This document shows, piece by piece, positions 1-64,000 of a stretch of DNA of 64,000 nucleotides (positions are counted from its first letter, which is position 1; the number at the start of each line of letters is the position of its first letter). A program made the position numbers and the translations under genes. Source of the stretch: Methylomonas sp. MK1 (GTDB lineage: Bacteria; Pseudomonadota; Gammaproteobacteria; Methylococcales; Methylomonadaceae). The notes under the pieces were generated by a model that made no database searches, had not been told where the DNA came from, and worked only from the letters and a program-made list of their open reading frames with translations. The stretch is from the NCBI RefSeq assembly GCF_000365425.1, contig NZ_AQOV01000001.1, positions 124,001-188,000 on the forward strand, written 5' to 3'.

Positions 1-2
1 GC

Positions 3-791
3 TCAGGCACTATACCGCAGTACGGCTATACCGGCAGGGAACCGGACGCCAGTGGGCTGACTTACTACCGGGCCCGGTATTACGATCCGAACCAGACTCG
101 GTTTACCCAGCGAGATCCTTTGGGCTATACCGATGGCCTGAACCGATATACCTACGTTCATAACAACCCGATTAACTTTAATGATCCGAATGGGTTGCTG
201 GCGAATTCTGTTTCAAATAAATGGGAAGCTGGAAAAAGTTATTTCAGCAGCAACCCTGGAGCAGCCGTCGATCTTGGCGTTGGCTTCACACCTGCTGGCG
301 TTTATGCCGACATTTATGGTGCAGTTAAGGGAACTACCCTTTTTGGAGGACAAGAGCTTTCCGGTTGGGAACGCGGACTTGGCCTTATTCCCGGTGTGTC
401 CGAACTTGCCGGAACGGTGCGGGCAGTCAATAAGGTTGATAATATTGTCGATGTAACGAAGGGAGTCCAGGCTTATGATGTTGGGCCTGCAAATGTGCTT
501 AAAGCTAATTCAACGCCATTTGACGGATTGCAGATACATCATGTAGGACAATCTCATCCTTTGAGTCAAGCAATCTCGACTTATGATCCGAAGAATGCAC
601 CTGCGATTGTTTTACCCACTGAATTGCACAAAGCCATTCCAACTGTCAAAGGTGAGTTTTTTGGGACAGCGCGAGATCAATTAGCAAAAGACATTTACGA
701 TTTGAGAAATTTTACTGACGCCCCTAATAGCGCATTACAAGACCTTATAAATCTAAATAAATCCATGTATCCAGATGCTTTCAGGAAATAA
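3..791 (+). CDS. RHS repeat-associated core protein, C-terminal toxin end (5' partial)
   Basis: The reading frame is open from the window edge, so the N-terminal part of the gene lies upstream. The first ~60 codons give the classical RHS core signature: a GYTGREPDASGLTYYRARYY stretch, then DP-x-RF-x-QRDP and the N-NP-x-N-x-x-DP-x-G end that marks the cleavage/boundary site. After the boundary comes a variable tip of about 200 residues, as expected for a polymorphic toxin. Its last ~90 residues contain an IHHVGQ motif, a LP-x-x-H-x-x-IP segment and an LN-x-x-x-YP tail. These resemble HNH/endonuclease VII-fold nuclease toxins, but that family assignment is inference. The gene is followed at once by two candidate immunity genes, the usual toxin-immunity order. 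RHS proteins deliver such tips to neighbouring cells, often through type VI secretion; no secretion genes are visible here. Confidence 0.88.
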   Translation, partial: SGTIPQYGYTGREPDASGLTYYRARYYDPNQTRFTQRDPLGYTDGLNRYTYVHNNPINFNDPNGLLANSVSNKWEAGKSYFSSNPGAAVDLGVGFTPAGVYADIYGAVKGTTLFGGQELSGWERGLGLIPGVSELAGTVRAVNKVDNIVDVTKGVQAYDVGPANVLKANSTPFDGLQIHHVGQSHPLSQAISTYDPKNAPAIVLPTELHKAIPTVKGEFFGTARDQLAKDIYDLRNFTDAPNSALQDLINLNKSMYPDAFRK

Positions 792-795
792 CGGT

Positions 796-1149
796 ATGAA
801 TAGCGAAGAATTTGTTAATGCTATAAAGATTGTGGTAAGAGACGCCTCCATTTCTGGTAGTTTAAAAATCTTAACAAAACCTGCTGGTCGTAAACCCGAT
901 AGAAAACTAGTTGAGTTATCAACTTGGTTCAATGAACTATCTTACTCTGACAAAGAAATGCTGGAAAAAGTTATTAAATATGTAGCTGATATTTCCGTAT
1001 TTAGTTTTTTTTCCGTACTTGACGGTGTGGCTGTTATAGAAAATGAGCAAGATAAAGGTGATCTTGAGCTCTACTATGTTAAAGGATCAGAACGATTTCT
1101 CTTGAATGAGCCTTCTAATCCTCTACATGACATTTTTAATGCTGAATGA
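796..1149 (+). CDS. Candidate immunity protein to the RHS toxin tip
   Basis: A 117-residue acidic protein of unrecognised family begins 4 bases after the RHS stop codon. The ATG at 796 is preferred over an earlier in-frame codon at 775, which lies inside the RHS gene, because AGGAA sits about 8 bases upstream of 796. The sequence is soluble, with no signal peptide or membrane segment. A hydrophobic centre (VFSFFSVLDGVAVIEN) is followed by a GDLELYYV strand and an acidic C-terminus ending in LHDIFN. Position directly after a toxin tip, small size and acidity are what one expects of a cognate immunity protein. The pairing is inferred from position only. Confidence 0.7.
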   Translation: MNSEEFVNAIKIVVRDASISGSLKILTKPAGRKPDRKLVELSTWFNELSYSDKEMLEKVIKYVADISVFSFFSVLDGVAVIENEQDKGDLELYYVKGSERFLLNEPSNPLHDIFNAE

Positions 1150-1225
1150 GGGTAAAGCCCCGTCTCGCCTCAAAAGTTGGATTTAATCTAGGAGTGACTA
1201 TGCTAAATCCAGCAGGAAGATAAGA

Positions 1226-1756
1226 ATGTTTAGAGAATTAACAAAAATACTTCAGGCCCCAGATGTTCCTGTAGAACAACCCGCCAGCAACGACTGGGCG
1301 ATGCTGGATGTTGACTTTTGTGAGTTTCCATTAGATTTTAAACAATTCATATCCGTATACGGAACCGGTCAGATTGATAATTTTTTGTGGATATTAAATC
1401 CATTCAGTAAAAATAAATATCTGAATAACATATCGCAGCTTGACCTTATTAGAGAAGGGTTTCATATTGCTGAAAAAGATTTCGGAGAAGAAGTGCCAAG
1501 CCTTTTTCCAGCTTCTGGAGGCTTGTTGCCATTTGCAATCACAGATAATGGCGACACTGTTTTTTTTAAAACTGAAGGTCTCTCATCCAAGTGGTCAATT
1601 CTTGTTACCTCTCCCCGCGATCCTGAAAAAGATGTTTTTCACTTTGGATTTTCAGCTTGGTTGCTACAAACACTCACCAAAACAATAAAAAACTGCTGCT
1701 TCCCCAGTGATTTTCCATTAGAAAAACCTATCTTTATTCCATATTCAGGGTCATAA
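1226..1756 (+). CDS. SMI1/KNR4 (SUKH) family immunity protein
   Basis: A 176-residue cytoplasmic protein. Residues ~30-150 show the SUKH pattern: an FPLDFKQFISVYGTGQIDN segment (the family's LP-x-x-Y/F-x-x-F-x-x-x-YG-x-G strand-turn), then a LLPFAITDNGD motif and a C-terminal WLLQTL helix. SUKH proteins are immunity proteins to many unrelated nuclease and deaminase toxins. AGGAAGA lies 5 bases before the ATG. It sits 76 bases after the first immunity candidate, so the RHS locus carries two immunity genes of different families. The second may protect against a toxin tip displaced in the past. Confidence 0.8.
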   Translation: MFRELTKILQAPDVPVEQPASNDWAMLDVDFCEFPLDFKQFISVYGTGQIDNFLWILNPFSKNKYLNNISQLDLIREGFHIAEKDFGEEVPSLFPASGGLLPFAITDNGDTVFFKTEGLSSKWSILVTSPRDPEKDVFHFGFSAWLLQTLTKTIKNCCFPSDFPLEKPIFIPYSGS

Positions 1757-1873
1757 AATAAACTAAACCCAAGCAACTAAGATGATTATTCAATTTGGGG
1801 AAAGTAAATTGACTTTGATTGAAACAGCACGTTTTATAGCTGGAAACGTATCGCAAGCCGTTTTAACGATGGC

Positions 1874-2407
1874 ATGCGAGCATTGAAAAAAATTCTACCG
1901 AAAAAGCTTCCCGAATGGGCAACTTTCCTTTTATTCGTAGCCTGTTACGTACTACTCGACTACGGCTACTTTAAGATTCCGGTCGAGCTGTTCATCAATG
2001 TGATTTACTACCACGGCGTGGTTGCTATTTGCGCCGATCTGGTCAACTGGCTGGCTCCGTTGGAGCAGGTGTTGGCCAAGCAGAATCATCTGCTTTCGGC
2101 TAAAGCCGATCTGGAGATCGTGCGTGGCTGCGATGGCGCCGGGGTGTTGTTTTTGGTGGTGTCCGCCGTTCTGGTATTTCCGTCCGGATTGAAGCGGAAA
2201 CTGGTTGGTTTGCTGCTGGGCATTGGCTTGATTTATAGCATCAACCTACTGCGTATTTTTGCGTTATATTTTGTCATCGCCTACCAACCCGGCTGGTTTC
2301 AGCTGATTCATACCTATGTGGCCCCGACCTTGATGGTCGTTCTAGGATGCTTCTATTTTGCCTGGTGGGCGTTCGGTTCAACGAATCAAAGTCATGAACC
2401 GGCGTGA
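1874..2407 (+). CDS. xrtH: Exosortase family protein, XrtH-like
   Basis: A 177-residue integral membrane protein with about five hydrophobic segments. The exosortase catalytic triad is recognisable: Cys86 in VRGCDGAG, Arg127 in NLLRI and His146 in LIHTY, with the spacing usual for this family. Exosortases are transmembrane transpeptidases, analogous to sortase, that process proteins bearing a short C-terminal sorting signal. The small size and the overlapping membrane-protein partner downstream point to exosortase H, whose targets carry an IPTL-type C-terminal signal; the subtype call is moderate. No protein in this window ends in such a signal. The first 100 bases upstream hold no gene. Confidence 0.8.
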   Translation: MRALKKILPKKLPEWATFLLFVACYVLLDYGYFKIPVELFINVIYYHGVVAICADLVNWLAPLEQVLAKQNHLLSAKADLEIVRGCDGAGVLFLVVSAVLVFPSGLKRKLVGLLLGIGLIYSINLLRIFALYFVIAYQPGWFQLIHTYVAPTLMVVLGCFYFAWWAFGSTNQSHEPA

Positions 2408-3005
2408 GCTGTTTGTTCTGACCCTGAAAGGCCTGTTGGCCTGGCTGGTATTGTCCGGCTTGGTTTTGTATCTTGGGGAGTGGCTGGCAAAAGGGCTGTT
2501 CCCGCTGCTTAAGGCGGTCATGATCTCGATGGCGCCGGACCTATCCCCTGGCTTAAGGCTGGTGAAATCAGCTCAATCACAACTGGATTATTCGATTGAA
2601 TTGTCGGCCTGGGTGCTGCGGCCTGTTTACTTGAACGCCAATCATTTCATCCCGCCTGGCACTGAATTGAAATCATCAGCTCACTTGCTGCATAGCTTTG
2701 TGCCGTTGGTAATTGAAGGGTCGATTCTGCTGGTATGGCCGGTGCAGCACTGGCGGCAACGTTTACTGCTGATCGGATTGGGTTTGTTAACGGCGGTATT
2801 GGTGGTCATGGCCACTGTACCGGCACAGCTACTTGGCAAATTGGAAATATCGTTTCAAGACATCGCCGAGTCAGGCGCCAATCCCCGTTTGGTTCCTTGG
2901 TTTGTTGACTGGATGGTGTTTTGCGAACTGGGCGGTCGTTGGCTGTTGGGGATTGCGGCGGCTTGGTTGTGTATTCAATTACAGCGTGGGTTGCTGCGGA
3001 CTTGA
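2394..3005 (+). CDS. Exosortase H-associated membrane protein
   Basis: A 203-residue protein with four or five predicted membrane segments: residues ~8-28, a long periplasmic stretch, then ~110-128, ~135-155 and ~175-195. It overlaps the exosortase gene by 14 bases, which implies translational coupling. The ATG at 2394 begins MNRRELFVLTLKG, a typical start with a basic tip before the first membrane helix. A partner membrane protein of this type is known beside exosortase H. I assign it from topology and position, since I see no catalytic motif. Only 33 bases separate it from the end of the transposon resolvase gene. Confidence 0.6.
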   Translation: MNRRELFVLTLKGLLAWLVLSGLVLYLGEWLAKGLFPLLKAVMISMAPDLSPGLRLVKSAQSQLDYSIELSAWVLRPVYLNANHFIPPGTELKSSAHLLHSFVPLVIEGSILLVWPVQHWRQRLLLIGLGLLTAVLVVMATVPAQLLGKLEISFQDIAESGANPRLVPWFVDWMVFCELGGRWLLGIAAAWLCIQLQRGLLRT

Positions 3006-3038
3006 AACGGCGTAAGTCTTCATCCTGCTAAGCAATGT

Positions 3039-3593
3039 TCATTTTTTCGTAGCGGCTAAAATTCGATAGACGGTGGCCTCGCCGATGCTCAATTGACGGG
3101 CAATTTTGGTTTTTGCTAAACCGCTTTCAGCGAGTCGCACAACCTCTTGACGTGACGCATCATCCACAGGCTTACGGCCTTTGTACTTGCCTGCGGCTTT
3201 AGCTTTCGCAACACCTTCCCGTTGCCGCTCTAACATCATTTCCCGCTCAAATTGTGCCACACCGCCCAACACGGTCAGCATCAATTTGCCGGTTGGGGTC
3301 TGGGTGTCCATACCGAGATTCAAAATCCGCAAACCCACTTCTTTTTGTTCTAACGTTTTGATAATGGCCATGAGATCGGCCACTGATCGAGCCAGTCGGT
3401 CGAGTTTGGTGGCCACCAGGACATCACCTTCTCGTGCAAATTCCAAAGCGGCTTCAAGCTGTGCACGGACGGCAACGGAAGATACTTGCTCCTGAAAGAT
3501 TTTTTTGCACTGGGCGGCTTCGAGTTCCCGCAGTTGTGCTTCAAGCCCGGCTATTTGATCGAGCGTTGAGGTTCTGGCATAGCCGATGATCAT
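3039..3593 (-). CDS. tnpR: Serine recombinase (Tn3-family resolvase)
   Basis: A 184-residue resolvase/invertase. The N-terminal catalytic domain (residues 1-~130) starts with GYARTSTLDQ, in which Ser9 is the nucleophile. The conserved KLDRLARS motif and the TPTGKLMLTVLGGVAQFERE region follow, the latter leading into the long E helix. A C-terminal helix-turn-helix of ~45 residues (GLAKTKIARQLSIGEATVYR) binds the res site. It resolves the cointegrate formed during replicative transposition. It is transcribed away from tnpA, with the res-like palindromes between the two genes, as in Tn3 itself. Confidence 0.93.
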   Translation of the reverse strand: MIIGYARTSTLDQIAGLEAQLRELEAAQCKKIFQEQVSSVAVRAQLEAALEFAREGDVLVATKLDRLARSVADLMAIIKTLEQKEVGLRILNLGMDTQTPTGKLMLTVLGGVAQFEREMMLERQREGVAKAKAAGKYKGRKPVDDASRQEVVRLAESGLAKTKIARQLSIGEATVYRILAATKK

Positions 3594-3621
3594 TTTTCGC
3601 TCACTAGGATTTAAAACATTG

Positions 3622-3716
3622 TGATAGTGTGTCTATCATAAATCTAAATCGTATCTATTGGTAGGCTTTTATAGCGGCTACCGACTCTATCGCTAGGCCA
3701 AGGTCTATTGATAGAC
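3622..3716. other. Candidate res site / divergent promoter region of the transposon
   Basis: Two dyads lie in the 250-base space between tnpR and tnpA. TGATAG-TGTGT-CTATCA (3622-3638) has perfect 6-base arms. GTCTAT-TG-ATAGAC (3703-3716) has perfect 6-base arms and shares the CTAT/ATAG core with the first. Related cores (TATCTATTGG, CTCTATCGCTA) lie between them. This matches the expected layout of resolvase subsites with similar half-sites, located where Tn3-type elements keep res and both promoters. Binding is inferred. Confidence 0.6.
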
Positions 3717-3843
3717 TAGATTTGCCAAAGCTCTATTTTTCAGAGACGGGTATTACCAAAGGGGCTATTAAGAGGAACAGCGACAAAATGGCCGCCCGGA
3801 ATATTTCGTGCCATAACAACCATCAGCAACGATACAAAACAGC

Positions 3844-6800
3844 ATGGCACGACTGAACATATTAACCCAGGACGAAATCAACTCGCTTTATGCGATACCC
3901 TCGCTGGATGATGAAGAACGGTCATTTCTGTTCTCCCTCGATGCCGATGACATAGCCATACTCGATAGCCTTGAAAACAACATCGCCCGTAAAGTTGACT
4001 ATATCTTGCAGCTTGGTTATTACCGGGCCGTCAATTATTTCTTCTTGTTCAGCTTCCAAAGGGTGAAGGCGGATACGGCGTTTATTATGCAACTGTATTT
4101 TCCGGAAGAACCCTTTCCTAAAAAACAGGTATCGAAAAATCATCACTACCGGAACCGCTGTGAAGTGATGCGTAAATTCGGTTTGAAAGAGGCCGATACC
4201 TGCCTTCAGACCCAATTACTCAAAGAAGCCAAGGTACTGGTCAAACGTCACTCGCTGGCTAAATTCGTGTTGGAAGGCTTGCTGATCTACTGCCAACAAC
4301 AAAATGTGATCAGACCGGCGTATTCAACCTTCCAGGATATTGTTTCGACCGCGCTTCAGGAAGAACGCAACCGGTTGGTCAATAAGCTGTACACCGATGC
4401 CGATAAAGCACTCCGTGCGCAATTGGATAAGTTGTTACAAAACGACGAGCTGTTTTATAACCTCACGTTACTCAAAAAAGATCAGAAAAATTTCAGCACC
4501 ACGGAAATCAAAAATAGCGTGGCCAAACAACAACTGATCCTCGGCATTTACCAGCAGTCCCGGCTGCTGATGCCAAAACTGGGGCTATCAGAGCAGAATA
4601 TTATCTACTATGCGAATCTGGCGGAATTTTACACCATCCAGAAACTCAGGCGCTTTACCGATAAAAACCTGACCCGGTTGTATTTGCTTTGCTACGTTCA
4701 TCGCCGGTTTCTTAAAATCAATGATTCTCTGGTGACCAGCTTAATCCAGAAGATGAACAAATATGCCGATGACGCCGAAGATTATCAACGCTCAAAAATT
4801 GAGTTGCTGACAAACGTCGATACAAAACTGCGAAATCAGGCCTGCCAGGTGTTAGCCATCAATATTGATAACCGTATTCCTGATGAACAAGTGAGAGCCA
4901 AAGCCTTTGAGGTGGTTCCCATGGCCGATTACAAACAATTCCTGGATGATTTTAAAAAGCCTAATCTGGATCGAGACTTTTACCGCTGGCAATACTATAC
5001 GCAACAGGCATTGACCATTAAAAAGAATATTCGCCCCTTATTCAAGGTGTTGGATTTTTCTTGCACGCATGAGGGGTTGACGCAGGCGATTGCGTTTTTA
5101 AGAAAACACCTGAGCGGCGGCCAATCATTTCGGGACTATCCGTATCAAGATGTGCCCTTGAACTTTTTTCCCCAATCGCTAAAAAAGCTTCTCACTCTCA
5201 AAGTAAAAGTTGACGGTCAAAAAGTAGTCAAACTGGTGGATGGCGACCGCTACGAATGCATGGTTTATCACCAGATCAAACAAGGTATTGCCAACAACAC
5301 GGTCTTTATCAAAGACAGCATCAGCTATCGTACCCTGGACGATGAATTGATTGATGCTGAATACTGGGCCGAGCACAAAGATGAGATTCTTAAGCAACTC
5401 AATATGCCGTTGTTGTCGATGGACATTGCCACCTTGCTGGCCGAGCTCGAAAAAAACCTGAAAACCAAATACGACCTGGCGAATGAACACATTCAATCCG
5501 GCGAAAACTCCAGTCTTAAACTTCAACACAATAAGCAAGGCGAAATCGTCAAATGGACGCTGCCCTATACCCGGCTGGATGACGACATTAACAATCCTTT
5601 TTATGAAAAGCTGCACGTTTCAAGTATTGCCGATATTCTCCGATTTTCGGCAGAAGCCACCGGCTTTCTAAAATCATTTTCGCATCTCCAACCCAAATAT
5701 TCGAAATCAACCGCCGATCCTGAAGTCATTCATGCCTGCATTATCGCCAATGCGACCGGTACAGAAACCAAAAAAATGAAAGCAATCAGCGACGTGAAAG
5801 AGCAAGACCTGGACCGGGTGAATAAAAACTATATCCGCTATCAAACCCTCGCTACAGCCAATGATGCCATCATGAATCATACGGCCAAGTTACCCATTTT
5901 TTCGGAGTACAACTTGTCTGATTATGGCGTCCACGCCAGTGTTGACGGTCAAAAATTCGCAACGAAATACCATACGATCAAATCACGGTATTCGAAGAAA
6001 TATTTCGGCATGTTGCAAGGCGTTGTCTTATTCTCGCTAAATGCCAATCATCTGCCGCTTTGCCTTAAGGTCATCGGCGCCAATCAGCATGAAAGCCACT
6101 TCTTGTTGGATATTGTCGAAAGCAATACCTCGGATGTTGAAATTACGGCTGTTTCCGGCGATATGCACAGCATCAATCGCGTCAACTTCGCACTGATGTA
6201 TATGTTCGGTTACCGGTTTATGCCGCGCTTTACTCAGTTGCGTGACAAATCCGAACATGACCTGGTGAGCTTCGATGAGATCGAGCACTATGCCAAACAA
6301 ATTATCAAACCCAGCAAAAAGGTCAATAAAGCGCTGATTATCAAGGAATGGGATAAAGTCTTGAGAATACTGGCTTCATTGGCCACTAAAAAAACGACAC
6401 AAAGCCAGATTGTCAGTAAATTATCCGCTTACAAAAAGCTCAATCCGACCTTGAAAGCGCTGATCGTCTTCGATGAAATTATCAAAACCGATTATTTGCT
6501 GGACTATATTGACAACAAGGAAGTACGCGAAGTGGTGCAATGCTCATTGAATCGAGGCGAATCCTATCACCAATTAAGCGCTACCATTGCCAAAGTCAGC
6601 GGCGGCAGGATGCTGAATGGAAAGACTGAAATTGAACTCGACATCAATGCCGAATCCATTCGGCTTATTGCCAATGCGGTGATTTTCTATAATGCGACCA
6701 TTTTGTCGGCACTTCATCAGCATTATCGAGCCGTACACCCAGACAAGGCCAAAGAAATACTGCGTTTTTCGCCCGTTGCCTGGCAGCATATTAACTTCAT

Positions 6801-6906
6801 TGGCAAGTATGAATTTTACAACCGGGGAAGTCTTCTTAGTATTCAAGAAGTTATCAAAAAACTGATTGGCGATTTTGAAATCGATATTTCGGCTGCAAGC
6901 CAGTGA
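3844..6906 (+). CDS. tnpA: Tn3-family transposase
   Basis: A full-length (1020-residue) Tn3-type DDE transposase. The N-terminal part carries the DUF4158-like DNA-binding region (residues ~1-160, beginning ILTQDEINSLYAIP). The C-terminal third carries the DDE catalytic domain. Landmarks seen are HASVDGQKF with its Asp (~residue 702), AVSGDMHSINRVNFALM with the second acidic position, and the LNRGE-SYHQL region near the C-terminus with the catalytic Glu. The enzyme makes replicative cointegrates between terminal inverted repeats, which TnpR resolves. There are no stops or frameshifts, so it could be active. It lies divergent to tnpR. Confidence 0.95.
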   Translation: MARLNILTQDEINSLYAIPSLDDEERSFLFSLDADDIAILDSLENNIARKVDYILQLGYYRAVNYFFLFSFQRVKADTAFIMQLYFPEEPFPKKQVSKNHHYRNRCEVMRKFGLKEADTCLQTQLLKEAKVLVKRHSLAKFVLEGLLIYCQQQNVIRPAYSTFQDIVSTALQEERNRLVNKLYTDADKALRAQLDKLLQNDELFYNLTLLKKDQKNFSTTEIKNSVAKQQLILGIYQQSRLLMPKLGLSEQNIIYYANLAEFYTIQKLRRFTDKNLTRLYLLCYVHRRFLKINDSLVTSLIQKMNKYADDAEDYQRSKIELLTNVDTKLRNQACQVLAINIDNRIPDEQVRAKAFEVVPMADYKQFLDDFKKPNLDRDFYRWQYYTQQALTIKKNIRPLFKVLDFSCTHEGLTQAIAFLRKHLSGGQSFRDYPYQDVPLNFFPQSLKKLLTLKVKVDGQKVVKLVDGDRYECMVYHQIKQGIANNTVFIKDSISYRTLDDELIDAEYWAEHKDEILKQLNMPLLSMDIATLLAELEKNLKTKYDLANEHIQSGENSSLKLQHNKQGEIVKWTLPYTRLDDDINNPFYEKLHVSSIADILRFSAEATGFLKSFSHLQPKYSKSTADPEVIHACIIANATGTETKKMKAISDVKEQDLDRVNKNYIRYQTLATANDAIMNHTAKLPIFSEYNLSDYGVHASVDGQKFATKYHTIKSRYSKKYFGMLQGVVLFSLNANHLPLCLKVIGANQHESHFLLDIVESNTSDVEITAVSGDMHSINRVNFALMYMFGYRFMPRFTQLRDKSEHDLVSFDEIEHYAKQIIKPSKKVNKALIIKEWDKVLRILASLATKKTTQSQIVSKLSAYKKLNPTLKALIVFDEIIKTDYLLDYIDNKEVREVVQCSLNRGESYHQLSATIAKVSGGRMLNGKTEIELDINAESIRLIANAVIFYNATILSALHQHYRAVHPDKAKEILRFSPVAWQHINFIGKYEFYNRGSLLSIQEVIKKLIGDFEIDISAASQ

Positions 6907-6924
6907 TACCAAGGGCTCCAGATG

Positions 6925-6962
6925 GATGCCGGGACAAACCGTTCTTTTGGTTAATTAACCCC
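6925..6962. repeat. Candidate terminal inverted repeat of the Tn3-family element (tnpA side)
   Basis: The sequence ends in TTAATTAACCCC at 6951-6962, so read inward from the end it begins GGGG, the hallmark of Tn3-family ends. Length 38 is assumed from the family, not measured. It lies ~20 bases after the tnpA stop. I could not find a matching GGGG-TTAATTAACC copy anywhere in 1-3040, so the opposite end is outside the window or lost. A 5-base target duplicate would start with ACAAT at 6963. Confidence 0.45.
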
Positions 6963-6991
6963 ACAATTGCGTCACCGCCGGCCGGCGCGAG

Positions 6992-8008
6992 ATGAATCTC
7001 GGTCTGTTGGTATCGTTGGCGATCGTGTTGTTCGCCGCCTCGCATTACCGCGCCGACTGGACCATGTTGTTTTATCTGGCCCCTTATATTGTGACGGTGG
7101 TGTTTTGTCTGGTTGCCGAGCAAGTCCAGCGGCGCGGCGCGGACTTGCAGCGGTCGAGTCTGGGCCGGCCCGGCAGCCAAGGGCAGGGCGCGGCCATTTT
7201 GGCGGCCACCGCCGCCATCGTGCTCATCGGTGGCGGGCTTTATCTGATCACGCCACAAATCAACTGGCCTTATCTGGAGTGGCGTTTCGGCCAGGTCAGC
7301 TTGCAAAATCTCGGCGGCGATATCGAACAAGCCGGCAGCGGCGGCCAAACCGATTCCGGTCAGCCAGCCGAAAAAGCGGGTGGCGAGCAACAACAAGCGT
7401 CGGGTGGAGGCGAGGGGGACAGCAGCCGTTGGCCGAGCCCGGCGGACATGCGTGCCGCCGCTAAGCGAGTCCATATGCCGGCCTGGCAAGCGGCGGCAAT
7501 CAACCGCATTGCCGACCTTAGCGAATCGGCACAACAGGCTTTGGTACCCGCCGTTGCGGTGTTTTTCGATTGGTGGGAATGGCTAAAACAATGGTTGCGC
7601 GAGCATTGGCTGGCGGCCATATTGGGTTTGCTGGCTGTAATTCTGTTGGCGATTTTGCTGGCTTTCGGGGCTTTGTTGCGGGAAATTCCGTGGGTGATTT
7701 GGCTGATAAGCCAATGGGATTACCTGCGTTTGGGCGTGATCGGCCACCATGCCGGCGGCGAAACCGCCGCCCGCCAGTATTACCGGGCGATGTCGCGCTT
7801 GTGTGCGTTGCACGATGTGCCTCGCGCCGACACCGCCAATACCCGTGAATATCTGGCGCAAATCAGCCGTAGGCATCGCGATGCGCGGCGCAGCGCCGCG
7901 GAATTTACCGGTTTGTTCGAAGCGGCCCGTTACGGCGACAAACCGTTAGCTGACGCGCATATTCGGCGCATGCGGCAGTTGTACCGTGCTATTTATCGTC
8001 AACTTTAA
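6992..8008 (+). CDS. DUF4129 domain membrane protein, probably 5'-truncated by the transposon
   Basis: A 338-residue protein with hydrophobic segments at ~5-18, ~24-40 and ~62-82. A Gly/Gln/Ser-rich linker (~110-150) leads to a further membrane helix at ~205-230. The last ~95 residues form a DUF4129 domain: HHAGGETAARQYYRAM, DTANTREYLAQI and a C-terminal YRAIYRQL. Such proteins sit with MoxR ATPase, DUF58 and transglutaminase genes in an envelope-associated cluster, none of which remain here. The frame stays open upstream of this ATG right up to the transposon end. The first ATG is therefore probably an internal codon of a longer gene, and the product may not be functional. The 3' end touches a phosphoketolase remnant on the other strand. 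Confidence 0.65.
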   Translation: MNLGLLVSLAIVLFAASHYRADWTMLFYLAPYIVTVVFCLVAEQVQRRGADLQRSSLGRPGSQGQGAAILAATAAIVLIGGGLYLITPQINWPYLEWRFGQVSLQNLGGDIEQAGSGGQTDSGQPAEKAGGEQQQASGGGEGDSSRWPSPADMRAAAKRVHMPAWQAAAINRIADLSESAQQALVPAVAVFFDWWEWLKQWLREHWLAAILGLLAVILLAILLAFGALLREIPWVIWLISQWDYLRLGVIGHHAGGETAARQYYRAMSRLCALHDVPRADTANTREYLAQISRRHRDARRSAAEFTGLFEAARYGDKPLADAHIRRMRQLYRAIYRQL

Positions 8009-8011
8009 TGC

Positions 8012-8390
8012 AGGCCAGTGCCATTGATCGTGTTCCGAGCGGTCTATGCCTTGTTCGTAGACATAATTGCGGCAGTCGATTTGCCGGTCGCGCAGCTTTT
8101 CTTTGACGTGCGCGCCGGACACTTGCAAGGCAGGGATGCGATCTATCGCATCGATTGCCAGACTAAAGCGGTAATTTTCGTTTTGAATCGCCAGTTCCAG
8201 CGGGGTGTTAATACTGCCTTTTTCCTTGTAGCCGCGCACGTGCAAAGCGAATTTTCAGTCGTGGAAAGTGCTCGCGTAGCAATACCACCGCCGCCAAGGC
8301 TTCCTTGGTCGGAATGTCGCCGTATTGTTCGGCACCGTCGTCGTTGCTGGCCCATTTCAGAATAAGGCAACGAAGCTTGTGTCTGACCAA
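8012..8390 (-). pseudogene. Phosphoketolase C-terminal remnant (xfp pseudogene)
   Basis: Two minus-strand reading frames together give pieces of the phosphoketolase C-terminal domain. Frame one (8390 to ~8240) reads WASNDDGAE, then GDIPTKEALAAVVLLREHF and LKIRF. Frame two (from ~8245) reads HVRGYKEKGSINTPLELAIQ, IDRIPALQVSGAHVKEKLRD and EQGIDRSE ending in a W-x-WP motif close to the stop of normal phosphoketolases. Material is missing between NDDGAE and GDIPT, and again at the frame switch, where intact enzymes have a further stretch. The upstream ~600 residues are absent. Intact phosphoketolase cleaves xylulose-5-phosphate to acetyl phosphate and glyceraldehyde-3-phosphate. This copy cannot encode it. 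Confidence 0.85.
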
Positions 8391-8586
8391 TTCAGAAATG
8401 TTTCATCAACCCTCAATATCGAGCGGATACAAGTTTATGCAAATGAACGATGAGCCGAAAGAGCGTAACTAGGCTGCCAGGTATAATTTTACATAATATA
8501 CATTATGCGAATTATACACTCTCTATAACTATTCCTTAAACTAATACTGTCGTACCTTTGGGATCATGTGCTATATTGCAACTTAA

Positions 8587-8601
8587 TGAGAACAATTATT
8601 A
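8587..8601. promoter_or_regulatory. Fur-box-like site upstream of feoA
   Basis: TGAGAAC-A-ATTATTA matches the 7-1-7 Fur consensus (TGATAAT-N-ATTATCA) at 11 of 14 arm positions and lies 10 bases before the feoA start. The whole 8391-8611 interval is AT-rich and contains no gene. Iron-dependent repression by Fur would be the usual control for feo; binding is inferred. Confidence 0.55.
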
Positions 8602-8611
8602 ATTAGCTTGC

Positions 8612-8845
8612 ATGTCGACATATCTTAAAACGCTGGCGACTGGCGATACAGGCCGTATAGTTGGATTCGATCAATCGGGTGGCGTCTATCGCAAGAAGTT
8701 GTTGGCTATGGGTTTAACACCTGGCACCGAATTCACCATTACTCGTTTTGCACCGATGGGCGATCCGGTTGAAATCAAAATTCGCGGTTTTTCATTGTCG
8801 CTGCGTAAAAACGAGGCGTCGGTCTTACTTATAGAAAAAGTATGA
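8612..8845 (+). CDS. feoA: Ferrous iron transport protein A
   Basis: A 77-residue SH3-like protein with the FeoA pattern: GDTGRIVGFDQSGGVYRKKLLAMGL, then TPGTEF, RFAPMGDPVEIKIRGFSLSLRKNEA. It is the small cytosolic partner needed for FeoB function. It overlaps feoB by 4 bases (ATGA), so the two are translationally coupled. No strong Shine-Dalgarno is visible before this ATG, but the alignment with the family begins here. Confidence 0.94.
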   Translation: MSTYLKTLATGDTGRIVGFDQSGGVYRKKLLAMGLTPGTEFTITRFAPMGDPVEIKIRGFSLSLRKNEASVLLIEKV

Positions 8846-11157
8846 GTATGGATTTTACTGTTGGCGTGGTTGGTAACCCAAATTGCGGAAAAACCACGCT
8901 GTTCAATGCATTGACCGGCTCCAAACAGCATGTCGGCAATTGGCCTGGCGTGACTGTTGAACAAAAAACCGGCGAATACACACACCAAGGCAAACAAATA
9001 AGTCTGGTGGATCTTCCCGGCACCTATTCTTTAGAAGCCGATGACGACAGTATCTCCCTAGACGAAAAAGTAGCCCGCGATTACGTGGCTTCCCGCCAAG
9101 CCGATCTAATCATTAACATTGTCGATGCCTCCAATATAGAGCGAAATCTTTACCTGACCTCGCAGCTGATAGAAATGCGGGTACCGATGATATTGGTCCT
9201 GAACATGATGGATGCGGTAAAAAAACGCGGTATCAAGATCGACATCGAACTGCTCGCCAAACAAATGGCTTGCCCGGTAGTGCCGGTTACTGCGGCAACT
9301 GGTGCCGGTATTAAGGAATTACGGGACATTATCAACAAAGCCTGCATCAGCAAACCAATTCCGGCGCTGCAAGTCGACTACCATCCGGCCATAGAAACCG
9401 CGGTAAGCCAATTGCAACCGCAATTGTCGCAACAATCCATAGAATTAATTTGCGACAGTCGCTGGCTTGCGCTGCGTTTGCTCGAAAACGACACCTTGGC
9501 AAAGCAACTTGCTGGCCCTGAATTGCAAAAAGTTGCCGAACAATTGCGTGCGGACATCGAAGCCCAAACCCAAGACGAAATCGATATACTCGCCGCCGAC
9601 GCTCGTTATGGATTGGTAAACCAGCTGGTACAAGCCAGCGTCTGTAAGCTCAACGAAATTTCCCGAAGCACCACCGACAAGATTGATAGCGTTGTGCTAA
9701 ACCGTTTCCTGGGTATCCCCATCTTTTTGTTGGTTATGTATGCGATGTTCATGTTTACCATTAACATCGGCAGTGCTTTTGTCGACTTTTTCGACAAAGC
9801 GGTCGGCGCCTTGCTGGTTGACGGATTAAGCGAATTATTAACTGGCATGAATTGGCCTGCTTGGCTGGTTGTGTTAATAAGCAGCGGGATCGGCGGAGGC
9901 ATTCAAGTGGTGTCTACTTTTATTCCCATCGTCGGCTTTTTGTTCATCTTTTTATCGATGCTGGAAGACTCCGGTTACATGTCCAGAGCCGCCTTTGTGA
10001 TGGACCGGTTCATGTGCATCATCGGCCTGCCCGGCAAATCGTTCGTGCCTATGATCGTCGGTTTTGGCTGCAATGTGCCCGCCATTATCGCGACCCGAAC
10101 CCTGGATAATCAGCGTGACCGGGTATTGACCAATTTAATGAATCCGTTCATGTCTTGCGGTGCCCGTCTGCCGGTTTATGCCTTGTTTGCGGCTGCTTTT
10201 TTTCCGGTCGGCGGTCAGAATCTGGTGTTTGGTTTGTACTTATTCGGCATTGTAGTGGCGGTGTTGACCGGTTTAATCATGCGCCACACCTTGTTACGCG
10301 GCAACCCTACGCCTTTTTTGATGGAGCTGCCCGCCTATCATTTACCCACTTTGCAAGGCGTATACACCAAAACTTGGGAACGCTTAAAAACCTTTATATT
10401 CAACGCCGGCAAAGTCATCGTGCCTATGGTACTGGTGTTGAATGTGTTGAATTCTTTGGGTACCGACGGCAGTTTCGGCCAGGAAAATAGCGATAAATCG
10501 GTACTAAGCGAAATCGGCCGCGCGTTGACGCCGGTATTTCAGCCCATGGGTATCGCTCACGATAACTGGCCTGCGACCGTCGGCATCTTTACCGGTGTGC
10601 TGGCCAAGGAAGCGGTAGTCGGTACACTGGACGCGTTGTACAGTCAAATGGCTGTATCCGATCATTCAGAAGACGAGAAAAGCTTTGATATACAGCAAGC
10701 CTTGCTAGAGGCCTGTCAAACGATACCGGATAACCTAACGGCCATTGCCGACAAACTTCTTGACCCATTGGGGTTGGGCATAGCTAATATCTCAGACCAG
10801 GCTGCGGCAGCGGAACAGCAGCAAGTCAAACTCGATACCTTCGGCGTCATGCAAGCGCATTTCGACGGCCAAATCGGCGCCTTTGCCTATTTGTTGTTCA
10901 TTTTGCTGTATGCCCCCTGCGTAGCCGCCACTGCGGCTATATATAAAGAGACCAACGGCAGTTGGGCTTTATTCGTGGTTTGCTGGACTACCTTTGTGGC
11001 TTACCTGACCGCCACCCTATTCTACCAAGGCATGACTTATGCCCAGCACCCCAATTCGGCTATCGGCTGGATATTGGCACTAACTCTTATCTTTGCCGGC
11101 GTTCTGTTCGTACTGCGTTTTTACGGCGTGCGCCAAACTAGTGGCGTCCCGCAATGA
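8842..11157 (+). CDS. feoB: Fe(II) transporter FeoB
   Basis: A 771-residue inner-membrane Fe2+ transporter. The N-terminal G-domain shows G1 GNPNCGKTTLFN (from residue 11), G3 DLPGTYSL and G4 NMMD, followed by the helical GDI-like domain to ~residue 275. The C-terminal membrane part has the paired Gate motifs: FVPMIVGFGCNVPAI with the conserved Cys, and LYAPCVAATAAIYKE near the end. Its length is normal for the long form. It is flanked by feoA and feoC with 4-base overlaps on both sides, forming one operon. It imports ferrous iron under low oxygen, relevant to a methanotroph at the oxic-anoxic interface. Confidence 0.97.
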   Translation: MSMDFTVGVVGNPNCGKTTLFNALTGSKQHVGNWPGVTVEQKTGEYTHQGKQISLVDLPGTYSLEADDDSISLDEKVARDYVASRQADLIINIVDASNIERNLYLTSQLIEMRVPMILVLNMMDAVKKRGIKIDIELLAKQMACPVVPVTAATGAGIKELRDIINKACISKPIPALQVDYHPAIETAVSQLQPQLSQQSIELICDSRWLALRLLENDTLAKQLAGPELQKVAEQLRADIEAQTQDEIDILAADARYGLVNQLVQASVCKLNEISRSTTDKIDSVVLNRFLGIPIFLLVMYAMFMFTINIGSAFVDFFDKAVGALLVDGLSELLTGMNWPAWLVVLISSGIGGGIQVVSTFIPIVGFLFIFLSMLEDSGYMSRAAFVMDRFMCIIGLPGKSFVPMIVGFGCNVPAIIATRTLDNQRDRVLTNLMNPFMSCGARLPVYALFAAAFFPVGGQNLVFGLYLFGIVVAVLTGLIMRHTLLRGNPTPFLMELPAYHLPTLQGVYTKTWERLKTFIFNAGKVIVPMVLVLNVLNSLGTDGSFGQENSDKSVLSEIGRALTPVFQPMGIAHDNWPATVGIFTGVLAKEAVVGTLDALYSQMAVSDHSEDEKSFDIQQALLEACQTIPDNLTAIADKLLDPLGLGIANISDQAAAAEQQQVKLDTFGVMQAHFDGQIGAFAYLLFILLYAPCVAATAAIYKETNGSWALFVVCWTTFVAYLTATLFYQGMTYAQHPNSAIGWILALTLIFAGVLFVLRFYGVRQTSGVPQ

Positions 11158-11375
11158 TATTGTCCGACTTACGCAGCTATTTGCAGGAGAAACGCCGGGC
11201 CACCTTGAGCGATCTTGTTTTGCATTTTCATATGGATGCCGATGCCTTGCGCGGCATGCTGGGCAAGTGGATCAACAAAGGCAAAGTACGATTAAGCCCA
11301 GTTGGCTCTTCATGCGGTACCAGTTGCTGCAAATGCGATCCGACCCTGACCGAGATTTACGAATGGGTGGATTAG
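11154..11375 (+). CDS. feoC: FeoC-like regulator
   Basis: A 73-residue winged-helix protein (LSDLRSYLQEKRRATLSDLV...) whose wing carries four cysteines in a SSCGTSCCKC cluster. This is the pattern expected of the oxygen-sensitive iron-sulfur FeoC of gammaproteobacteria, which stabilises FeoB. The start ATGATAT overlaps the feoB stop by 4 bases. A GC-rich hairpin follows 5 bases after its stop. Confidence 0.88.
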   Translation: MILSDLRSYLQEKRRATLSDLVLHFHMDADALRGMLGKWINKGKVRLSPVGSSCGTSCCKCDPTLTEIYEWVD

Positions 11376-11379
11376 TGTA

Positions 11380-11400
11380 GCGAGGCGGTTTAGGCCTCGC
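11380..11400. terminator. Hairpin after feoABC
   Basis: GCGAGGC and GCCTCGC form a 7-base-pair stem with a 7-base loop directly after feoC. No T-run follows on either strand, so it may end transcription only weakly or serve the convergent gene on the other side as well. Confidence 0.35.
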
Positions 11401-11414
11401 CAGGCTAAGCTTGT

Positions 11415-11705
11415 TTATTGGCCTTCCGCCAACCAACCTTGTAGCGCGTCGATTAACTCTTGCGCTTGTTTTTCGCTGGAAATATTAAATTTGGATTTTT
11501 GCTGATATTCGCCGTTACGCTTTTGATAGCGGCGAATACTAAATCTATCCTGGCTATATTGATTCTTAGCCGGTTCCCAATCCTGATAACGGTAAATGAC
11601 CGTGGCCCACGCGCCCTTACTCAGGATTTTCTTGTCCAGTTCCTTGACAGTTTCAACGCCGCCGTCTTCGTAACTAATGGTTAAATCTTCAACGGTTTCA
11701 GCCAT
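11415..11705 (-). CDS. Conserved hypothetical protein
   Basis: A ~96-residue cytoplasmic protein, family not recognised. It is rich in charged and aromatic residues (VIYRYQDWEP, RFSIRRYQKRNGEYQQKSKFN) and ends in a helix KQAQELIDALQGWL. The start is placed at MAETVEDL. A farther upstream codon at 11750 would add a 15-residue basic tip with no obvious ribosome site. It is convergent with feoABC. Coding character is supported by even codon use and length. No function is proposed. Confidence 0.6.
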   Translation of the reverse strand: MAETVEDLTISYEDGGVETVKELDKKILSKGAWATVIYRYQDWEPAKNQYSQDRFSIRRYQKRNGEYQQKSKFNISSEKQAQELIDALQGWLAEGQ

Positions 11706-11776
11706 ATATTTCTCAATGAGGTTAGCAACGGCGCGCAGTCTACCATACAAGAGCGGCCATCAAAATGCCGAATCGC

Positions 11777-12730
11777 CTAACGTGCAATGAACTCGCCGAA
11801 GGCGCGACTGCCCTCCCCTGTTTTAATGGTATTTACCACTTTCAGGGTTTTGGCGTCGATGACGGACACGTTGTTGTCAAACCAGTTGGCAACGTAGACC
11901 TTTTGATCGTCCGGATGCGTGCTGATACCTTCCGGCTTATCGCCCACAGCGATGACCTCAATCTGCTTCAATGTGGCGGTATCGACTACCGATACCGTGC
12001 TATCGTCCTGGTTCGTAACAAACAATAGACTGTCGTTCAATGCCAATGAAACTGCATACGGTCTGGCGCCGACCTTGATGGTTGCTAGACGCTTCATGCT
12101 ACGGGCGTCCAAAACAGTCACGTTATCGCTTTCCACGTTAGCGGAATATAGACGTTTACCTTGACTGTCCACAGCAATGCCGAATGGATGCGCGCCGACC
12201 TTGGTGGTATTGCGGATTGTCAATTTATTCAAATCGACTTGCGAAATGGAATCGTCGATGCGATTGGCGACATACAGCCAGCGATTGTCCGGACTGACCG
12301 TCATGCCAGACGGCGATTTGCCGACGGTAATGGTTTTTATCTTCGCAAAATTTTTGGTATCGAAAACCGTCACCGAGTTTTCATACCAATCGGCGACAAA
12401 TACCAGCTCGCCCTTTCTATCCGCAGTGATCCCTAGCGATGCCCCTCCGACTTTAACCTTGGTCAAAGTAGTTAGTTTCTCGCCATCCAAAACCGCAAAA
12501 CCGCCGCCTTCCGGGGTGCTGATGTATACCTGTTTCTTCGCTTGATTCAGCGCAACGCCGGCAGGCTTACCCTCTACTTTGATCGTTTCTATTACTTGTT
12601 GGCTTTTTGTATCGATTACCGATACCGAGTTATCTAGCTGATTCGTAATAAAGGCACGCGAATCGGCGCTAGCGCTAGATAGGAATACAGCCAGCAGTGA
12701 AAAAACCAAAAACGAATATCTGATGCACAT
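11777..12730 (-). CDS. Periplasmic YVTN-type beta-propeller protein (YncE-like)
   Basis: A ~317-residue exported protein starting MCIRYSFLVF with a signal peptide ending near SSASA. An earlier in-frame start at 12820 would put 30 non-signal residues in front, so I reject it. The mature part is seven repeats of ~42 residues of the form SVIDTKSQQVIETIKVEGKPAGVALN..., VFVADWYENSVTVFDT..., WLYVANRIDDSISQVD..., each with a YVANW/YSANV-like strand. This is the YVTN propeller fold. It follows the MxaD-like gene on the same strand. Related propellers accompany quinoprotein or cytochrome systems in methylotrophs. The exact role is unknown. Confidence 0.85.
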   Translation of the reverse strand: MCIRYSFLVFSLLAVFLSSASADSRAFITNQLDNSVSVIDTKSQQVIETIKVEGKPAGVALNQAKKQVYISTPEGGGFAVLDGEKLTTLTKVKVGGASLGITADRKGELVFVADWYENSVTVFDTKNFAKIKTITVGKSPSGMTVSPDNRWLYVANRIDDSISQVDLNKLTIRNTTKVGAHPFGIAVDSQGKRLYSANVESDNVTVLDARSMKRLATIKVGARPYAVSLALNDSLLFVTNQDDSTVSVVDTATLKQIEVIAVGDKPEGISTHPDDQKVYVANWFDNNVSVIDAKTLKVVNTIKTGEGSRAFGEFIAR

Positions 12731-12797
12731 GATGAGAATAACAGGCAGGGGGAGCGAGGGTTCTCGGCGTGAATTACCGAGAACCGGAAACAACAAC

Positions 12798-13391
12798 TTA
12801 GCGTTTAATGTCGATCTCAACCGCAGCGGAACCTGAGCCTACTTTTTTGGCAATCGCTTCCAGACCGGTTTTCAGAACATTGCTAACCGCTTTATCGGCA
12901 GTTTCTTCGTTCAATTCTGCTGGTGGATTGTTGTTGACATAAGCACGGTAGTAAGTGGCCACCCACTCGATTTCTGCTTTTCCGCCTTTATCGTTCACGG
13001 ACAATTCTGCCGCATAGTTACCGACTGGCAATACTGGCAGCGGCTCATCTTGGCCGGCATGTTTAATAGTGCCGGTTGAACTCATATCGGTGATTTTGTA
13101 TTTGTAAGAAAATTTTGCGGCGTCATAGGCTTTTAATTCTTCTGTGATGGTGCCGTTCGCCAAAGTCAACACGCGGATGGCGCCTTTGTTATTGGTACCG
13201 TCGCCTTTCACGCTTTTAATGCCTGGGTGCCAAGACATATCGTCGTAGTTCTTGATCAAATCCCACACTTTTGCCACTGGCGCATCGACAGTGATGGTGG
13301 CTGTCATTTTTGCTCTGACCGGACCATGAGCATTGGCTAAACCGGCGAACAAAAATAAAACGGTAGAAACGAGTAGCGAGGTTTTTTTCAT
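12798..13391 (-). CDS. SRPBCC family protein, MxaD-like
   Basis: A 197-residue exported protein. The signal peptide MKKTSLLVSTVLFLFAGLANA is followed by HGPVRAKMTATITVDAPVAKVWDLIKNYDDMSWHPGI. This is the START-like SRPBCC opening (V-x-A-P-x-x-VW-x-x-I) seen in MxaD, a periplasmic protein that aids electron transfer from methanol dehydrogenase to cytochrome cL. The rest shows the expected strands and the long C-terminal helix (LKTGLEAIAKKV). It is first in a two-gene unit with the YVTN propeller. No mxaF/xoxF or cytochrome gene lies in the window, so involvement in methanol oxidation is inferred from the family. Confidence 0.8.
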   Translation of the reverse strand: MKKTSLLVSTVLFLFAGLANAHGPVRAKMTATITVDAPVAKVWDLIKNYDDMSWHPGIKSVKGDGTNNKGAIRVLTLANGTITEELKAYDAAKFSYKYKITDMSSTGTIKHAGQDEPLPVLPVGNYAAELSVNDKGGKAEIEWVATYYRAYVNNNPPAELNEETADKAVSNVLKTGLEAIAKKVGSGSAAVEIDIKR

Positions 13392-13518
13392 AACACTTTC
13401 CTATGATGGACACATAAAATGGAGCGGGCGATTATAAAATAAAATCTGTCCGCAAGTATTCGCAAAAGCATGTTTGCGGAAATTTTCCCGACTCTGTCCG
13501 CCTACCCTCGCGTATTTA

Positions 13519-14958
13519 ATGACTACAGCAACTTTTTTTTGGCACGATTACGAAACCTTCGGCATAGATCCGCAACGCGACCGGCCTTGTCAATTTGCCG
13601 GCATCCGCACCGATGATGATTTCAATATCGTCGGCCAGCCTGTCATGGCCTACTGCCGGCCTGCCGATGATTACTTACCGCACCCCGAGGCCTGCCTGAT
13701 TACCGGTATCACCCCGCAATTGGCGGCAGAAAGAGGTGTTTGCGAAGCGGAGTTTGCCGCCTTGATTAACCAGCAGCTTGTAGAGCCAGGCACTTGCAGC
13801 GTGGGTTATAACAGCATCCGTTTCGACGATGAAGTCACCCGCAACCTACTCTACCGTAATTTTTACGACCCCTATGCGCGCGAGTGGCAAAACGGTAACT
13901 CGCGCTGGGACATTATCGACGTAGTCCGGGCCGCCAAAGCCTTAAGGCCGGAAGGTATCGAGTGGCCGGTCAATGCCGACGGCGTCGCCAGCTTTAAATT
14001 GGAAGAACTCACCAAAGCCAATGGCATCGCCCATGAAGCCGCGCACGATGCGTTATCCGACGTCTATGCGACCATCGCAATGGCCAAATTAATCAAAGAG
14101 CGGCAGCCAAAACTATTCAACTATTTATTGACCAATCGATATAAAAACGCTGCGTTAAACCTATTGCAACTCGGCAGCTTTACCCCCTTAATTCATGTCT
14201 CCGGTCGGTTTTCGGCGCGGAATAATAGCTTGGCCGTGATCTTGCCTCTGGTACAGCATCCTAGCAATAACAACGAAATCATCGTTTACGACCTTTCGGT
14301 CGATCCGGCCCCCTTGCTTGAGTTAAGTGCGGAAGAGATTCAGCAGCGGCTATTTGTTGCCAGCGACGCGCTGCCGGAAGGCGTTGCCAGAATCCCCTTA
14401 AAAACCGTACATATCAACAAAGCCCCGGTATTGGCGCCTTTGTCGGTGGTAAGAGCGCCCGACGCCGAACGCTTGCGACTCGATTTAGACCTATGCCGAG
14501 CAAATTTGAAGCGGATTCAGACTGCGCCACCTTTAGCGGAAAAGCTGTCGCAAGTATTTACCCGTCAATATCAAGATTCACCTAACGATCCTGATTTGAT
14601 GATTTACAGCGGCGGATTTTTCAGCAACAGCGACAAAGCTATGATGACGCGAATCAGGCAAGCAAAACCCGAGAAACTTTCGGACTTTGCTGCCGATTTT
14701 GATGATGTCCGTTTGCCGGAAATGCTGTTTCGCTATCGCGCCCGGAATTATCCGCATACCCTATCCAGAGAAGACGCCCAGCTCTGGCAGCAATATTGTC
14801 GCGACAAACTAAACGGTGTACTTGGGAATGGCGGGCTGACGCTGGATCAGTTCACTGCCAAAATTGCGCTGATGCGGGAGGAGCCCAATGCAAATCAAGC
14901 GATACTGAACGAGCTGGCGGCCTACGCGGAAGATCGACGCTTAAAATTTTCGAATTGA
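13519..14958 (+). CDS. sbcB: Exodeoxyribonuclease I
   Basis: A ~479-residue 3'-5' single-strand DNA exonuclease, close to the 475 residues of the E. coli enzyme. The N-terminal DEDD nuclease domain shows FFWHDYETFG (first Asp/Glu), SVGYNSIRFDDEVTRN, and later EAAHDALSDVYATIAMAKLI (the His and last Asp). The SH3-like and C-terminal helical domains follow. The start is set at MTTATFFWHDYE because the family begins just before this motif; the farther in-frame codon at 13474 is disfavoured. ExoI acts in mismatch repair and recombination. Confidence 0.95.
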   Translation: MTTATFFWHDYETFGIDPQRDRPCQFAGIRTDDDFNIVGQPVMAYCRPADDYLPHPEACLITGITPQLAAERGVCEAEFAALINQQLVEPGTCSVGYNSIRFDDEVTRNLLYRNFYDPYAREWQNGNSRWDIIDVVRAAKALRPEGIEWPVNADGVASFKLEELTKANGIAHEAAHDALSDVYATIAMAKLIKERQPKLFNYLLTNRYKNAALNLLQLGSFTPLIHVSGRFSARNNSLAVILPLVQHPSNNNEIIVYDLSVDPAPLLELSAEEIQQRLFVASDALPEGVARIPLKTVHINKAPVLAPLSVVRAPDAERLRLDLDLCRANLKRIQTAPPLAEKLSQVFTRQYQDSPNDPDLMIYSGGFFSNSDKAMMTRIRQAKPEKLSDFAADFDDVRLPEMLFRYRARNYPHTLSREDAQLWQQYCRDKLNGVLGNGGLTLDQFTAKIALMREEPNANQAILNELAAYAEDRRLKFSN

Positions 14959-15062
14959 GGTTTTTGCCGATTTAAAAGCCGGCAGATTGTTTCAGGAATA
15001 AGGCGCTTTTAGCGTTATGCCGTATAATGCAAACCATTTGAGTAAATTTCGACCGAGGCATC

Positions 15063-16244
15063 ATGAGCATTACCCTGTCTAACCGCGTAAAAGCGGTCAA
15101 ACCGTCCCCTACCCTGGCTATTACCGCCCGCGCCGCCGCGATGCGTGCTGCCGGCAAAGATATTATCGGTCTGGGTGCCGGCGAGCCGGACTTTGATACG
15201 CCGGACCATATTAAAGCCGCCGCTATTAAAGCCATTAACTCAGGTTTTACCAAATACACCGCAGTAGACGGTACCGCCGGCTTAAAAAAAGCCGTTATCG
15301 CCAAGTTCAAACGCGACAATGGCCTGGATTACCAAGCCAACCAAATCCTGGTGTCCTGCGGCGGCAAACAAAGTTTTTTCAATCTGGCACAGGCACTACT
15401 GAACCCCGGCGACGAAGTTATCATCCCTGCCCCATACTGGGTATCCTACCCGGATATGGTGCTGCTGGCGGATGGCGTCCCCGTGATAATAGAAGCCGGT
15501 CAAGCGCAAAATTTTAAAATCACTCCTGCACAACTGCGCGCTGCCATTACCCCCAAGACCCGCTTATTGGTGATCAACAGTCCATCCAACCCAACTGGCG
15601 CGGCCTACAGCCTGGATGAATTAAAAGCCCTGGGCGACGTATTATTGGATTTTCCCGAGGTGTTGATCGCTACCGACGACATGTACGAGTTGATCCTCTG
15701 GAACAAAGGCGAATTCGTCAACATCCTTAACGCTCACCCAGAGTTTTACGACCGCACCATCGTCTTAAACGGTGTATCCAAAGCTTATTCCATGACCGGT
15801 TGGCGGATCGGCTATGCAGCAGGACCAGCGCCCTTGATTGAAGCAATGTGCATCATTCAGTCGCAAAGCACCTCCAACCCTACATCGATCTCGCAAGTAG
15901 CAGCCGAGGAAGCCCTGAATGGTGATCAAGGCTGCATAGACACGATGATGGTGGAATTCAAAAAGCGTCACGATTATGTGGTCGCCGAACTCAACAGCAT
16001 TGATGGCATTGAATGCTTGCCCACCGACGGCACCTTTTACGTGTTCCCCAATGTGGAAAAACTGCTGAGCAGACTGGACGGTATCAACGACGATCTGGAA
16101 TTTGCCGAATTCTTAATCGAAAAAGCCGGCGTGGCCCTAGTGCCAGGCTCAGCATTCGGCTGCCCTGGCCACATTAGAATCTCTATTGCCACCAGCATGA
16201 CCAATCTGGAAAATGCCTTACTCAGAATCAAACAAGCGGTTTAA
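15063..16244 (+). CDS. Pyridoxal phosphate-dependent aminotransferase (aspartate type, subgroup Ib)
   Basis: A 393-residue class I/II aminotransferase. Seen are the GAGEPDFDTPDHI entry motif, KYTAVDGTAGLK, PAPYWVSYPDM, NSPSNPTGAAYS (substrate carboxylate loop), and NGVSKAYSMTGWRIGY with the PLP lysine, followed by Arg near HIRISIATS. This is the pattern of Ib aspartate aminotransferases, which interconvert aspartate/2-oxoglutarate and oxaloacetate/glutamate and may also act on prephenate. GAGG lies 8 bases before the ATG. It ends 117 bases before the tRNA-Leu gene. Confidence 0.93.
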   Translation: MSITLSNRVKAVKPSPTLAITARAAAMRAAGKDIIGLGAGEPDFDTPDHIKAAAIKAINSGFTKYTAVDGTAGLKKAVIAKFKRDNGLDYQANQILVSCGGKQSFFNLAQALLNPGDEVIIPAPYWVSYPDMVLLADGVPVIIEAGQAQNFKITPAQLRAAITPKTRLLVINSPSNPTGAAYSLDELKALGDVLLDFPEVLIATDDMYELILWNKGEFVNILNAHPEFYDRTIVLNGVSKAYSMTGWRIGYAAGPAPLIEAMCIIQSQSTSNPTSISQVAAEEALNGDQGCIDTMMVEFKKRHDYVVAELNSIDGIECLPTDGTFYVFPNVEKLLSRLDGINDDLEFAEFLIEKAGVALVPGSAFGCPGHIRISIATSMTNLENALLRIKQAV

Positions 16245-16361
16245 GGCCTATTAGGATTTGCCATCGCGAACGGATAAACCGACATTAATTTGCCATTTTT
16301 CAATTGACAAATTTAATCAATGCTATAGAATTCGCGGCCTTCGCACTTCATCAGTAAGAAG

Positions 16362-16448
16362 GCCTCGGTGGCGAAATAGGTAGACGCACGAGACTTAAAA
16401 TCTCGCGACCGAAAGGTCGTACCGGTTCGATTCCGGTCTGAGGCACCA
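16362..16448 (+). tRNA. tRNA-Leu (anticodon UAA)
   Basis: An 87-base type II tRNA with the CCA end encoded. The acceptor arms GCCTCGG/CTGAGGC pair fully, allowing one G-U. The anticodon stem CGAGA/TCTCG encloses the loop CTTAAAA with anticodon TAA at 16396-16398. A long variable arm (GCGACCGAAAGGTCG) and the T arm CCGGTTCGATTCCGG are present. It decodes UUA and UUG. Confidence 0.97.
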
Positions 16449-16455
16449 TAAAAAT

Positions 16456-16488
16456 AAAGGACTTTGGTTAACACCCGGTCCTTTTTTT
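16456..16488 (+). terminator. Rho-independent terminator after tRNA-Leu
   Basis: AAAGGAC (16456-16462) pairs with GTCCTTT (16478-16484) and runs into a T-tract ending near 16488, 8 bases after the tRNA. Confidence 0.85.
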
Positions 16489-16544
16489 ATGCCTAATGAT
16501 TGCCACGTTCCCTTTGAATAACGCCTCGGTAAAACTGGTTGAGC

Positions 16545-16817
16545 ATGAAGAAAATATTTCACTTTAAACGCAGAAATCCGCCGCTGCTATGGCGTCTCAA
16601 GTGGTTTCTAGTTTTAGTCACCATCGGCTGCTTGGAAATACTCCCGGTCCCGGTCACCGACTCAATCCTGATATTTGTCTTAATCTACAGGCCACTGTGG
16701 TTCAAAAATGTGGTCAACAAGCTCTATTCTCATCTGCCCTCTGCATCACCAGAGGAAAGCGAGCTATCCTATTTTTCCAAATATCAATTAGATCACCCCA
16801 AGCATTTCAATAAGTGA
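16545..16817 (+). CDS. Small membrane protein, hypothetical
   Basis: A ~90-residue protein, family not recognised. It begins with a basic tip MKKIFHFKRRNPP, then two hydrophobic segments (residues ~15-37 and ~40-55, including the LPVPVTDSILIFVLIY stretch) and a soluble C-terminus of ~35 residues. An in-frame TTG six bases upstream (16539) is an alternative start. It stands alone between the tRNA terminator and hipA. The clear membrane topology argues that it is a real gene, but function is unknown. Confidence 0.5.
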   Translation: MKKIFHFKRRNPPLLWRLKWFLVLVTIGCLEILPVPVTDSILIFVLIYRPLWFKNVVNKLYSHLPSASPEESELSYFSKYQLDHPKHFNK

Positions 16818-16868
16818 CAGTCACCGGCCTTGCTATAGTCTGTGTCGCGTATCCAAGAGCTTTGGAGT

Positions 16869-18131
16869 TTAATCAAACCCGGCGAACCGCCTGACTGTCA
16901 GCGCCGCGCGTTGCTCGATCAGCTGTACGATTTGTTCAATCACCGAGTTTCCGGCGAATTCTTTATTCGCCGATGTCTGCAACCTGCGAGCGACGACTGG
17001 TAGCCGTTGGCACAAGCCGAGGATACGTTTTCGGGTTTGTGCCACCGACAATCCCGCCGCTTGGGCAAAGCGATCCCAGTGTCTTGCCTGTACTTCGCTG
17101 AATTTGTATTTGCCGCCCAACTGCATCGCCATCTTGGACGTCAGGCTGGGATAAACGGCGGTCGACAATACGTCGTAGAGCGGCGCCAGAACTGCGCCCT
17201 TGTCGGCATACAAGATAGAAAAGTTCTTGGCATGGGCGTCGTGGTTGCCGATCAAGGCATTGAAAATGACCGCATCCAGCAGACGCAGTACCTGTGGCGC
17301 ACTCGGTCGGGTCACGCGGCGGACCAAGTCAAAGCACTGTTCCAAACCCGGTCCACCCTCGTTCTGGTATTTCAGTTCCGGTACCACGCCAAGTGCTTGG
17401 CAGAAATCCTCCTGATGCAGTCGCACGCGTTGGCCATTTGCAGCTTGAGTTCTGTCATATCGCTCAACCAGCAGAAATGAACGATCGCGAACGGCACAAA
17501 TCCTCGACTGTGCGGCCTGGAATTGCATCGCATCTGCCAGTGACATACAGAAACCTTCGTTGATCACACTGTCTTCAACGGCTGAGATGGCCGGTTTAAG
17601 AATATGACTACTGGGCGTGCCATTGCGGGGCAGACCGATTCGTTGACCATCAAACACCACCGGTAATTTATCCTGAGCGCCCGCCAACGATAAGCGCAAA
17701 CCATCCTGACCAGCCAGCATCGGCCGCTGCGGCAATTCATCCAGTAAAGCCAGTACGTCAGAGTCGGATAGCCAGTCTATCTCGTTCGCTGGTTCAGATA
17801 CAGTGGGTAATCGGTCTGGCGGCAAAAGCGAAACGGCGCCGGCGCATTCACCGCCAATATGATCGAGCAAGGCAAAGTCGTTCTGCTTCGAGACCTGAAA
17901 CAGGCGTGCGATCAGTTGGCGTAATTTGCCTTCCGGTAACAGGCCGGCAAAAAACGGCCTCGCCTGCAGATCATTGAAAACCTCTACTTGCAACGGTAAT
18001 GAACAGGACAGAGGGACTGCGTCGGCTTGTTGCAGCCAGTCGGCGCTGTAGCAAAATTGCAGTCTGCCTTCCACCAGAGCCAAATCCCCCACTCGACGAT
18101 CAAATAAATAAACGGCAAGCAAATAACTCAT
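16869..18131 (-). CDS. hipA: HipA family toxin kinase
   Basis: A 420-residue serine/threonine kinase of the HipA family, close to the E. coli length of 440. The N-terminal subdomain (residues 1-~110) has YLFDRRVGDL and ARPFFAGLLPEG. The core has LSLAGAQDKLPVVFDG, SSHILKPA (phosphorylated P-loop serine region) and the catalytic loop IGNHDAHAKNFSIL with Asp and Asn, then YDVLST. In E. coli the kinase inactivates glutamyl-tRNA synthetase and induces persistence. The gene overlaps hipB by 4 bases. All key residues appear present, so it is probably an active toxin. Confidence 0.93.
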   Translation of the reverse strand: MSYLLAVYLFDRRVGDLALVEGRLQFCYSADWLQQADAVPLSCSLPLQVEVFNDLQARPFFAGLLPEGKLRQLIARLFQVSKQNDFALLDHIGGECAGAVSLLPPDRLPTVSEPANEIDWLSDSDVLALLDELPQRPMLAGQDGLRLSLAGAQDKLPVVFDGQRIGLPRNGTPSSHILKPAISAVEDSVINEGFCMSLADAMQFQAAQSRICAVRDRSFLLVERYDRTQAANGQRVRLHQEDFCQALGVVPELKYQNEGGPGLEQCFDLVRRVTRPSAPQVLRLLDAVIFNALIGNHDAHAKNFSILYADKGAVLAPLYDVLSTAVYPSLTSKMAMQLGGKYKFSEVQARHWDRFAQAAGLSVAQTRKRILGLCQRLPVVARRLQTSANKEFAGNSVIEQIVQLIEQRAALTVRRFAGFD

Positions 18132-18361
18132 GGTGCTTCGCTTATATCCGGCAGGCCATCGAGCATGACCTGCCCACCCAGTGCTTCAATAACGCGCATC
18201 ACCGTTTCCAGACGCACGGTCGGCTTGCCGGCTTCGAGGTCGACGATAAAGCGAACGCCAACACCTGCCGCCAACGCCAATTCGGATTGAGTTAATTCGA
18301 GCTGTTTGCGGGCGGCGCGCAGCGCTTGGCCAAGTTGTTGGGTAGAGTGAATGTTGATCAT
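18128..18361 (-). CDS. hipB: HipB-like antitoxin, XRE family repressor
   Basis: A 77-residue protein starting MINIHSTQQLGQ with a Cro/C1 helix-turn-helix (QALRAARKQLELTQSELALA, then GVGVRFIVDLEAGKPT) and a C-terminal tail for HipA contact. The ATG at 18361 is chosen over an upstream in-frame ATG at 18400, because the first operator palindrome (18368-18383) would otherwise lie inside the coding region. It neutralises HipA and represses the operon through the three palindromes upstream. Confidence 0.9.
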   Translation of the reverse strand: MINIHSTQQLGQALRAARKQLELTQSELALAAGVGVRFIVDLEAGKPTVRLETVMRVIEALGGQVMLDGLPDISEAP

Positions 18362-18367
18362 CAGATT

Positions 18368-18484
18368 TTTCCCGTTCGGGAAATTATTAGGCGAAAACAA
18401 CCAATATGCAAGTTTAATTTCCCGAACGGGAAATTTAATTTAGAATTTACGATAGACAAGCATTGAAGTTCCCGTTCGGGAAAA
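18368..18484. promoter_or_regulatory. Three palindromic hipBA operators
   Basis: Three near-identical perfect palindromes occur. TTTCCCGTTCGGGAAA lies at 18368-18383, TTTCCCGAACGGGAAA at 18418-18433, and TTCCCGTTCGGGAA at 18469-18482. Centre-to-centre spacing is 50 bases, about five DNA turns, so bound repressors would lie on the same face. The first is 6 bases before the hipB start. They probably bind HipB-HipA cooperatively. Confidence 0.85.
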
Positions 18485-18595
18485 ATAGCCCCTTTCTGTG
18501 TCAAATCTATGTGACTGTGATGGTTAGCGCTGAATGCTGATGATATAACTTAGGCTAACTGCAAGTACGAACCAAAATAAAACAACCGACAGCAA

Positions 18596-19147
18596 ATGAC
18601 TAGCAAACAGAAAAAAACCAAAGCAACCTGGAAAGACGTTAAATCCAAATTGGCTGACGTCGATCGAGTTGGTCTGATCGGGCTGATACAGGATATATAC
18701 GCGGCCAATAAAGATAATCAAACGTTTCTGCATGCACGATTCGGGTTGGGCGAGGATATTATTAAACCCTATAAGGACACGATTTCCCGCTGGATTTGCT
18801 CGGATGTCATGCGCAATCAACCCATCTCTGTGGTCAAAGCGAAGAAAGCGATTACCGATTACAAAAAGGCGCTCGGTCAACCCGAAGGACTGGCTGAACT
18901 ATCGGTTTTTTATTGCGAGGAAGTGTTTGTATTCCTGGGTTACTGCGGCATGGACGATGAAGGCTATTTTGATGCCTTAGTGCGTATGTTCGAACAAGCA
19001 TTGAAATATGTCATGGCCTTGCCGGAAGCCAAACGCCCAGCTTTTATACACAGACTCGAGCAAGTTGCGCTGCAAGGCCCGAATGTCGGCTGGGGTGTTG
19101 GCGAAGATATGGCAATATTGTTATCCGAATATGACATTGATGACTAG
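18596..19147 (+). CDS. DUF6155 family protein
   Basis: A 183-residue soluble, mainly helical protein. The N-terminus MTSKQKKTKATWKDVKSKLAD is followed by LIGLIQDIYAANKDNQTFLHARF, a pattern I know from the DUF6155 family, whose function is unknown. It diverges from hipBA, and the farthest hip operator is 112 bases upstream, so HipB could influence it. Its end overlaps a 35-codon fragment of a helicase gene by 8 bases. Confidence 0.75.
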   Translation: MTSKQKKTKATWKDVKSKLADVDRVGLIGLIQDIYAANKDNQTFLHARFGLGEDIIKPYKDTISRWICSDVMRNQPISVVKAKKAITDYKKALGQPEGLAELSVFYCEEVFVFLGYCGMDDEGYFDALVRMFEQALKYVMALPEAKRPAFIHRLEQVALQGPNVGWGVGEDMAILLSEYDIDD

Positions 19148-19247
19148 TAATGCGCTTTTATCCGATCTTCAAGCTGAAAACGCAAGACTGATTGCTTTGC
19201 TCGAAGCATATAACAACGAGTACCGCCACCGGTTCCGATACGACTAG
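19140..19247 (+). pseudogene. N-terminal fragment of a TOTE-type helicase/primase protein
   Basis: A 35-codon frame reading MTSNALLSDLQAENARLIAL then LEAYNNEYR. It resembles the short coiled-coil start (L-x-x-EN-x-x-L-x-x-LL) of the DEAD/DEAH-helicase/primase proteins of TOTE conflict systems. Taken alone this is weak. It gains support from the helicase remnant of the same family at 21335-21606 on the same strand. The frame stops after 35 residues, so it is a remnant at most. Confidence 0.4.
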
Positions 19248-19457
19248 GTAAGTAATGAATGGTGGCTTTTGGGTGTATGGAAATGCACAATCGACCCTAA
19301 GCCGACAAATAAGATTAAATTGCAAGGGCAGCAAACGGGAAATAAGCTGTCCTTCAAAATGTAAGTACGATTAGCTAACGTAATCGCACATTTCAAGGCC
19401 AACACTTCTCCAATTGCTCTATCTATAATTGGAGCAGACTATCAACAACGGGTTGTC

Positions 19458-21179
19458 ATGCACCGAACTCAATCTGCAACAATCAGCAAACAATTTTATT
19501 CGTCTATCAAGAGTCCCTTGGCCAAATATCGAAACAGCTTGTGGTGGTGGCTGGTTGCTTCCTGGGTATTTCTTATTGTCATCAGCAAGAAACACGAATA
19601 CGGCAGGCTTTGGCTTCCGATTGTTTTCACATATGTGGTTGTGGCGATATTCGATAGCATTCTTAAACGCCGATTGCCCGACCACCAACCAATTGTCACA
19701 TTGGATAACGATGGCATAGAGTCTCAGCTGTTTGCCGGCGCAATTAAACGGCATAGCTGGAGTGAGTTGGTGGAAGCCAATATTTCCAAACTCAATAATT
19801 TGCCATTCATACAATTTCGATTACAAGCTATTGTAGGGGTTATTGATGACTCTATGTCCTGGACTGGTATTAACCCCGCGCGACCAGTGCTACCTATATC
19901 GTCTTTGTCTACAGAAGATCAAATCGAGTTGCTGGAAATAATCAATCAGCGTTTGGGATTCGCTCGATCAACTATAAAATCCACTGGTAATTCTAGCGTC
20001 AGTCAATCGGCCAACAATTTCGCCACTAATCCGCTAGCCGAGGAAAAAGCGTTTCATGATCAGTTGGAGGCTTATGCTCCCATAGCGTGGATCACCTGGT
20101 TGCTAATCGGTGTCAACGTATTGGTTTGGATTGCAATGTGGCATGCCGGGGCGAAAATAGAGCAAACGCCATCCGAGCAGCTACTGAGTTGGGGCGGTAA
20201 TACTGCATTTGATATTCAACGTGGCGAATGGTGGCGACTGGCAACCGCCATGTTTCTCCATGGTAGCCTGATACATTTAGGCATCAATATGGCGGGGCTA
20301 TATGTCGTTGGTGGGGTGGTGGTGGAACGCATATACGGTCATCTGCCTTTTACACTGATTTATTTAGGTTCCGGTTTGATCGGCAATGGGCTCAGCCTTT
20401 ATTTTGGTGCGCAACACGCAGTTTCCGCAGGTGCGTCCGGGGCTGTGTTAGGCGTTGCTATTGCGCTAATGATTGGTTTGTATCAACACAGGGAGCGCTT
20501 ACCAAAAATTTTTAGTAAACGAAGGTTGAGCGGCATAGTGTTGTTTGTTTTTTATGCTTTGCTCTATGGATTTACCAATCGCGGCATTGATAACGCGGCG
20601 CATATCGGCGCTATGCTAACTGGTTGCTTATTGGGTTTACTGTTGCCGGAACGCTTGGAAATGGAAAGTTTCAAACACCGCGTCAAAAAACACCTAATAA
20701 TAGGTCTGTCGTCGACGGTTGTCGCTACAACAGCTTTAGTCTCGATGTCGCCCCGGGCAACATTGAACATTAAATCAGAGCTAACAAATCAAGCCTTATT
20801 GATGCAGGGCGCGAATAGTCTGTTTCATGAACTTGTTTTACTTGATCTCGACATAGTTACTTTTCGCAGAGGCCAAATGTCCGCTGCGGAGTTGGACTCA
20901 AAGATCAAAAACACTTACCTTTCAGGCTTAAAACAAGCGATACAACAATTATCAGAAGTCAGACTAGCGGAATCGGATCAGCGATTACAGATGTTACAAG
21001 AGATGAAACTATCAACAGCTCTATTAGTATCGATCTTCGAACTCGCCCCCTTTCAAAAACCTGGAAGCGGTAAAACTCAGCCAACCGATCTTGAACGTGC
21101 AACCCTTATCAAAGACAAGTTAAAGGCAATAACAGCTCGCATATTGCATGAGAGCAAGCACTCCCTTAGGACGAAGTAG
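19458..21179 (+). CDS. Rhomboid family intramembrane serine protease
   Basis: A 573-residue membrane protein. Residues ~28-70 hold two hydrophobic segments, followed by a soluble PH-like region to ~195. A rhomboid domain spans ~205-400: WWRLATAMFLHGSLIHLGIN (His268/272, Asn277), SAGASGAVLG with nucleophile Ser327, and NAAHIGAML with catalytic His382. A ~170-residue soluble tail follows. Rhomboids cleave transmembrane segments of other proteins. Substrate unknown. The gene lies between two fragments of a helicase gene, suggesting arrival by insertion or rearrangement. Confidence 0.9.
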   Translation: MHRTQSATISKQFYSSIKSPLAKYRNSLWWWLVASWVFLIVISKKHEYGRLWLPIVFTYVVVAIFDSILKRRLPDHQPIVTLDNDGIESQLFAGAIKRHSWSELVEANISKLNNLPFIQFRLQAIVGVIDDSMSWTGINPARPVLPISSLSTEDQIELLEIINQRLGFARSTIKSTGNSSVSQSANNFATNPLAEEKAFHDQLEAYAPIAWITWLLIGVNVLVWIAMWHAGAKIEQTPSEQLLSWGGNTAFDIQRGEWWRLATAMFLHGSLIHLGINMAGLYVVGGVVVERIYGHLPFTLIYLGSGLIGNGLSLYFGAQHAVSAGASGAVLGVAIALMIGLYQHRERLPKIFSKRRLSGIVLFVFYALLYGFTNRGIDNAAHIGAMLTGCLLGLLLPERLEMESFKHRVKKHLIIGLSSTVVATTALVSMSPRATLNIKSELTNQALLMQGANSLFHELVLLDLDIVTFRRGQMSAAELDSKIKNTYLSGLKQAIQQLSEVRLAESDQRLQMLQEMKLSTALLVSIFELAPFQKPGSGKTQPTDLERATLIKDKLKAITARILHESKHSLRTK

Positions 21180-21334
21180 CCTTCGGAATCGTTCGCGACC
21201 GTTGCGGCAACACCGACTGCTTTTGGCTGGACACTTGCCATTGACGCGTTTGGCTCGTCTGATAGCTTTTGGCCGACCCAAGGCATTCAAAATTTGGCTG
21301 GGTTTGTATCGGATTTAGTGGCGGTTTGTAGATG

Positions 21335-21606
21335 GAGTCGGCCATTCAAGATGTATTTCGTCACATTGCCAATGATTTGGACTGAACGGCGGCGATTGCT
21401 CGGGAGATTATTACAGCTTTTGATCTGGGTCGAAAAGTACTGGTCCTGACTGAGCGCACCGAACATCTGGATGCTATTTTGTTAGCGTTGGACAGCAAGT
21501 TACCGCCACCTTTTGTGCTTCACGGCCGAATGTCGAAAAAGCAACGAGCAACTAAATTGGTGGGCGAAGGTTTTGATCACCCACCACTGGATACCTTTAG
21601 CTGGGT
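21335..21606 (+). pseudogene. DEAD/DEAH helicase remnant (TOTE conflict-system type)
   Basis: One frame reads IQDVFRHIANDLD-stop, then TAAIAREIITAFDLGRKVLV, LTERTEHLDAILLALDS, FVLHGRMSKKQRAT and LVGEGFDHPPLDTF. These are consecutive motifs of the C-terminal helicase half of TOTE-type proteins. There is an in-frame TGA at ~21392. The stretch normally between KKQRA and LVGEGF is missing, and what follows no longer matches. It is a decayed fragment. The bases from 21180 to 21334 show no recognisable coding. Confidence 0.75.
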
Positions 21607-21682
21607 GCCTGGGAATAGGAGGCAAGATCAGTTGCCACAATACTGCATTTTTCTGCCGGCATGACGGCTGCGATTTTCCTGC

Positions 21683-21705
21683 GTTTCCAAGCTCCGCGTG
21701 GGAAC
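21683..21705. repeat. Hairpin intergenic repeat
   Basis: GTTTCCAAGC and GCGTGGGAAC form an imperfect 10-base stem around TCC, resembling the common dispersed GTTCCCACGC...GCGTGGGAAC palindrome of gammaproteobacteria. It lies ~40 bases before the acyl-CoA dehydrogenase start. Confidence 0.4.
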
Positions 21706-21745
21706 GATACAATTGGGCTTTATTAGGTTCGTCAACAGCTCCGTC

Positions 21746-22864
21746 ATGACTAAAATCCCCGATTTCTCCAGCATACCCGCTTATGCAGGCCCACCGAATG
21801 ATGCCCAAATCAAAGCCAGGCTACGTACCGTCGCCGAGTTGGGTGTGTTCCGCCATGCCCTCCCCCAATACTTAGGCGGTTTTGGCGACGACTTTACCGC
21901 GCTAGTCAAAAGCCATCGCCGACTCGGAGAAACTTGCCGCGACCCTGGCCTGATGCTGGCGGTCAATGCGCATTTGTGGGGATCGGTTTTTCCTATTCTG
22001 TTGTACGGCAGCGAGGCGCAGAAAGCACAATTTCTGCCGCCTTTAATCAGCGGACAATGGCTGGGCGGGCATGCGATCACCGAGCCGTCTTGCGGCTCGG
22101 ACGTACAGGCGATGACAACCCACGCGGAGTTACACAGCGACAGTTATGTGTTGAACGGCGAAAAGCGTTATATCACCAACGCCCCCGTGGCCGATTGCTT
22201 GGTGGTGTACGCCAAATTGGCAGGCAAAATTTGCGCGTTTCTGGTTTCCAGTAACGATGACGGCTGCCGTTTTAGTGATGAAGGCGCGCTAGCTGCTTGC
22301 CGGGGCAGTGCCACCGGTAGCGTGATTTTGCAGGATTGCCGGCTCGATTCCGATCGCCTGCTGGGAAAGATCGGTGCCGGCACGCAGATGATCCAGAAGG
22401 CACTGGAATACGAACGGGCCTTTGTCTTTGCCGGCATTGCCGGCATCATGGACTGGCAGCTAACGGAGGTGGTGCGTTACAGTCGTGAGCGGCGCTCGGG
22501 CGGTGTGCATCTGGGTAAGCATCAGGCCATCAGCCATCGGATTGCCGAGATGAAGCTAAGGCTGGATACTATCGCTTTATGGTTAAACGAATGCGCGCGG
22601 CTGTGCGACGCAGGTCAACGCCTTACCCTGGCGTCGGCGCAAACCAAATTGTACGCCGCAGAGGCTTTCTTGCAATCCAGTCTGGATGCGGTGCAGATTA
22701 TGGGTGCTGCCGGGTTGGAATCGGGTAGTGCGCTGGCGGAATTGGTGCAGGATGCCATGGCCGGCCGCTTGTTTTCCGGCAGTTCGGAAGTGCAGAAAAA
22801 CCTGATCGCCGCCTTGCTCGGCACCGGCGACGCGTACAAGGCCAACCCCCTATCCCACTCATGA
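21746..22864 (+). CDS. Acyl-CoA dehydrogenase family protein
   Basis: A ~372-residue flavoprotein with the three-part acyl-CoA dehydrogenase layout. The N-terminal helical domain is followed by the AITEPSCGSDVQAM flavin loop and GEKRYITNAPVAD. The C-terminal helical domain has SRERRSGGVHLGKHQAISHRI, LQSSLDAVQIMGAAGL and LFSGSSEVQKNLIA, the last normally carrying the I-x-x-G-x-x-E-x-Q motif. ATG 21746 is chosen over a codon at 21698, which adds a non-conserved tip. Family members oxidise acyl-CoA or carrier-bound acyl groups to enoyl products. The stop overlaps the deacetylase start. Proximity to the aryl-polyene cluster is suggestive but not proof of a link. Confidence 0.88.
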   Translation: MTKIPDFSSIPAYAGPPNDAQIKARLRTVAELGVFRHALPQYLGGFGDDFTALVKSHRRLGETCRDPGLMLAVNAHLWGSVFPILLYGSEAQKAQFLPPLISGQWLGGHAITEPSCGSDVQAMTTHAELHSDSYVLNGEKRYITNAPVADCLVVYAKLAGKICAFLVSSNDDGCRFSDEGALAACRGSATGSVILQDCRLDSDRLLGKIGAGTQMIQKALEYERAFVFAGIAGIMDWQLTEVVRYSRERRSGGVHLGKHQAISHRIAEMKLRLDTIALWLNECARLCDAGQRLTLASAQTKLYAAEAFLQSSLDAVQIMGAAGLESGSALAELVQDAMAGRLFSGSSEVQKNLIAALLGTGDAYKANPLSHS

Positions 22865-23691
22865 TGAATTTTTCCGCTTACCGAGATTGGCAACCAACGC
22901 CGTTGATAAAGGCTTCCTTGTGGTTAACCGCCGCTGCGCTGTTGGCGGTAGCCGTGCAGCCTAGTATCTGGCCCTGGGCCCTGACTGCGATTATTGTCGA
23001 CCACTTGGTGTTAACCTTTGCCGGCCTTTGGCCGCGTTGCGACTGGACGGGATCTAATTGGACCTCGTTACCGCCCGCTTCTGTGGCGCGCGGCGAAATC
23101 GCCATTACCATCGACGACGGCCCCGACCCGGACATCACCCCGGCCGTGCTCGATATTCTGGAGCAGCGCGGTGCCAAGGCGACATTTTTCTGTATCGCCG
23201 CCAAAGCCCAACGCTACCCTGACCTATGCCGGGACATCGTCAAACGCGGGCACGCGGTGGAAAATCACAGCATGCACCATAAGTACCATTTGCCGTTTCT
23301 GTTGTTAAATGGCTGGATGGCGGAACTCAACGCCGCCCAGGACGCTCTGACGGAAGTCACCGGCAGCCGTCCGCGATTTTTCCGGCCGCCGGTAGGCTTG
23401 CGAAATCCTCTGTTGGATCCGGTACTCAAGCGTTTGGGGCTGCAATTAGCGAGTTGGACCCGGCGCGGCTTCGATACTATCGACGGCAATCCGCAAGTGG
23501 TTCTGGCAAAACTATTGAAAGACCTGAAGGCTGGCGACATTCTGTTATTGCATGACAGTAACGTCGCGCGGACCAGCAGCGGCCAGCCTGTGATTCTGGA
23601 GGTATTGCCGCCCCTGCTGGACACCATTACCGCCGAGAAGTTGCAACCGGTCACGTTAAGCGAAAGCTTCGATCGTTGCCAAAATCCCTAA
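22861..23691 (+). CDS. Polysaccharide deacetylase (NodB domain) family protein
   Basis: A 276-residue protein with two N-terminal hydrophobic segments (residues ~18-55) and then a NodB domain. Motif 1 is TIDDGPDPDIT (catalytic base Asp and metal Asp), motif 2 is ENHSMHH (metal histidines), motif 3 is FRPPVGLRNP and motif 5 is LLLHDSN. All metal ligands appear present. Members remove N- or O-acetyl groups from polysaccharides or glycolipids. The membrane anchor suggests action at the inner membrane. It overlaps the acyl-CoA dehydrogenase by 4 bases, so the two are co-translated. Confidence 0.88.
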   Translation: MMNFSAYRDWQPTPLIKASLWLTAAALLAVAVQPSIWPWALTAIIVDHLVLTFAGLWPRCDWTGSNWTSLPPASVARGEIAITIDDGPDPDITPAVLDILEQRGAKATFFCIAAKAQRYPDLCRDIVKRGHAVENHSMHHKYHLPFLLLNGWMAELNAAQDALTEVTGSRPRFFRPPVGLRNPLLDPVLKRLGLQLASWTRRGFDTIDGNPQVVLAKLLKDLKAGDILLLHDSNVARTSSGQPVILEVLPPLLDTITAEKLQPVTLSESFDRCQNP

Positions 23692-23721
23692 CGCACCCAT
23701 CTGATTTCGGAGATTTAAGCC

Positions 23722-24099
23722 ATGAATAAAACCTATGCCAGTGCAGCGTTGGCCCTGTTTCTGAGCGGTTGCGCGTTTCAAGCACCCGATTATTTACAAA
23801 TGGTCACGGCGCCGGAGTTAAATCAGCTGATGCAACGTCAGGATATTTTTCTGGTGGACGTGCATACCCCGGAGCAGCGCCATATCAAAGGCACCGATGC
23901 GTTTATTCCTTACAACAGCGTCGAGAAACACCTGGATAAACTGCCCCAAGATAAAACCACCCCAATATATCTATATTGCGAAGGCGGCCCAATGGGGAAT
24001 GCCGCCGCCAAAACGCTACACGAACTGGGTTACGAGCATTTAAGTAATCTGGAAGGAGGCAGCAAAGCTTGGGCAAAAGCAGGATTTGGGTTTGAATAG
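23722..24099 (+). CDS. Rhodanese-like lipoprotein
   Basis: A 125-residue lipoprotein. The signal peptide ends at the lipobox LSGC (Cys17). A compact rhodanese domain follows, with FLVDVHTPEQRHIKGTDAFI and the active-site loop YLYCEGGPMG carrying the sulfur-accepting Cys, then LSNLEGGSKAW. The GGAG-like ribosome site before ATG 23722 is clear. It is probably the third gene of the operon with the dehydrogenase and deacetylase. The periplasmic substrate is unknown. Confidence 0.87.
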   Translation: MNKTYASAALALFLSGCAFQAPDYLQMVTAPELNQLMQRQDIFLVDVHTPEQRHIKGTDAFIPYNSVEKHLDKLPQDKTTPIYLYCEGGPMGNAAAKTLHELGYEHLSNLEGGSKAWAKAGFGFE

Positions 24100-24174
24100 A
24101 CCAGCGATTATTAACCCGGCCCTTAAATTCCTCGGAGCCGTTACACCGCGCCACGAAGCCCACATCGTCACTGG

Positions 24175-24194
24175 GCTCCCGCTTTCGCGGGAGC
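24175..24194. repeat. Perfect hairpin (REP-like or terminator)
   Basis: GCTCCCGC-TTTC-GCGGGAGC forms an 8-base-pair perfect stem between convergent genes. This sequence recurs as a dispersed intergenic palindrome in many proteobacteria. There is no T-tract, so REP-like is favoured over a classical terminator. Confidence 0.5.
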
Positions 24195-24233
24195 GACGAT
24201 ACTTAAGGGCTGGATTCATAAAAAGCCTGGTGC

Positions 24234-24806
24234 TTATTCGACAATGCTATCGACCTTGCCGTTTTTAAATTTCACCACAAAGCGGTTGAATAGGTTGGAC
24301 CAGTAGGTCCACTCGTCGCTATCCAGCGAAGGCGTCACATGCTGCGGCGGGTAGCCGATGGCGGCTAGTGCGGCTTTTTTGCTCATGCCTGTCTTCACCT
24401 GCCCCACCAAAATGCTCTCACGCTCAGCGGCAGTAAATTGGTTAAGGTCGACCTTACTGGTGCCGGCGATTTTACTGAAGGCGATGGGCATATCGTCCTT
24501 GGTAAATTTTTGCACGTTTTCGACTGTAATCAGTTGGCCGCTGGATTCTATCCTCAGCACCGCTTCGTCGGAATTCAGCTTCAGCAACGCGACCGGCGTA
24601 TTGATCGGAATCAATTGGCCTTTACGATAATTGGTGGTGCGAAACTTGTTTTGTTCTTGGAACAGGCTGAACTGCGTGTAATAAACCTGAGCGGGCTGCA
24701 CGGCCGCGGCCGCACCTTCGCCGGGTTTCAGCTCCTTCTTGCAACCTACCGCCAAAACAGCCAGGCATAGCCACATCAAAATGCAGTTTTTTCTGAACAT
24801 AGTCAA
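24234..24806 (-). CDS. Putative lipoprotein with BamE/SmpA-like C-terminal domain
   Basis: A 190-residue lipoprotein with a signal peptide to lipobox LAVGC (Cys22), followed by a charged linker. The middle region (~40-110) is beta-rich. The last ~60 residues (GQVKTGMSKKAALAAIGYPP..., FVVKFKNGKVDSI) match the pattern of the SmpA/OmlA/BamE fold (G-M-x-x-x-x-V/A-x-x-x-x-G-P-P). A second ATG two codons inside is an equally good start. It is convergent with the rhodanese gene and separated from the aryl-polyene genes by ~118 bases on the same strand. Function unknown. Confidence 0.7.
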   Translation of the reverse strand: MTMFRKNCILMWLCLAVLAVGCKKELKPGEGAAAAVQPAQVYYTQFSLFQEQNKFRTTNYRKGQLIPINTPVALLKLNSDEAVLRIESSGQLITVENVQKFTKDDMPIAFSKIAGTSKVDLNQFTAAERESILVGQVKTGMSKKAALAAIGYPPQHVTPSLDSDEWTYWSNLFNRFVVKFKNGKVDSIVE

Positions 24807-24924
24807 AATCCCTCAAACAAAAGGTTAGGAACATGCTGACGCTGGGCAAAACAGCGACGCGACAGTACAACAGATAGAACAAGCCAGGAAAGTCCTGAAC
24901 ACAAGCGCCATAGCTAGCGTCTGT

Positions 24925-25341
24925 CTAGGGCGAATCGATTTTAATGCCGAGTTTTTCCAAAAACACCGCTGGCGAAGCGAAGCACATTTCGCGGCTTACC
25001 GCATCGACGGCCGCCTGGATGGTATGGCCCTTGGCTAAGACTTCGCCGGTTTCGGCATCGGCGACCAAATACTTGATCTTCATCCGGTATTCCCACTCGA
25101 CCAGCTCCGCCGATACCCGAATCCGCTGCTCGAACTGCGCAGGACGCACGTAACGCAACTGCAAATCCACAATCGGCCAGACGTATCCGGTTTCTTTCAT
25201 GGCCATGTAACCGTAGCCGATTTTGTCCAGCATCGCGCAACGGGCAATCTCGATATATTTGCAATAATGCCCGTGCCAAGCGATGTTTAGCAGATCAATG
25301 TCGTGAAACGGCACAGTTAATTCCACTTCGGCGCGCAACAT
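24925..25341 (-). CDS. 4HBT-type acyl-ACP/CoA thioesterase of the aryl-polyene cluster
   Basis: A 138-residue hotdog-fold thioesterase of the YbgC/4-hydroxybenzoyl-CoA type. It begins VPFHDIDLLNIAWHGHYCKY, which holds the catalytic Asp and the helix-start His. Equivalent enzymes occur in aryl-polyene clusters (ApeK in E. coli nomenclature). It is last in a run of minus-strand genes with tiny gaps or overlaps, 2 bases after the acyltransferase. It probably releases or edits carrier-bound intermediates. Confidence 0.85.
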   Translation of the reverse strand: MLRAEVELTVPFHDIDLLNIAWHGHYCKYIEIARCAMLDKIGYGYMAMKETGYVWPIVDLQLRYVRPAQFEQRIRVSAELVEWEYRMKIKYLVADAETGEVLAKGHTIQAAVDAVSREMCFASPAVFLEKLGIKIDSP

Positions 25342-25343
25342 AT

Positions 25344-26321
25344 TTACTTGTCCTCGGCGGCTATTTGACCGCTGTCACCCGCGACCGGCTTGCGCCAATA
25401 CGGGTAAAAATTAAACCATTGCAGTGGTGCGATGCGGCAATACGTTTCCAACCGTTCGGCATATTGTCTAGCCAGAGATTGCAGCATGTCTTGTCGTTTG
25501 GGTTCGGCTCGCGGGATGCGAATGCTGTCCGAGAACGGTTCAAGATGAATTTTGAAGCGTCCGTCTACCGGGAAGCAGAACAGGGTAAAAACCGGACAAC
25601 GCAACAAGGAAGCCAACAGATACGGACCTTGCGGAAATTCGGCATTCTCCCCCAGAAAACTGGCCGACACGGTGCGACTGCCTTGCACAGGTACTCTGTC
25701 TCCCACCATCACCAGAAACTCGCCACGCTCGATCTTTTCCTGCAAGCTGATCGCAATCGCCGGACTTAGCTCCGTTACTTGAATCAACTGTATCGTGGCG
25801 CTGCCGCGACTGCCGAGCAGGCGGTTGAACTTCTCGGCATGTTTGGTATGCACTAAGATGTTGAGATGGATGTGGCCGCGCATCGTGGCGATGGCCTGAC
25901 AGATTTCCAGATTGCCGATATGCCCGGACAGCAGCATGGCGCCGCGCTTTTGTTCGATCAAATCCAGCAACAGCTGGCGATTGGGAAAATCCACTTGTTC
26001 CGGCGTGATATTGCCGGTCCACACCACAATTTTGTCCAGCAAGGTTTCGCCGAAGCTTAAGAAATGCAGGTAACTTTGCCAGAGCCCGCCGCCTAAACCC
26101 AACTCCGGGTAAAACCGGGACAGATGCCGCAGATATTCCCTTGATGACTCGCGGGCAAGACGTCCGGCCAGAAAGTAATAACTCACCACCGGTCGCAAAA
26201 ATAAACGAAACACCCAGCGGCCGAACAGCCGATATACCCATACCAAAGCCTGTATGCCCCACAACAGGCTGTTTTCCTCTACAGCGGCCCAATGCCGGGC
26301 GGCGGCGTTCACGGGTTTCAT
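25344..26321 (-). CDS. LpxL/HtrB-type lysophospholipid acyltransferase
   Basis: A 325-residue membrane-associated acyltransferase. The catalytic H-x4-E motif is in LLSGHIGNLEIC, with VMVGDRVPVQGSRT and FLGENAEFPQGPYLLA downstream as in the LpxL family. In E. coli aryl-polyene loci an acyltransferase is fused to the glycosyltransferase (ApeJ). Here the two are separate genes overlapping by 4 bases. It probably esterifies the polyene or a fatty acid onto the glyco-lipid anchor. Confidence 0.87.
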   Translation of the reverse strand: MKPVNAAARHWAAVEENSLLWGIQALVWVYRLFGRWVFRLFLRPVVSYYFLAGRLARESSREYLRHLSRFYPELGLGGGLWQSYLHFLSFGETLLDKIVVWTGNITPEQVDFPNRQLLLDLIEQKRGAMLLSGHIGNLEICQAIATMRGHIHLNILVHTKHAEKFNRLLGSRGSATIQLIQVTELSPAIAISLQEKIERGEFLVMVGDRVPVQGSRTVSASFLGENAEFPQGPYLLASLLRCPVFTLFCFPVDGRFKIHLEPFSDSIRIPRAEPKRQDMLQSLARQYAERLETYCRIAPLQWFNFYPYWRKPVAGDSGQIAAEDK

Positions 26322-27061
26322 TGAAAATGCCTCAGCAACAATTTTGGCCAGCGTAACAACATGCCGAAAAACAAGCGGGCATGGGTCCGACTGATGAGCA
26401 GATTATCCTCCCAGGCGCGGAAATGCGATAAGCCGTCGAGCGGATAGCGAACCTGGGTGGGAATGGAGATGACTGCCGCGCCTTGCCAATAAAGCCGCAC
26501 CAAAATCTCAGTATCAAAGCCCATGCGATTTTCCATCGCAAGGCTTTGAATCAACTTTGCACAAGACGCTAGAGGGTAAACCCGGTAGCCGCACATCGAG
26601 TCGGGGATGGCAAAAGATAAGGTGTTGATATGTACCCAAATATGGGTCAGGTAGCGAGCGTAGTAGCGCAGTTTAGGAATCGATGCGTCGAACAGGGCTC
26701 GGCCGATAACCACTGCTTCCGGCGCTAGTCTGGCGGCGCTTAGAAATTTATCCAGATCGTTTAAATCGTGCTGGCCGTCGGCATCGACTTGCAGCGCGTG
26801 CGAATAGGCTTGGGCTTGAGCCGCCAGAATGCCGACCTTGACCGCCGCGCCCTTACCTTGGTTTACCTCTAGCCTGATACTTTGCACCCAGTCATATTGC
26901 TCAACTAAGCCGCGAATCACCTGGGCGCAGGACGCATCGCTACCGTCATCCACCAACAGACAAGGCAGTTCATGCGCCTCCAAGCGCTCAATAATGCCGG
27001 GGAGCGGCTTTTCATGGTTATAAACCGGAATCAGGATGCAGGGCTTAAATAAGGTCGTCAT
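26318..27061 (-). CDS. Family 2 glycosyltransferase
   Basis: A 247-residue GT-A fold enzyme. It has the CILIPVYNHEKPLPG start, the nucleotide-binding VDDGSDASC, and the metal-binding LQVDADGQHD (DxD-like). It overlaps both neighbours by 4 and 17 bases, so it is tightly operonic. It is the counterpart of the glycosyltransferase half of ApeJ. It likely adds a sugar linking the polyene to its membrane anchor. The donor is unknown. Confidence 0.88.
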   Translation of the reverse strand: MTTLFKPCILIPVYNHEKPLPGIIERLEAHELPCLLVDDGSDASCAQVIRGLVEQYDWVQSIRLEVNQGKGAAVKVGILAAQAQAYSHALQVDADGQHDLNDLDKFLSAARLAPEAVVIGRALFDASIPKLRYYARYLTHIWVHINTLSFAIPDSMCGYRVYPLASCAKLIQSLAMENRMGFDTEILVRLYWQGAAVISIPTQVRYPLDGLSHFRAWEDNLLISRTHARLFFGMLLRWPKLLLRHFQ

Positions 27062-27428
27062 GAAAGTAGATTCTACCCGAGCTATATTCGCAGGCTGCCG
27101 AGCGGTAACAAAAAGTGAGTTTGCCGGCTTGTTGCAGATAGTGCAATGCCAATTCCAGCTCTTGTCCAGGTAACAACAGCTCTTTGAATTTTACCGATTC
27201 CATATGACTGAAGACGTGGGTTAAACCGAGGTATTGCCGGGCATAATGCACCGCCCATTGGATTTGCACGACGCCCGGTACTACCGCAATTTCATCGAAA
27301 TGACCGTTGAAATAAGTCAGATCTTTGGGAATGCGCAAGGCCAACACCACGCCGTCGGCCTGAATTTTTTCGACTAGCGTTTCCGGGAACAAAACGCCTT
27401 GTTGATTTTCCTGCGTCGGCGTACTCAA
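27045..27428 (-). CDS. FabA/FabZ-like 3-hydroxyacyl-ACP dehydratase (ApeI-like)
   Basis: A 127-residue single-hotdog dehydratase with the FabZ-type core YFNGHFDEIAVVPGVVQIQW, which carries the catalytic His in GHF. The expected Asp/Glu helix region follows. It is one of two dehydratases in the cluster, as in characterised aryl-polyene loci. It overlaps the adjacent membrane-protein gene by 4 bases. Confidence 0.82.
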   Translation of the reverse strand: MSTPTQENQQGVLFPETLVEKIQADGVVLALRIPKDLTYFNGHFDEIAVVPGVVQIQWAVHYARQYLGLTHVFSHMESVKFKELLLPGQELELALHYLQQAGKLTFCYRSAACEYSSGRIYFHDDLI

Positions 27429-28072
27429 AAGCTGGCCTTCACTTTACGGCGGACTGCCATTTCTCCTGCCATCAACAAACCCATCAGCACATACGAGATG
27501 CAACCGTTGTAAATACTCCACAACCAGCGGTCGCCATAGCAAATCGTCAGCAAAGAAATTGCCGCATTGCCGAGAAAAAAACAGCTCCAAACCAGCGTTA
27601 CTCTGCGGGTATACAGCACGCCATGAGCGGGCAGATCCGGAAATTCCAGCCTGGCCAACCGTTCCACCACCGTCGGCGGATGAATCAAACTAAAGGAAAA
27701 TACCGCAAAAAACAGCAGACTGACGAACACCGGATAAGCCAGCAGCCAGTCAGCATCGTTAACCAGTGCACCAAGCAACAGAAACAGCGCGCACGCCAAT
27801 ATCAGCCGAGACTCGGCTAGGCCGGCCGATTTGCGATGTTTTTGCAGCCAGTAACGCAGCAAGAACAATCCGGCTAGCCCCAAAGCCATGGCGCGAGGCT
27901 GAAAATAATCGGCGGAAATCCAAATCAGAAAGGGATAGCTGACAGTCGCTGCCCCGATAATCACATTAAGGATAATTTGCCGAGGCTCTGCTGGGGATTG
28001 TGGGCAAACACTGGTATCGGGATTTGCCTGAATCTTCGTCGGGACCAGGTTGCTGAGAAAGTTTTTAAACAT
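27425..28072 (-). CDS. Integral membrane protein of the aryl-polyene cluster (COG4648-like)
   Basis: A 215-residue protein with about six hydrophobic segments after a ~25-residue soluble N-terminus. Recognisable stretches are YPFLIWISADYFQPR and SLIHPPTVVERLARLEFPDLP, a pattern known from the uncharacterised membrane protein between ACP and ligase genes in aryl-polyene loci (ApeG). Molecular function is unknown. It lies 5 bases from the ACP gene. Confidence 0.75.
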   Translation of the reverse strand: MFKNFLSNLVPTKIQANPDTSVCPQSPAEPRQIILNVIIGAATVSYPFLIWISADYFQPRAMALGLAGLFLLRYWLQKHRKSAGLAESRLILACALFLLLGALVNDADWLLAYPVFVSLLFFAVFSFSLIHPPTVVERLARLEFPDLPAHGVLYTRRVTLVWSCFFLGNAAISLLTICYGDRWLWSIYNGCISYVLMGLLMAGEMAVRRKVKASF

Positions 28073-28077
28073 TCAGC

Positions 28078-28326
28078 CTATTCAGCGCTGATCCGATACA
28101 CAGTATCCACCACGTCCTGGATGGTGCGGGCATTTTTGAAATCCTCGGGATTGATGCGTTTGCCGGTAATCTCGCGCAGCCTGACCATCAAATCCACCGC
28201 GTCTATGCTGTCGATGTCCAAATCCTGCCGCAAGTTCGCCTCCAAGGTAATGTCATCGGGGGTTAACTCGAACATTTCCGACATCAATTCTCTTAAGGTG
28301 GCGAATACGTCTTCTTGGGTCTTCAT
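28078..28326 (-). CDS. Acyl carrier protein (ApeF-like)
   Basis: An 82-residue acidic ACP with the phosphopantetheine site DLDIDSIDAVDL (Ser40). The helices fit the ACP fold and the C-terminus is truncated in the manner of ape carrier proteins. Canonical loci have two ACP genes; I find only one. The ~208 bases between this start and the chain-length-factor gene contain no ACP-like frame. They may carry an internal promoter, with an inverted repeat CGATACTCG...CGAGTATCG around 28349-28402. Confidence 0.9.
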   Translation of the reverse strand: MKTQEDVFATLRELMSEMFELTPDDITLEANLRQDLDIDSIDAVDLMVRLREITGKRINPEDFKNARTIQDVVDTVYRISAE

Positions 28327-28534
28327 ACGGGTGTTGTTTCCTATTGCGATACTCGACTCGGCCTGAGAATCGCTCTAAAGCCTCGATTTAGCGAGTATCG
28401 GTTTGATATTGTATTTTCCTCTGGCATCACTCCAAGCGCCAAAGTTTCTGTGCCAACCGCGCGATAAATTACTACGCCAAGCGTGGATTATACCCTGGGT
28501 TACGGCAGATCGCTTACGCTGCTGGCAATCGACA

Positions 28535-29251
28535 TCACGAAATACCATCCAAACGCCAATCCCAGATAGCCCTATCCTGCTGACAATAGCCGCTTTGCTG
28601 GCCAGATATGACTGCTTGAACTAACTTCGGCAAGCCATTTTCCGCCAACGCCGGGCCATTTGCCGGCTCGCGCGTCAAATGCAATTGCGGCCCCACGCCG
28701 CCAGACCTCGCCAGCGTCATCGCCAAAGCCCAGGTCGTTTGACTGCCGGTCAGATAGGGTAAATAAGCGTCGGGGAGAGGCTGTTCGTAGCAGACAAGCA
28801 AAACCTGAGGAGCATCCAGCAGCATGCCGCCGACTTCCAGAAAAGCCGAAAACAGCCCTTCCGTACCGCCGGCCAAGGCGACATAAGGCAGAAAACTGGA
28901 GCCATGAAAACTCGCCAAGCCGGCGATGGCATTATGTACACATTGACTAAAGCGGCTAGGCGAGACATGTTCGCCCTCTGCCAACTCTTCCAGCATCTCG
29001 AAATAATACTGACTTTCGCCATGGTTTGAAAAAAACACCGAGGGCATGTCGCCATTTTCGCCGCGACAGCGCCAGGCCACAGCGCAGGCGGCTCTGGCTA
29101 AAGGCGATAATCTGCGCCTTTGCATCGCCGGTAAAAACCCCACATCGGGTTTGCCTTGGTTATGCGGCAATATTTCACCGTTGGGCCAGACCTTGGTCTG
29201 GGGATGATGCGCGGATTGCCAGAAACACCAGTGCTTTACTGTGAAGGCCAA
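28535..29251 (-). CDS. Beta-ketoacyl synthase chain-length factor
   Basis: A ketosynthase-like protein of ~239 residues without an active-site Cys. The region normally holding it reads SFHGSSFLPYVALAGGTEGL. This is the chain-length factor that pairs with the ketosynthase to set polyene length. The start is uncertain. A TTG at 29251 gives AFTVKHWCFWQS, which aligns with the usual family beginning. A TTG at 29290 follows the ketosynthase stop, and an ATG at 29344 would overlap that gene by 53 bases. Confidence 0.82.
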   Translation of the reverse strand: MAFTVKHWCFWQSAHHPQTKVWPNGEILPHNQGKPDVGFLPAMQRRRLSPLARAACAVAWRCRGENGDMPSVFFSNHGESQYYFEMLEELAEGEHVSPSRFSQCVHNAIAGLASFHGSSFLPYVALAGGTEGLFSAFLEVGGMLLDAPQVLLVCYEQPLPDAYLPYLTGSQTTWALAMTLARSGGVGPQLHLTREPANGPALAENGLPKLVQAVISGQQSGYCQQDRAIWDWRLDGIS

Positions 29252-29291
29252 ACGGCTTTCGATACCAAATTCGGCCAAGCTTTCGGTCAAC

Positions 29292-30527
29292 TCAGCTATC
29301 CCAACGCTGTAAAACCAAGGACGTATTAATACCGCCAAACGCAAAATTATTGCTGACGATGTAGTCGGCGTGGATATGACGCCCGTCGCCGGTCAGATAA
29401 TCCAGTTCGGCACAACGCGGGTCGAGATTATCCAGATTCAAATTGGGATGAAACCAGCCTTCCCGCATCATCTGAATCGCCACCATGGCTTCCAAGGCCC
29501 CGCAAGCACCCAAGGTATGGCCGGTGAAACTTTTCAAACTGCTAATCGGGGTATTGCCGCCAAACACCGCGGCCGTTGCATGACTTTCGGCTATGTCGCC
29601 CTGCTCGGTGGCCGTGCCGTGCGCACTGATATAAGCAATTTGCTGCGGCTCAAGCTGAGCATCCTGCATGGCCAGACGCATCACCACCTGCATTGTGTCG
29701 GCATTGGGCTGCGTGGCGTGCACACCGTCGGCATTGGTGGCAAACCCGGCAACTTCGGCGTAGATCCGCGCGCCGCGCGCCAAAGCGCGTTCCCGTTCCT
29801 CCAATACCAAGGTACAAGCACCCTCCCCTATCACCAATCCATCGCGGTCGCGGTCGAACGGTCTGGGGGTTAACTCTGGTTCTGAGTTCCGGGTACTGGT
29901 GGCATATAGCGCATCGAACAACGCCGCCTCTGTCGGGCAAAGTTCTTCCGCGCCGCCCGCCAGCATCACATCCTGCAAACCGTATTTGATCGCTTCGTAA
30001 GCGTAACCGATGCCCTGGCTACCCGAGGTACAGGCACTGACTGAAGGAATGACCCGGCCGCGCACTTGAAAAAACAAAGCGACGTTGGCGCAGGTGGTAT
30101 GCCCCATCATTTTTAGATAGGTGGTGGCATTCAGATTGCCGATGTCGTGATTGATCAGCATTCTGCCAAAGTCGGCGATGGCCGGCGTCGATCCTACCGA
30201 CGAGCCGTAGGCTACGCCGGTGCGGCCGCCGCTGATCACCGGATCGCCCAGCAAACCGGCATCGATCATGGCCAGTTCGCTGGCGCGGGTCGCCAATAGC
30301 GAGACTCGGCCCATACTACGGGTGTTTTTACGGGTGTAATGCGCCGGCAGCGTGAAGTTTTCCACCGGCCCGGCCAAGCGGGTCAGCAGACCGTTATAAA
30401 TCTCCCATTCCGGAATGTAGCGAATGCCCGATTGCTTTGCCAGAAGTCTGCTGCGGATTTCTTGCCAATCGTTACCAATCGGTGAAAAGCCGGCCATACC
30501 GGTAACGACCACACGCCGCGTCAACAC
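29292..30527 (-). CDS. Beta-ketoacyl-ACP synthase (ApeR-like)
   Basis: A 411-residue KAS II-type ketosynthase with the full Cys-His-His set: Cys166 in SVSACTSGSQG, His303 in SAHGTATEQGD and His337 in FTGHTLGACGALE. It is the elongating partner of the adjacent chain-length factor. Decarboxylative condensation with malonyl-ACP extends the polyene. It overlaps fabG by 7 bases. Confidence 0.93.
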   Translation of the reverse strand: MLTRRVVVTGMAGFSPIGNDWQEIRSRLLAKQSGIRYIPEWEIYNGLLTRLAGPVENFTLPAHYTRKNTRSMGRVSLLATRASELAMIDAGLLGDPVISGGRTGVAYGSSVGSTPAIADFGRMLINHDIGNLNATTYLKMMGHTTCANVALFFQVRGRVIPSVSACTSGSQGIGYAYEAIKYGLQDVMLAGGAEELCPTEAALFDALYATSTRNSEPELTPRPFDRDRDGLVIGEGACTLVLEERERALARGARIYAEVAGFATNADGVHATQPNADTMQVVMRLAMQDAQLEPQQIAYISAHGTATEQGDIAESHATAAVFGGNTPISSLKSFTGHTLGACGALEAMVAIQMMREGWFHPNLNLDNLDPRCAELDYLTGDGRHIHADYIVSNNFAFGGINTSLVLQRWDS

Positions 30528-31249
30528 AAACCTCCGTTCACGGAAATTACTTGGCGGGTAATGTAGCCGGCATCTTCCGACATCAAAAAAGCCACCAACG
30601 CCGCTACTTCTTCCGGCGTCCCCAAGCGTTTGGCGGGTACGGCGGCAAGCGCCTCCTCAAGCGGCAATCCTTCCAGCATCTCGGTCTCGATTAAACCCGG
30701 AGCCACGCAGTTGACGGTGATTTTGCGTTTCGCCAATTCAACCGCCAGCGCTTTAGTCGCGCCGATGATGCCGGCTTTTGCGGCGCTGTAATTGACTTGG
30801 CCGCGGTTACCGACTAAACCGGAAACGGAAGACAGCGTGACGATGCGCCCCGGTTTACGGCGTTGTATCATCGGCATGACTAGCGGATAAAGCACATTGT
30901 AAAAACCATCGAGATTACTGCGCAATACTTGGTCCCAATCTTCGCCGCTCAAGGCCGGAAAGGCATTATCTCGGGAAAGACCGGCATTGCAGACCACGCC
31001 GTAGTAGGCACTATGGGTATGAATATCGTTTTCCAAACTGTCTTTGGCTGCATTCCGGTCGGCTAAATCAAAACTGAGTACGCGCGCTTGGCGGCCCATC
31101 TCGACAATCTGCTGTTTGACTTGCTCGGCTTCATCGAGCCGACTGCGGCAATGCAGCACAATATCGTAGCCCTCGCGAGCAAGGCGCAGGGCGATGGCTT
31201 TGCCGATGCCTCGGCTGGATCCTGTGACCAGGATGGTTGGTTGGCTCAT
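30521..31249 (-). CDS. 3-oxoacyl-ACP reductase (FabG/ApeQ-like)
   Basis: A 242-residue short-chain dehydrogenase with TGSSRGIGKAIA (NADPH binding), NAG, and the Ser141-Tyr154-Lys158 catalytic set in LSSVSGLVGNRGQVNYSAAK. It reduces the beta-keto intermediate in each polyene cycle. It overlaps its neighbours by 4 and 7 bases. Confidence 0.93.
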   Translation of the reverse strand: MSQPTILVTGSSRGIGKAIALRLAREGYDIVLHCRSRLDEAEQVKQQIVEMGRQARVLSFDLADRNAAKDSLENDIHTHSAYYGVVCNAGLSRDNAFPALSGEDWDQVLRSNLDGFYNVLYPLVMPMIQRRKPGRIVTLSSVSGLVGNRGQVNYSAAKAGIIGATKALAVELAKRKITVNCVAPGLIETEMLEGLPLEEALAAVPAKRLGTPEEVAALVAFLMSEDAGYITRQVISVNGGLC

Positions 31250-31737
31250 ATTCCTTTTCCGGCGAGAAATTTTTGCGAATCCTGTGGCAGCAACACATTT
31301 AACTTGGAGCTGGCCTTGATATTTTGCCCTGTTATCGTGCAGTCGAACACCGACATATCGTTGGCCGCCTCAATAATTTTTTCCGCACTGACGGTCAGTT
31401 TGGCACCACAGGGAAAACTGCCGACCGAGCATTCGAAGTAGCGAGTGCCTAATAAAAACCCCAAACCAATCGCTTCGCCTCGGCACTTGCGGTGATACCC
31501 GGAGTAGGCGGCAATGGCTTGTGCCATATATTCCAAGCCCACCCAGGTCGGTACGCTATGATCGCTACACGAAAACAGGCCGTCTTCGCGCACCTCCAAT
31601 TCGACTACGATATGGCTGTCCCCTACTTCCAGCACCCGGTCCAGCAATACCATACGCCCGGACTGAGGTACTAGCGTTTCGATGGGGTAAGGAAAAACCG
31701 CAGGGCTGTCAGGGATGTCCAATGAGCAAGGACACAT
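31246..31737 (-). CDS. Hotdog-fold dehydratase (ApeP-like)
   Basis: A 163-residue protein with the opening LVPQSGRMVLLDRV and HSVPTWVGLEYMAQAIAAYS. This is the pattern of the ApeP 3-hydroxyacyl-ACP dehydratase subunit, thought to work with ApeI as a heterodimer. It overlaps the upstream ketosynthase by 29 bases. Confidence 0.82.
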   Translation of the reverse strand: MCPCSLDIPDSPAVFPYPIETLVPQSGRMVLLDRVLEVGDSHIVVELEVREDGLFSCSDHSVPTWVGLEYMAQAIAAYSGYHRKCRGEAIGLGFLLGTRYFECSVGSFPCGAKLTVSAEKIIEAANDMSVFDCTITGQNIKASSKLNVLLPQDSQKFLAGKGI

Positions 31738-32878
31738 TGTTTCCGCCGAATGAAAAAGAGTTGCTGAGGCAGTATTGTAGCGGCTTTAGCGCCTGGTTTT
31801 CCAGCCCGACCAAATGCAGCCGCACCATGTCGGGATCAGGTTCGCCATCCCACAGATGCGGCGGCAAACGACTTTCTTGATGTAAATCAGACAGTAGCAA
31901 CCAGCACAAACCGGCTTCGAGCGCACCCGCCGCACCCAAACAATGGCCGGTAGATGGTTTGCTGGAACTGCAAAATGTATCGCTACCGAACAACTGCCCG
32001 ACCGCCCGATTTTCCATCGCATCGTTTTGCCAAGTTGCGGTGCCGTGCAGATTGATGTAATCGATTTGCTTAGGCTTTAGCTGTGCATCGGCCAGCGCAG
32101 CCTGCATCGCCAGTAACGCGCAGCTACCGTCAGGACGTGGCGCGGAAATATGATAGGCATCGGCACTGGCGCCGACACCGAGCAAGGCGATTTCGCCGGG
32201 TTCCCGCGTCATTAAAAATAAAGCCGCACCCTCTCCTATCGTCGTCCCGTCGCGATTTTTACTGAACGGATTACAAGTGGCTTTGCTAAGGGCACCCAAC
32301 GCAAAAAAGCCTTCCAGCGTGGTGCGGCATAAACTGTCAGCTCCGCCGACCACGACCGCATCGCAGACACCCAAACGTAACAGGCGGCGCGCTGAGGCCA
32401 GGGCGTTGGCGCTGGATGAACAGGTCGTGGACACGGTGTAGGCCGGACCGCGAATCGCCAGGTAAGCCGCCAAAAACTCCGCCGCACCGCCCAATTCCTG
32501 CTGCTTGTAGTGATAGTGGCTTGGCATGCCCCCGGTTTCCTGCCATACCCGCACTGCGGTTTCGCCCTCGGCAATACCGGAGGTACTGGTGCCGACCACT
32601 ATGCCGAGCCGTTCCGCGCCGTAACGGGCTATGGCTTTGCTGACCGAAGCCTCAATCTGGCGGAGCGCCGACAGCAGCAAACGGTTGTTGCGGCAATCGT
32701 ATTGTTTGAGGTTAGACGGAATGGCAGGTAGCTGGGTTATTACGCCGAAGGCGGGAATGATCGAGTCTAGCCAGACCGGCGGCACCGGCTGAACGGAGCG
32801 ACCGGCAAGCCACCCGGCTAAAATATCCGCATTGCTGCCGCCCAGGGCGCAGACCATGCCTAAATCATGTAAATACAA
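31709..32878 (-). CDS. Beta-ketoacyl-ACP synthase (ApeO-like)
   Basis: A 389-residue ketosynthase with Cys153 in VSTTCSSSANAL, His278 in NLHGTATWQND and His312 in STGHCLGAAGALE, so it should be catalytically complete. Two ketosynthases plus a chain-length factor are typical of aryl-polyene loci. This one probably performs initiation on the aryl starter. It lies 10 bases after the flavoprotein gene. Confidence 0.92.
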   Translation of the reverse strand: MYLHDLGMVCALGGSNADILAGWLAGRSVQPVPPVWLDSIIPAFGVITQLPAIPSNLKQYDCRNNRLLLSALRQIEASVSKAIARYGAERLGIVVGTSTSGIAEGETAVRVWQETGGMPSHYHYKQQELGGAAEFLAAYLAIRGPAYTVSTTCSSSANALASARRLLRLGVCDAVVVGGADSLCRTTLEGFFALGALSKATCNPFSKNRDGTTIGEGAALFLMTREPGEIALLGVGASADAYHISAPRPDGSCALLAMQAALADAQLKPKQIDYINLHGTATWQNDAMENRAVGQLFGSDTFCSSSKPSTGHCLGAAGALEAGLCWLLLSDLHQESRLPPHLWDGEPDPDMVRLHLVGLENQALKPLQYCLSNSFSFGGNNVSLLIGHP

Positions 32879-32888
32879 ATTACACCGC

Positions 32889-34115
32889 TCAGGCAGTTTG
32901 ATAAGTTGCCAAGATGGCCTCGATTTTTTTTGCGGAGCGCTGCGTCATCGGGTTTTCTTCATCCCAGGCATAGCCGGCCAGGATGGAACAGATCATGGCT
33001 TTGACGCTGGCCAACTGATTTTCTTCGAAGATAATTTGTTGGAAACGGCCATCGTACCAGGCCTCCACATAGGCCCGAAATACCTCTATGCCTTTGCGCA
33101 AAGCCTGTTCGTATTCGACAGACCAGTTTACCGGCTCGCCGCGTAATTGCCGGTTAACCAAGGGCACGGCCAGCGCGGCTGATTTCATCGCAATTGTCAC
33201 ACCGGATGAAAACACCGGATCCAAGAACTCGCCGGCATTGCCGAGTAAGGCAAAACCCTGGCCATAGAGTTGCTTGACGTTGGCCGAGTAGCCGCCGATG
33301 GTATTAGCGGGCGTATCGAAACGGGCGTGGGTCAACAACTCCGCGAGCCGCGGTTCCTCCATCGCCATTTCTTTCAGCACTTCCAACGGCTCGCCGCTGC
33401 GCTGGTCCAGAAAACCGGCTGGCGTCACGACACCCAGCGAGCTTCTGCCATTGCTGAATGGAATCAGCCAGTACCAGATTTCATGAAATTCCGGATGAAT
33501 GGCAATTAAAATTTTATTGCGGTCGTAATCGGATACAGCAATCCGATCTTCGATATGCGTGAACAGCGCGCGCCGCGGCGACAACGAAGAAGGCGTTTCC
33601 AGATCCAACAATCTTGGCAAGACCCTGCCAAAACCGCTGGCATCCAATACCATTTTTGCGCGCCATTCCTTGTGTACGCCTTTGGCATCCACGCTGGTCA
33701 GGCTGGCATGCCCGGGATTACTAAAATCGGCTGCCAGAATTGTTTGTTGATAATGAATGGGCACGCCGGCCGCTTCGGCGCTATCGGCCAACACCTTATC
33801 GAAATGGGCGCGCGGTACTTGAAAGGTGGTGCCCCAGCCCGGGCTGAATTTCTGGGTGAAATCGAATTCGGTCAGTTTGCCGGCTCTGGAAAATGCCGCG
33901 CCGTTTTTGAATTGAAAACCTTCCGCCGTCACGGCTGGCAGCATGTCAGCGGCTTCCATGAAAGCCATGCACTGCGGTAGCAGGCTTTCGCCAATCGAAA
34001 AGCGCGGAAACTGTTCCTTTTCCAGAATCACCACCTGGTGACCGAGTTGTTTCAGCATCTTGGCAGCCACGCTGCCGGAGGGGCCGGCCCCGATAATCAA
34101 TACATCTGCATCCAT
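32889..34115 (-). CDS. FAD-dependent halogenase-like oxidoreductase
   Basis: A 408-residue flavoprotein of the tryptophan-halogenase superfamily. GxGxxG is in IIGAGPSGSVAA, followed by FPRFSIGESLLP. A Lys at position 70 lies in FQFKNGAAF, where carrier-protein halogenases place the catalytic Lys. The halogenase signature WxWxIP is met by WYWLIP at 214-219. Xanthomonadin clusters contain a related enzyme for bromination. Here it is the first gene of the minus-strand operon. It could instead be a monooxygenase or reductase of the same fold, and substrate and halide are inferred only. Confidence 0.75.
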   Translation of the reverse strand: MDADVLIIGAGPSGSVAAKMLKQLGHQVVILEKEQFPRFSIGESLLPQCMAFMEAADMLPAVTAEGFQFKNGAAFSRAGKLTEFDFTQKFSPGWGTTFQVPRAHFDKVLADSAEAAGVPIHYQQTILAADFSNPGHASLTSVDAKGVHKEWRAKMVLDASGFGRVLPRLLDLETPSSLSPRRALFTHIEDRIAVSDYDRNKILIAIHPEFHEIWYWLIPFSNGRSSLGVVTPAGFLDQRSGEPLEVLKEMAMEEPRLAELLTHARFDTPANTIGGYSANVKQLYGQGFALLGNAGEFLDPVFSSGVTIAMKSAALAVPLVNRQLRGEPVNWSVEYEQALRKGIEVFRAYVEAWYDGRFQQIIFEENQLASVKAMICSILAGYAWDEENPMTQRSAKKIEAILATYQTA

Positions 34116-34291
34116 TTACTTACCAACCCTCTTATCCGGTTAAAATACGTCCAGTAAAAATTCAGAAACAGCGGCAATGCCGCTAAGTTAAATTGGCGTG
34201 ATCGTCCTCCAGCAGGAGAGCGAACTTCTACGACAACCCCTAGCAGGATAGGCGTTAACTTGGCGGTATTGCCCCAATAAGACCCCTTTCA

Positions 34292-35611
34292 ATGCTGGAA
34301 ACCCAAAACTCTCCCGCCCCACAAACACCAATGGACTCCAGACACACGGCGCCGTTTGCCCTCCACAACGGCCATGTGGTAAGCCGCGGCAATTTATGGG
34401 CCGACGTGACGGCCCTGGCCGCGCAATTACCGGATCAGCCCTATCAATTTAATTTATGCGAAAACCGCTACCTATTCTGTCTCTGCCTGTTAGCAGCCAC
34501 GGTACGCGGGCAGATTTGCCTGCTGCCGCCCGCCGGGCAAATGGCGGTTATCCTGGAAATTCTACGCGACTATCCCGGCGCGTATATCGCCAGAGAACAC
34601 GCTCCGCAGGAAACAGGTTTGGATTGGTTCGAAGTCATCGCGCCAAACTCTGCAACCGCAGCATCGCCATCGCATTTAGATTGGCAACGCACCGCCGTAA
34701 TCGCCTTCACCTCCGGCAGCACCGGCACACCCAAGCCGTGTCCGCATAGCCTGCATACCTTTAAAACCTCCGCCGAAATGGCGGTCAGCAGCCTGGGATT
34801 GGCGGAGCAGCAACTATTGATTCTATCCACCACGCCGCCGCAACATATGTACGGCCTGGAAACCTCGGTATTTTGGCCGTTGTTTTCCCAACTGGTGCTG
34901 CACGACGGCCGGCCGTTCTTCGCCGAAGACATCCGGCAGACGATTAACACCGCGCCGTGGCCTACGGTGTTGGCGTCAACGCCTACTCATTTGCGTTCCT
35001 TAATCAAAACCAACGCCGCCTGGGACAATCTGGCCGGCATTATTTCTGCTACCGACACTTTATCCGAAAAGCTGGCCGGTGAAACGGCGGCAATTTTAGG
35101 GCAATCCCCGCTTGAAATCTATGGCAGTACCGAAACCCTGTCGTTTGCCAGCCGCGAGACATTAATTGAAAACCAATGGCGACCCTACGCAGGCTGCAGC
35201 TTGCGTCAAGATAAAAACGGACAAACCTGTCTGCAAGCCGCGCATTTAGCCGGCGTAGTGCCTTTGCAAGACACGCTGCAAATCCAAGCCGACGGCCGCT
35301 TTTCGGTATTGGGCCGGGATCAGGACATGGTGAAAATCGGTGGCAAGCGTGCTTCCTTGACCGAACTGAACCGTCGCTTGCAGGATATAGACGGCGTGGA
35401 AGATGGTTTTTGTTTTATCCAGGAGAATGGCCGTTTGGCCGCTGTCGTCGTCAGCAGACTGGACAATCAAGCCATTCGACTGGGCTTACAGCCTTATCTG
35501 GATGAGGTGTTTCTGCCGCGAAAAATTCATTTTGTTACGGAGATTCCGCGCAACGGGACAGGTAAGCTCGCAAAAATCGCACTGGAAAAGCTATTAGAAG
35601 GTTTAAGTTAA
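34292..35611 (+). CDS. AMP-dependent acyl/aryl-ACP ligase (ApeH-like)
   Basis: A 439-residue adenylating enzyme. The P-loop is AFTSGSTGTPKP, then STTPPQHMYGLE, the YGSTET motif and the C-terminal lysine in RNGTGKLAKIAL. It is shorter than fatty acyl-CoA ligases, as ApeH-type enzymes are. It probably activates the aromatic starter and loads it onto the ACP. It is transcribed divergently from the main cluster. The 176-base gap at 34116-34291 must hold both promoters and contains the small dyad GCGGCAATGCCGC. Confidence 0.87.
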   Translation: MLETQNSPAPQTPMDSRHTAPFALHNGHVVSRGNLWADVTALAAQLPDQPYQFNLCENRYLFCLCLLAATVRGQICLLPPAGQMAVILEILRDYPGAYIAREHAPQETGLDWFEVIAPNSATAASPSHLDWQRTAVIAFTSGSTGTPKPCPHSLHTFKTSAEMAVSSLGLAEQQLLILSTTPPQHMYGLETSVFWPLFSQLVLHDGRPFFAEDIRQTINTAPWPTVLASTPTHLRSLIKTNAAWDNLAGIISATDTLSEKLAGETAAILGQSPLEIYGSTETLSFASRETLIENQWRPYAGCSLRQDKNGQTCLQAAHLAGVVPLQDTLQIQADGRFSVLGRDQDMVKIGGKRASLTELNRRLQDIDGVEDGFCFIQENGRLAAVVVSRLDNQAIRLGLQPYLDEVFLPRKIHFVTEIPRNGTGKLAKIALEKLLEGLS

Positions 35612-35656
35612 ACGCTTTGCCAACTCGATTTGCCATGCTGCGAAGCAAAGGCGCGA

Positions 35657-36472
35657 TTAATCATGGCGCTTAGCGTCTGCCGGCAGTTTATCGAACAAGG
35701 TGTTTTTGGCGATAGCGTAATGCTCCGGGTAAAACACGGCTGCTAAGTGCAAACCATGCGGCGGCGCGGTCATCGCGGCTTTGGAACGGTCTTTGGTCTC
35801 CAAAAGTTCGGCAGTCCAATCCTCCGGCCGCCGGCCCATGCCGATTTCCATCAACACGCCAGCGATATTCCTGACCATATGATGCAGAAACGCATTGGCG
35901 CATAGGTCGATGATAACCCGCTGTTCGTCGCGATACACATCGATAAAATGCATCAAGCGATTGGGACTAACCGATTGACAGCTCTGCGCGCGGAACGAGG
36001 AAAAATCGTGTTCGCCCAGTAGAGCCTGCGCGGCTTGATGCATGGCTTGCTCGTCCAGCGCTTGATAACACCAAGTGGCCTGCGTTCTCAGCAAAGCCGA
36101 CTTCATCGGCCGGTTCAGTATCACATACCGATAAGCGCGGGCTATGGCGCTATATCGGGCGTGGAAGTCGCCCTGCGCCTGTTGCGCCCAAGTAATCCGG
36201 ATGTCATCCGGCAGATGGCTGTTGCCACCCATCAACCAGGCGTGCATATCCCGCTCCACCTCGCAATCGAAATGCACCACCTGTTCCAGCGCATGCACGC
36301 CGGCATCGGTGCGGCCCGCGCAAAGTACGGTAATCGGCTGATTGGCGATTCTACTTAAGGCTTTTTCCAACTGGCCCTGCACGGTCGCTTTACCGTCCTG
36401 CCATTGCCAGCCGGCATAAGCGCTGCCGTCGTATTCGATACCTAAAACGATGCGCGGCATACAATTTGACAA
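35657..36472 (-). CDS. truA: tRNA pseudouridine(38-40) synthase
   Basis: A ~270-residue pseudouridine synthase with the catalytic Asp in CAGRTDAGVHALEQVVHF. GIEYDGSAYAGWQWQ is at the start and FLHHMVRNIAGVLMEIG near the C-terminus. MPRIVLGIEYDG four codons inside is the family's usual start and an alternative. It modifies U38-U40 in the anticodon arm of tRNAs. It lies next to the L,D-transpeptidase gene with no gap. Confidence 0.96.
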   Translation of the reverse strand: MSNCMPRIVLGIEYDGSAYAGWQWQDGKATVQGQLEKALSRIANQPITVLCAGRTDAGVHALEQVVHFDCEVERDMHAWLMGGNSHLPDDIRITWAQQAQGDFHARYSAIARAYRYVILNRPMKSALLRTQATWCYQALDEQAMHQAAQALLGEHDFSSFRAQSCQSVSPNRLMHFIDVYRDEQRVIIDLCANAFLHHMVRNIAGVLMEIGMGRRPEDWTAELLETKDRSKAAMTAPPHGLHLAAVFYPEHYAIAKNTLFDKLPADAKRHD

Positions 36473-36979
36473 CTATTCATGAATCCACACCCGGCAACCC
36501 ACTGCAACTTGTTCGAATAAGGCAATCAGATCGGCATTTAGCATGCGCAAACAACCGTGAGATGCTGGCTGGCCTTGCATCAATTCATCCGGCGTGCCGT
36601 GGATGTAAATGTAACGCCAAGTGGAATCGACATCGCCGTAGCGGTTTTTACCCGGTTCCAGGCCGCCCAGCCAGAGAATACGGCTGAGTATCCAGTCGCG
36701 TTGCGGATGCTGTAAGCCTAATTCGGGTGTGTAGATTTCCCCGGTGGGCCGGCGGCCGGCAAGGACGCTGTTAATCGGCAGGCCAGCGCCGATTTTGGCG
36801 CGGATTTTATGCCAGCCGGTCGGCGTGCAGTAGCTGCCTTTTTTTTCGCCGGGGCCGTTTTTAGCCGTTGAGACCGGATACTCGGCCAGCACCGCGCCGT
36901 TGTCTAATAAAAGTAGGTGTTGCTCGGTAATTGAAACATCCAGATAGCGAGAGATGCCGGCAAATGCGTTCATTGCCAA
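36473..36979 (-). CDS. L,D-transpeptidase family protein
   Basis: A 168-residue YkuD-domain protein. It opens DVSITEQHLLLLDNGAVLAEY and carries the catalytic motif IHGTPDELMQGQPASHGCLR with the nucleophile Cys in SHGC. No signal peptide is evident, as in some short YkuD proteins encoded near truA or ybiS-like loci. Such enzymes make 3-3 peptidoglycan cross-links or attach lipoproteins; the local role is not known. It ends one base before truA. Confidence 0.9.
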   Translation of the reverse strand: MAMNAFAGISRYLDVSITEQHLLLLDNGAVLAEYPVSTAKNGPGEKKGSYCTPTGWHKIRAKIGAGLPINSVLAGRRPTGEIYTPELGLQHPQRDWILSRILWLGGLEPGKNRYGDVDSTWRYIYIHGTPDELMQGQPASHGCLRMLNADLIALFEQVAVGCRVWIHE

Positions 36980-36989
36980 GAACCAGGGA

Positions 36990-38312
36990 TCATTTTACAA
37001 ACAGGGCTATCGATTCGACATGCGCGGTTTGCGGAAACATGTCCATCACGCCAGCCTTGACCAGCTTGTAACCGAGCTCGTTCACCAAGATCCCGGCATC
37101 GCGGGCCAAAGTGGACGGGTTGCAGGATACGTAAACAATGCGCTCCGGCCGCCAGTGTTTCAAGTTGTGCAACACTTCCGATGCACCGGCCCGGGAAGGA
37201 TCCAGCAACACCTTGGTAAATTTTTGCTTGGACCAAGGCTGGTCTTTCAAATCCTTGGTCAAATCGGCGACATGAAACTCGACATTGTCCAGATTATTCA
37301 ACTTGGCGTTTTCGCGAGCGTGCTTGACCAGCGGCAAGTCACCTTCCACACCGACGACCTGACCCGCCTGGGTCGCCAGCGGCAAGGTGAAATTACCCAA
37401 ACCGCAGAACAAATCCAACACCCTGTCTTCCTTGGTCAATTCCAGCGCAGCCAAAGCCCGGGTCACCATTTTTTGATTGATCTGGTAATTAACTTGGGTA
37501 AACATCGCCGGGCGGAAATTGAATTTAACGCCCTGTTCGGCTAGGGCATAGCTCGGGATGACTTCCGGTTCACCGTCCAGCGGGACAATGGTGTCCGGGC
37601 CTTTTGGCTGCAAGCAAATGCTGACCTGATGCTGATGGGCAAATTCGCGCAGCCTCTGTTTATCGGCGTCGGTGGGCGGTTCCAGTACTCGAAACGCCAG
37701 CACGCATTCGTTGTCGCCAATAGCGACTTCGATTTGCGGAATTTTATCTTTCACTGTTAGACCAGCGATCATCTCCCCCAAGGCAATCAGCTTTTCGCCG
37801 ACGATGGGATTCATCACTTTGCAGCTATCGATTTCCGCTAAAAACGGGTTGCGCCGCTCGCGAAAACCCACCAACACTCTATTCTTTTTTGCCACCCATT
37901 TCACGCCCATCCGCGCCTTGCTGCGGTATCCCCAATGCGGCCCGGTTAATGCTTCCCAGATTTGCGGAATCTCAACTTTGCCGATGCGGCGGAACTGATC
38001 GCGCAGTAAATCTTCTTTGAAGTTGATCTGTTCGGCGTCGTCGACGTGTTGAAAACTGCAACCACCGCAACTGCCGAAATGCGGACAAGCCGGTTCGACC
38101 CGATGCTCAGACCGGCTTATCAGATTAACCACTTTGCCTTCCGCATAGTCCTTGCGGCTGTCGGTGTAGACAAATTCCAGCGTTTCGCCAGGCAAGGCTT
38201 CATCGATGAACACAACTTTGCCGTTGACATGGCTGACACCACGGCCATCGTGAGACAAAGATTCTATGGTAACGGTGACGGGGTCTAAGGGGAGTTTTTT
38301 CTTGTGGGCCAT
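36990..38312 (-). CDS. rlmD: 23S rRNA (uracil(1939)-C5)-methyltransferase
   Basis: A ~440-residue methyltransferase (E. coli enzyme 433). The N-terminal TRAM domain (VTVTIESLSHDGRGVSHVNG) is followed by the 4Fe-4S cysteines in EPACPHFGSCGGCSFQH. The SAM-binding VLDLFCGLGNFTLPLA and catalytic VSCNPSTLARD are in the C-terminal half. The start is placed at MAHKKKLPLD; the longer frame to 38423 adds an unconserved tip. It methylates U1939 using SAM. Confidence 0.96.
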   Translation of the reverse strand: MAHKKKLPLDPVTVTIESLSHDGRGVSHVNGKVVFIDEALPGETLEFVYTDSRKDYAEGKVVNLISRSEHRVEPACPHFGSCGGCSFQHVDDAEQINFKEDLLRDQFRRIGKVEIPQIWEALTGPHWGYRSKARMGVKWVAKKNRVLVGFRERRNPFLAEIDSCKVMNPIVGEKLIALGEMIAGLTVKDKIPQIEVAIGDNECVLAFRVLEPPTDADKQRLREFAHQHQVSICLQPKGPDTIVPLDGEPEVIPSYALAEQGVKFNFRPAMFTQVNYQINQKMVTRALAALELTKEDRVLDLFCGLGNFTLPLATQAGQVVGVEGDLPLVKHARENAKLNNLDNVEFHVADLTKDLKDQPWSKQKFTKVLLDPSRAGASEVLHNLKHWRPERIVYVSCNPSTLARDAGILVNELGYKLVKAGVMDMFPQTAHVESIALFVK

Positions 38313-38370
38313 TATGCTCAATTGGGTAGGTTGGGTTAGCGTGGCGTAACCCAATATGAAGCTGTGTTGT

Positions 38371-39261
38371 TTAGGTTGGAAAAATGCCAGTGGATAAATA
38401 GCGGTCGCCCCTATCGCAGACAATGGCCACGATCAGGGCATTTTCAACTTGTTGTGACAATTGCAAAGCCGCGTAAACTGCGCCGCCTGAGGAAACGCCG
38501 GCAAAAATGCCCTCTTCCGCCGCCAAGGCTCGCGTGGTGTTTTCCGCGTTCAGCTGATTGACTTCGATGATGCTATCCACCCGCACCGATTCGAATATTT
38601 TGGGTAAATATTCCTTAGGCCAACGGCGAATGCCGGGGATTTTTGAGTCACCTTCCGGCTGCACGCCGACGATTTGAATATCTTGATTTTGCTCTTTCAA
38701 ATACCGGGATGTACCCATAATGGTGCCGGTGGTGCCCATGGAGCTGACGAAATGCGTAATTTGGCCCTGCGTGTCGCGCCAGATTTCCGGCCCCGTGCCT
38801 TCGTAATGCGCCAAAGGATTATCCGGGTTGGCGAATTGATCCAGAATCCGTCCCTCGCCGCGCGCTTCCATGGCCCGCGCCAGATCGATAGCGCCTTCCA
38901 TACTGCCTTTGGCCGGCGTCAGGATGATTTCCGCGCCGTAGGCTTTCATTGATGCGATGCGTTCCGAGCTCATGTTGTCCGGCATGATCAAGGTCATCTT
39001 ATAACCCTTAATCGCCGCCGCCATCGCCAAGGCAATACCGGTATTGCCGCTGGTGGCTTCGATCAGGCGGTCGCCGGGCTTGATCTCGCCGCGCGCTTCG
39101 GCGTGTTGAATCATACTTAACGCTGGCCGATCTTTAACCGAACCGGCCGGATTGTTGCCTTCAAGCTTGACCAAAATAGTATTGCCGCCGCCTACCGGCA
39201 AGCGTTGCAATCGCACCAATGGCGTATTTCCGACAAAAGATTCTATGGTTGGGAAGTTCAT
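38371..39261 (-). CDS. cysM: Cysteine synthase B
   Basis: A 296-residue PLP enzyme. The lysine is in NPAGSVKDRPA, the substrate loop in EATSGNTGIALA, and the phosphate loop in SSMGTTGTIMGTS. Length and the GVQPEGDSKIPGIRRWP stretch match CysM rather than CysK. It makes cysteine from O-acetylserine and sulfide or thiosulfate. It is divergent from ppk1. Confidence 0.95.
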   Translation of the reverse strand: MNFPTIESFVGNTPLVRLQRLPVGGGNTILVKLEGNNPAGSVKDRPALSMIQHAEARGEIKPGDRLIEATSGNTGIALAMAAAIKGYKMTLIMPDNMSSERIASMKAYGAEIILTPAKGSMEGAIDLARAMEARGEGRILDQFANPDNPLAHYEGTGPEIWRDTQGQITHFVSSMGTTGTIMGTSRYLKEQNQDIQIVGVQPEGDSKIPGIRRWPKEYLPKIFESVRVDSIIEVNQLNAENTTRALAAEEGIFAGVSSGGAVYAALQLSQQVENALIVAIVCDRGDRYLSTGIFPT

Positions 39262-39387
39262 GACTTTAACGTCCGGTTAAGGTTACGGCGGCGATTATAG
39301 CAAGTTCCAGACCTCAAGCGCCGCTGTAACCCAAGGCTAAAAAATTTCATTTATAATCGACTGACCCCAATCCAACCAGCAGCCGAC

Positions 39388-41457
39388 ATGGAATCAATCG
39401 ATCTAACTAGTCCCGAGCTTTATATCAACCGCGAACACAGCTTATTGGAGTTCAATTTTCGGGTGCTCGCTCAAGCCCTGGACGAAACGCTGCCCCTATT
39501 GGAACGGCTGAATTACTTATGCATTTCTTGTTCCAACCTGGACGAGTTTTACGAAGTACGCGTCGCCAGCTTGATACAAATGGCGGAAATGGATCCTAAT
39601 CTGGTCAGTTCCGACGGCTTAACCATTAACGAGCAATTCGAAAAAATCTCGATCAAAGCCCACGAGCTGGTCGCCGAGCAATACCGGGTACTTAACGAGG
39701 TGCTGATCCCCTGCCTGGAAACCGAAAATATTCGTTTCCTGCGGCGTGATCGCTGGAGCTCGGCGCAAAAAGCCTGGTTGGAAAAATATTTCAACGAAGA
39801 GCTGCTGCCGATTCTGACCCCGGTCGGGCTCGATTCCGCCCACCCGTTTCCGCGGATTTTGAACAAGAGTTTAAATTTCATCATCTCCCTCACCGGCAAA
39901 GACGCGTTTGGGCGGAACAGCGGCCGGGCGATTTTGCAGGCGCCGCGTGCCCTACCCCGCATCGTGCAATTACCTGTCAGCGAGACCGATAGCGGGCCTT
40001 ACGATTTTGTGTTTCTGTCGTCCATTATTCATGCTTTCGTCAACGAGTTGTTCAACGGCATGATGGTTAAGGGCTGCTATCAATTCCGCGTCACGCGCAA
40101 CAGCGATTTTTTTGTCGACGACGACGCGATCGACGACTTGATGTTGGCCGTGGAAGGCGAATTGGCGATGCGCAATTACGGCGATGAAGTGCGCTTGGAA
40201 ATTGACGGCAATTGTCCCGAAGAAACTGTGAATTTCTTGTTAGCGCGTTTTGATTTAAAACCTGACCGACTATTTTTAGCCAACGGCCCGGTCAATCTAA
40301 GCCGTATCCAAACTATATTGAACATGGTCGAAAGGCCCGATCTGAAATTTACGCCGTTTAAATCCAGCACACCGTCAGCGCTAGGTCGCAATAAGGACAT
40401 TTTTGCCAGCATCCGCAAGCAGGATATTTTGTTACATCATCCGTACGAGTCTTTCTCGCCGGTAGTGGATTTCATTCGTCAGGCCGCTGCGGACCCGGAT
40501 GTATTAGCCATCAAACAAACCTTGTATCGGACCGGCGTGGACTCGCCTATCGTTGCAGCGTTGATCAAGGCTGCCCGCGCCGGTAAGGAAGTCACGGTGG
40601 TCATAGAACTGCGGGCGCGCTTCGATGAAAAAGACAATATCGGTCTGGCCGCGAAACTGCAAGAAGCCGCCGCGCACGTGGTATATGGCGTGGTTGGGTA
40701 TAAAACCCACGCCAAAATGTGCATGGTCTTGCGCAAGGAAGGCAGCACATTACGTAATTATGTGCATCTGGGCACCGGCAACTACCATCCAAAAACCGCC
40801 CGGCTTTATACCGACTACGGATTGTTTACCTGTGAAAAAGAACTGGGTGAAGACGTGCGCAGGGTATTCATGCAATTGACCAGTTTAGGCAAGGTCAGCA
40901 AGCTGAATAAGCTGCTGCAATCGCCGTTCACTTTGCATCACGGCATCATGAAGATGATTGACAGGGAAATCGAGAACGCCAAAAAAGGCAAGCCGGCCAA
41001 GATTATCATCAAGGTCAATGCCGTGGTTGAGGAGCAGGCCATACAAGCCCTGTACCGCGCCTCGCAAGCCGGCGTGGAAATCAAAATGATCGTGCGCGGG
41101 GTTTGCTGTATACGCCCCGGCGTGCCAGGTGTTTCAGAGAATATCGAAGTACGCTCCATCGTCGGCCGCTTCCTGGAACATACCCGCATCTATGCGTTTT
41201 GCAACGGCGGCGACTGGGCTGTATACGCCTCGAGCGCCGATTTGATGAACCGTAATATGTTCCGCCGCGTGGAGGTCTGTTTCCCAATTGCCGACAAGCG
41301 GATTGCGGAACGAATTCTAAACGACCTGGATGCGTATCTCAGAGATAACGCCCAAGCCTGGCAATTGCAAAGCGACGGCCAATACCGGCATTTACGCGCC
41401 GGCGATCAACCCATTTATCAAGTGCAAAGCGAATTGCTCAAAGCGTTTTGTGGATAG
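39388..41457 (+). CDS. ppk1: Polyphosphate kinase 1
   Basis: A 689-residue PPK1, standard length, with all four domains. The N-terminal helical domain has LYINREHSLLEFNFRVLAQA. Active-site His441 is in GYKTHAKMC, the autophosphorylated residue. His598 is in FLEHTRIYAF. Both PLD-like H-K motifs and the ATP-binding loop KTARLYTDYG are intact. It reversibly polymerises the gamma-phosphate of ATP into polyphosphate. It is followed 8 bases later by dnaQ. Confidence 0.97.
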   Translation: MESIDLTSPELYINREHSLLEFNFRVLAQALDETLPLLERLNYLCISCSNLDEFYEVRVASLIQMAEMDPNLVSSDGLTINEQFEKISIKAHELVAEQYRVLNEVLIPCLETENIRFLRRDRWSSAQKAWLEKYFNEELLPILTPVGLDSAHPFPRILNKSLNFIISLTGKDAFGRNSGRAILQAPRALPRIVQLPVSETDSGPYDFVFLSSIIHAFVNELFNGMMVKGCYQFRVTRNSDFFVDDDAIDDLMLAVEGELAMRNYGDEVRLEIDGNCPEETVNFLLARFDLKPDRLFLANGPVNLSRIQTILNMVERPDLKFTPFKSSTPSALGRNKDIFASIRKQDILLHHPYESFSPVVDFIRQAAADPDVLAIKQTLYRTGVDSPIVAALIKAARAGKEVTVVIELRARFDEKDNIGLAAKLQEAAAHVVYGVVGYKTHAKMCMVLRKEGSTLRNYVHLGTGNYHPKTARLYTDYGLFTCEKELGEDVRRVFMQLTSLGKVSKLNKLLQSPFTLHHGIMKMIDREIENAKKGKPAKIIIKVNAVVEEQAIQALYRASQAGVEIKMIVRGVCCIRPGVPGVSENIEVRSIVGRFLEHTRIYAFCNGGDWAVYASSADLMNRNMFRRVEVCFPIADKRIAERILNDLDAYLRDNAQAWQLQSDGQYRHLRAGDQPIYQVQSELLKAFCG

Positions 41458-41465
41458 GATAAGCC

Positions 41466-42185
41466 ATGAGTCAACAACCCCGCCAAATCCGCCAAGTGGT
41501 ACTGGATACCGAAACCACCGGCATCAACCCCAAGGAAGGCCATAAGATTATCGAAATCGGCTGCGTGGAACTGATTAACCGCCGTTTGACCCGTAATCAT
41601 TTTCACGTCTATCTGAATCCGGACCGGGAAATCGATGCCGGCGCTATCGAAGTGCATGGCATCACTAACGAGTTTTTAAAAGATAAGCCTCGCTTCGCCA
41701 ATGTGGTCGAAGACTTCATGCGCTTTACCCAGGGCGCGGAGCTGATTATTCACAACGCAACGTTTGACGTCGGCTTTTTGAACCACGAATTGGCTCTGTT
41801 AGCCGGCGAACAACGCCGCGTTGAGACCAACAGCACTGTGTTCGACACCCTGGCTTACGCCCGAAAAAAACACCCCGGCGCGCGAAACAGTTTGGATGCG
41901 TTATGTAAACGCTACGGCATAGACAACAGTCACCGCGAATTGCATGGCGCTTTACTCGACGCCGAAATCCTCGCGGATGTCTATTTATTGATGACTGGTG
42001 GCCAGGCCTCCTTGCTGGATGAAGGCGATCACACCGGCAATGGTAGCGAACAAGCTATCGTGCGACTATCTGCCGACAGAGCGCCATTAAAAATAATTGC
42101 TTGTAGTAGTGAGGAAGAACTGGCGCACCAACAGCGCCTGGCAAAAATAGCCAAAGTCAGCGGCAATTGTTTGTGGCAACAGTAA
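41466..42185 (+). CDS. dnaQ: DNA polymerase III epsilon subunit (proofreading exonuclease)
   Basis: A 239-residue DEDDh exonuclease: VLDTETTGINP (Asp/Glu), EVHGITNEFL, HNATFDVGFLN and HRELHGALLDAEILADVY with the last His and Asp. A C-terminal ~55-residue tail for polymerase contact follows. Length fits DnaQ. It proofreads during replication. Co-transcription with ppk1 is likely from the 8-base gap. Confidence 0.95.
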   Translation: MSQQPRQIRQVVLDTETTGINPKEGHKIIEIGCVELINRRLTRNHFHVYLNPDREIDAGAIEVHGITNEFLKDKPRFANVVEDFMRFTQGAELIIHNATFDVGFLNHELALLAGEQRRVETNSTVFDTLAYARKKHPGARNSLDALCKRYGIDNSHRELHGALLDAEILADVYLLMTGGQASLLDEGDHTGNGSEQAIVRLSADRAPLKIIACSSEEELAHQQRLAKIAKVSGNCLWQQ

Positions 42186-42213
42186 TGTGACTGATTTTTT
42201 AGACACCCTGCTT

Positions 42214-45200
42214 TCAAAACCCCCAGAACTCAGTGTCTTCAAATGAAAAAAGCGGTGCACTTGGTGGTGGTTCTATGACTAACTCGTTAAGCGGCATCGG
42301 TTTATGCACGCCGTAGCCTTGTGCAAAATCGACACCTATGGTTTTTAAAACCTCTCTAATTTCAGCGTTTTCAACGTATTCAGCGATGGTTGCCAAGCCC
42401 AGAGAATGGGCGATTTCGTTCATGGATTTCACTATCGCAATATCGGCTTTACTATTTAAAATATCTTTAACAAAAGCCCCATCTATTTTCAGGTAATCGA
42501 TATTTAAATTTTTCAGATACGAGTAGGAAGAGTAACCTGACCCGAAATCATCCAATGAAAACTTACAATTAAACTGCTTGATTGCTTTGATGAAACTATT
42601 TGTTAAGTAAAAACTTTCCGCTGCAACAGTCTCCGTGACTTCGAAAGTAAGTTTGTTTGTCGGCACGCTAGTCGAGTCTAATATCCCTTTAAGAAACCCT
42701 AAAAACTCTTCGCTATTAATGGATTGCCCGGATAGATTGATAGCGAATCCGTCGATATGATCAAAATAATTTCTATTATTCTCAATCCACAACAATACAT
42801 TGGTAATTACCCATTGATCAATTTCCGGCATACGCTTACAGCGTTCCACGGCGGGTATAAAATGATCGGGCGGAATAATATTATCGTTTTCGTCTTTAAT
42901 ACCCAGCAGAATTTCGTAATGTTGATGGCTAGCACTGGTTTCATCGACAGCGGCAATCATTTGGCAACGTAAAAACAATCTATTCTCGGAAAACACCTTG
43001 TCAATATTGCCTATCCATTCGTATATTTTATTTTGACGTTTTAAATTCTCGTCATCGTTAGTAAAAAGCAATACATTATTCGGACCGGAACGCTCCGCCG
43101 ACATACTGGCAGTATCGGCATTTTGCAACAACTCGTTAACATCGAAATTATTCTGTTCGAACGGCACTAAACCAATACTTACACCGATGGTATAGCTTTT
43201 ATCTTGCCATTGAAATCGCGATTCGCTGATAACTTTTAACAATTTTTTGGTTAAATCATAAGCGGTTTGCGCAGTGCAATCTTTTAACAGCACCGCAAAC
43301 GATTTATCGCCGATTCGCGCGAATAAATCGCAATCGCGCAACTGATCGCCAATTAAATGCGTGAGAGTTTTTAAGAATTGTTTACCGCCATTCACACCGC
43401 AAACATTGGTAATGACTCGAAAATCCAACACCTCTATATGACACAGTATATGCCCGGTGCTATCGAGTTTAACTAGCTCTACTTTTAGCTGTTTAATAAA
43501 CTCGTCTTTGGTGAGCAGGTCGGTTTCCGCATCGTGCGTTGCGTTATAAATCAGCTTGCTATGCATGTTTTGCAACATTTGATTGGTCGCGCGATCCATT
43601 AAGGGCACGTCCAGGCTTTCGATTCTATTAGCCCCGCCGTTTTCTAAAAGTAATGCTAATTCGCTCTTACTCAGTTCTAACTTAGTTAGTCCATCTCGGT
43701 TAACAAAAACGCAAATCGGTAAAACATCCCCTATCCAGACCAGTTTCATCGGCTCAAAACCTTCCGAGCCTCTATAAATTATCAGCCATTCTCCTACCTG
43801 TAGTTGTGCAACCTGTAACGCCCATTCAGATTCAATAACATCCTTCGTGGATTTCGAGGCCGGAATTCTGATGGTGTCCATCGGTTTCCTAACTTTTGGC
43901 ACCCCGCTGCCTACCAGCAAAGCAAATAACTCCTCAATAACATTATCGCGTTTGAATAAGTTAGGACAAACCGTGCCTAAATTATCTTCGATAAATTTGA
44001 GTGTGGTATGAATGCTGACCGATTGCATATTTAGAAACGAATCCTGTTCGTAAAGCCAAAATAGTAAATCGTCAATAACTTTCAAATAGGAGGCTTTTTC
44101 TTCGGGATTAGCTTCCTTATTTAACTCGGCAATCACTAACAGGTCTTGCCATCCCGCCCCAAGCAGCGTGGGAATAATCGATGGCACGGAGCGGCCGGCT
44201 ATGCGCTTATCGACTTCCTGCTGAATAGTCAGCCTGGCCGCCTCCAATTTTTGTTGGCCTTCGTAGGGCTCTATAATACGTTTGACATTGGTTTCATTGG
44301 ATTTGGTCAACTGCTTAGCGACGCTTTCCAATTCATGTTCGACTTCCGTGAAGACGTTAGGATTGCTAATGGATTCAGCGGAAATCCGCGCGATGGCCTT
44401 TTCTACGGTATTTTTTATATTAGTATTTTTGATTACTCGATTACTTTTAATCGCCGGCTCCAGAACGGCTAGCTGGTTAAGTATCTTGCGGGCAGGATGC
44501 GATTCGGAATCCAGAAAATCATTACCTTGCATAGGTAATGACAATAAAGGCAAATGAATACTTTCCAAGTAATCTTTAATGTCTTTAGAAAACTCAAGCT
44601 CACCAAACAAGGCATCAAAAAACCTGCCATACAGCTCAAGACGCTGAACATCGTTTGCGGCCAACGATTTTGCCTCCGGATTATCAGCTTGTAATTTATC
44701 GGTAAGGCTTTTTTGTAGTGTTGTAGTATCTAAATGAAGACCCGATTTAGCGGTAATATCCTTTTGAATTTTAGCAATCGCAGATAATACTTCCGAAGGG
44801 TCAAATACCTGTTGGGCGTTGCTGATCAGCTGACTGTTTTCCTCCTGCCTGGTATCGGTGGATACACCCATTGTTTCACTTAACAGGTTAAGTAATTTGC
44901 CTGTAACCTGGCTTAAAGGTTGAATGGCTTTGTGAACGGCAATCGGTTCCGCATCCAAATAATCATTGAAATAAACTTGATGCTTTTCGCTATTTTTAGC
45001 ATCAAAAGCAGGGCCGCTCTGCTTGCTATGAACCGGCATTTTCAATCGTGCCGATTCAAATTTAGATAAAGTCGCAGCCGCTTGCTTGTAAAAATTAGGT
45101 AATTCGATAATTAAGGTTTTTTCGAAGCAATTATAAATCGCCTTTTTTATATTACTCCCCAGCTCTAGCTGTAAGAATATTTCCCTAAAGCTGTCACATA

Positions 45201-46029
45201 AAACCGCCGGACCAATCGGATTATTGACCGTATTGTCAAATACACCAAACACTCTGCATAATTCTCTAACTAAAAGACTAAGCTCGTCGTCAAAATAGTT
45301 TTTAAGCTTTCTGATAGCGGCCGACATATTCAACCAGTCTTCAAAGTCGTCTTTTTCTATTAATGAAAGCGAATCATGATATAAAGCATCTGAGTTTTTT
45401 TCGATGTCACTAGAAATATAATCAACCTGATATATAACAGAACAACAAAACTCGCTACTAATAATCTCTCTATTCAGCTTTAGCGTAGTAATTAAATCAT
45501 CAAAAGCCGACGGACTTGAAAAAAACTCAGAATGCGCATTCGCAGCTTCCATACAATCGCCGAGCGAGTCAAAAAATCTATCGACTAATGAAGGCAAACT
45601 TTCTATTAAAAATTGTTTAAATGTGTTTCTATAATTTTCTTGATTTAAATTATCTGGTGAAGTGTCTAAATTGTCATGCGTTGAGGCCAGCGATCCAACA
45701 CTTGCTATTTTTCTTAAAGCATTAAACGTGGTGGCTGGCATCTGTTCAGTGACAAGGCCTACTCCCGTCGAGCCGATATGCGTTATTTGTGCATCTACTT
45801 CAAAAGTTTTTAGTTCAAACTCTAATTGAATAGAAAAGCGGATTTTTATATTTTTATGCAAAACAATCTGCGGATGAGTTTTATCAAAAACCAGATAAAA
45901 TCCACCGCTACAAAAATCCAGAATACGGCATTCCAGTGTATCAGTTTGGTCGATTATCAATAAAGCGTTTAGATCAATCGCATACCTGATATAGCGACGT
46001 CTTTTGCTTTTTTTAATACTAGCAGACAT
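42214..46029 (-). CDS. Large PilZ / DUF1631 / degenerate GGDEF / EAL regulatory protein
   Basis: A 1271-residue cytoplasmic protein. Residues ~8-115 form a PilZ-like domain (RRRYIR and DFCSGGFYL). Residues ~140-850 are a long helical DUF1631-like region. At ~860-1010 the GGDEF signature is replaced by RIGDKSF, so cyclase activity is not expected. The final ~240 residues are an EAL domain with YEILLGI in place of EAL, NLSGQS, FEVTET, LDDFGSGYSS, YLKIDG and AEYVEN, the usual metal and substrate ligands. The likely role is a c-di-GMP phosphodiesterase, regulated through the N-terminal parts. Confidence 0.88.
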   Translation of the reverse strand: MSASIKKSKRRRYIRYAIDLNALLIIDQTDTLECRILDFCSGGFYLVFDKTHPQIVLHKNIKIRFSIQLEFELKTFEVDAQITHIGSTGVGLVTEQMPATTFNALRKIASVGSLASTHDNLDTSPDNLNQENYRNTFKQFLIESLPSLVDRFFDSLGDCMEAANAHSEFFSSPSAFDDLITTLKLNREIISSEFCCSVIYQVDYISSDIEKNSDALYHDSLSLIEKDDFEDWLNMSAAIRKLKNYFDDELSLLVRELCRVFGVFDNTVNNPIGPAVLCDSFREIFLQLELGSNIKKAIYNCFEKTLIIELPNFYKQAAATLSKFESARLKMPVHSKQSGPAFDAKNSEKHQVYFNDYLDAEPIAVHKAIQPLSQVTGKLLNLLSETMGVSTDTRQEENSQLISNAQQVFDPSEVLSAIAKIQKDITAKSGLHLDTTTLQKSLTDKLQADNPEAKSLAANDVQRLELYGRFFDALFGELEFSKDIKDYLESIHLPLLSLPMQGNDFLDSESHPARKILNQLAVLEPAIKSNRVIKNTNIKNTVEKAIARISAESISNPNVFTEVEHELESVAKQLTKSNETNVKRIIEPYEGQQKLEAARLTIQQEVDKRIAGRSVPSIIPTLLGAGWQDLLVIAELNKEANPEEKASYLKVIDDLLFWLYEQDSFLNMQSVSIHTTLKFIEDNLGTVCPNLFKRDNVIEELFALLVGSGVPKVRKPMDTIRIPASKSTKDVIESEWALQVAQLQVGEWLIIYRGSEGFEPMKLVWIGDVLPICVFVNRDGLTKLELSKSELALLLENGGANRIESLDVPLMDRATNQMLQNMHSKLIYNATHDAETDLLTKDEFIKQLKVELVKLDSTGHILCHIEVLDFRVITNVCGVNGGKQFLKTLTHLIGDQLRDCDLFARIGDKSFAVLLKDCTAQTAYDLTKKLLKVISESRFQWQDKSYTIGVSIGLVPFEQNNFDVNELLQNADTASMSAERSGPNNVLLFTNDDENLKRQNKIYEWIGNIDKVFSENRLFLRCQMIAAVDETSASHQHYEILLGIKDENDNIIPPDHFIPAVERCKRMPEIDQWVITNVLLWIENNRNYFDHIDGFAINLSGQSINSEEFLGFLKGILDSTSVPTNKLTFEVTETVAAESFYLTNSFIKAIKQFNCKFSLDDFGSGYSSYSYLKNLNIDYLKIDGAFVKDILNSKADIAIVKSMNEIAHSLGLATIAEYVENAEIREVLKTIGVDFAQGYGVHKPMPLNELVIEPPPSAPLFSFEDTEFWGF

Positions 46030-46444
46030 AAATCAGATGAAATAGTAAAAACTACCGTAGTAATAGACACCGACCGTATTCTTTAAAAAAGGCCGTTGTA
46101 AACTCCGTAAATAGACTAATTGAAATTATTTAACGAAGCGGAAATGTATTTATTTGAGCACTATCTATCTAACGACAATACTGGCGTGGATACTATACCA
46201 CGACAGGCCTGAGTGTACTCCCGCTAGCTGTCTAGTTTAGACCACTTCGGGCGAATATTTAGCTCACACAAAGCCAGGTTTCAATGGCTACTGGCTATCG
46301 CTAGGCTTCAAAACCCCACCCCTATTCAGAGTCCACGACACTGCCGGTGTTTACGGCCACTGTTTTGCGCGATTTTGCTTGCCGATTGTGTCTGAGTTTG
46401 GGATAAATGAAAAAACCTGACAACAAATCCCAAACTGGAAATCT
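46030..46444. other. Gene-free interval
   Basis: A 415-base stretch between two divergently oriented genes. I see no convincing coding frame, tRNA or long repeat. It should hold the promoters of both genes, but no clear operator is visible. Confidence 0.6.
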
Positions 46445-46909
46445 ATGAATTACTGGCTGATGAAATCAGAACCCGACACCTTCGGCATTGACGACTTGTT
46501 TAACCGACCCGAACAAACCGAGCATTGGGATGGTGTCCGCAACTACCAAGCCCGAAACATGATGCGCGACGACATGAAAATCGGCGATCAGGTGTTTTTT
46601 TACCATTCCAACTGCGACGAACCAGGCATCGTCGGCATCATGCAAGTTGTGCGCGAATCTTATCCGGACTTTACCGCGTTTGACCCGGACGACAAACATT
46701 TTGATCCGAAAAGTAATCCGGACAAACCTACCTGGTATATGGTCGATGTAAAGTTTGTCAGAAAGCTATCACGTAATATCAGTCTGCGCGAATTGAAACT
46801 GAAAACCGAACTAGCCGATCTGGCTTTGCTACGCCGCGGGAACCGCCTGTCCATCATGCCGGTGAATGCCGAGCAATGGGACTTTATTCTCGGTTTGGAG
46901 AAAGCCTAA
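46445..46909 (+). CDS. EVE domain-containing protein
   Basis: A 154-residue PUA-like protein starting MNYWLMKSEPDTFGIDDL with GVRNYQARNMMR and the FYHSNCDEPGIVGI strand. This is the EVE fold, homologous to thymocyte nuclear protein 1. The fold binds modified bases in DNA or RNA; the bacterial role is not established. Its stop overlaps the GNAT stop on the opposite strand. Confidence 0.92.
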   Translation: MNYWLMKSEPDTFGIDDLFNRPEQTEHWDGVRNYQARNMMRDDMKIGDQVFFYHSNCDEPGIVGIMQVVRESYPDFTAFDPDDKHFDPKSNPDKPTWYMVDVKFVRKLSRNISLRELKLKTELADLALLRRGNRLSIMPVNAEQWDFILGLEKA

Positions 46910-47379
46910 TCTTCCGAAAGATTTAGCGTCACGCTCATCAGCGTGACGCGGTGACCACGATAAACTTCTTCGGCCATCGCAGTCCAGCCAAGTTTTGCGT
47001 AGAAATCCGCCTGATCCGGTGTAAACAGATAGAGTTTGGCAAAGCCGGCAGCCTGAGCTTGCAGCATGACATGTTGTACCAGCTTCGCGCCTATTCCCTG
47101 CCGGCGGTATTCGGGCGCTACGTAAACACTGGCCAACCATGGCGTCAGTTCCGGGCGGGTATCCATGTCGCTTTCAATGATGGCTGCGGAGCCGGCCAGT
47201 TGGCCTTCATGTTTGTAAATGAAGGTGCTCGGAACTAATTTGTCGCTTAAATAAGCTTGCATTCTTTCGATGCGGTGTTCCAGGGTTTGGCCGGGATTCA
47301 GGTTTGACCATTCGGCTTGGTGCCATTGGGCTAAGGTGGGGATTTGTTGGGGTTCTTGGGAAAGGTTGATGATGGTCAT
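46906..47379 (-). CDS. GNAT family N-acetyltransferase
   Basis: A ~157-residue acetyltransferase with the acetyl-CoA loop YVAPEYRRQGIGAKLVQHVM and the LYLFTPDQADFYAKLGW tail. The start is set at MTIINLSQEPQ; a longer frame to 47427 runs into an upstream repeat. The substrate is unknown. It is convergent with the EVE gene. Confidence 0.87.
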   Translation of the reverse strand: MTIINLSQEPQQIPTLAQWHQAEWSNLNPGQTLEHRIERMQAYLSDKLVPSTFIYKHEGQLAGSAAIIESDMDTRPELTPWLASVYVAPEYRRQGIGAKLVQHVMLQAQAAGFAKLYLFTPDQADFYAKLGWTAMAEEVYRGHRVTLMSVTLNLSED

Positions 47380-47431
47380 GTTTCTGTCTGTGGAATAGAG
47401 TAATCCCATCGAATCTAAGTATGGCAATTGG

Positions 47432-47682
47432 TGTCGCTATCGCGACGGATTGTTTTAACGTCGGTTCGCGGACCGACAACCGCGACACTTTTCTTTGCTT
47501 GTCCAAAGAAAAGTATCCAAAAGAAAAGACACCCGGATTTCGCCCTGATCCTGCGCTTCACAGTTTTTTGCAGGGGTTGGCGAAAGGGGCTTCCTGCCCC
47601 TTCGCCAACGAGCGGCATCCCTGCCGCTCCCCTCACGGGCTAATCCTGCAAAAAACTGCGATGCTCGGGGTCGAAACACGGG
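47432..47682 (+). repeat. Structured repeat element, copy 1
   Basis: A ~250-base non-coding element with at least six hairpins. H1 is GTCGC-TATC-GCGAC (47433-47446). H2 is GTCGGT/ACCGAC (47460-47477). H3 is ACTTTTCTTTG/CAAAGAAAAGT (47487-47514). An outer stem of 14 perfect pairs, 47561-47574 with 47645-47658, encloses H5 (47576-47590/47596-47609) and H6 GAGCGGCA/TGCCGCTC (47610-47629), plus a small third CCC-GGG hairpin. A diverged inverted copy is present at 47840-48093. Open frames crossing it are not protein-like. Confidence 0.85.
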
Positions 47683-47709
47683 ATCAAAACCGACTCCAAA
47701 GATAAAAGT

Positions 47710-47811
47710 CCCTTCTCCCCCAGGGAGAAGGTTAGGATGAGGGAAACTCAAATAAACGTTGTAATAACCATGTATCCCCTCACCCCAGCCCTCTCCCGTG
47801 AGGAGAGGGAG
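47710..47811. repeat. Inverted pair of short CCCTCTCC-type repeats nested between the two larger copies
   Basis: One unit is at 47710-47743 (CCCTTCTCC...GGAGAAGG then GTTAGGATGAGGG). An inverted relative is at 47776-47811 (CCCCTCACCCCAG then CCCTCTCC...GGAGAGGG). Both contain a hairpin followed by a TGAGGG tail, a dispersed intergenic motif known in many proteobacteria. Confidence 0.75.
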
Positions 47812-47839
47812 CGTATATACCCCTACTACGCAGCTCCGG

Positions 47840-48093
47840 TGTTCCCCGTATGCCGCGCCGAGCACCGGAGCTTTTATCGAGATCAGCCCGAAGGGGTGCG
47901 GCAGGGATGCCGCACGTCGGCGGAGGGGCTGGGAAGCCCCTTCTGCCGACCCTCGATAAAAGCTTCGGCGCGCAGGATCAAAGCGGCATCCGGGCCGCCT
48001 TTTCTTTGGATACTTTCTTTTGGCGGAGCAAAAGAAAGTATCTCGCCTTCGGGTGCGAGTACCCGATTAAATCAAGCCGTCGCGATAGCGACA
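47840..48093 (-). repeat. Structured repeat element, copy 2 (inverted, diverged)
   Basis: The same architecture as copy 1, read on the minus strand. The terminal 17 bases (48077-48093) are the exact reverse complement of 47432-47448. H2 is CTCGC/GCGAG (48042-48059). H3 is ATACTTTCTTTTG/CAAAAGAAAGTAT (48010-48041). The outer stem has 13 perfect pairs, 47869-47881 with 47952-47964. H5 is 47916-47929/47936-47950 and H6 is GTGCGGCA/TGCCGCAC (47896-47915). Stem sequences differ from copy 1 but pairing is kept, while the H5 loop and the GCGGCATCCCTGCCGC core are shared. Confidence 0.85.
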
Positions 48094-48110
48094 CATTATG
48101 TGTCCTTCCC

Positions 48111-48392
48111 TTATTTCCATGGCTGATATAACCAGCGATCACTTTCACCAAGTTGTTTTAGCTCTCGCATAAAGGGCTCACTCTCTCTTACATAAGTAAT
48201 TGCGTCTTCATCTGAAATGAACCATTCTTTTCCATTCCACCCTACAGGACATTTTGTGGGCTTCCCTCTATGCAGGTAAATTACCCAACATACATGAACT
48301 TGAGAATTCGGAGGAAACAGACTTTGCACAATGAAGTCGTGCAACCCTACTTGGATTTTTTCACCGGGAGTTATAGCAGGATGATTATCCAT
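48111..48392 (-). CDS. Hypothetical protein
   Basis: A 93-residue soluble protein of unrecognised family. It begins MDNHPAITPGEKIQVGLHDF and has a VHVCWVIYLHRGKPTKCPVGWNG strand region and a charged helical end. Its protein-like composition and clean start argue that it is real. It stands alone between the repeat cluster and kdsB. Codon use looks somewhat more AT-rich than its neighbours, which could mean acquisition. Confidence 0.5.
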   Translation of the reverse strand: MDNHPAITPGEKIQVGLHDFIVQSLFPPNSQVHVCWVIYLHRGKPTKCPVGWNGKEWFISDEDAITYVRESEPFMRELKQLGESDRWLYQPWK

Positions 48393-48510
48393 GAACGATC
48401 ACCAAAAAATAATTAGAATGGACACCTATATGTCCCTTTTTATGGGTATTGCGAAACTTATTATCTATTTCGCATAACGAGCAAGCCGAATGAACTTGGC
48501 TGACACCCTA

Positions 48511-49278
48511 TTAGCCTTGACACAACCGTCTAGAAACTCTCACCAAATCCTCCTCCGTATCCACCCCAGCCTCCGGCGTCTTATCGACAATCTTCACCAA
48601 AACCCGCTCCCCATGCCAAAGAATCCTAAGCTGCTCCAACGACTCGACACTTTCTAACGGCGACGCATCCCAACTGCAATACCGCTGCAAAAAGCCCACC
48701 GTATAAGCATACATACCAATATGCCTGAAATGCGGCAAACCAGACGACGCGATATCGTGCTTATCAGGAAAAGTGGAACGGTTCCAGGGAATCGCCGCCC
48801 GGCTGAAATACAAGGCATACCCGTTTTTATCCAAAACCACTTTAACCGCATTCGGATTGAAGATTTCCTCCACATCCAAAATTTTCGCAGCCAACGTAGC
48901 GATGCCAGCTTGGTCTTGACCCGCCAGCGCCAGAGCCGCATCGCGAATATAAGCCGGTGGAATCAACGGTTCATCGCCTTGCAGATTGACCACGATCTGT
49001 TCGTCTGCCCAGCCCATAACCCTAGCCACTTCGGCAAGCCGTTCGGTGCCGGACTGGTGATTGGGATCGGTCATCACCGCTTGCAAACCTAAATCGCCGA
49101 CCGCGTCGAAGATACGTTGATCGTCGGTCGCCACTACCACTTGCTCGGCATCGGCTTCCAATGCGCGCTCGCAGACATGGACGATCATCGGCTTGCCGGC
49201 AATGTCCAGCAAGGGTTTACCCGGCAAGCGGGTAGAACCGTAGCGAGCCGGAATGACAACTTTAAAGCCGGCGCTCAT
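48511..49278 (-). CDS. kdsB: 3-deoxy-manno-octulosonate cytidylyltransferase
   Basis: A 255-residue CMP-Kdo synthetase: [19 protein letters not shown] (CTP binding), [19 protein letters not shown] and a C-terminal GVDTEEDL. It activates Kdo for lipid A core assembly. It overlaps the Trm112 gene by 4 bases, in the order lpxK-trm112-kdsB common in proteobacteria. Confidence 0.96.
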
Positions 49279-49466
49279 TTACGCAAAGCGTCCGATTCTT
49301 CAAAACTCAGTTCGCGGGCTTCGTCTTCCAGCATCACCGGAATATCATCGCGGATGGGGAAGGCTAAATTGTCGGCTTTGCAAATCAGTTCCTGTTTGTC
49401 TTTGTCGTAAATCAGGGAGCTTTTGCACAGCGGGCAGGCCAGAATCTCGAGCAGTTTTTTATCCAT
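49275..49466 (-). CDS. Trm112 family protein (YcaR-like)
   Basis: A 63-residue zinc-ribbon-like protein beginning [21 protein letters not shown] with a Cys pair and [20 protein letters not shown]. It is conserved between lpxK and kdsB in many gammaproteobacteria. Trm112 proteins activate methyltransferases in eukaryotes; the bacterial role is unclear. It overlaps both neighbours. Confidence 0.92.
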
Positions 49467-50460
49467 GAGCTTTGTTTTTAAGTAGTGTTAAGAGTTGTTG
49501 GGAAAATGCCTCGGGCAGTTCGGCATCGATAGGTAAACACCAATACTGGTCGGTAGCGAAGCGGGCGCATTTAACCGCGTCTTTTTCGGTCATAAGTACC
49601 GGGCGCAGCTCTTTAAATTGCAAGTCTTCGGCAGTAAACGGGTGATGATCCGGTAAGGCGTGGGTTTGACAATTCAGACCGGCGGCGGCCAGTTGCGCAA
49701 AAAAGCGTGCCGGATTGCCGATCGCGGCAATGGCATGACAGGCCATGCCCTTGAATTCGATAAGGGGTTTTCGTTCGCCGGTTTGCAAATTAATTAATTG
49801 CTGGCCTTTGCAGTGCATAGGCAATTCGCCTTCCAACAATTCATCCGGGCCGTTAACGACCACCAAATCGACGTGTTTGACCCGCTCCTGCGGTTCGCGC
49901 AGAGGTCCGACCGGCAAGCAATAACCGTTACCGAAGCGACGCTGACCATCGATTACCACGATCTCGATGTCGCGTTCCAGCGCGTAATGCTGCAAACCGT
50001 CATCGGAAATCAGCACGTCACAGGCGTTGGTTGACAGTAATTGCCGGCCCGCCGCTACCCGCTCGGCGCCGACCACAATCGGGCAAGCGCAACGTTTGGC
50101 TAACAACACCGCTTCGTCACCCACTTGCGCCGGATCGCTCTCGGCGGTTACGGCTTGCGGACCGGTGCTGCCGGCGCCGGCATAACCGCGACTAATCACG
50201 CCCGGTTTGTAGCCGTTTTGTTTCAGGAATTCGACCATCCAGATCACCAAGGGCGTCTTACCGGTGCCACCCACGGTGATGTTGCCGACGATGATCACCG
50301 GCACTGGCAGCCGGGTTTTTTTCAATACGCCGATGCGGTACAAAAAGCGCCGCAAGCGGATGGCATCGACATACAACATCGACCAAGGCATTAACCAAGC
50401 GGAGATATACATCTCCTTGTACCAGGCGTCTTCAAACCATTTAACGAGTTTCTTGTTCAC
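49459..50460 (-). CDS. lpxK: Tetraacyldisaccharide 4'-kinase
   Basis: A 333-residue lipid A kinase. A membrane-proximal N-terminal helix is followed by the P-loop [43 protein letters not shown] and the [14 protein letters not shown]-terminal motif. It phosphorylates the lipid A precursor at the 4' position. It overlaps the exbD-like and trm112 genes. Confidence 0.96.
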
Positions 50461-50891
50461 GGTTTTTCCGGTCTGTTGATAGCAAAGGTAATATGATGAA
50501 AGCCCAATTGATTTGCTATATCCAAGGCGCTGACTACCGCTTGATGCGGGGCTTTGCCGTCGGCACTGATGATGAACGGCAATAGTCTGGATTCGCCGGC
50601 GGTTTGTGCTAAAGCCGCTTTCAAGCCGTCCAGGTTTTGATTTACAAGCTCATGGAACTGATTGTCGTCGCCGGCCAAGGCGTAGGTGCCTTTCACGTCG
50701 ACATATAAATTGATGGTTTTACCCTGTTCTGTAGCATCGCTGCCTTGGGCTTCCGGTAAGTTGATCTTCAGTTCGGAATGATGGCGAAACGTGGTGGCCA
50801 CCATGAAGAAAAACAGTAAAACCAACAACACGTCTATCATCGGGATTAAACCGATATCGACCTGCGTGCGGCGTTTGCGGCGGAATTGCAT
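50457..50891 (-). CDS. exbD: ExbD/TolR family biopolymer transport protein
   Basis: A 144-residue protein with one N-terminal membrane helix. The essential Asp lies in IGLIPMIDVLLVLLFFFMVA, and the remainder is a periplasmic domain. Together with the upstream ExbB-like protein it forms a proton-driven motor. Placement before lpxK is a conserved arrangement and hints at envelope rather than siderophore function. It overlaps lpxK by 4 bases. Confidence 0.92.
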   Translation of the reverse strand: MQFRRKRRTQVDIGLIPMIDVLLVLLFFFMVATTFRHHSELKINLPEAQGSDATEQGKTINLYVDVKGTYALAGDDNQFHELVNQNLDGLKAALAQTAGESRLLPFIISADGKAPHQAVVSALDIANQLGFHHITFAINRPEKP

Positions 50892-51505
50892 TAAATATCC
50901 TCTCGCGCGCCTTGCATGATGTCGATCAGGCGCAGCGACTCTTCTTCCATACGCACCACGTGATCATCAACCAGACGTTCGAAATAACGGTGAAAAAACA
51001 GGCTGGGAATCGCCACGGTCAAACCCGAAGCGGTACAAATCAAGGCTTCGGAAATACCGCCGCTCAGCACGGCCGGATCGCCCATCCCGCCTATCGCAAT
51101 ATCGGAAAACACCCGGATAATGCCGTCCACTGTGCCGAGCAATCCGAGTAAGGGCGTGATAGAAGCGATACTACCCAGCGCGTTTAAATAACGCTCCAGT
51201 TCGTGAGTCACCTGGCGGCCGACTTCCTCGATACTGGATTTCATGATTTCCCGGCCATGCTTGCGATTCAGTAAGCCGGCGGCCAGAATTCTGCCTAAAG
51301 GCGAGCTGAGTTTGATGCGCCGAATGGTCGGTTCGTCCAACTTTTTATCCCGATGCAATTGCCAAATGTACGGCACCAAATCGACGGGAATGATGCGTTT
51401 CCGCTGCAAGGACCAAAAGCGTTCGCCGATGATCGCCATCGCCACGATGGAACACAAGATGATCGGCGCCATCATCCAGCCGCCGTTTTTGATTACTTCA
51501 AACAC
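50891..51505 (-). CDS. exbB: MotA/TolQ/ExbB proton channel family protein
   Basis: A 204-residue protein with three membrane helices: ~10-30, and the pair around LGSIASITPLLGLLGTVDGI and LICTASGLTVAIPSLFF. These are the ExbB/TolQ signatures with the conserved Thr and Pro residues. It forms the channel with the ExbD-like product encoded directly after it, with a one-base overlap. Confidence 0.93.
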   Translation of the reverse strand: MFEVIKNGGWMMAPIILCSIVAMAIIGERFWSLQRKRIIPVDLVPYIWQLHRDKKLDEPTIRRIKLSSPLGRILAAGLLNRKHGREIMKSSIEEVGRQVTHELERYLNALGSIASITPLLGLLGTVDGIIRVFSDIAIGGMGDPAVLSGGISEALICTASGLTVAIPSLFFHRYFERLVDDHVVRMEEESLRLIDIMQGAREDI

Positions 51506-51539
51506 GTTGTCTATCCCTCTTTCATGAAACTGATCAATT

Positions 51540-52694
51540 TTAACCCAATCCGGGGCGAGATTGCCGGGCCACGCCGATATAGGTAATCAGCAAGGCCACG
51601 CAACAGACCAAGGCGGCGATGATGTAAACCAAACGCCCACCCAGCATATCCCAGAAATAGCCACTGTACAGACTGCCTATCATCCCGCCGAAGCCAAAAC
51701 TGATGCTGCTATAAAGCGCCTGGCCTTTGCTTTGATGGCGTTCGCCGAAATACTGATATAGCAATTGCATCGCCACCACATGCGCGACGCCGAAAGTGGC
51801 TGCGTGCAGAATTTGCGCGCAGATGGTCAATGCCAGCGAATCCACGCCTTCGGCGATTAACAGCCAACGCAGTACGCTCAGCAATACCGAGGCAAGCAAC
51901 AATGTGCGCGGCGAGAGCCATTTCAACAACTGGCGCATCGCCATGAACAGCAACACCTCTGCCGCTACGCCGCTGGCCCACAATAAACCGGTTTCGGTGG
52001 CCGAATAGCCGTGTTGTTTCAGGTAAACCGAATAAAACACATAGTAAGGACCGTGCGCGACTTGCAGCAGCATGTAAACCAGCAAAAATGCCAGCAGCTC
52101 CGACTTGAGTAGAATTTGCCAGATGCCGCCGGTTTCGGTATGTACTAAACGCGGCTTTGCTTCCGGCGTGATTAAAGCCATCAGCCAATTCATCAGCATC
52201 AAGCTACCGATAATCCACGGTAAATAGGCGATGCTAAACTGATCCAGAAACCGACCTATGCCCAATACCGCCGCAATAAAGCCGATAGACCCCCACAGCC
52301 GGATTTGGCTATAACGCTGCGGTTCGGCTTGTAGATGAAACAAGGTCGCGGCTTCGAACTGCGGCAAGGTGGCGTTCCAGAAAAAACTGAAAATCACCGT
52401 CACCGCCGCAAACCATAGGTAATCGCTACGGTATAAAAATCCGGCAAAACACAGTACGGACAGCAAAGAGGTGATGCGAATCAGGCGTAAATTACGGCCG
52501 GTTTTGTCGGCCAACCAACCCCAGTAGTTCGGTGCGATGATCTTGGTCGCTACCAAAAACGCTGTCAGCTCGCCGATTTCGGTGGCGGCGAAGCCGACTT
52601 GCTTCAGGTATAAACTCCAAAATGGCAGGAAAGCACCCAGCGTGGCGAAATAGCAAAAGTAAAAGCCTGATAAGCGCCAGTAAGGTACGCTCAT
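51540..52694 (-). CDS. MFS transporter (HcaT-like)
   Basis: A 384-residue 12-helix transporter of the 3-phenylpropionate/LacY-like branch. It begins YWRLSGFYFCYFATLGAFLP and has LADKTGRNLRLI in the helix 2-3 loop. HcaT-type proteins take up aromatic acids, but the family is broad and substrate is not known here. It starts one base from the aroC stop, so it is in the prmB-aroC operon. Confidence 0.85.
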   Translation of the reverse strand: MSVPYWRLSGFYFCYFATLGAFLPFWSLYLKQVGFAATEIGELTAFLVATKIIAPNYWGWLADKTGRNLRLIRITSLLSVLCFAGFLYRSDYLWFAAVTVIFSFFWNATLPQFEAATLFHLQAEPQRYSQIRLWGSIGFIAAVLGIGRFLDQFSIAYLPWIIGSLMLMNWLMALITPEAKPRLVHTETGGIWQILLKSELLAFLLVYMLLQVAHGPYYVFYSVYLKQHGYSATETGLLWASGVAAEVLLFMAMRQLLKWLSPRTLLLASVLLSVLRWLLIAEGVDSLALTICAQILHAATFGVAHVVAMQLLYQYFGERHQSKGQALYSSISFGFGGMIGSLYSGYFWDMLGGRLVYIIAALVCCVALLITYIGVARQSRPGLG

Positions 52695-53783
52695 TCAGCG
52701 CAGAATCGGCAATCCTGAATTTACATGCAGGTTTTGCGCGCGATGCCGTAACAGATGATCCATCAATACGATAGCCACCATCGCTTCGGCAATCGGCGTG
52801 GCGCGGATGCCGACGCAGGGATCGTGGCGGCCTTCGGTGACCACTTCAATCACTTCACCTTTGCTGTTGATGCTACGGCCCGGCAAACGTAGGCTGGAGG
52901 TGGGCTTCAAGGCAATCCGGGCCACGATGTCCTGGCCACTGGAAATCCCACCTAAAATGCCGCCGGCATGGTTGCTTAAAAAGCCTTCCGGGGTGATTTC
53001 GTCACGAAATTTCGTGCCTTTGGTATCGATACACTCAAAACCGTCGCCAATCTCCACACCTTTTACCGCGTTGATGCTCATCAAAGCATAAGCCAGTTCG
53101 GCATCCAGCCGGTCAAAAATCGGTTCGCCGAGTCCGGGCGGGACGTTGCTGGCAATTACTTCGATCTTCGCGCCGATGGATTCGCCTTCCTTACGTAAGG
53201 CATCCATGTATTTTTCCATTTCTTCAACTTTACCTCCATCCGGGCAGAAGAACGGATTATTGGGAATTTCGTTCCAATCGAATGCGTCGATTTTGATCGG
53301 ACCCAGTTGCGACAAGTAGCCGCGCACCAGGACGCCATGTTCTTGGAATAGATATTTCTTGGCAATCGCGCCAGCGGCTACGCGCATCGCGGTTTCTCGC
53401 GCCGACGAGCGGCCGCCGCCGCGATAATCTCTAAACCCGTATTTGTGCTGGTAGGTGTAATCGGCATGACCGGGCCGGAAGCTCTCGGCAATTTTTGAAT
53501 AATCCTTGGAGCGCTGGTCGGTGTTTTCGATCATCAGTCCAATTGGACAACCAGTGGTTTTGCCTTCGAACACGCCGGACAGAATTTTCACTTCATCGGC
53601 TTCTCGGCGTTGCGTGGTGTGTCTGGAAGTTCCGGGTTTGCGCCGGTCCAGATCGATTTGCAAATCGGCTTCGGACAACTCCAGTCCGGGAGGGCAACCA
53701 TCGACGATAGCCAATAAGGCCGGGCCATGGCTTTCGCCGGAGGTGGTGACGGTAAATAATTTTCCTATGCTGTTTCCGGACAT
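52695..53783 (-). CDS. aroC: Chorismate synthase
   Basis: A ~362-residue enzyme starting [20 protein letters not shown], the fixed family N-terminus, so the longer frame to 53879 is rejected. [17 protein letters not shown], [29 protein letters not shown] and the FMN-site segment [14 protein letters not shown] are seen. It makes chorismate from EPSP with reduced FMN. It follows prmB by 2 bases. Confidence 0.97.
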
Positions 53784-53785
53784 TT

Positions 53786-54715
53786 TTATAACGCGCTGAC
53801 AAAATGTGAGTGATAAAGAGTGACTTGTGCCGCGGTCAACAGAAATACGCCGTCGCCGCCGCGTTCGAATTCCAACCATTGGAATGGCACGTCGGGAAAC
53901 ATTTCCTGCAAAGTTTCGGCGCTGCTGCCCACTTCGATGATCAAAATGCCCTGCTCCGCCAGATAACGCTTGGCATCAACCAAAATCCGCAACACCAAAT
54001 CCAGACCATGTTCGCCGCCGGTAAAACCCATCTCGGGTTCGGCGTGAAATTCCGCGGGCAGGCTCTCCCATTCGGCGATGGCGACATAAGGCGGATTGCT
54101 GACGATGATGTCGTAAGGCTTGGCCGGCAAGTCGTTGAATAAATCGGATTGATAGAGTTGGACCTGCTCTTCCAGTTCATGTTTTTCAATGTTGATCTGA
54201 GCCACCGCCAAAGCATCGTCCGACAATTCCACCGCATCCACTTGCGCATCCGGAAAAGCATAGGCACAGGCGATAGCGATACAGGCGCTGCCGGTGCATA
54301 AATCCAGGATGTTGAACACCTGAGTTTCTTCCACCCAAGGCTCGAAGCGTTCGGCGATGAGTTCGGCGATGGGCGAGCGCGGCACCAAGACCCGTTCATC
54401 GACATAAAACGATAGGCCTGCAAATATCGCTTCGTGGGTTAAATAGGCGGACGGTTTGCGTTCGACGATGCGGCGTTCGATCAATGCCACCACCGCTTGG
54501 CGCTCAGCCAGAGTCAGTATCGAATCCAAATAGCCGTGATCCAGATCGTAAGGCTGATGCAAGGTATGCAACACAATCGCCGCGGCTTCATCCAAAGGTG
54601 TGACCGTGCCGTGTCCTAGAAAAACCCGATGTTCGGCAAAGCGGCTGGCAGCCCAGCGAATATAGTCTCTGATGCTGCTGAGGGTTGTGATAACATCCGG
54701 GCCTGTTAAATTCAT
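53786..54715 (-). CDS. prmB: 50S ribosomal protein L3 glutamine methyltransferase
   Basis: A 309-residue SAM methyltransferase with the N-terminal helical recognition domain, [20 protein letters not shown] and the catalytic SNPPYVA. The RSPIAELI motif distinguishes PrmB from PrmC. It methylates glutamine 150 of L3. It is first gene of the prmB-aroC-MFS unit and divergent from the HDOD gene. Confidence 0.95.
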
Positions 54716-54803
54716 AGCGTGTCTATACTTAAAAATACGTTTAAAAATGCGGCAGCGGATTTTAAACCAATCCCCCGCCGCTTGCCCGAATAAAGCAAAG
54801 TAA

Positions 54804-55682
54804 ATGACCGAGGCCCATTCTCAAGCGCTATCCGCCAAACTGGCAAAAAATCGTCTGTACCAGGATTGTTTTAAATACATGCAATCCGATTCCTTGGCGC
54901 TGCCGACCATCCCGGATGTCTCGGTAAAAATTCGCCGGGCGATTAACGAGCCCAACGCCAACAGCAACAAAATCGCCAGAGTCGTGCAAATCGACCCCAG
55001 CATTACCGCGCGCTTGGTAAAAATCTCCAATAGTCCGCTATACCGAGGCCGGCGCAAGATCGAGAGCTGTCCCGAGGCTTTAACCCGTCTGGGTTTGAAA
55101 GCCGCCCAGGACATCATTACCGCCTTCGCATTAAAAGCCGTATTTAACGCCAAATCCCCGGTGATTCGCCGCAAGATGCAAGATCTTTGGGCGCATAGCA
55201 GTTATGTCGCGGCGATCAGTGCGGTATTTGCCCATAAAACCCCCGGTTTCGATCCCGACCGAGCCATGTTGGCCGGCTTGATTCACGACATAGGCGTGGT
55301 GCCGATTTTGGCCTATGCTGACCGGCAACCGGAGATTTTGACTAATCCAGGCGACCTGGCTGAGGCGGTACGCGAATTGCGCAGCCCGATTGGCGTGCAA
55401 ATCATCCGTAAATGGGATTTTCCCAGCGACTTTGAAGACGTGATCATTCACGCCGAAAACTGGCACCGCGACAGCGGCGAAACTGCCAGTTACAGCGATA
55501 TAGTCATGATTTCGCAATTGCACAGCTTCATTGGCAAGATAGACATCAAACAAATGCCCAAGCTGGACGAATTGCCCGCTTATAAAAAACTGGCTAAAGG
55601 CAATCTGGATGCGGATTTGAGCATCAATATACTCGACCAGGCCAAGGACGAGATCGAGCATATACGGCAGATGCTGAGCTAA
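54804..55682 (+). CDS. HDOD domain signalling protein
   Basis: A 292-residue protein with a single HDOD domain (residues ~30-230): LPTIPDVSVKIRRAINEPNA, the VQIDPSITARLVKISNSPLY segment and LAGLIHDIGVVPIL. The last resembles the HD metal motif. HDOD proteins lack hydrolase activity in general and act as scaffolds in signalling such as c-di-GMP or motility control. It has no fused output domain. Confidence 0.9.
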   Translation: MTEAHSQALSAKLAKNRLYQDCFKYMQSDSLALPTIPDVSVKIRRAINEPNANSNKIARVVQIDPSITARLVKISNSPLYRGRRKIESCPEALTRLGLKAAQDIITAFALKAVFNAKSPVIRRKMQDLWAHSSYVAAISAVFAHKTPGFDPDRAMLAGLIHDIGVVPILAYADRQPEILTNPGDLAEAVRELRSPIGVQIIRKWDFPSDFEDVIIHAENWHRDSGETASYSDIVMISQLHSFIGKIDIKQMPKLDELPAYKKLAKGNLDADLSINILDQAKDEIEHIRQMLS

Positions 55683-55808
55683 ACCGCACAGGGCCAGCGT
55701 TGGCAATCTGCGCAAGTTGCGGAATAATTTGGCCCTAATCGGTTTCCACAACTTGCAATTCGTAACCTTGATTATTCTTGGTATTTTCTTACTGTAGGAG
55801 TTAGCTAG

Positions 55809-56156
55809 ATGAAACACACATTAACAATCGCCGCCTTGCTACCCATCATGTTCGCACTCCCCGCGCAAGCCGGCAGCCTGACCAATGGCAGTTGGCAACC
55901 CAGCGGCTGCGGCGTAGTGCCTGAGTCACCTACTATCGATGGCGGCAATATCGATGCCTACAATAAAAGCATTGCGGCGATCAACGCCTGGCAACAAAAA
56001 TCGCGTGATTATTTCGAATGCTTGATCAAAGAAGCCAACACCGACAACGGCATCATCGCTGACCATGCGAATCAGGCTCAGGCCAAATATAGGGAAACAG
56101 TGGAAAAAATCGGCGCCCAAGCCGAGGCAGCCAAGAAAAAACTGGATAAAGAATAA
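55809..56156 (+). CDS. Small secreted protein, hypothetical
   Basis: A 115-residue exported protein with a clear signal peptide MKHTLTIAALLPIMFALPAQA. The mature part starts GSLTNGSWQPSGCG and continues as a charged coiled helix (QAQAKYRETVEKIGAQAEAA), with two cysteines that could pair in the periplasm. GTAGGAG precedes the ATG by 7-8 bases. Family not recognised. Confidence 0.7.
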   Translation: MKHTLTIAALLPIMFALPAQAGSLTNGSWQPSGCGVVPESPTIDGGNIDAYNKSIAAINAWQQKSRDYFECLIKEANTDNGIIADHANQAQAKYRETVEKIGAQAEAAKKKLDKE

Positions 56157-56363
56157 GCTTGCTACGCTGGCGCAAGGCACGAACTGCAATTTATGCGGCC
56201 AACACGCCATTTTTACCTGAGTTTACAATTCGCGCCTCGATTAAGCCTCCCGAGCAACCGGGATTTATCATAAAATCTCCGCATGACATGAAGCAGCCAT
56301 TCGCGTAATGCGGCGGGCTGCGCTCCAAGACCACCAATCTCTAGCAATAAAACTATCCAAGAC

Positions 56364-57611
56364 ATGAAAAAAGTCTACATGAAGCTGCTGATACTGGCGA
56401 TCAGCGTGCTGTTAAACGGTTGCGCCAGTCTCGGCAAAGGGATTACCGAAGCCATTCTGGAAAAGCAGGAAGCCGAAGACACCCGCATATGCGAAATCAA
56501 AGGCGATAAATTCGAAGGCATCAAACCGCAACTGGAAGTGCATGATCGGAAAATGAAGCTGCTGATGGTGCACGGGGTTGGCAACCACTTACCGGGGTAC
56601 GCCACCCAGTTCATGGAAAAGCTGGCCAAGGAACTTGATCTGACCGTCACCAGCAGAAATGTCAAAAATATCCGCCTCTCCGATGCAAAAAACCTTGAGC
56701 GACCGCTGGGCAATTTGCGTATCCACCGTTATCTGGACGCCAGCAAATCCCAGGAAATGCTGTTTTACGAGCTGACCTGGTCGGAGATTAGCGCCAAGGA
56801 AAAAGAAGTACTGTCCTACGATAACTCCGGAGAGCAGTCGTTTCGCCGCGCCGAAGTCAACGATCTGTTAAAAAAATTCTCCAACGATACCGGACCGGAC
56901 CCCATCATTTATCTGGGAGAGAAGCGCGAAGACATTCTCTCGGCGTTTGCGCAATCCTTCTGCTGGATGATCCACGGCGACTGGAACAGTCTGCCCGATG
57001 ATGTCAAGCAAACCTGTTCCACCAAGAACGTCACACCGTTTTATAACGATAGCTATGCTTTCATTTCGCACAGTTTGGGTAGCCGTATTACTATTGACGG
57101 TTTGCAGCAGATTGCCGCGAAGTTGAGCAACGGCGAAACAGCCAGCTATTACGCAGCATTGACCAATGTTTTAAAGAATAAAGAGATACCCATTTACATG
57201 ATGTCCAACCAATTGCCCATGCTGCAATTAGGTCGGTCGCTACCGGAAGTCGCCAATCATGCCGACACCTATTGTCGAGCGGAAGGGGCCAAATACAATG
57301 AACGGATCCTAGCCAAAACCTCGGTGATCGCGTTTAGCGATCCCAACGATTTGCTGAGTTATGCCATCCCGCACGATTTTGTGAATAAATATCTGGATTC
57401 GCGATTATGCGTCAATGTCACCAACATCAACATCAACGTCGCCAGAGTCTATGATGCGTTTGGCTTAGGTAAGCTGGCTAATCCCATGGATGCCCATATC
57501 GGCTACGACACCGACGACCGGGTGATTGCCTTGATAGCTAAAGGCATAGCCAACGAACATACCGCACCCATCGTCAAGGAACGTTGTCATTGGGTGGAAA
57601 CCATAGATTAA
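56364..57611 (+). CDS. Lipoprotein with alpha/beta-hydrolase-like core
   Basis: A 415-residue lipoprotein. The signal peptide ends at lipobox LLNGC (Cys20). The mature part opens with LLMVHGVGNHLPGYA (oxyanion-type HG loop), and ISHSLGSR carries a candidate nucleophile Ser in an S-x-S-x-G variant. FSDPNDLLSYAIP and the closing AHIGYDTDD can supply Asp and His. Overall this resembles lipase/esterase folds, but no family is assigned. A strong 12-base-pair hairpin follows 9 bases after the stop. Confidence 0.75.
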   Translation: MKKVYMKLLILAISVLLNGCASLGKGITEAILEKQEAEDTRICEIKGDKFEGIKPQLEVHDRKMKLLMVHGVGNHLPGYATQFMEKLAKELDLTVTSRNVKNIRLSDAKNLERPLGNLRIHRYLDASKSQEMLFYELTWSEISAKEKEVLSYDNSGEQSFRRAEVNDLLKKFSNDTGPDPIIYLGEKREDILSAFAQSFCWMIHGDWNSLPDDVKQTCSTKNVTPFYNDSYAFISHSLGSRITIDGLQQIAAKLSNGETASYYAALTNVLKNKEIPIYMMSNQLPMLQLGRSLPEVANHADTYCRAEGAKYNERILAKTSVIAFSDPNDLLSYAIPHDFVNKYLDSRLCVNVTNININVARVYDAFGLGKLANPMDAHIGYDTDDRVIALIAKGIANEHTAPIVKERCHWVETID

Positions 57612-57619
57612 GCTATTAA

Positions 57620-57647
57620 GGGTATGGCTAAAGGCTTAGCCATACCC
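57620..57647 (+). terminator. Strong hairpin after the lipoprotein gene
   Basis: GGGTATGGCTAA-AGGC-TTAGCCATACCC is a perfect 12-pair stem with a 4-base loop. No long T-tract follows, so it may act as a transcript 3' end stabiliser or weak terminator. Confidence 0.6.
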
Positions 57648-57779
57648 CCTCACGCTTTAATTCGCGTCACGCGAACCGCAGTACCGCCAACTTCACTCTC
57701 GCTTCACATCCGCCACATCGTCAGTTCACCTTGCCGGTGCATGCTGTTCATCGTCTTTTAACTCTACGGAATAAACGCG

Positions 57780-59144
57780 ATGCAAAAAAAACTCTGGCAA
57801 AAGATCTACATAATGTTCGGTCTGACTTTGGTGCTGCTGATACCAATAGGCATGATAAAAAATCTGGTTGGCGAACGCGCCGAGCGCCAACAACAGGCGG
57901 TAAACGACATTGCCGCCAGCTCGGCCGGCCCCCAGCAATTGTTCGGCCCCTTACTGGTAGTACCTTACACTGAACGCTGGACCGAAATTATCGAAACCAA
58001 ACAGGACGGCCAACCCCAACGCGAGCAAATCGAACGCGTCGATAATCGCCTGCTGTATTTTCTGCCCGAGCATCTAAACATAACCGGCGAGCTTGCCACG
58101 GAAACCAAGCAGCGCGGCCTGTTCAAAGTGCGTTCTTACGTGCTGAATGTCAGTATCAAGGGTGATATGAAGTTGCCTGGCGGTTACGGTAACCCCAAGC
58201 CGCTGCATAACGGCCAGATCAGTTTCGGCACGCCTTACACCAGCGTCGTGCTGGCGGATATGCGCGGCGTATTGGAAGCACCGGGCATGGAATGGGGCGG
58301 CAAGCAGTATGCATTCGAACAAGGTGCTGAATTACCCATACACCAAGCCAACGGCATGCACGTGACACTGGATGCGCCGCCGGTCGAGTTTGGCCCCATC
58401 AGCATACCGTTTACGTTTACGCTAAAAATACGCGGCATCGAATCACTGGATTTTATTCCGGCCGGCAAGCAAACCCGCGTGGAGCTATCCTCCTCTTGGC
58501 AGCATCCCAGTTTTTATGGCCGATTTCTGCCTGACCCACAAACCCAGCAAGTGGGCGAGAGCGGTTTTCATGCGCAGTGGTCTGTCGATGCGCTGGCATC
58601 GAATGTCGCCGAAAACCTATACAAATGTCAGGCTATCAGTTGTTACGACAGCTTCGGGATCCGCTTGATGGAGCCGATCAATGTCTATTCCTTGTCTGAT
58701 AGGGCCAGCAAATACGGTTTTCTGTTCGTCTGCCTGACTTTTGCCGCGATATTTCTGTTCGAAATCCTGAAAAATCTGGCGATTCATCCCGCCCAATATG
58801 CATTGGTCGGTTTGGCTCTAGCGATGTTTTTCCTGCTGCTGTTGAGCTTATCGGAACACCTGGATTTTGTGCTGGCTTATCTAATCGCCAGCGCCGCTTG
58901 CGTGGCATTAATCGGCTTCTACCTCAGTGCGGTGCTACGCAGCGTAAAACGCGGCATTGCCGCCGGCGCCTTACTGGGAGGCTTGTTCGGCAGTTTGTAT
59001 GGCTTGCTGGAATCAGAGGATAACGCACTGATGCTGGGATCTTTATTGATGTTTGCATTGTTGGCTCTGGCGATGGTTACCACGCGGCGCTTGGATTGGT
59101 ACCGACTCAGTCAATCCGATGCCGATAACTCGGCAATCATTTAA
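57780..59144 (+). CDS. creD: Cell envelope integrity protein CreD
   Basis: A 454-residue inner-membrane protein. One N-terminal helix (residues ~10-28) is followed by a ~270-residue periplasmic domain (GPLLVVPYTER, FEQGAELPIHQANGMHV, GIESLDFIPAGKQT). About six C-terminal helices end the protein. Sequence and length match CreD (Cet), which affects colicin tolerance and envelope integrity in E. coli. The creBC two-component genes are not adjacent. Confidence 0.93.
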   Translation: MQKKLWQKIYIMFGLTLVLLIPIGMIKNLVGERAERQQQAVNDIAASSAGPQQLFGPLLVVPYTERWTEIIETKQDGQPQREQIERVDNRLLYFLPEHLNITGELATETKQRGLFKVRSYVLNVSIKGDMKLPGGYGNPKPLHNGQISFGTPYTSVVLADMRGVLEAPGMEWGGKQYAFEQGAELPIHQANGMHVTLDAPPVEFGPISIPFTFTLKIRGIESLDFIPAGKQTRVELSSSWQHPSFYGRFLPDPQTQQVGESGFHAQWSVDALASNVAENLYKCQAISCYDSFGIRLMEPINVYSLSDRASKYGFLFVCLTFAAIFLFEILKNLAIHPAQYALVGLALAMFFLLLLSLSEHLDFVLAYLIASAACVALIGFYLSAVLRSVKRGIAAGALLGGLFGSLYGLLESEDNALMLGSLLMFALLALAMVTTRRLDWYRLSQSDADNSAII

Positions 59145-59205
59145 ATCCCATCGGCTCGGGGCGCTGGCTGTAAGCATCGTTCCGAGCAACAACATGGAGG
59201 TAATT

Positions 59206-59721
59206 ATGATTGTTGCTCATCTCCCAGCCGGCTATATAGTATCGACACTGCTGTTTCACAGATTCGAGAAATATGGGGCGTCCAGGCTAATTTTTCTGCG
59301 TGCCGGCTTATTGGGCAGTATCGCCCCTGATCTGGATATGATTTATTTTTATGGTTTCGACCACCGCGCGCACCCGCACCATAGCTATTTCAGTCACTTT
59401 CCCAGCGTTTGGCTGCTGTTATTAACATTGGCAATACTGTGTTTTCAGCATTGTAAGCAGAAGAAACTGGCGTTGTTGGCGCTAATTTTTACCGGAAACG
59501 GGATGTTGCATATGTTGCTGGACTATATCTCGACCAATATTTACTGGTTGGCGCCATTCGTAAACAGGCCTTTTGCTTTAATTACGGTGCCCAGTGTCTA
59601 CCAGGATTGGTGGCTAAATTTTCTGCTGCACAGATCGTTTGCGCTGGAAATTTTGATTGTGCTTTGGGCAACCTGTTTATGGTGTAGACGTCGGTTAGCT
59701 AGACACGAATTAGTCGAATAA
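59206..59721 (+). CDS. Metal-dependent hydrolase-like membrane protein (YdjM/DUF457 type)
   Basis: A 171-residue protein with four or five hydrophobic segments and the family motif GSIAPDLDMIYFYGFDHRAHPHHSYFSH, split here as GSIAPDLDM and DHRAHPHHSYFSH, rich in His/Asp metal ligands. GGAGG lies 5 bases before ATG 59206, fixing the start; a longer frame begins inside creD and is rejected. In E. coli YdjM is a LexA-controlled inner-membrane protein. Function is not established. Confidence 0.85.
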   Translation: MIVAHLPAGYIVSTLLFHRFEKYGASRLIFLRAGLLGSIAPDLDMIYFYGFDHRAHPHHSYFSHFPSVWLLLLTLAILCFQHCKQKKLALLALIFTGNGMLHMLLDYISTNIYWLAPFVNRPFALITVPSVYQDWWLNFLLHRSFALEILIVLWATCLWCRRRLARHELVE

Positions 59722-59724
59722 ACG

Positions 59725-60642
59725 TTAATCCGGAAGATGGATCGTTCCCTCGGCAAACAACACGGCTTGCCCACCGACTCTGATGGTCAAGTTCTCCAGG
59801 CCTTTGTTGTCCATTTCCAATTGAATCAAGCTGCGGCGAGTGCTTTGATCGCCGCGTTCGACCGCGAAAGTGTGGGTACCTTTTTGGGTGTGTTCGAACG
59901 AGCACAAATAACAACAAAATGCCGGTATCGCGCTGCCGACCGGTGGATCGGCATGGATGCCGATATTGGGTCCCAGCAAGCGGGCGTTAAAGTCCGCTTC
60001 CGGGCTTGACGATTTCGGGCAAAACAGCAAGATTTCCTGCGCTGCGGTTTGTGGGGCGGCCGATTGCGCCCAGGCCGCGTAGTTAAAACGCGCCTTACGC
60101 ACCGATTCGACATTCCAAACCGGCACCACTAAATAAGGAAACCCGCACGACACCAAGCGTGGCGAATATTTTTTATGATCCAGTTCCGACAACTGCAAGC
60201 CTAAAAAACTGCAAATTTCATCGTCACTGGGCGCGAAGCGGTCGATAATCGAATCAACGCTACGGCTAAATTGCACCAAGCCCGGCTGACAATCCTGACT
60301 GGACAGATTGACTTGGATAAGGCCGATATTTTGTTCGAACTCGAGTTTAGTGAGCGGTTCGGTTAACGCCACATCGCCGGAGATAGCCAACACATAGGCT
60401 GCGGCAATAATCGGATGGCCGGCAAAATTGATTTCGCCTAAAGGCGAAAATATTCGCATCCGCCGGTGCTTGTCGTCTTCCGCTTTGTGAAACAGAAATA
60501 CCGTTTCCGACAGATTCAATTCCTTGGCGATTTTAGCCATTTTTTCGGCATTCAAGCCGTCTGCCTTCGGCAATACCGCAATTTGCGCACCGTTGAAAAT
60601 CTGGTCGGTAAAGACATCAGCGATGTAATATTGGTAGTTCAC
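59725..60642 (-). CDS. PhzF family protein
   Basis: A 305-residue isomerase/epimerase-like protein of the PhzF/YddE fold. The opening YYIADVFTDQIFNGAQIAVL is followed by the catalytic Glu in LNLSETVFLF, then FAGHPIIAAAYVL and VERGDQSTRRS near the C-terminus. PhzF makes phenazine precursors, but most family members have unknown substrates. It lies 3 bases after nirD on the same strand, an unusual partner for nitrite reductase. Confidence 0.88.
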   Translation of the reverse strand: MNYQYYIADVFTDQIFNGAQIAVLPKADGLNAEKMAKIAKELNLSETVFLFHKAEDDKHRRMRIFSPLGEINFAGHPIIAAAYVLAISGDVALTEPLTKLEFEQNIGLIQVNLSSQDCQPGLVQFSRSVDSIIDRFAPSDDEICSFLGLQLSELDHKKYSPRLVSCGFPYLVVPVWNVESVRKARFNYAAWAQSAAPQTAAQEILLFCPKSSSPEADFNARLLGPNIGIHADPPVGSAIPAFCCYLCSFEHTQKGTHTFAVERGDQSTRRSLIQLEMDNKGLENLTIRVGGQAVLFAEGTIHLPD

Positions 60643-60645
60643 ACG

Positions 60646-61026
60646 TTACTCCATTTCACAGACAGCCAAAGACGGCGATTTTTGTTGCAGCGGCGGCGAG
60701 GCCAGCATGACGGCTACTCTGCCGTTTTCCAAGCGTACCGGATAGGCCGGCACGCTAACGCCGGCATCTTCAAAGCACACACCGGTACCTAGATGGAAAT
60801 GTTGCTTATACATCGGCGATGCGACCATCGGTTCGCCACCGATATCGCCTATCATACCTCGCGATAGGACATTGGCCTCGCTAAACGGATCGAAGTTACC
60901 GATTGCATAGACTTCCTGCCGGCGTTGCAGGTAAAAAATCGCGATTTGTTTGCCTTTTACTAAGGCACACACCCCGGAATCGGCTTGCAAATCGTCGATG
61001 CCACACACATCTATCCAAGTACTCAT
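60646..61026 (-). CDS. nirD: Nitrite reductase (NADH) small subunit
   Basis: A 126-residue Rieske-fold subunit: WIDVCGIDDLQADSGVCALV, ALVKGKQIAIFYL, YAIGNFDPFSEANVLSRGMI and PMYKQHFHLGTGVCFED. It lacks a complete Rieske ligand set, as NirD does. It partners NirB in assimilatory or dissimilatory reduction of nitrite to ammonium. It overlaps the nirB stop by one base. Confidence 0.95.
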   Translation of the reverse strand: MSTWIDVCGIDDLQADSGVCALVKGKQIAIFYLQRRQEVYAIGNFDPFSEANVLSRGMIGDIGGEPMVASPMYKQHFHLGTGVCFEDAGVSVPAYPVRLENGRVAVMLASPPLQQKSPSLAVCEME

Positions 61027-63566
61027 TATGCCGCCTCCTCGATCAATTTGAAATGTTTACGTTCTTGCGGGTTGGCGGGCCTAACTTGGCCGCGCTCCTC
61101 GACAAACACCACGTTGTCGTCGGCTTGATCGCTGTTAACGAAATGCCGGAAGCGTTTCAGCCGTTGCTCGTCGGCCAAGGTAGTTTTCCATTCACACTGA
61201 TAGGTATCGATAACATGCTGCATCTGCCCTTCCAATTGCGCGCCTATACCCAGCCGATCTTCTATGACTACCGATTTCAAATAGTCCAAGCCGCCTTCCA
61301 TATTGTCCATCCATACCGAGGTGCGCTGCATCCGGTTGGCGGTGCGGACATAAAAAATCAACACCCGGTCGATGTACTTGATTAATGTCTCTTTATCCAG
61401 ATTGGTGGCAAACAAATCGGCGTGACGCGGTTTCATACCGCCGTTGCCGCACACGTATAAATTCCAGCCATTCTCGGTAGCGATGACGCCGATGTCTTTG
61501 CCTTGCGCTTCCGCACATTCGCGGGTGCAGCCGGACACGCCGAACTTGATTTTATGCGGGGCGCGCAAGCCTTTGTAGCGATTTTCCAGTTCTATTGCCA
61601 AACCGACGCTGTCATCAACACCGTACCGGCACCAGGTGCTGCCGACACAGGATTTCACCGTGCGCAAGGATTTGCCGTAAGCATGACCGGATTCGAAACC
61701 GGCGTCGATCAACTCTTGCCATATCGCCGGTAATTGCTCGACGCGGGCGCCAAACAAATCCACGCGCTGGCCGCCAGTGATTTTGGTGTACAGCTGATAT
61801 TTTTTGCCGACTTGACCTATGGCGATCAGCATGTCCGGGGTGATTTCCCCGCCGGCGACCCGCGGTACCACCGAATAAGTACCGTCTTTTTGCATATTGG
61901 CCAGGAAGATGTCGTTGGTATCCTGCAAACCGATATGTTCTGTTTTCAGGATGTAGTCGTTCCAATGTGAAGCCAGGATAGAACCGACCGCCTGCTTACA
62001 CACTTCGCAGCCCAAACCCTTGCCGTGTTTATCCAGCAATTCATCGAAGGTTTTGATTTCCTCGACCATCACCAGGTTATACAAATCCTGGCGGGTATGT
62101 GGAAAATGCTCGCAAATATCGGTGCTGACTTCCACGCCCAGTTTGGTCAATTCACAATCCAATACTGACTTCAACAAAGCCGAACAGCCGCCGCAACCGG
62201 TGCCGGCCTTGGTCTCGGCTTTCAGGCCGCCCAGCGTGGTGCAACCGGCTTCAATTGCACCGCAAATCTGGCCCTTGCTGACATCGTAACAAGAGCAAAT
62301 CTGCGCCGAGGCGGGCAAGGCATCCGGCCCCAGACCAACTGATTCGCCGGAGAGTTGGGGCAGAATCAAAGAATCCGGATGCTCCGGTAGTTCTATGCCG
62401 TTCAAACAATATTGCAACAAAGTACTGTAAGCGGAAGCTTCCCCAACCAAAACCGCACCCAACAGCCGTTTCTGGTCTGGGCTGACCACCAGACGTTTAT
62501 AGATTTCGCTGGCACCGTTTTGATAGGTATACACCATGGCGCCTTGGGTCTTGGCATGCGCATCGCCGATACTGGCCACATCGACACCCATCAGTTTAAG
62601 TTTAGTGCTCATGTCGGCACCGGTAAAACTGCCCGCTTCGCCGGCTAAATCGGCGACGACGGTACGCGCCATCGCATAACCGGGCGCGACCAAACCGAAG
62701 ATCTGCCCGTTCCACAGCGCGCATTCGCCTATCGCATAAATATCTGCATCGGAGGTGCGGCATTGATTGTCGATGACGATACCGCCGCGCGGCCCGACAT
62801 CCAAGCCGCAGCCGCGCGCAATGTCGTCGCGTGGCCGGATGCCGGCGGAGAACAACACGATGTCGGTTTCCAAGGTTTCGCCGTCTGCAAAATTCATTTT
62901 GTGCAGACATTCCTCGCCATCGTCGATCAGCGTGGTGTTTTTGTTTAAATGTACCTTAACGTCCAACGCTTCAATCTTGCGCTTCAACATTGCGCCGCCG
63001 CCATCGTCGAGTTGCACGGCCATCAAACGCGGCGCGAATTCGACCACATGGGTATCAAGCCCTAAATCCTTTAACGCTTTGGCGGCTTCCAGGCCCAGCA
63101 AACCGCCGCCGATGACCACGCCGACTTTAGATTTGGCAGCCGCAGTTTTCATCGCTTCCAAATCTTCGATGGTCCGATACACCAGACACTGCGGTCGTTC
63201 ATGCCCTGGCACCGGCGGTACGAAGGGATAAGAGCCGGTTGCCAATACCAGTTTGTCATAATCGACTATCGCACCTTTGGCAGAGGTGACTTGCTTGCGC
63301 TCCCGGTCGATACTGGCAGCCCTGTCACCTAAATAAATCTCGATGCCGTGCTCAGCGAAGAAACCGTCTTCCACCAAGGACAAATCGGCCGCAGTTTTCC
63401 CGGAAAAATATTCGGATAAATGCACCCTGTCGTAAGCGGCTCTGGGCTCTTCGCAGAATGTGACAATCCTATAACGATCTTTCGCGTTGCTGGCGACCAA
63501 TCCAGCCAGAAAATTCTGGCCTACCATACCGTTGCCGATAACAACCAGGGTTTGTTTCATATTCAT
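61026..63566 (-). CDS. nirB: Nitrite reductase (NADH) large subunit
   Basis: An 846-residue flavo-siroheme enzyme in standard order. The FAD/NAD domains are VVIGNGMVGQNF and VGVVIGGGLLGLEAAK. A BFD-like 2Fe-2S region follows with ICSCYDVSKGQICGAI and the GTGCGGCSALL cluster. The C-terminal siroheme/4Fe-4S nitrite site has SCVGSTWCRYG, GVSGCTRECAEAQG and CGNGG. All cluster cysteines are visible. It reduces nitrite to ammonium with NADH. GAGG lies 7 bases before the first ATG; MKQTLVV two codons in is an alternative. The upstream region holds nitrogen-type control elements. Confidence 0.97.
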   Translation of the reverse strand: MNMKQTLVVIGNGMVGQNFLAGLVASNAKDRYRIVTFCEEPRAAYDRVHLSEYFSGKTAADLSLVEDGFFAEHGIEIYLGDRAASIDRERKQVTSAKGAIVDYDKLVLATGSYPFVPPVPGHERPQCLVYRTIEDLEAMKTAAAKSKVGVVIGGGLLGLEAAKALKDLGLDTHVVEFAPRLMAVQLDDGGGAMLKRKIEALDVKVHLNKNTTLIDDGEECLHKMNFADGETLETDIVLFSAGIRPRDDIARGCGLDVGPRGGIVIDNQCRTSDADIYAIGECALWNGQIFGLVAPGYAMARTVVADLAGEAGSFTGADMSTKLKLMGVDVASIGDAHAKTQGAMVYTYQNGASEIYKRLVVSPDQKRLLGAVLVGEASAYSTLLQYCLNGIELPEHPDSLILPQLSGESVGLGPDALPASAQICSCYDVSKGQICGAIEAGCTTLGGLKAETKAGTGCGGCSALLKSVLDCELTKLGVEVSTDICEHFPHTRQDLYNLVMVEEIKTFDELLDKHGKGLGCEVCKQAVGSILASHWNDYILKTEHIGLQDTNDIFLANMQKDGTYSVVPRVAGGEITPDMLIAIGQVGKKYQLYTKITGGQRVDLFGARVEQLPAIWQELIDAGFESGHAYGKSLRTVKSCVGSTWCRYGVDDSVGLAIELENRYKGLRAPHKIKFGVSGCTRECAEAQGKDIGVIATENGWNLYVCGNGGMKPRHADLFATNLDKETLIKYIDRVLIFYVRTANRMQRTSVWMDNMEGGLDYLKSVVIEDRLGIGAQLEGQMQHVIDTYQCEWKTTLADEQRLKRFRHFVNSDQADDNVVFVEERGQVRPANPQERKHFKLIEEAA

Positions 63567-63684
63567 CAGGGGCCTCTGTTTACTCAGAATTTATGCAAAC
63601 GCGCTACCTGGCCTAGTGGCGGTAAGGCGATTCAAGGAGCTACTGTCTGGTCGCTACCGCCCTTTTTCGCAGCCAAAAAAAAAG

Positions 63685-63725
63685 GCATCCTGTTCGAATG
63701 AATGACTCATTCAAGCAGGACGCCT
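63685..63725 (-). terminator. Intrinsic terminator inside the nirB leader
   Basis: On the minus-strand RNA, GGCGTCCTG (63725-63717) pairs with CAGGATGCC (63693-63685) through a long inner stem TTGAATGA/TCATTC. A run of nine T follows (63684-63676). The single arm difference is a G-U pair only in minus-strand RNA, confirming the direction. It lies ~110 bases before the nirB start, so it would stop transcription before the gene unless overcome. Confidence 0.8.
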
Positions 63726-63748
63726 TTGTCCAGGTTTAATACGGGGGC

Positions 63749-63769
63749 AAGTCTAACGACAAGACTTGA
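63749..63769 (-). promoter_or_regulatory. Leader hairpin upstream of the terminator
   Basis: CAAGTCT and AGACTTG form a perfect 7-pair stem with a 7-base loop, read in minus-strand RNA immediately ahead of the terminator. It could be part of an antitermination switch. The loop (TGTCGTT) does not fit the A-x-x-G loops of ANTAR targets. Confidence 0.6.
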
Positions 63770-63780
63770 TAAATCTCTAA

Positions 63781-63796
63781 CAAAATTGATGCCAAC
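63781..63796 (-). promoter_or_regulatory. Sigma-54-like promoter of nirB
   Basis: Minus-strand TTGGCATCAATTTTGT matches the -24/-12 pattern TTGGCAC-N5-TTGC with intact GG at -24 and TTG at -12, but T replaces the final C. It predicts a transcript start near 63770, directly before the leader hairpin. Confidence 0.5.
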
Positions 63797-63889
63797 ATTC
63801 AAAAGCCTTTAAAAATGCCGGCTCCCGCAGCTAGGTAACGTGTTTTCCCGCAAAATTCGCACCCAAATAAGGCAAAGAAACCGGTCTGT

Positions 63890-63906
63890 TGCACCACTAT
63901 GGAGCC
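63890..63906. promoter_or_regulatory. NtrC-like enhancer site
   Basis: TGCACCACTATGGAGCC matches the dyadic NtrC site TGCACYA-N3-TGGTGCA at about 12 of 17 positions. It lies ~95 bases upstream of the sigma-54-like promoter, the usual enhancer distance. The remaining upstream DNA to the window end shows no convincing gene. Confidence 0.45.
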
Positions 63907-64000
63907 ATGTAGCCGCGAATTGACGGATTTGCCGCTACTGAATCGTTGGCATATAAGCTGCTTATAAAAACCAAGGAACGACAACCACGGATCATCCATG

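Follow-up and report, generated by a model that had tools for sequence, protein, structure and literature searches.

Paired, folding repeats at fixed chromosomal sites of Methylomonas and the cargo that they enclose

The question raised by the locus described here is what kind of element is formed by two inverted, elaborately folding repeats: a structured RNA, the substrate of a mobile element, or a variant of some other known system. The locus lies in a 64-kb window of the genome of Methylomonas sp. MK1, the window being the whole stretch of DNA that was analyzed, and comprises two inverted copies of ~250 bp of one structured unit at 47431–48094. Methylomonas contains dozens of such paired folding repeats at fixed chromosomal places. 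The agents usually credited with bringing new genes into bacteria are phages, plasmids, insertion sequences, and integrons. In the present case, the structured ends stay in place while the genes between them, which are unrelated to one another and include relatives of known anti-phage genes, are gained and lost, with no mobility gene inside.

Architecture of the structured unit

The unit consists of ten helices, two of them being pseudoknots, and of a strand with mirror symmetry to helix H2, as expected of a triple helix. The helices are named H0 (the terminal hairpin), H1, PK1, H2, PK2, H3, H4, H5, H6, and H7 (Table 1). Herein, PK1 is formed by the loop of H1 and the strand after H1, and PK2 by the loop of H2 and the strand after the mirror tract. 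A sequence-only reading of the same stretch had described inverted copies of ~250 bases, each stem of which pairs inside its own copy, conserved cores, and an outer stem with a cloverleaf. All of this is found again: the copies are real, the GCATCCCTGC hairpin and the TATCCAAA box are both present, and H3 encloses H4, which encloses H5, H6, and H7. The perfect inverted repeat at the outer edges of the pair is likewise present, with a length of 18 bases (GTGTCGCTATCGCGACGG) rather than the 17 first read, and sits within a 28-base pair that is 93% complementary. The copies had been taken as strongly diverged; the measured divergence is smaller, with 76–83% identity between A and B depending on the alignment. 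Neither of the pseudoknots appeared in that reading, nor did the mirror strand, further copies of the unit, or the exchangeable cargo. Just inside the ends, at 47683–47842 of the window as at many cargo edges, other repeat types are found (CCCTCACCCC...CTCTCCC and GTAGGGCGCATTAGCGATAGCGTAATACGCC).

Table 1. Positions of the structural features of copies A and B and of the neighboring ORF in the window
Feature	Position	Strand	Description
Copy A, left end	47431..47682	+	Outer boundary 47431, inner boundary about 47682
A, H0 (terminal hairpin)	47433..47446	+	GTCGC-TATC-GCGAC; 98.8% paired
A, H1	47460..47477	+	GTCGGT-TCGCGG-ACCGAC; 99.0% paired
A, PK1	47466..47485	+	Loop TCGCGG (47466–47471) with CCGCGA (47480–47485); 97.2% paired, double changes in 2 of 6 pairs
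A, H2	47487..47514	+	ACTTTTCTTTG (47487–47497) with CAAAGAAAAGT (47504–47514); 99.7% paired
A, PK2	47500..47531	+	H2 loop TGTC (47500–47503) with GACA (47528–47531); 98.1% paired, double changes in 3 of 4 pairs
A, mirror strand	47519..47527	+	AAAAGAAAA; predicted third strand of a triple helix with H2
A, H3 (outer stem) enclosing H4, then H5, H6, H7	47532..47682	+	92.8–98.9% paired
Spacer of the closed A/B pair	47683..47842	.	160 bp; other repeat type inside (CCCTCACCCCAGCCCTCTCCC and its complement); no cargo gene
Copy B, right end, inverted	47843..48094	-	Outer boundary 48094, inner boundary about 47843
B read outward, H-type pseudoknot with predicted triple helix	47994..48039	+	In order: GCCGCC (PK2), TTTTCTTT, ACTTTCTTTTG, loop, CAAAAGAAAGT
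B, parts of the outward reading	48000..48007; 48012..48022; 48029..48039	+	Predicted third strand TTTTCTTT; ACTTTCTTTTG; CAAAAGAAAGT
93-aa ORF beside the A/B pair	48111..48392	-	Unrelated sequence at the same site in relatives

Compared with 20 shuffles, the whole A–B region folds with z = -20, a value dominated by the large A–B inverted repeat; the real evidence for the fold is comparative. It comes from a set of 65 ends of regular length, to which the percentages in Table 1 refer and in which the scoring splits H2 in two and counts 11 numbered helices. In the named structure, 96.4% of the 4,994 pair cells are formed, compared with 85.8% after shuffling and 38–47% in slid versions, over which the structure is favored because it was derived from the same sequences. 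Double-sided change is seen in 36 of the 79 pairs, where shuffling gives 25.2 ± 1.7. The score for covariation, 0.257, exceeds both the 0.081 ± 0.004 obtained after shuffling and the 0.051 of the highest-scoring slid version. Further pair types, the weakest measure of covariation, are reached by 22 of the 500 shuffles. A conserved fold under selection on structure is strongly supported by these numbers, in agreement with the compensatory change that had been proposed from the sequence; the many further copies that were found do covary.

H2 is followed by a purine tract that forms the mirror image of the 3' strand of H2 in 176 of the 181 H2 regions of the genus set (direct copy in three, neither in two). 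Among regions with a two-base centre at other loci, a set that includes one locus of the window's genome and 12 further regions that are symmetric and uninformative, 25 of 31 follow the mirror and six follow neither rule, with no direct case. A third strand that simply copies strand 2 directly was rejected in favor of the mirror rule, as it occurs in three of the 181 regions of the genus set and in none of the 43 of the other set. The third strand also changes type in step with H2. When read outward, TTTTCTTT runs parallel to AAAAGAAA with the two PK2 strands between them, as in an H-type pseudoknot. A parallel third strand in an H-type pseudoknot is the classic geometry of the U.A-U / C+.G-C triple helix, and the outward fold is predicted to be an H-type pseudoknot with such a triple helix.

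Variants of the unit exist as well. Extra hairpin modules are present in the ends of L138, L143, L036, L118, and L157 and in the GNAT-kdsB copy of the close relative G020. They occupy either the distal portion of H2 or the interval separating H3 from H4, and modules found in one end have relatives in others. In L052 (2092–2613), a left end is duplicated head to tail, including about 22 bp of its outer flank.

Distribution, pairing, and exchange of cargo

The window's genome contains at least 44 matches to copy A (two being pieces of one end; 40 of the 72 first-look candidates were scored), and ends occur in 33 of 37 Methylomonas genomes, its own included, with no matches in G023, G028, G030, and G034. 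Of the 369 genomes sampled from the class, 27 contain the generic core pattern, as do 23 of 272 genera (own included), and the backwards control of the pattern is absent from every row among the matches listed. At the loci of the core pattern, a PK1-type hairpin is present in 13 of 38 core regions (shuffled 0.2) and a GCATCC-type H6 hairpin in 10 of 38 (shuffled 0.0). Two of the 38 regions, each with both features, belong to the window's genome, which leaves 11 of 36 and 8 of 36 among the truly distant ones; hence, the full architecture is present in only part of the distant loci. L098 (2353–12225), from another family of the class, has two inward-facing ends with identical cores 9.8 kb apart, which flank a two-partner secretion-like locus (named by eye) with ORFs of 1,778 and 565 aa.

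No family of Rfam 15 reaches the gathering score over the A/B pair, where its covariance models give only sub-threshold matches, and a tRNA is the only match in the whole window. A known RNA family was rejected on this basis, and the sequence-only view that no known family is involved holds against Rfam. The literature search, with most subscription papers outside its reach, yielded no paper recognized as describing these ends. None of 72,556 plasmid and 50,697 phage records, a collection from which records near this genome may be missing, was matched by copy B in blastn, and a phage or plasmid as vehicle was rejected. The core pattern occurs in 29 viral contigs, four of them with the full H2 hairpin; these are perhaps host DNA.

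The loci compared are not a random sample: they surround strong matches, at 40 of the places that the genus search listed. Neighboring ends face inward in 77 of 93 cases in the larger set and in 58 of 70 in the first set. A pair was left out if the outer 60 bases at both ends equalled those of an earlier pair, whereby L261 was lost. Seventeen of the 77 inward pairs are closed, with a spacer of up to 400 bp, and 60 enclose 534–2,723 bp, the cargo being one to three accessory ORFs per open pair. Most of the 56 proteins scanned (55 cargo proteins out of 62 ORFs and the ORF of the window) have no Pfam match; the matches include PtuA, the GapS1 family, a Sll1717-type ATPase, DUF4062, NYN, DUF1152, DUF2971, and GGDEF. 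Three of the 56 are RAYT-like and one is an IS110 transposase, and no mobility gene is common to the 55 cargo proteins. The outer flanks of 58 pairs show no clear target-site duplication, the longest equal stretches being 4 bp once, 1 bp in seven pairs, and 0 in fifty. Within a unit, the left and the right end resemble each other no more than ends picked at random do.

Thirteen sites, recognized by both flanks (match of ≥150 bp, no farther than 200 bp from the end), are present in two or more genomes, with flanks that are 79–100% identical. Within their conserved ends, the cargo is replaced: the 56 cargo-to-cargo comparisons comprise 41 with different cargo (<25% of the shorter one aligned), eight with partly related cargo, and seven with the same cargo (>50% aligned). 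Further comparisons at these sites set closed pairs against cargo-bearing ones (13) or closed against closed (16). Across five genomes, one site holds four unrelated cargos; at another site, six genomes hold five. A first and smaller analysis of 49 comparisons gave 16 different, two partly related, three same, 12 closed/cargo, and 16 closed/closed cases. At orthologous sites with different cargo, the ends are about 89% identical (85–93% along their length), compared with about 80% (70–86%) for random ends, and this identity does not fall toward the cargo but stays flat up to the inner boundary. Just inside GCTCGGCGCGGCATACGGG, it collapses: the first 10 bp are 65% identical and the following 10 bp 40% (random ends 48% and 31%).

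In nine comparisons, the same cargo is found at sites that are not linked by their flanks; some cargo thus recurs elsewhere. Such shared cargo brings the inner half of the end along, with identities of 89, 86, 86, 95, 93, and 93% from outer to inner (seven ends; random 80–85%), a likeness with which the flat profile of the orthologous ends sits uneasily. In one genome, about 2.3 kb are ~100% identical at two sites in opposite orientation, with one breakpoint inside an end and the other in the cargo about 150–200 bp from the end, which looks like recombination and not like cutting at a defined terminus.

The window's own site, GNAT-kdsB, was compared in 11 genomes, in which it holds the pair (G000, G020, G024, and G025), a single end (G001, G013, G018, and G036), a fused miniature remnant (G014), or nothing (G016 and G021). 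From the right end, or the remnant, to kdsB, the DNA is mutually unrelated in the five genomes compared. The window and G020 share 57 kb, in which most long blocks are 93–96% identical and most of the A/B pair (47496–48097) is only 81% identical. Two stretches of at least 150 bp have no counterpart in G020, namely 48098–48522, beside the pair, and 19308–21218. In the latter, 1.9 kb are replaced by an unrelated 2.4 kb in G020 and no ends were detected; hence, spacers without ends vary too.

A composite flank query revealed no empty site: both flanks lie in one relative's contig in 26 cases, 0.74–3.97 kb apart, and none of the matches listed spans the junction by more than 3 bases. All 20 regions then examined (18 of the 26 and two others) hold ends, and a recent insertion of the whole unit was rejected. 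The earlier suggestion of a mobile-element substrate that is mobilized in trans stands insofar as the copies are paired ends of cargo-bearing units, with no mobility gene common to their cargo; recent movement of whole units is not seen, and it is the cargo that moves instead.

Explanations for the paired ends

The reading toward which we lean is that the units are the ends of a non-autonomous mobile family that now serve as fixed docking sites, with cargo exchanged by recombination. Each unit would be one end of a two-ended element, with ends of ~250 bp that face each other around a site that is either closed, with a short spacer, or open, with one to three accessory genes. The units may once have been dispersed by an enzyme acting in trans that recognized the folded, outward-reading strand, and cargo would now be exchanged by recombination between the ends of different sites or with incoming DNA. 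The ends could thus act as shared recombination arms and perhaps also, as hairpins, as break points. This reading draws on the covariation in ten helices, including the two pseudoknots, on the mirror strand, on the inward orientation of the ends, and on the different cargos at fixed sites, mixed in kind and some of them common to several sites. It also draws on the high identity of orthologous ends up to an inner boundary where it collapses, on the inner half of the end that travels with shared cargo, and on the 2.3 kb found at two sites of one genome. Against it stand the missing empty site, the lack of an outstanding target-site duplication, and the fact that no mobilizing enzyme was found among RAYT/Y1, TnpB, and the cargo proteins. 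Crossing-over inside the ends predicts the inner-half profile of shared cargo but not the flat profile of orthologous ends, and the gene that varies at the site of the window is located beyond the closed pair rather than in it.

A more far-reaching reading, put forward tentatively, is that of a new platform for gene exchange: docking sites fixed throughout the genome, each with two inward-facing, strand-folding ends, would trade single accessory or defense-like genes between sites and strains, with the folded single strand as the recognition signal of an enzyme. If true, the platform would be integron-like in effect but dispersed, and the outward strand of its ends would fold into a cloverleaf with two pseudoknots and a triple helix. 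If the ends drive exchange, they offer a handle on how chromosomes trade small accessory genes, a rich place for finding new defense genes, and a rare predicted triple-helix pseudoknot that is kept by covariation in a bacterial repeat. With the core motif in 23 of the 272 sampled genera, the question extends beyond methanotrophs.

Whether the molecule that folds is DNA or RNA bears on a further explanation, which is held to be rather unlikely: each end is transcribed outward and acts as a structured RNA, which might serve as a guide-like RNA or act on cargo transcripts by stabilizing or processing their 3' side. Its fold would be the H-type pseudoknot with the U.A-U / C+.G-C triple helix, the second pseudoknot, and the cloverleaf, and the parallel course of TTTTCTTT and AAAAGAAA on the outward strand, with its switching of type along with H2, is in its favor. 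So is an excess of G.U on that strand: A.C-inward (that is, G.U-outward) cells number 116 versus 39 for the reverse, or 28 versus 10 by pairs (P = 0.005), in the 78 of 116 ends kept after dropping those closer than 93% identity or with >40 gaps. Some large counts come from single lineages, so that the strand bias is suggestive; it is probably the outward-reading strand that folds. Few pairs are wobbles (0.65% when read inward and 1.9% when read outward), which speaks against RNA, though a rough control with RNase P (computed consensus, 46 pairs only) is likewise low at 2.3%. Rare wobble therefore does not rule out RNA, and the argument that it proves DNA was given up. The explanation further requires that both ends be transcribed, in opposite directions, while Rfam gives no match and the base composition flanking either boundary, with some 18 conserved bases inside and an outer edge rich in T, reveals no conserved promoter. 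Read inward, the 30 bp outside 140 ends are T/G-rich and C-poor, with 61–65% T at -4 to -2. As for a guide RNA of the TnpB/Cas12f-like omega type, this candidate was rejected, the effector (PF07282) being present in three of the 37 genus genomes and absent from that of the window.

Still less probable are passive hot spots, in which old repeats happen to lie in variable intergenic sites and cargo is swapped by homologous recombination through flanking core genes, as in the minimal mobile elements of Neisseria. The fixed sites with their 79–100% identical flanks, the mutually unrelated DNA beside the pair or remnant in five genomes at GNAT-kdsB, and the ordinary replacement without ends at 19308–21218 of the same window all fit. 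However, the cargo lies between inward-facing ends with an identity that collapses at the inner boundary, some of it has moved between sites with unrelated flanks, and the conserved folding is left unexplained. Repeated moves between sites with breakpoints inside the ends would contradict passive hot spots, and some are already seen.

It is very improbable that the ends are giant REPINs, substrates of a RAYT-type Y1 transposase, despite the inverted structured doublets and the REP-rayt-REP layout that look alike (PMC2817692) and the three of 56 scanned proteins that match the RAYT model, since the ends have no GT(A/G)G head and are ten times too long, and RAYT/Y1 was rejected as mobilizer because Y1_Tnp does not track the ends across the genus: it has no match in the end-bearing G022 (11 end matches) and G032 (8), and two and 10 matches in the complete, end-less genomes G028 and G030.

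Comparison with known systems

Paired structured repeats with cargo are rated as an already known kind, here in variant form. REPs are structured repeats of gammaproteobacteria that are kept palindromic by compensatory change and often form inverted doublets, sometimes around a gene (PMC2817692). By definition, they are hairpins of 20–40 nt with a GT(A/G)G head (PMC2817692 and PMC3733652). The ends of Methylomonas resemble the REP/BIME/REPIN systems with RAYT in their compensatory change and inverted doublets (PMC2817692). In contrast, they begin with GTGTCGC instead of a GT(A/G)G head, measure ~250 bp, contain pseudoknots, and hold cargo of differing kinds, and their occurrence does not follow that of Y1 transposases. 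MITEs, including Correia elements, are short elements in many copies with inverted ends and no transposase that are maybe mobilized in trans (PMC2649163 and PMC10969869). The 18-bp perfect outer repeat, the at least 44 matches in the genome, and the lack of a common mobility gene in 55 cargo proteins are MITE-like, whereas the lack of clear target duplications, the complete fold of ~250 bp in each end, and the exchangeable cargo at fixed sites are not.

The minimal mobile elements of Neisseria were reportedly described by Saunders and Snyder in 2002 as fixed sites between conserved genes, with different genes per strain and no mobility gene of their own. They are exchanged via homologous flanking genes after transformation. 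Conserved flanks with alternative genes inside (41 of 56 comparisons different, 13 sites) are common to both systems, but in Methylomonas each site lies between structured ends that belong to a dispersed family, and sites with unrelated flanks have cargo in common. In integrons, recombination occurs at attC sites, which fold, vary in sequence, and accompany single exchangeable genes in direct arrays beside an integrase. The ends described here share the folded, variable sites and the exchangeable single genes, yet form inverted pairs (77 of 93 inward) at dispersed sites with one cassette each. Triple-helix pseudoknots are known from telomerase and the ENE; the predicted topology of PK2 and the third strand is like theirs, with no homology claimed, whereas in Methylomonas it belongs to a bacterial repeat that may act as either DNA or RNA.
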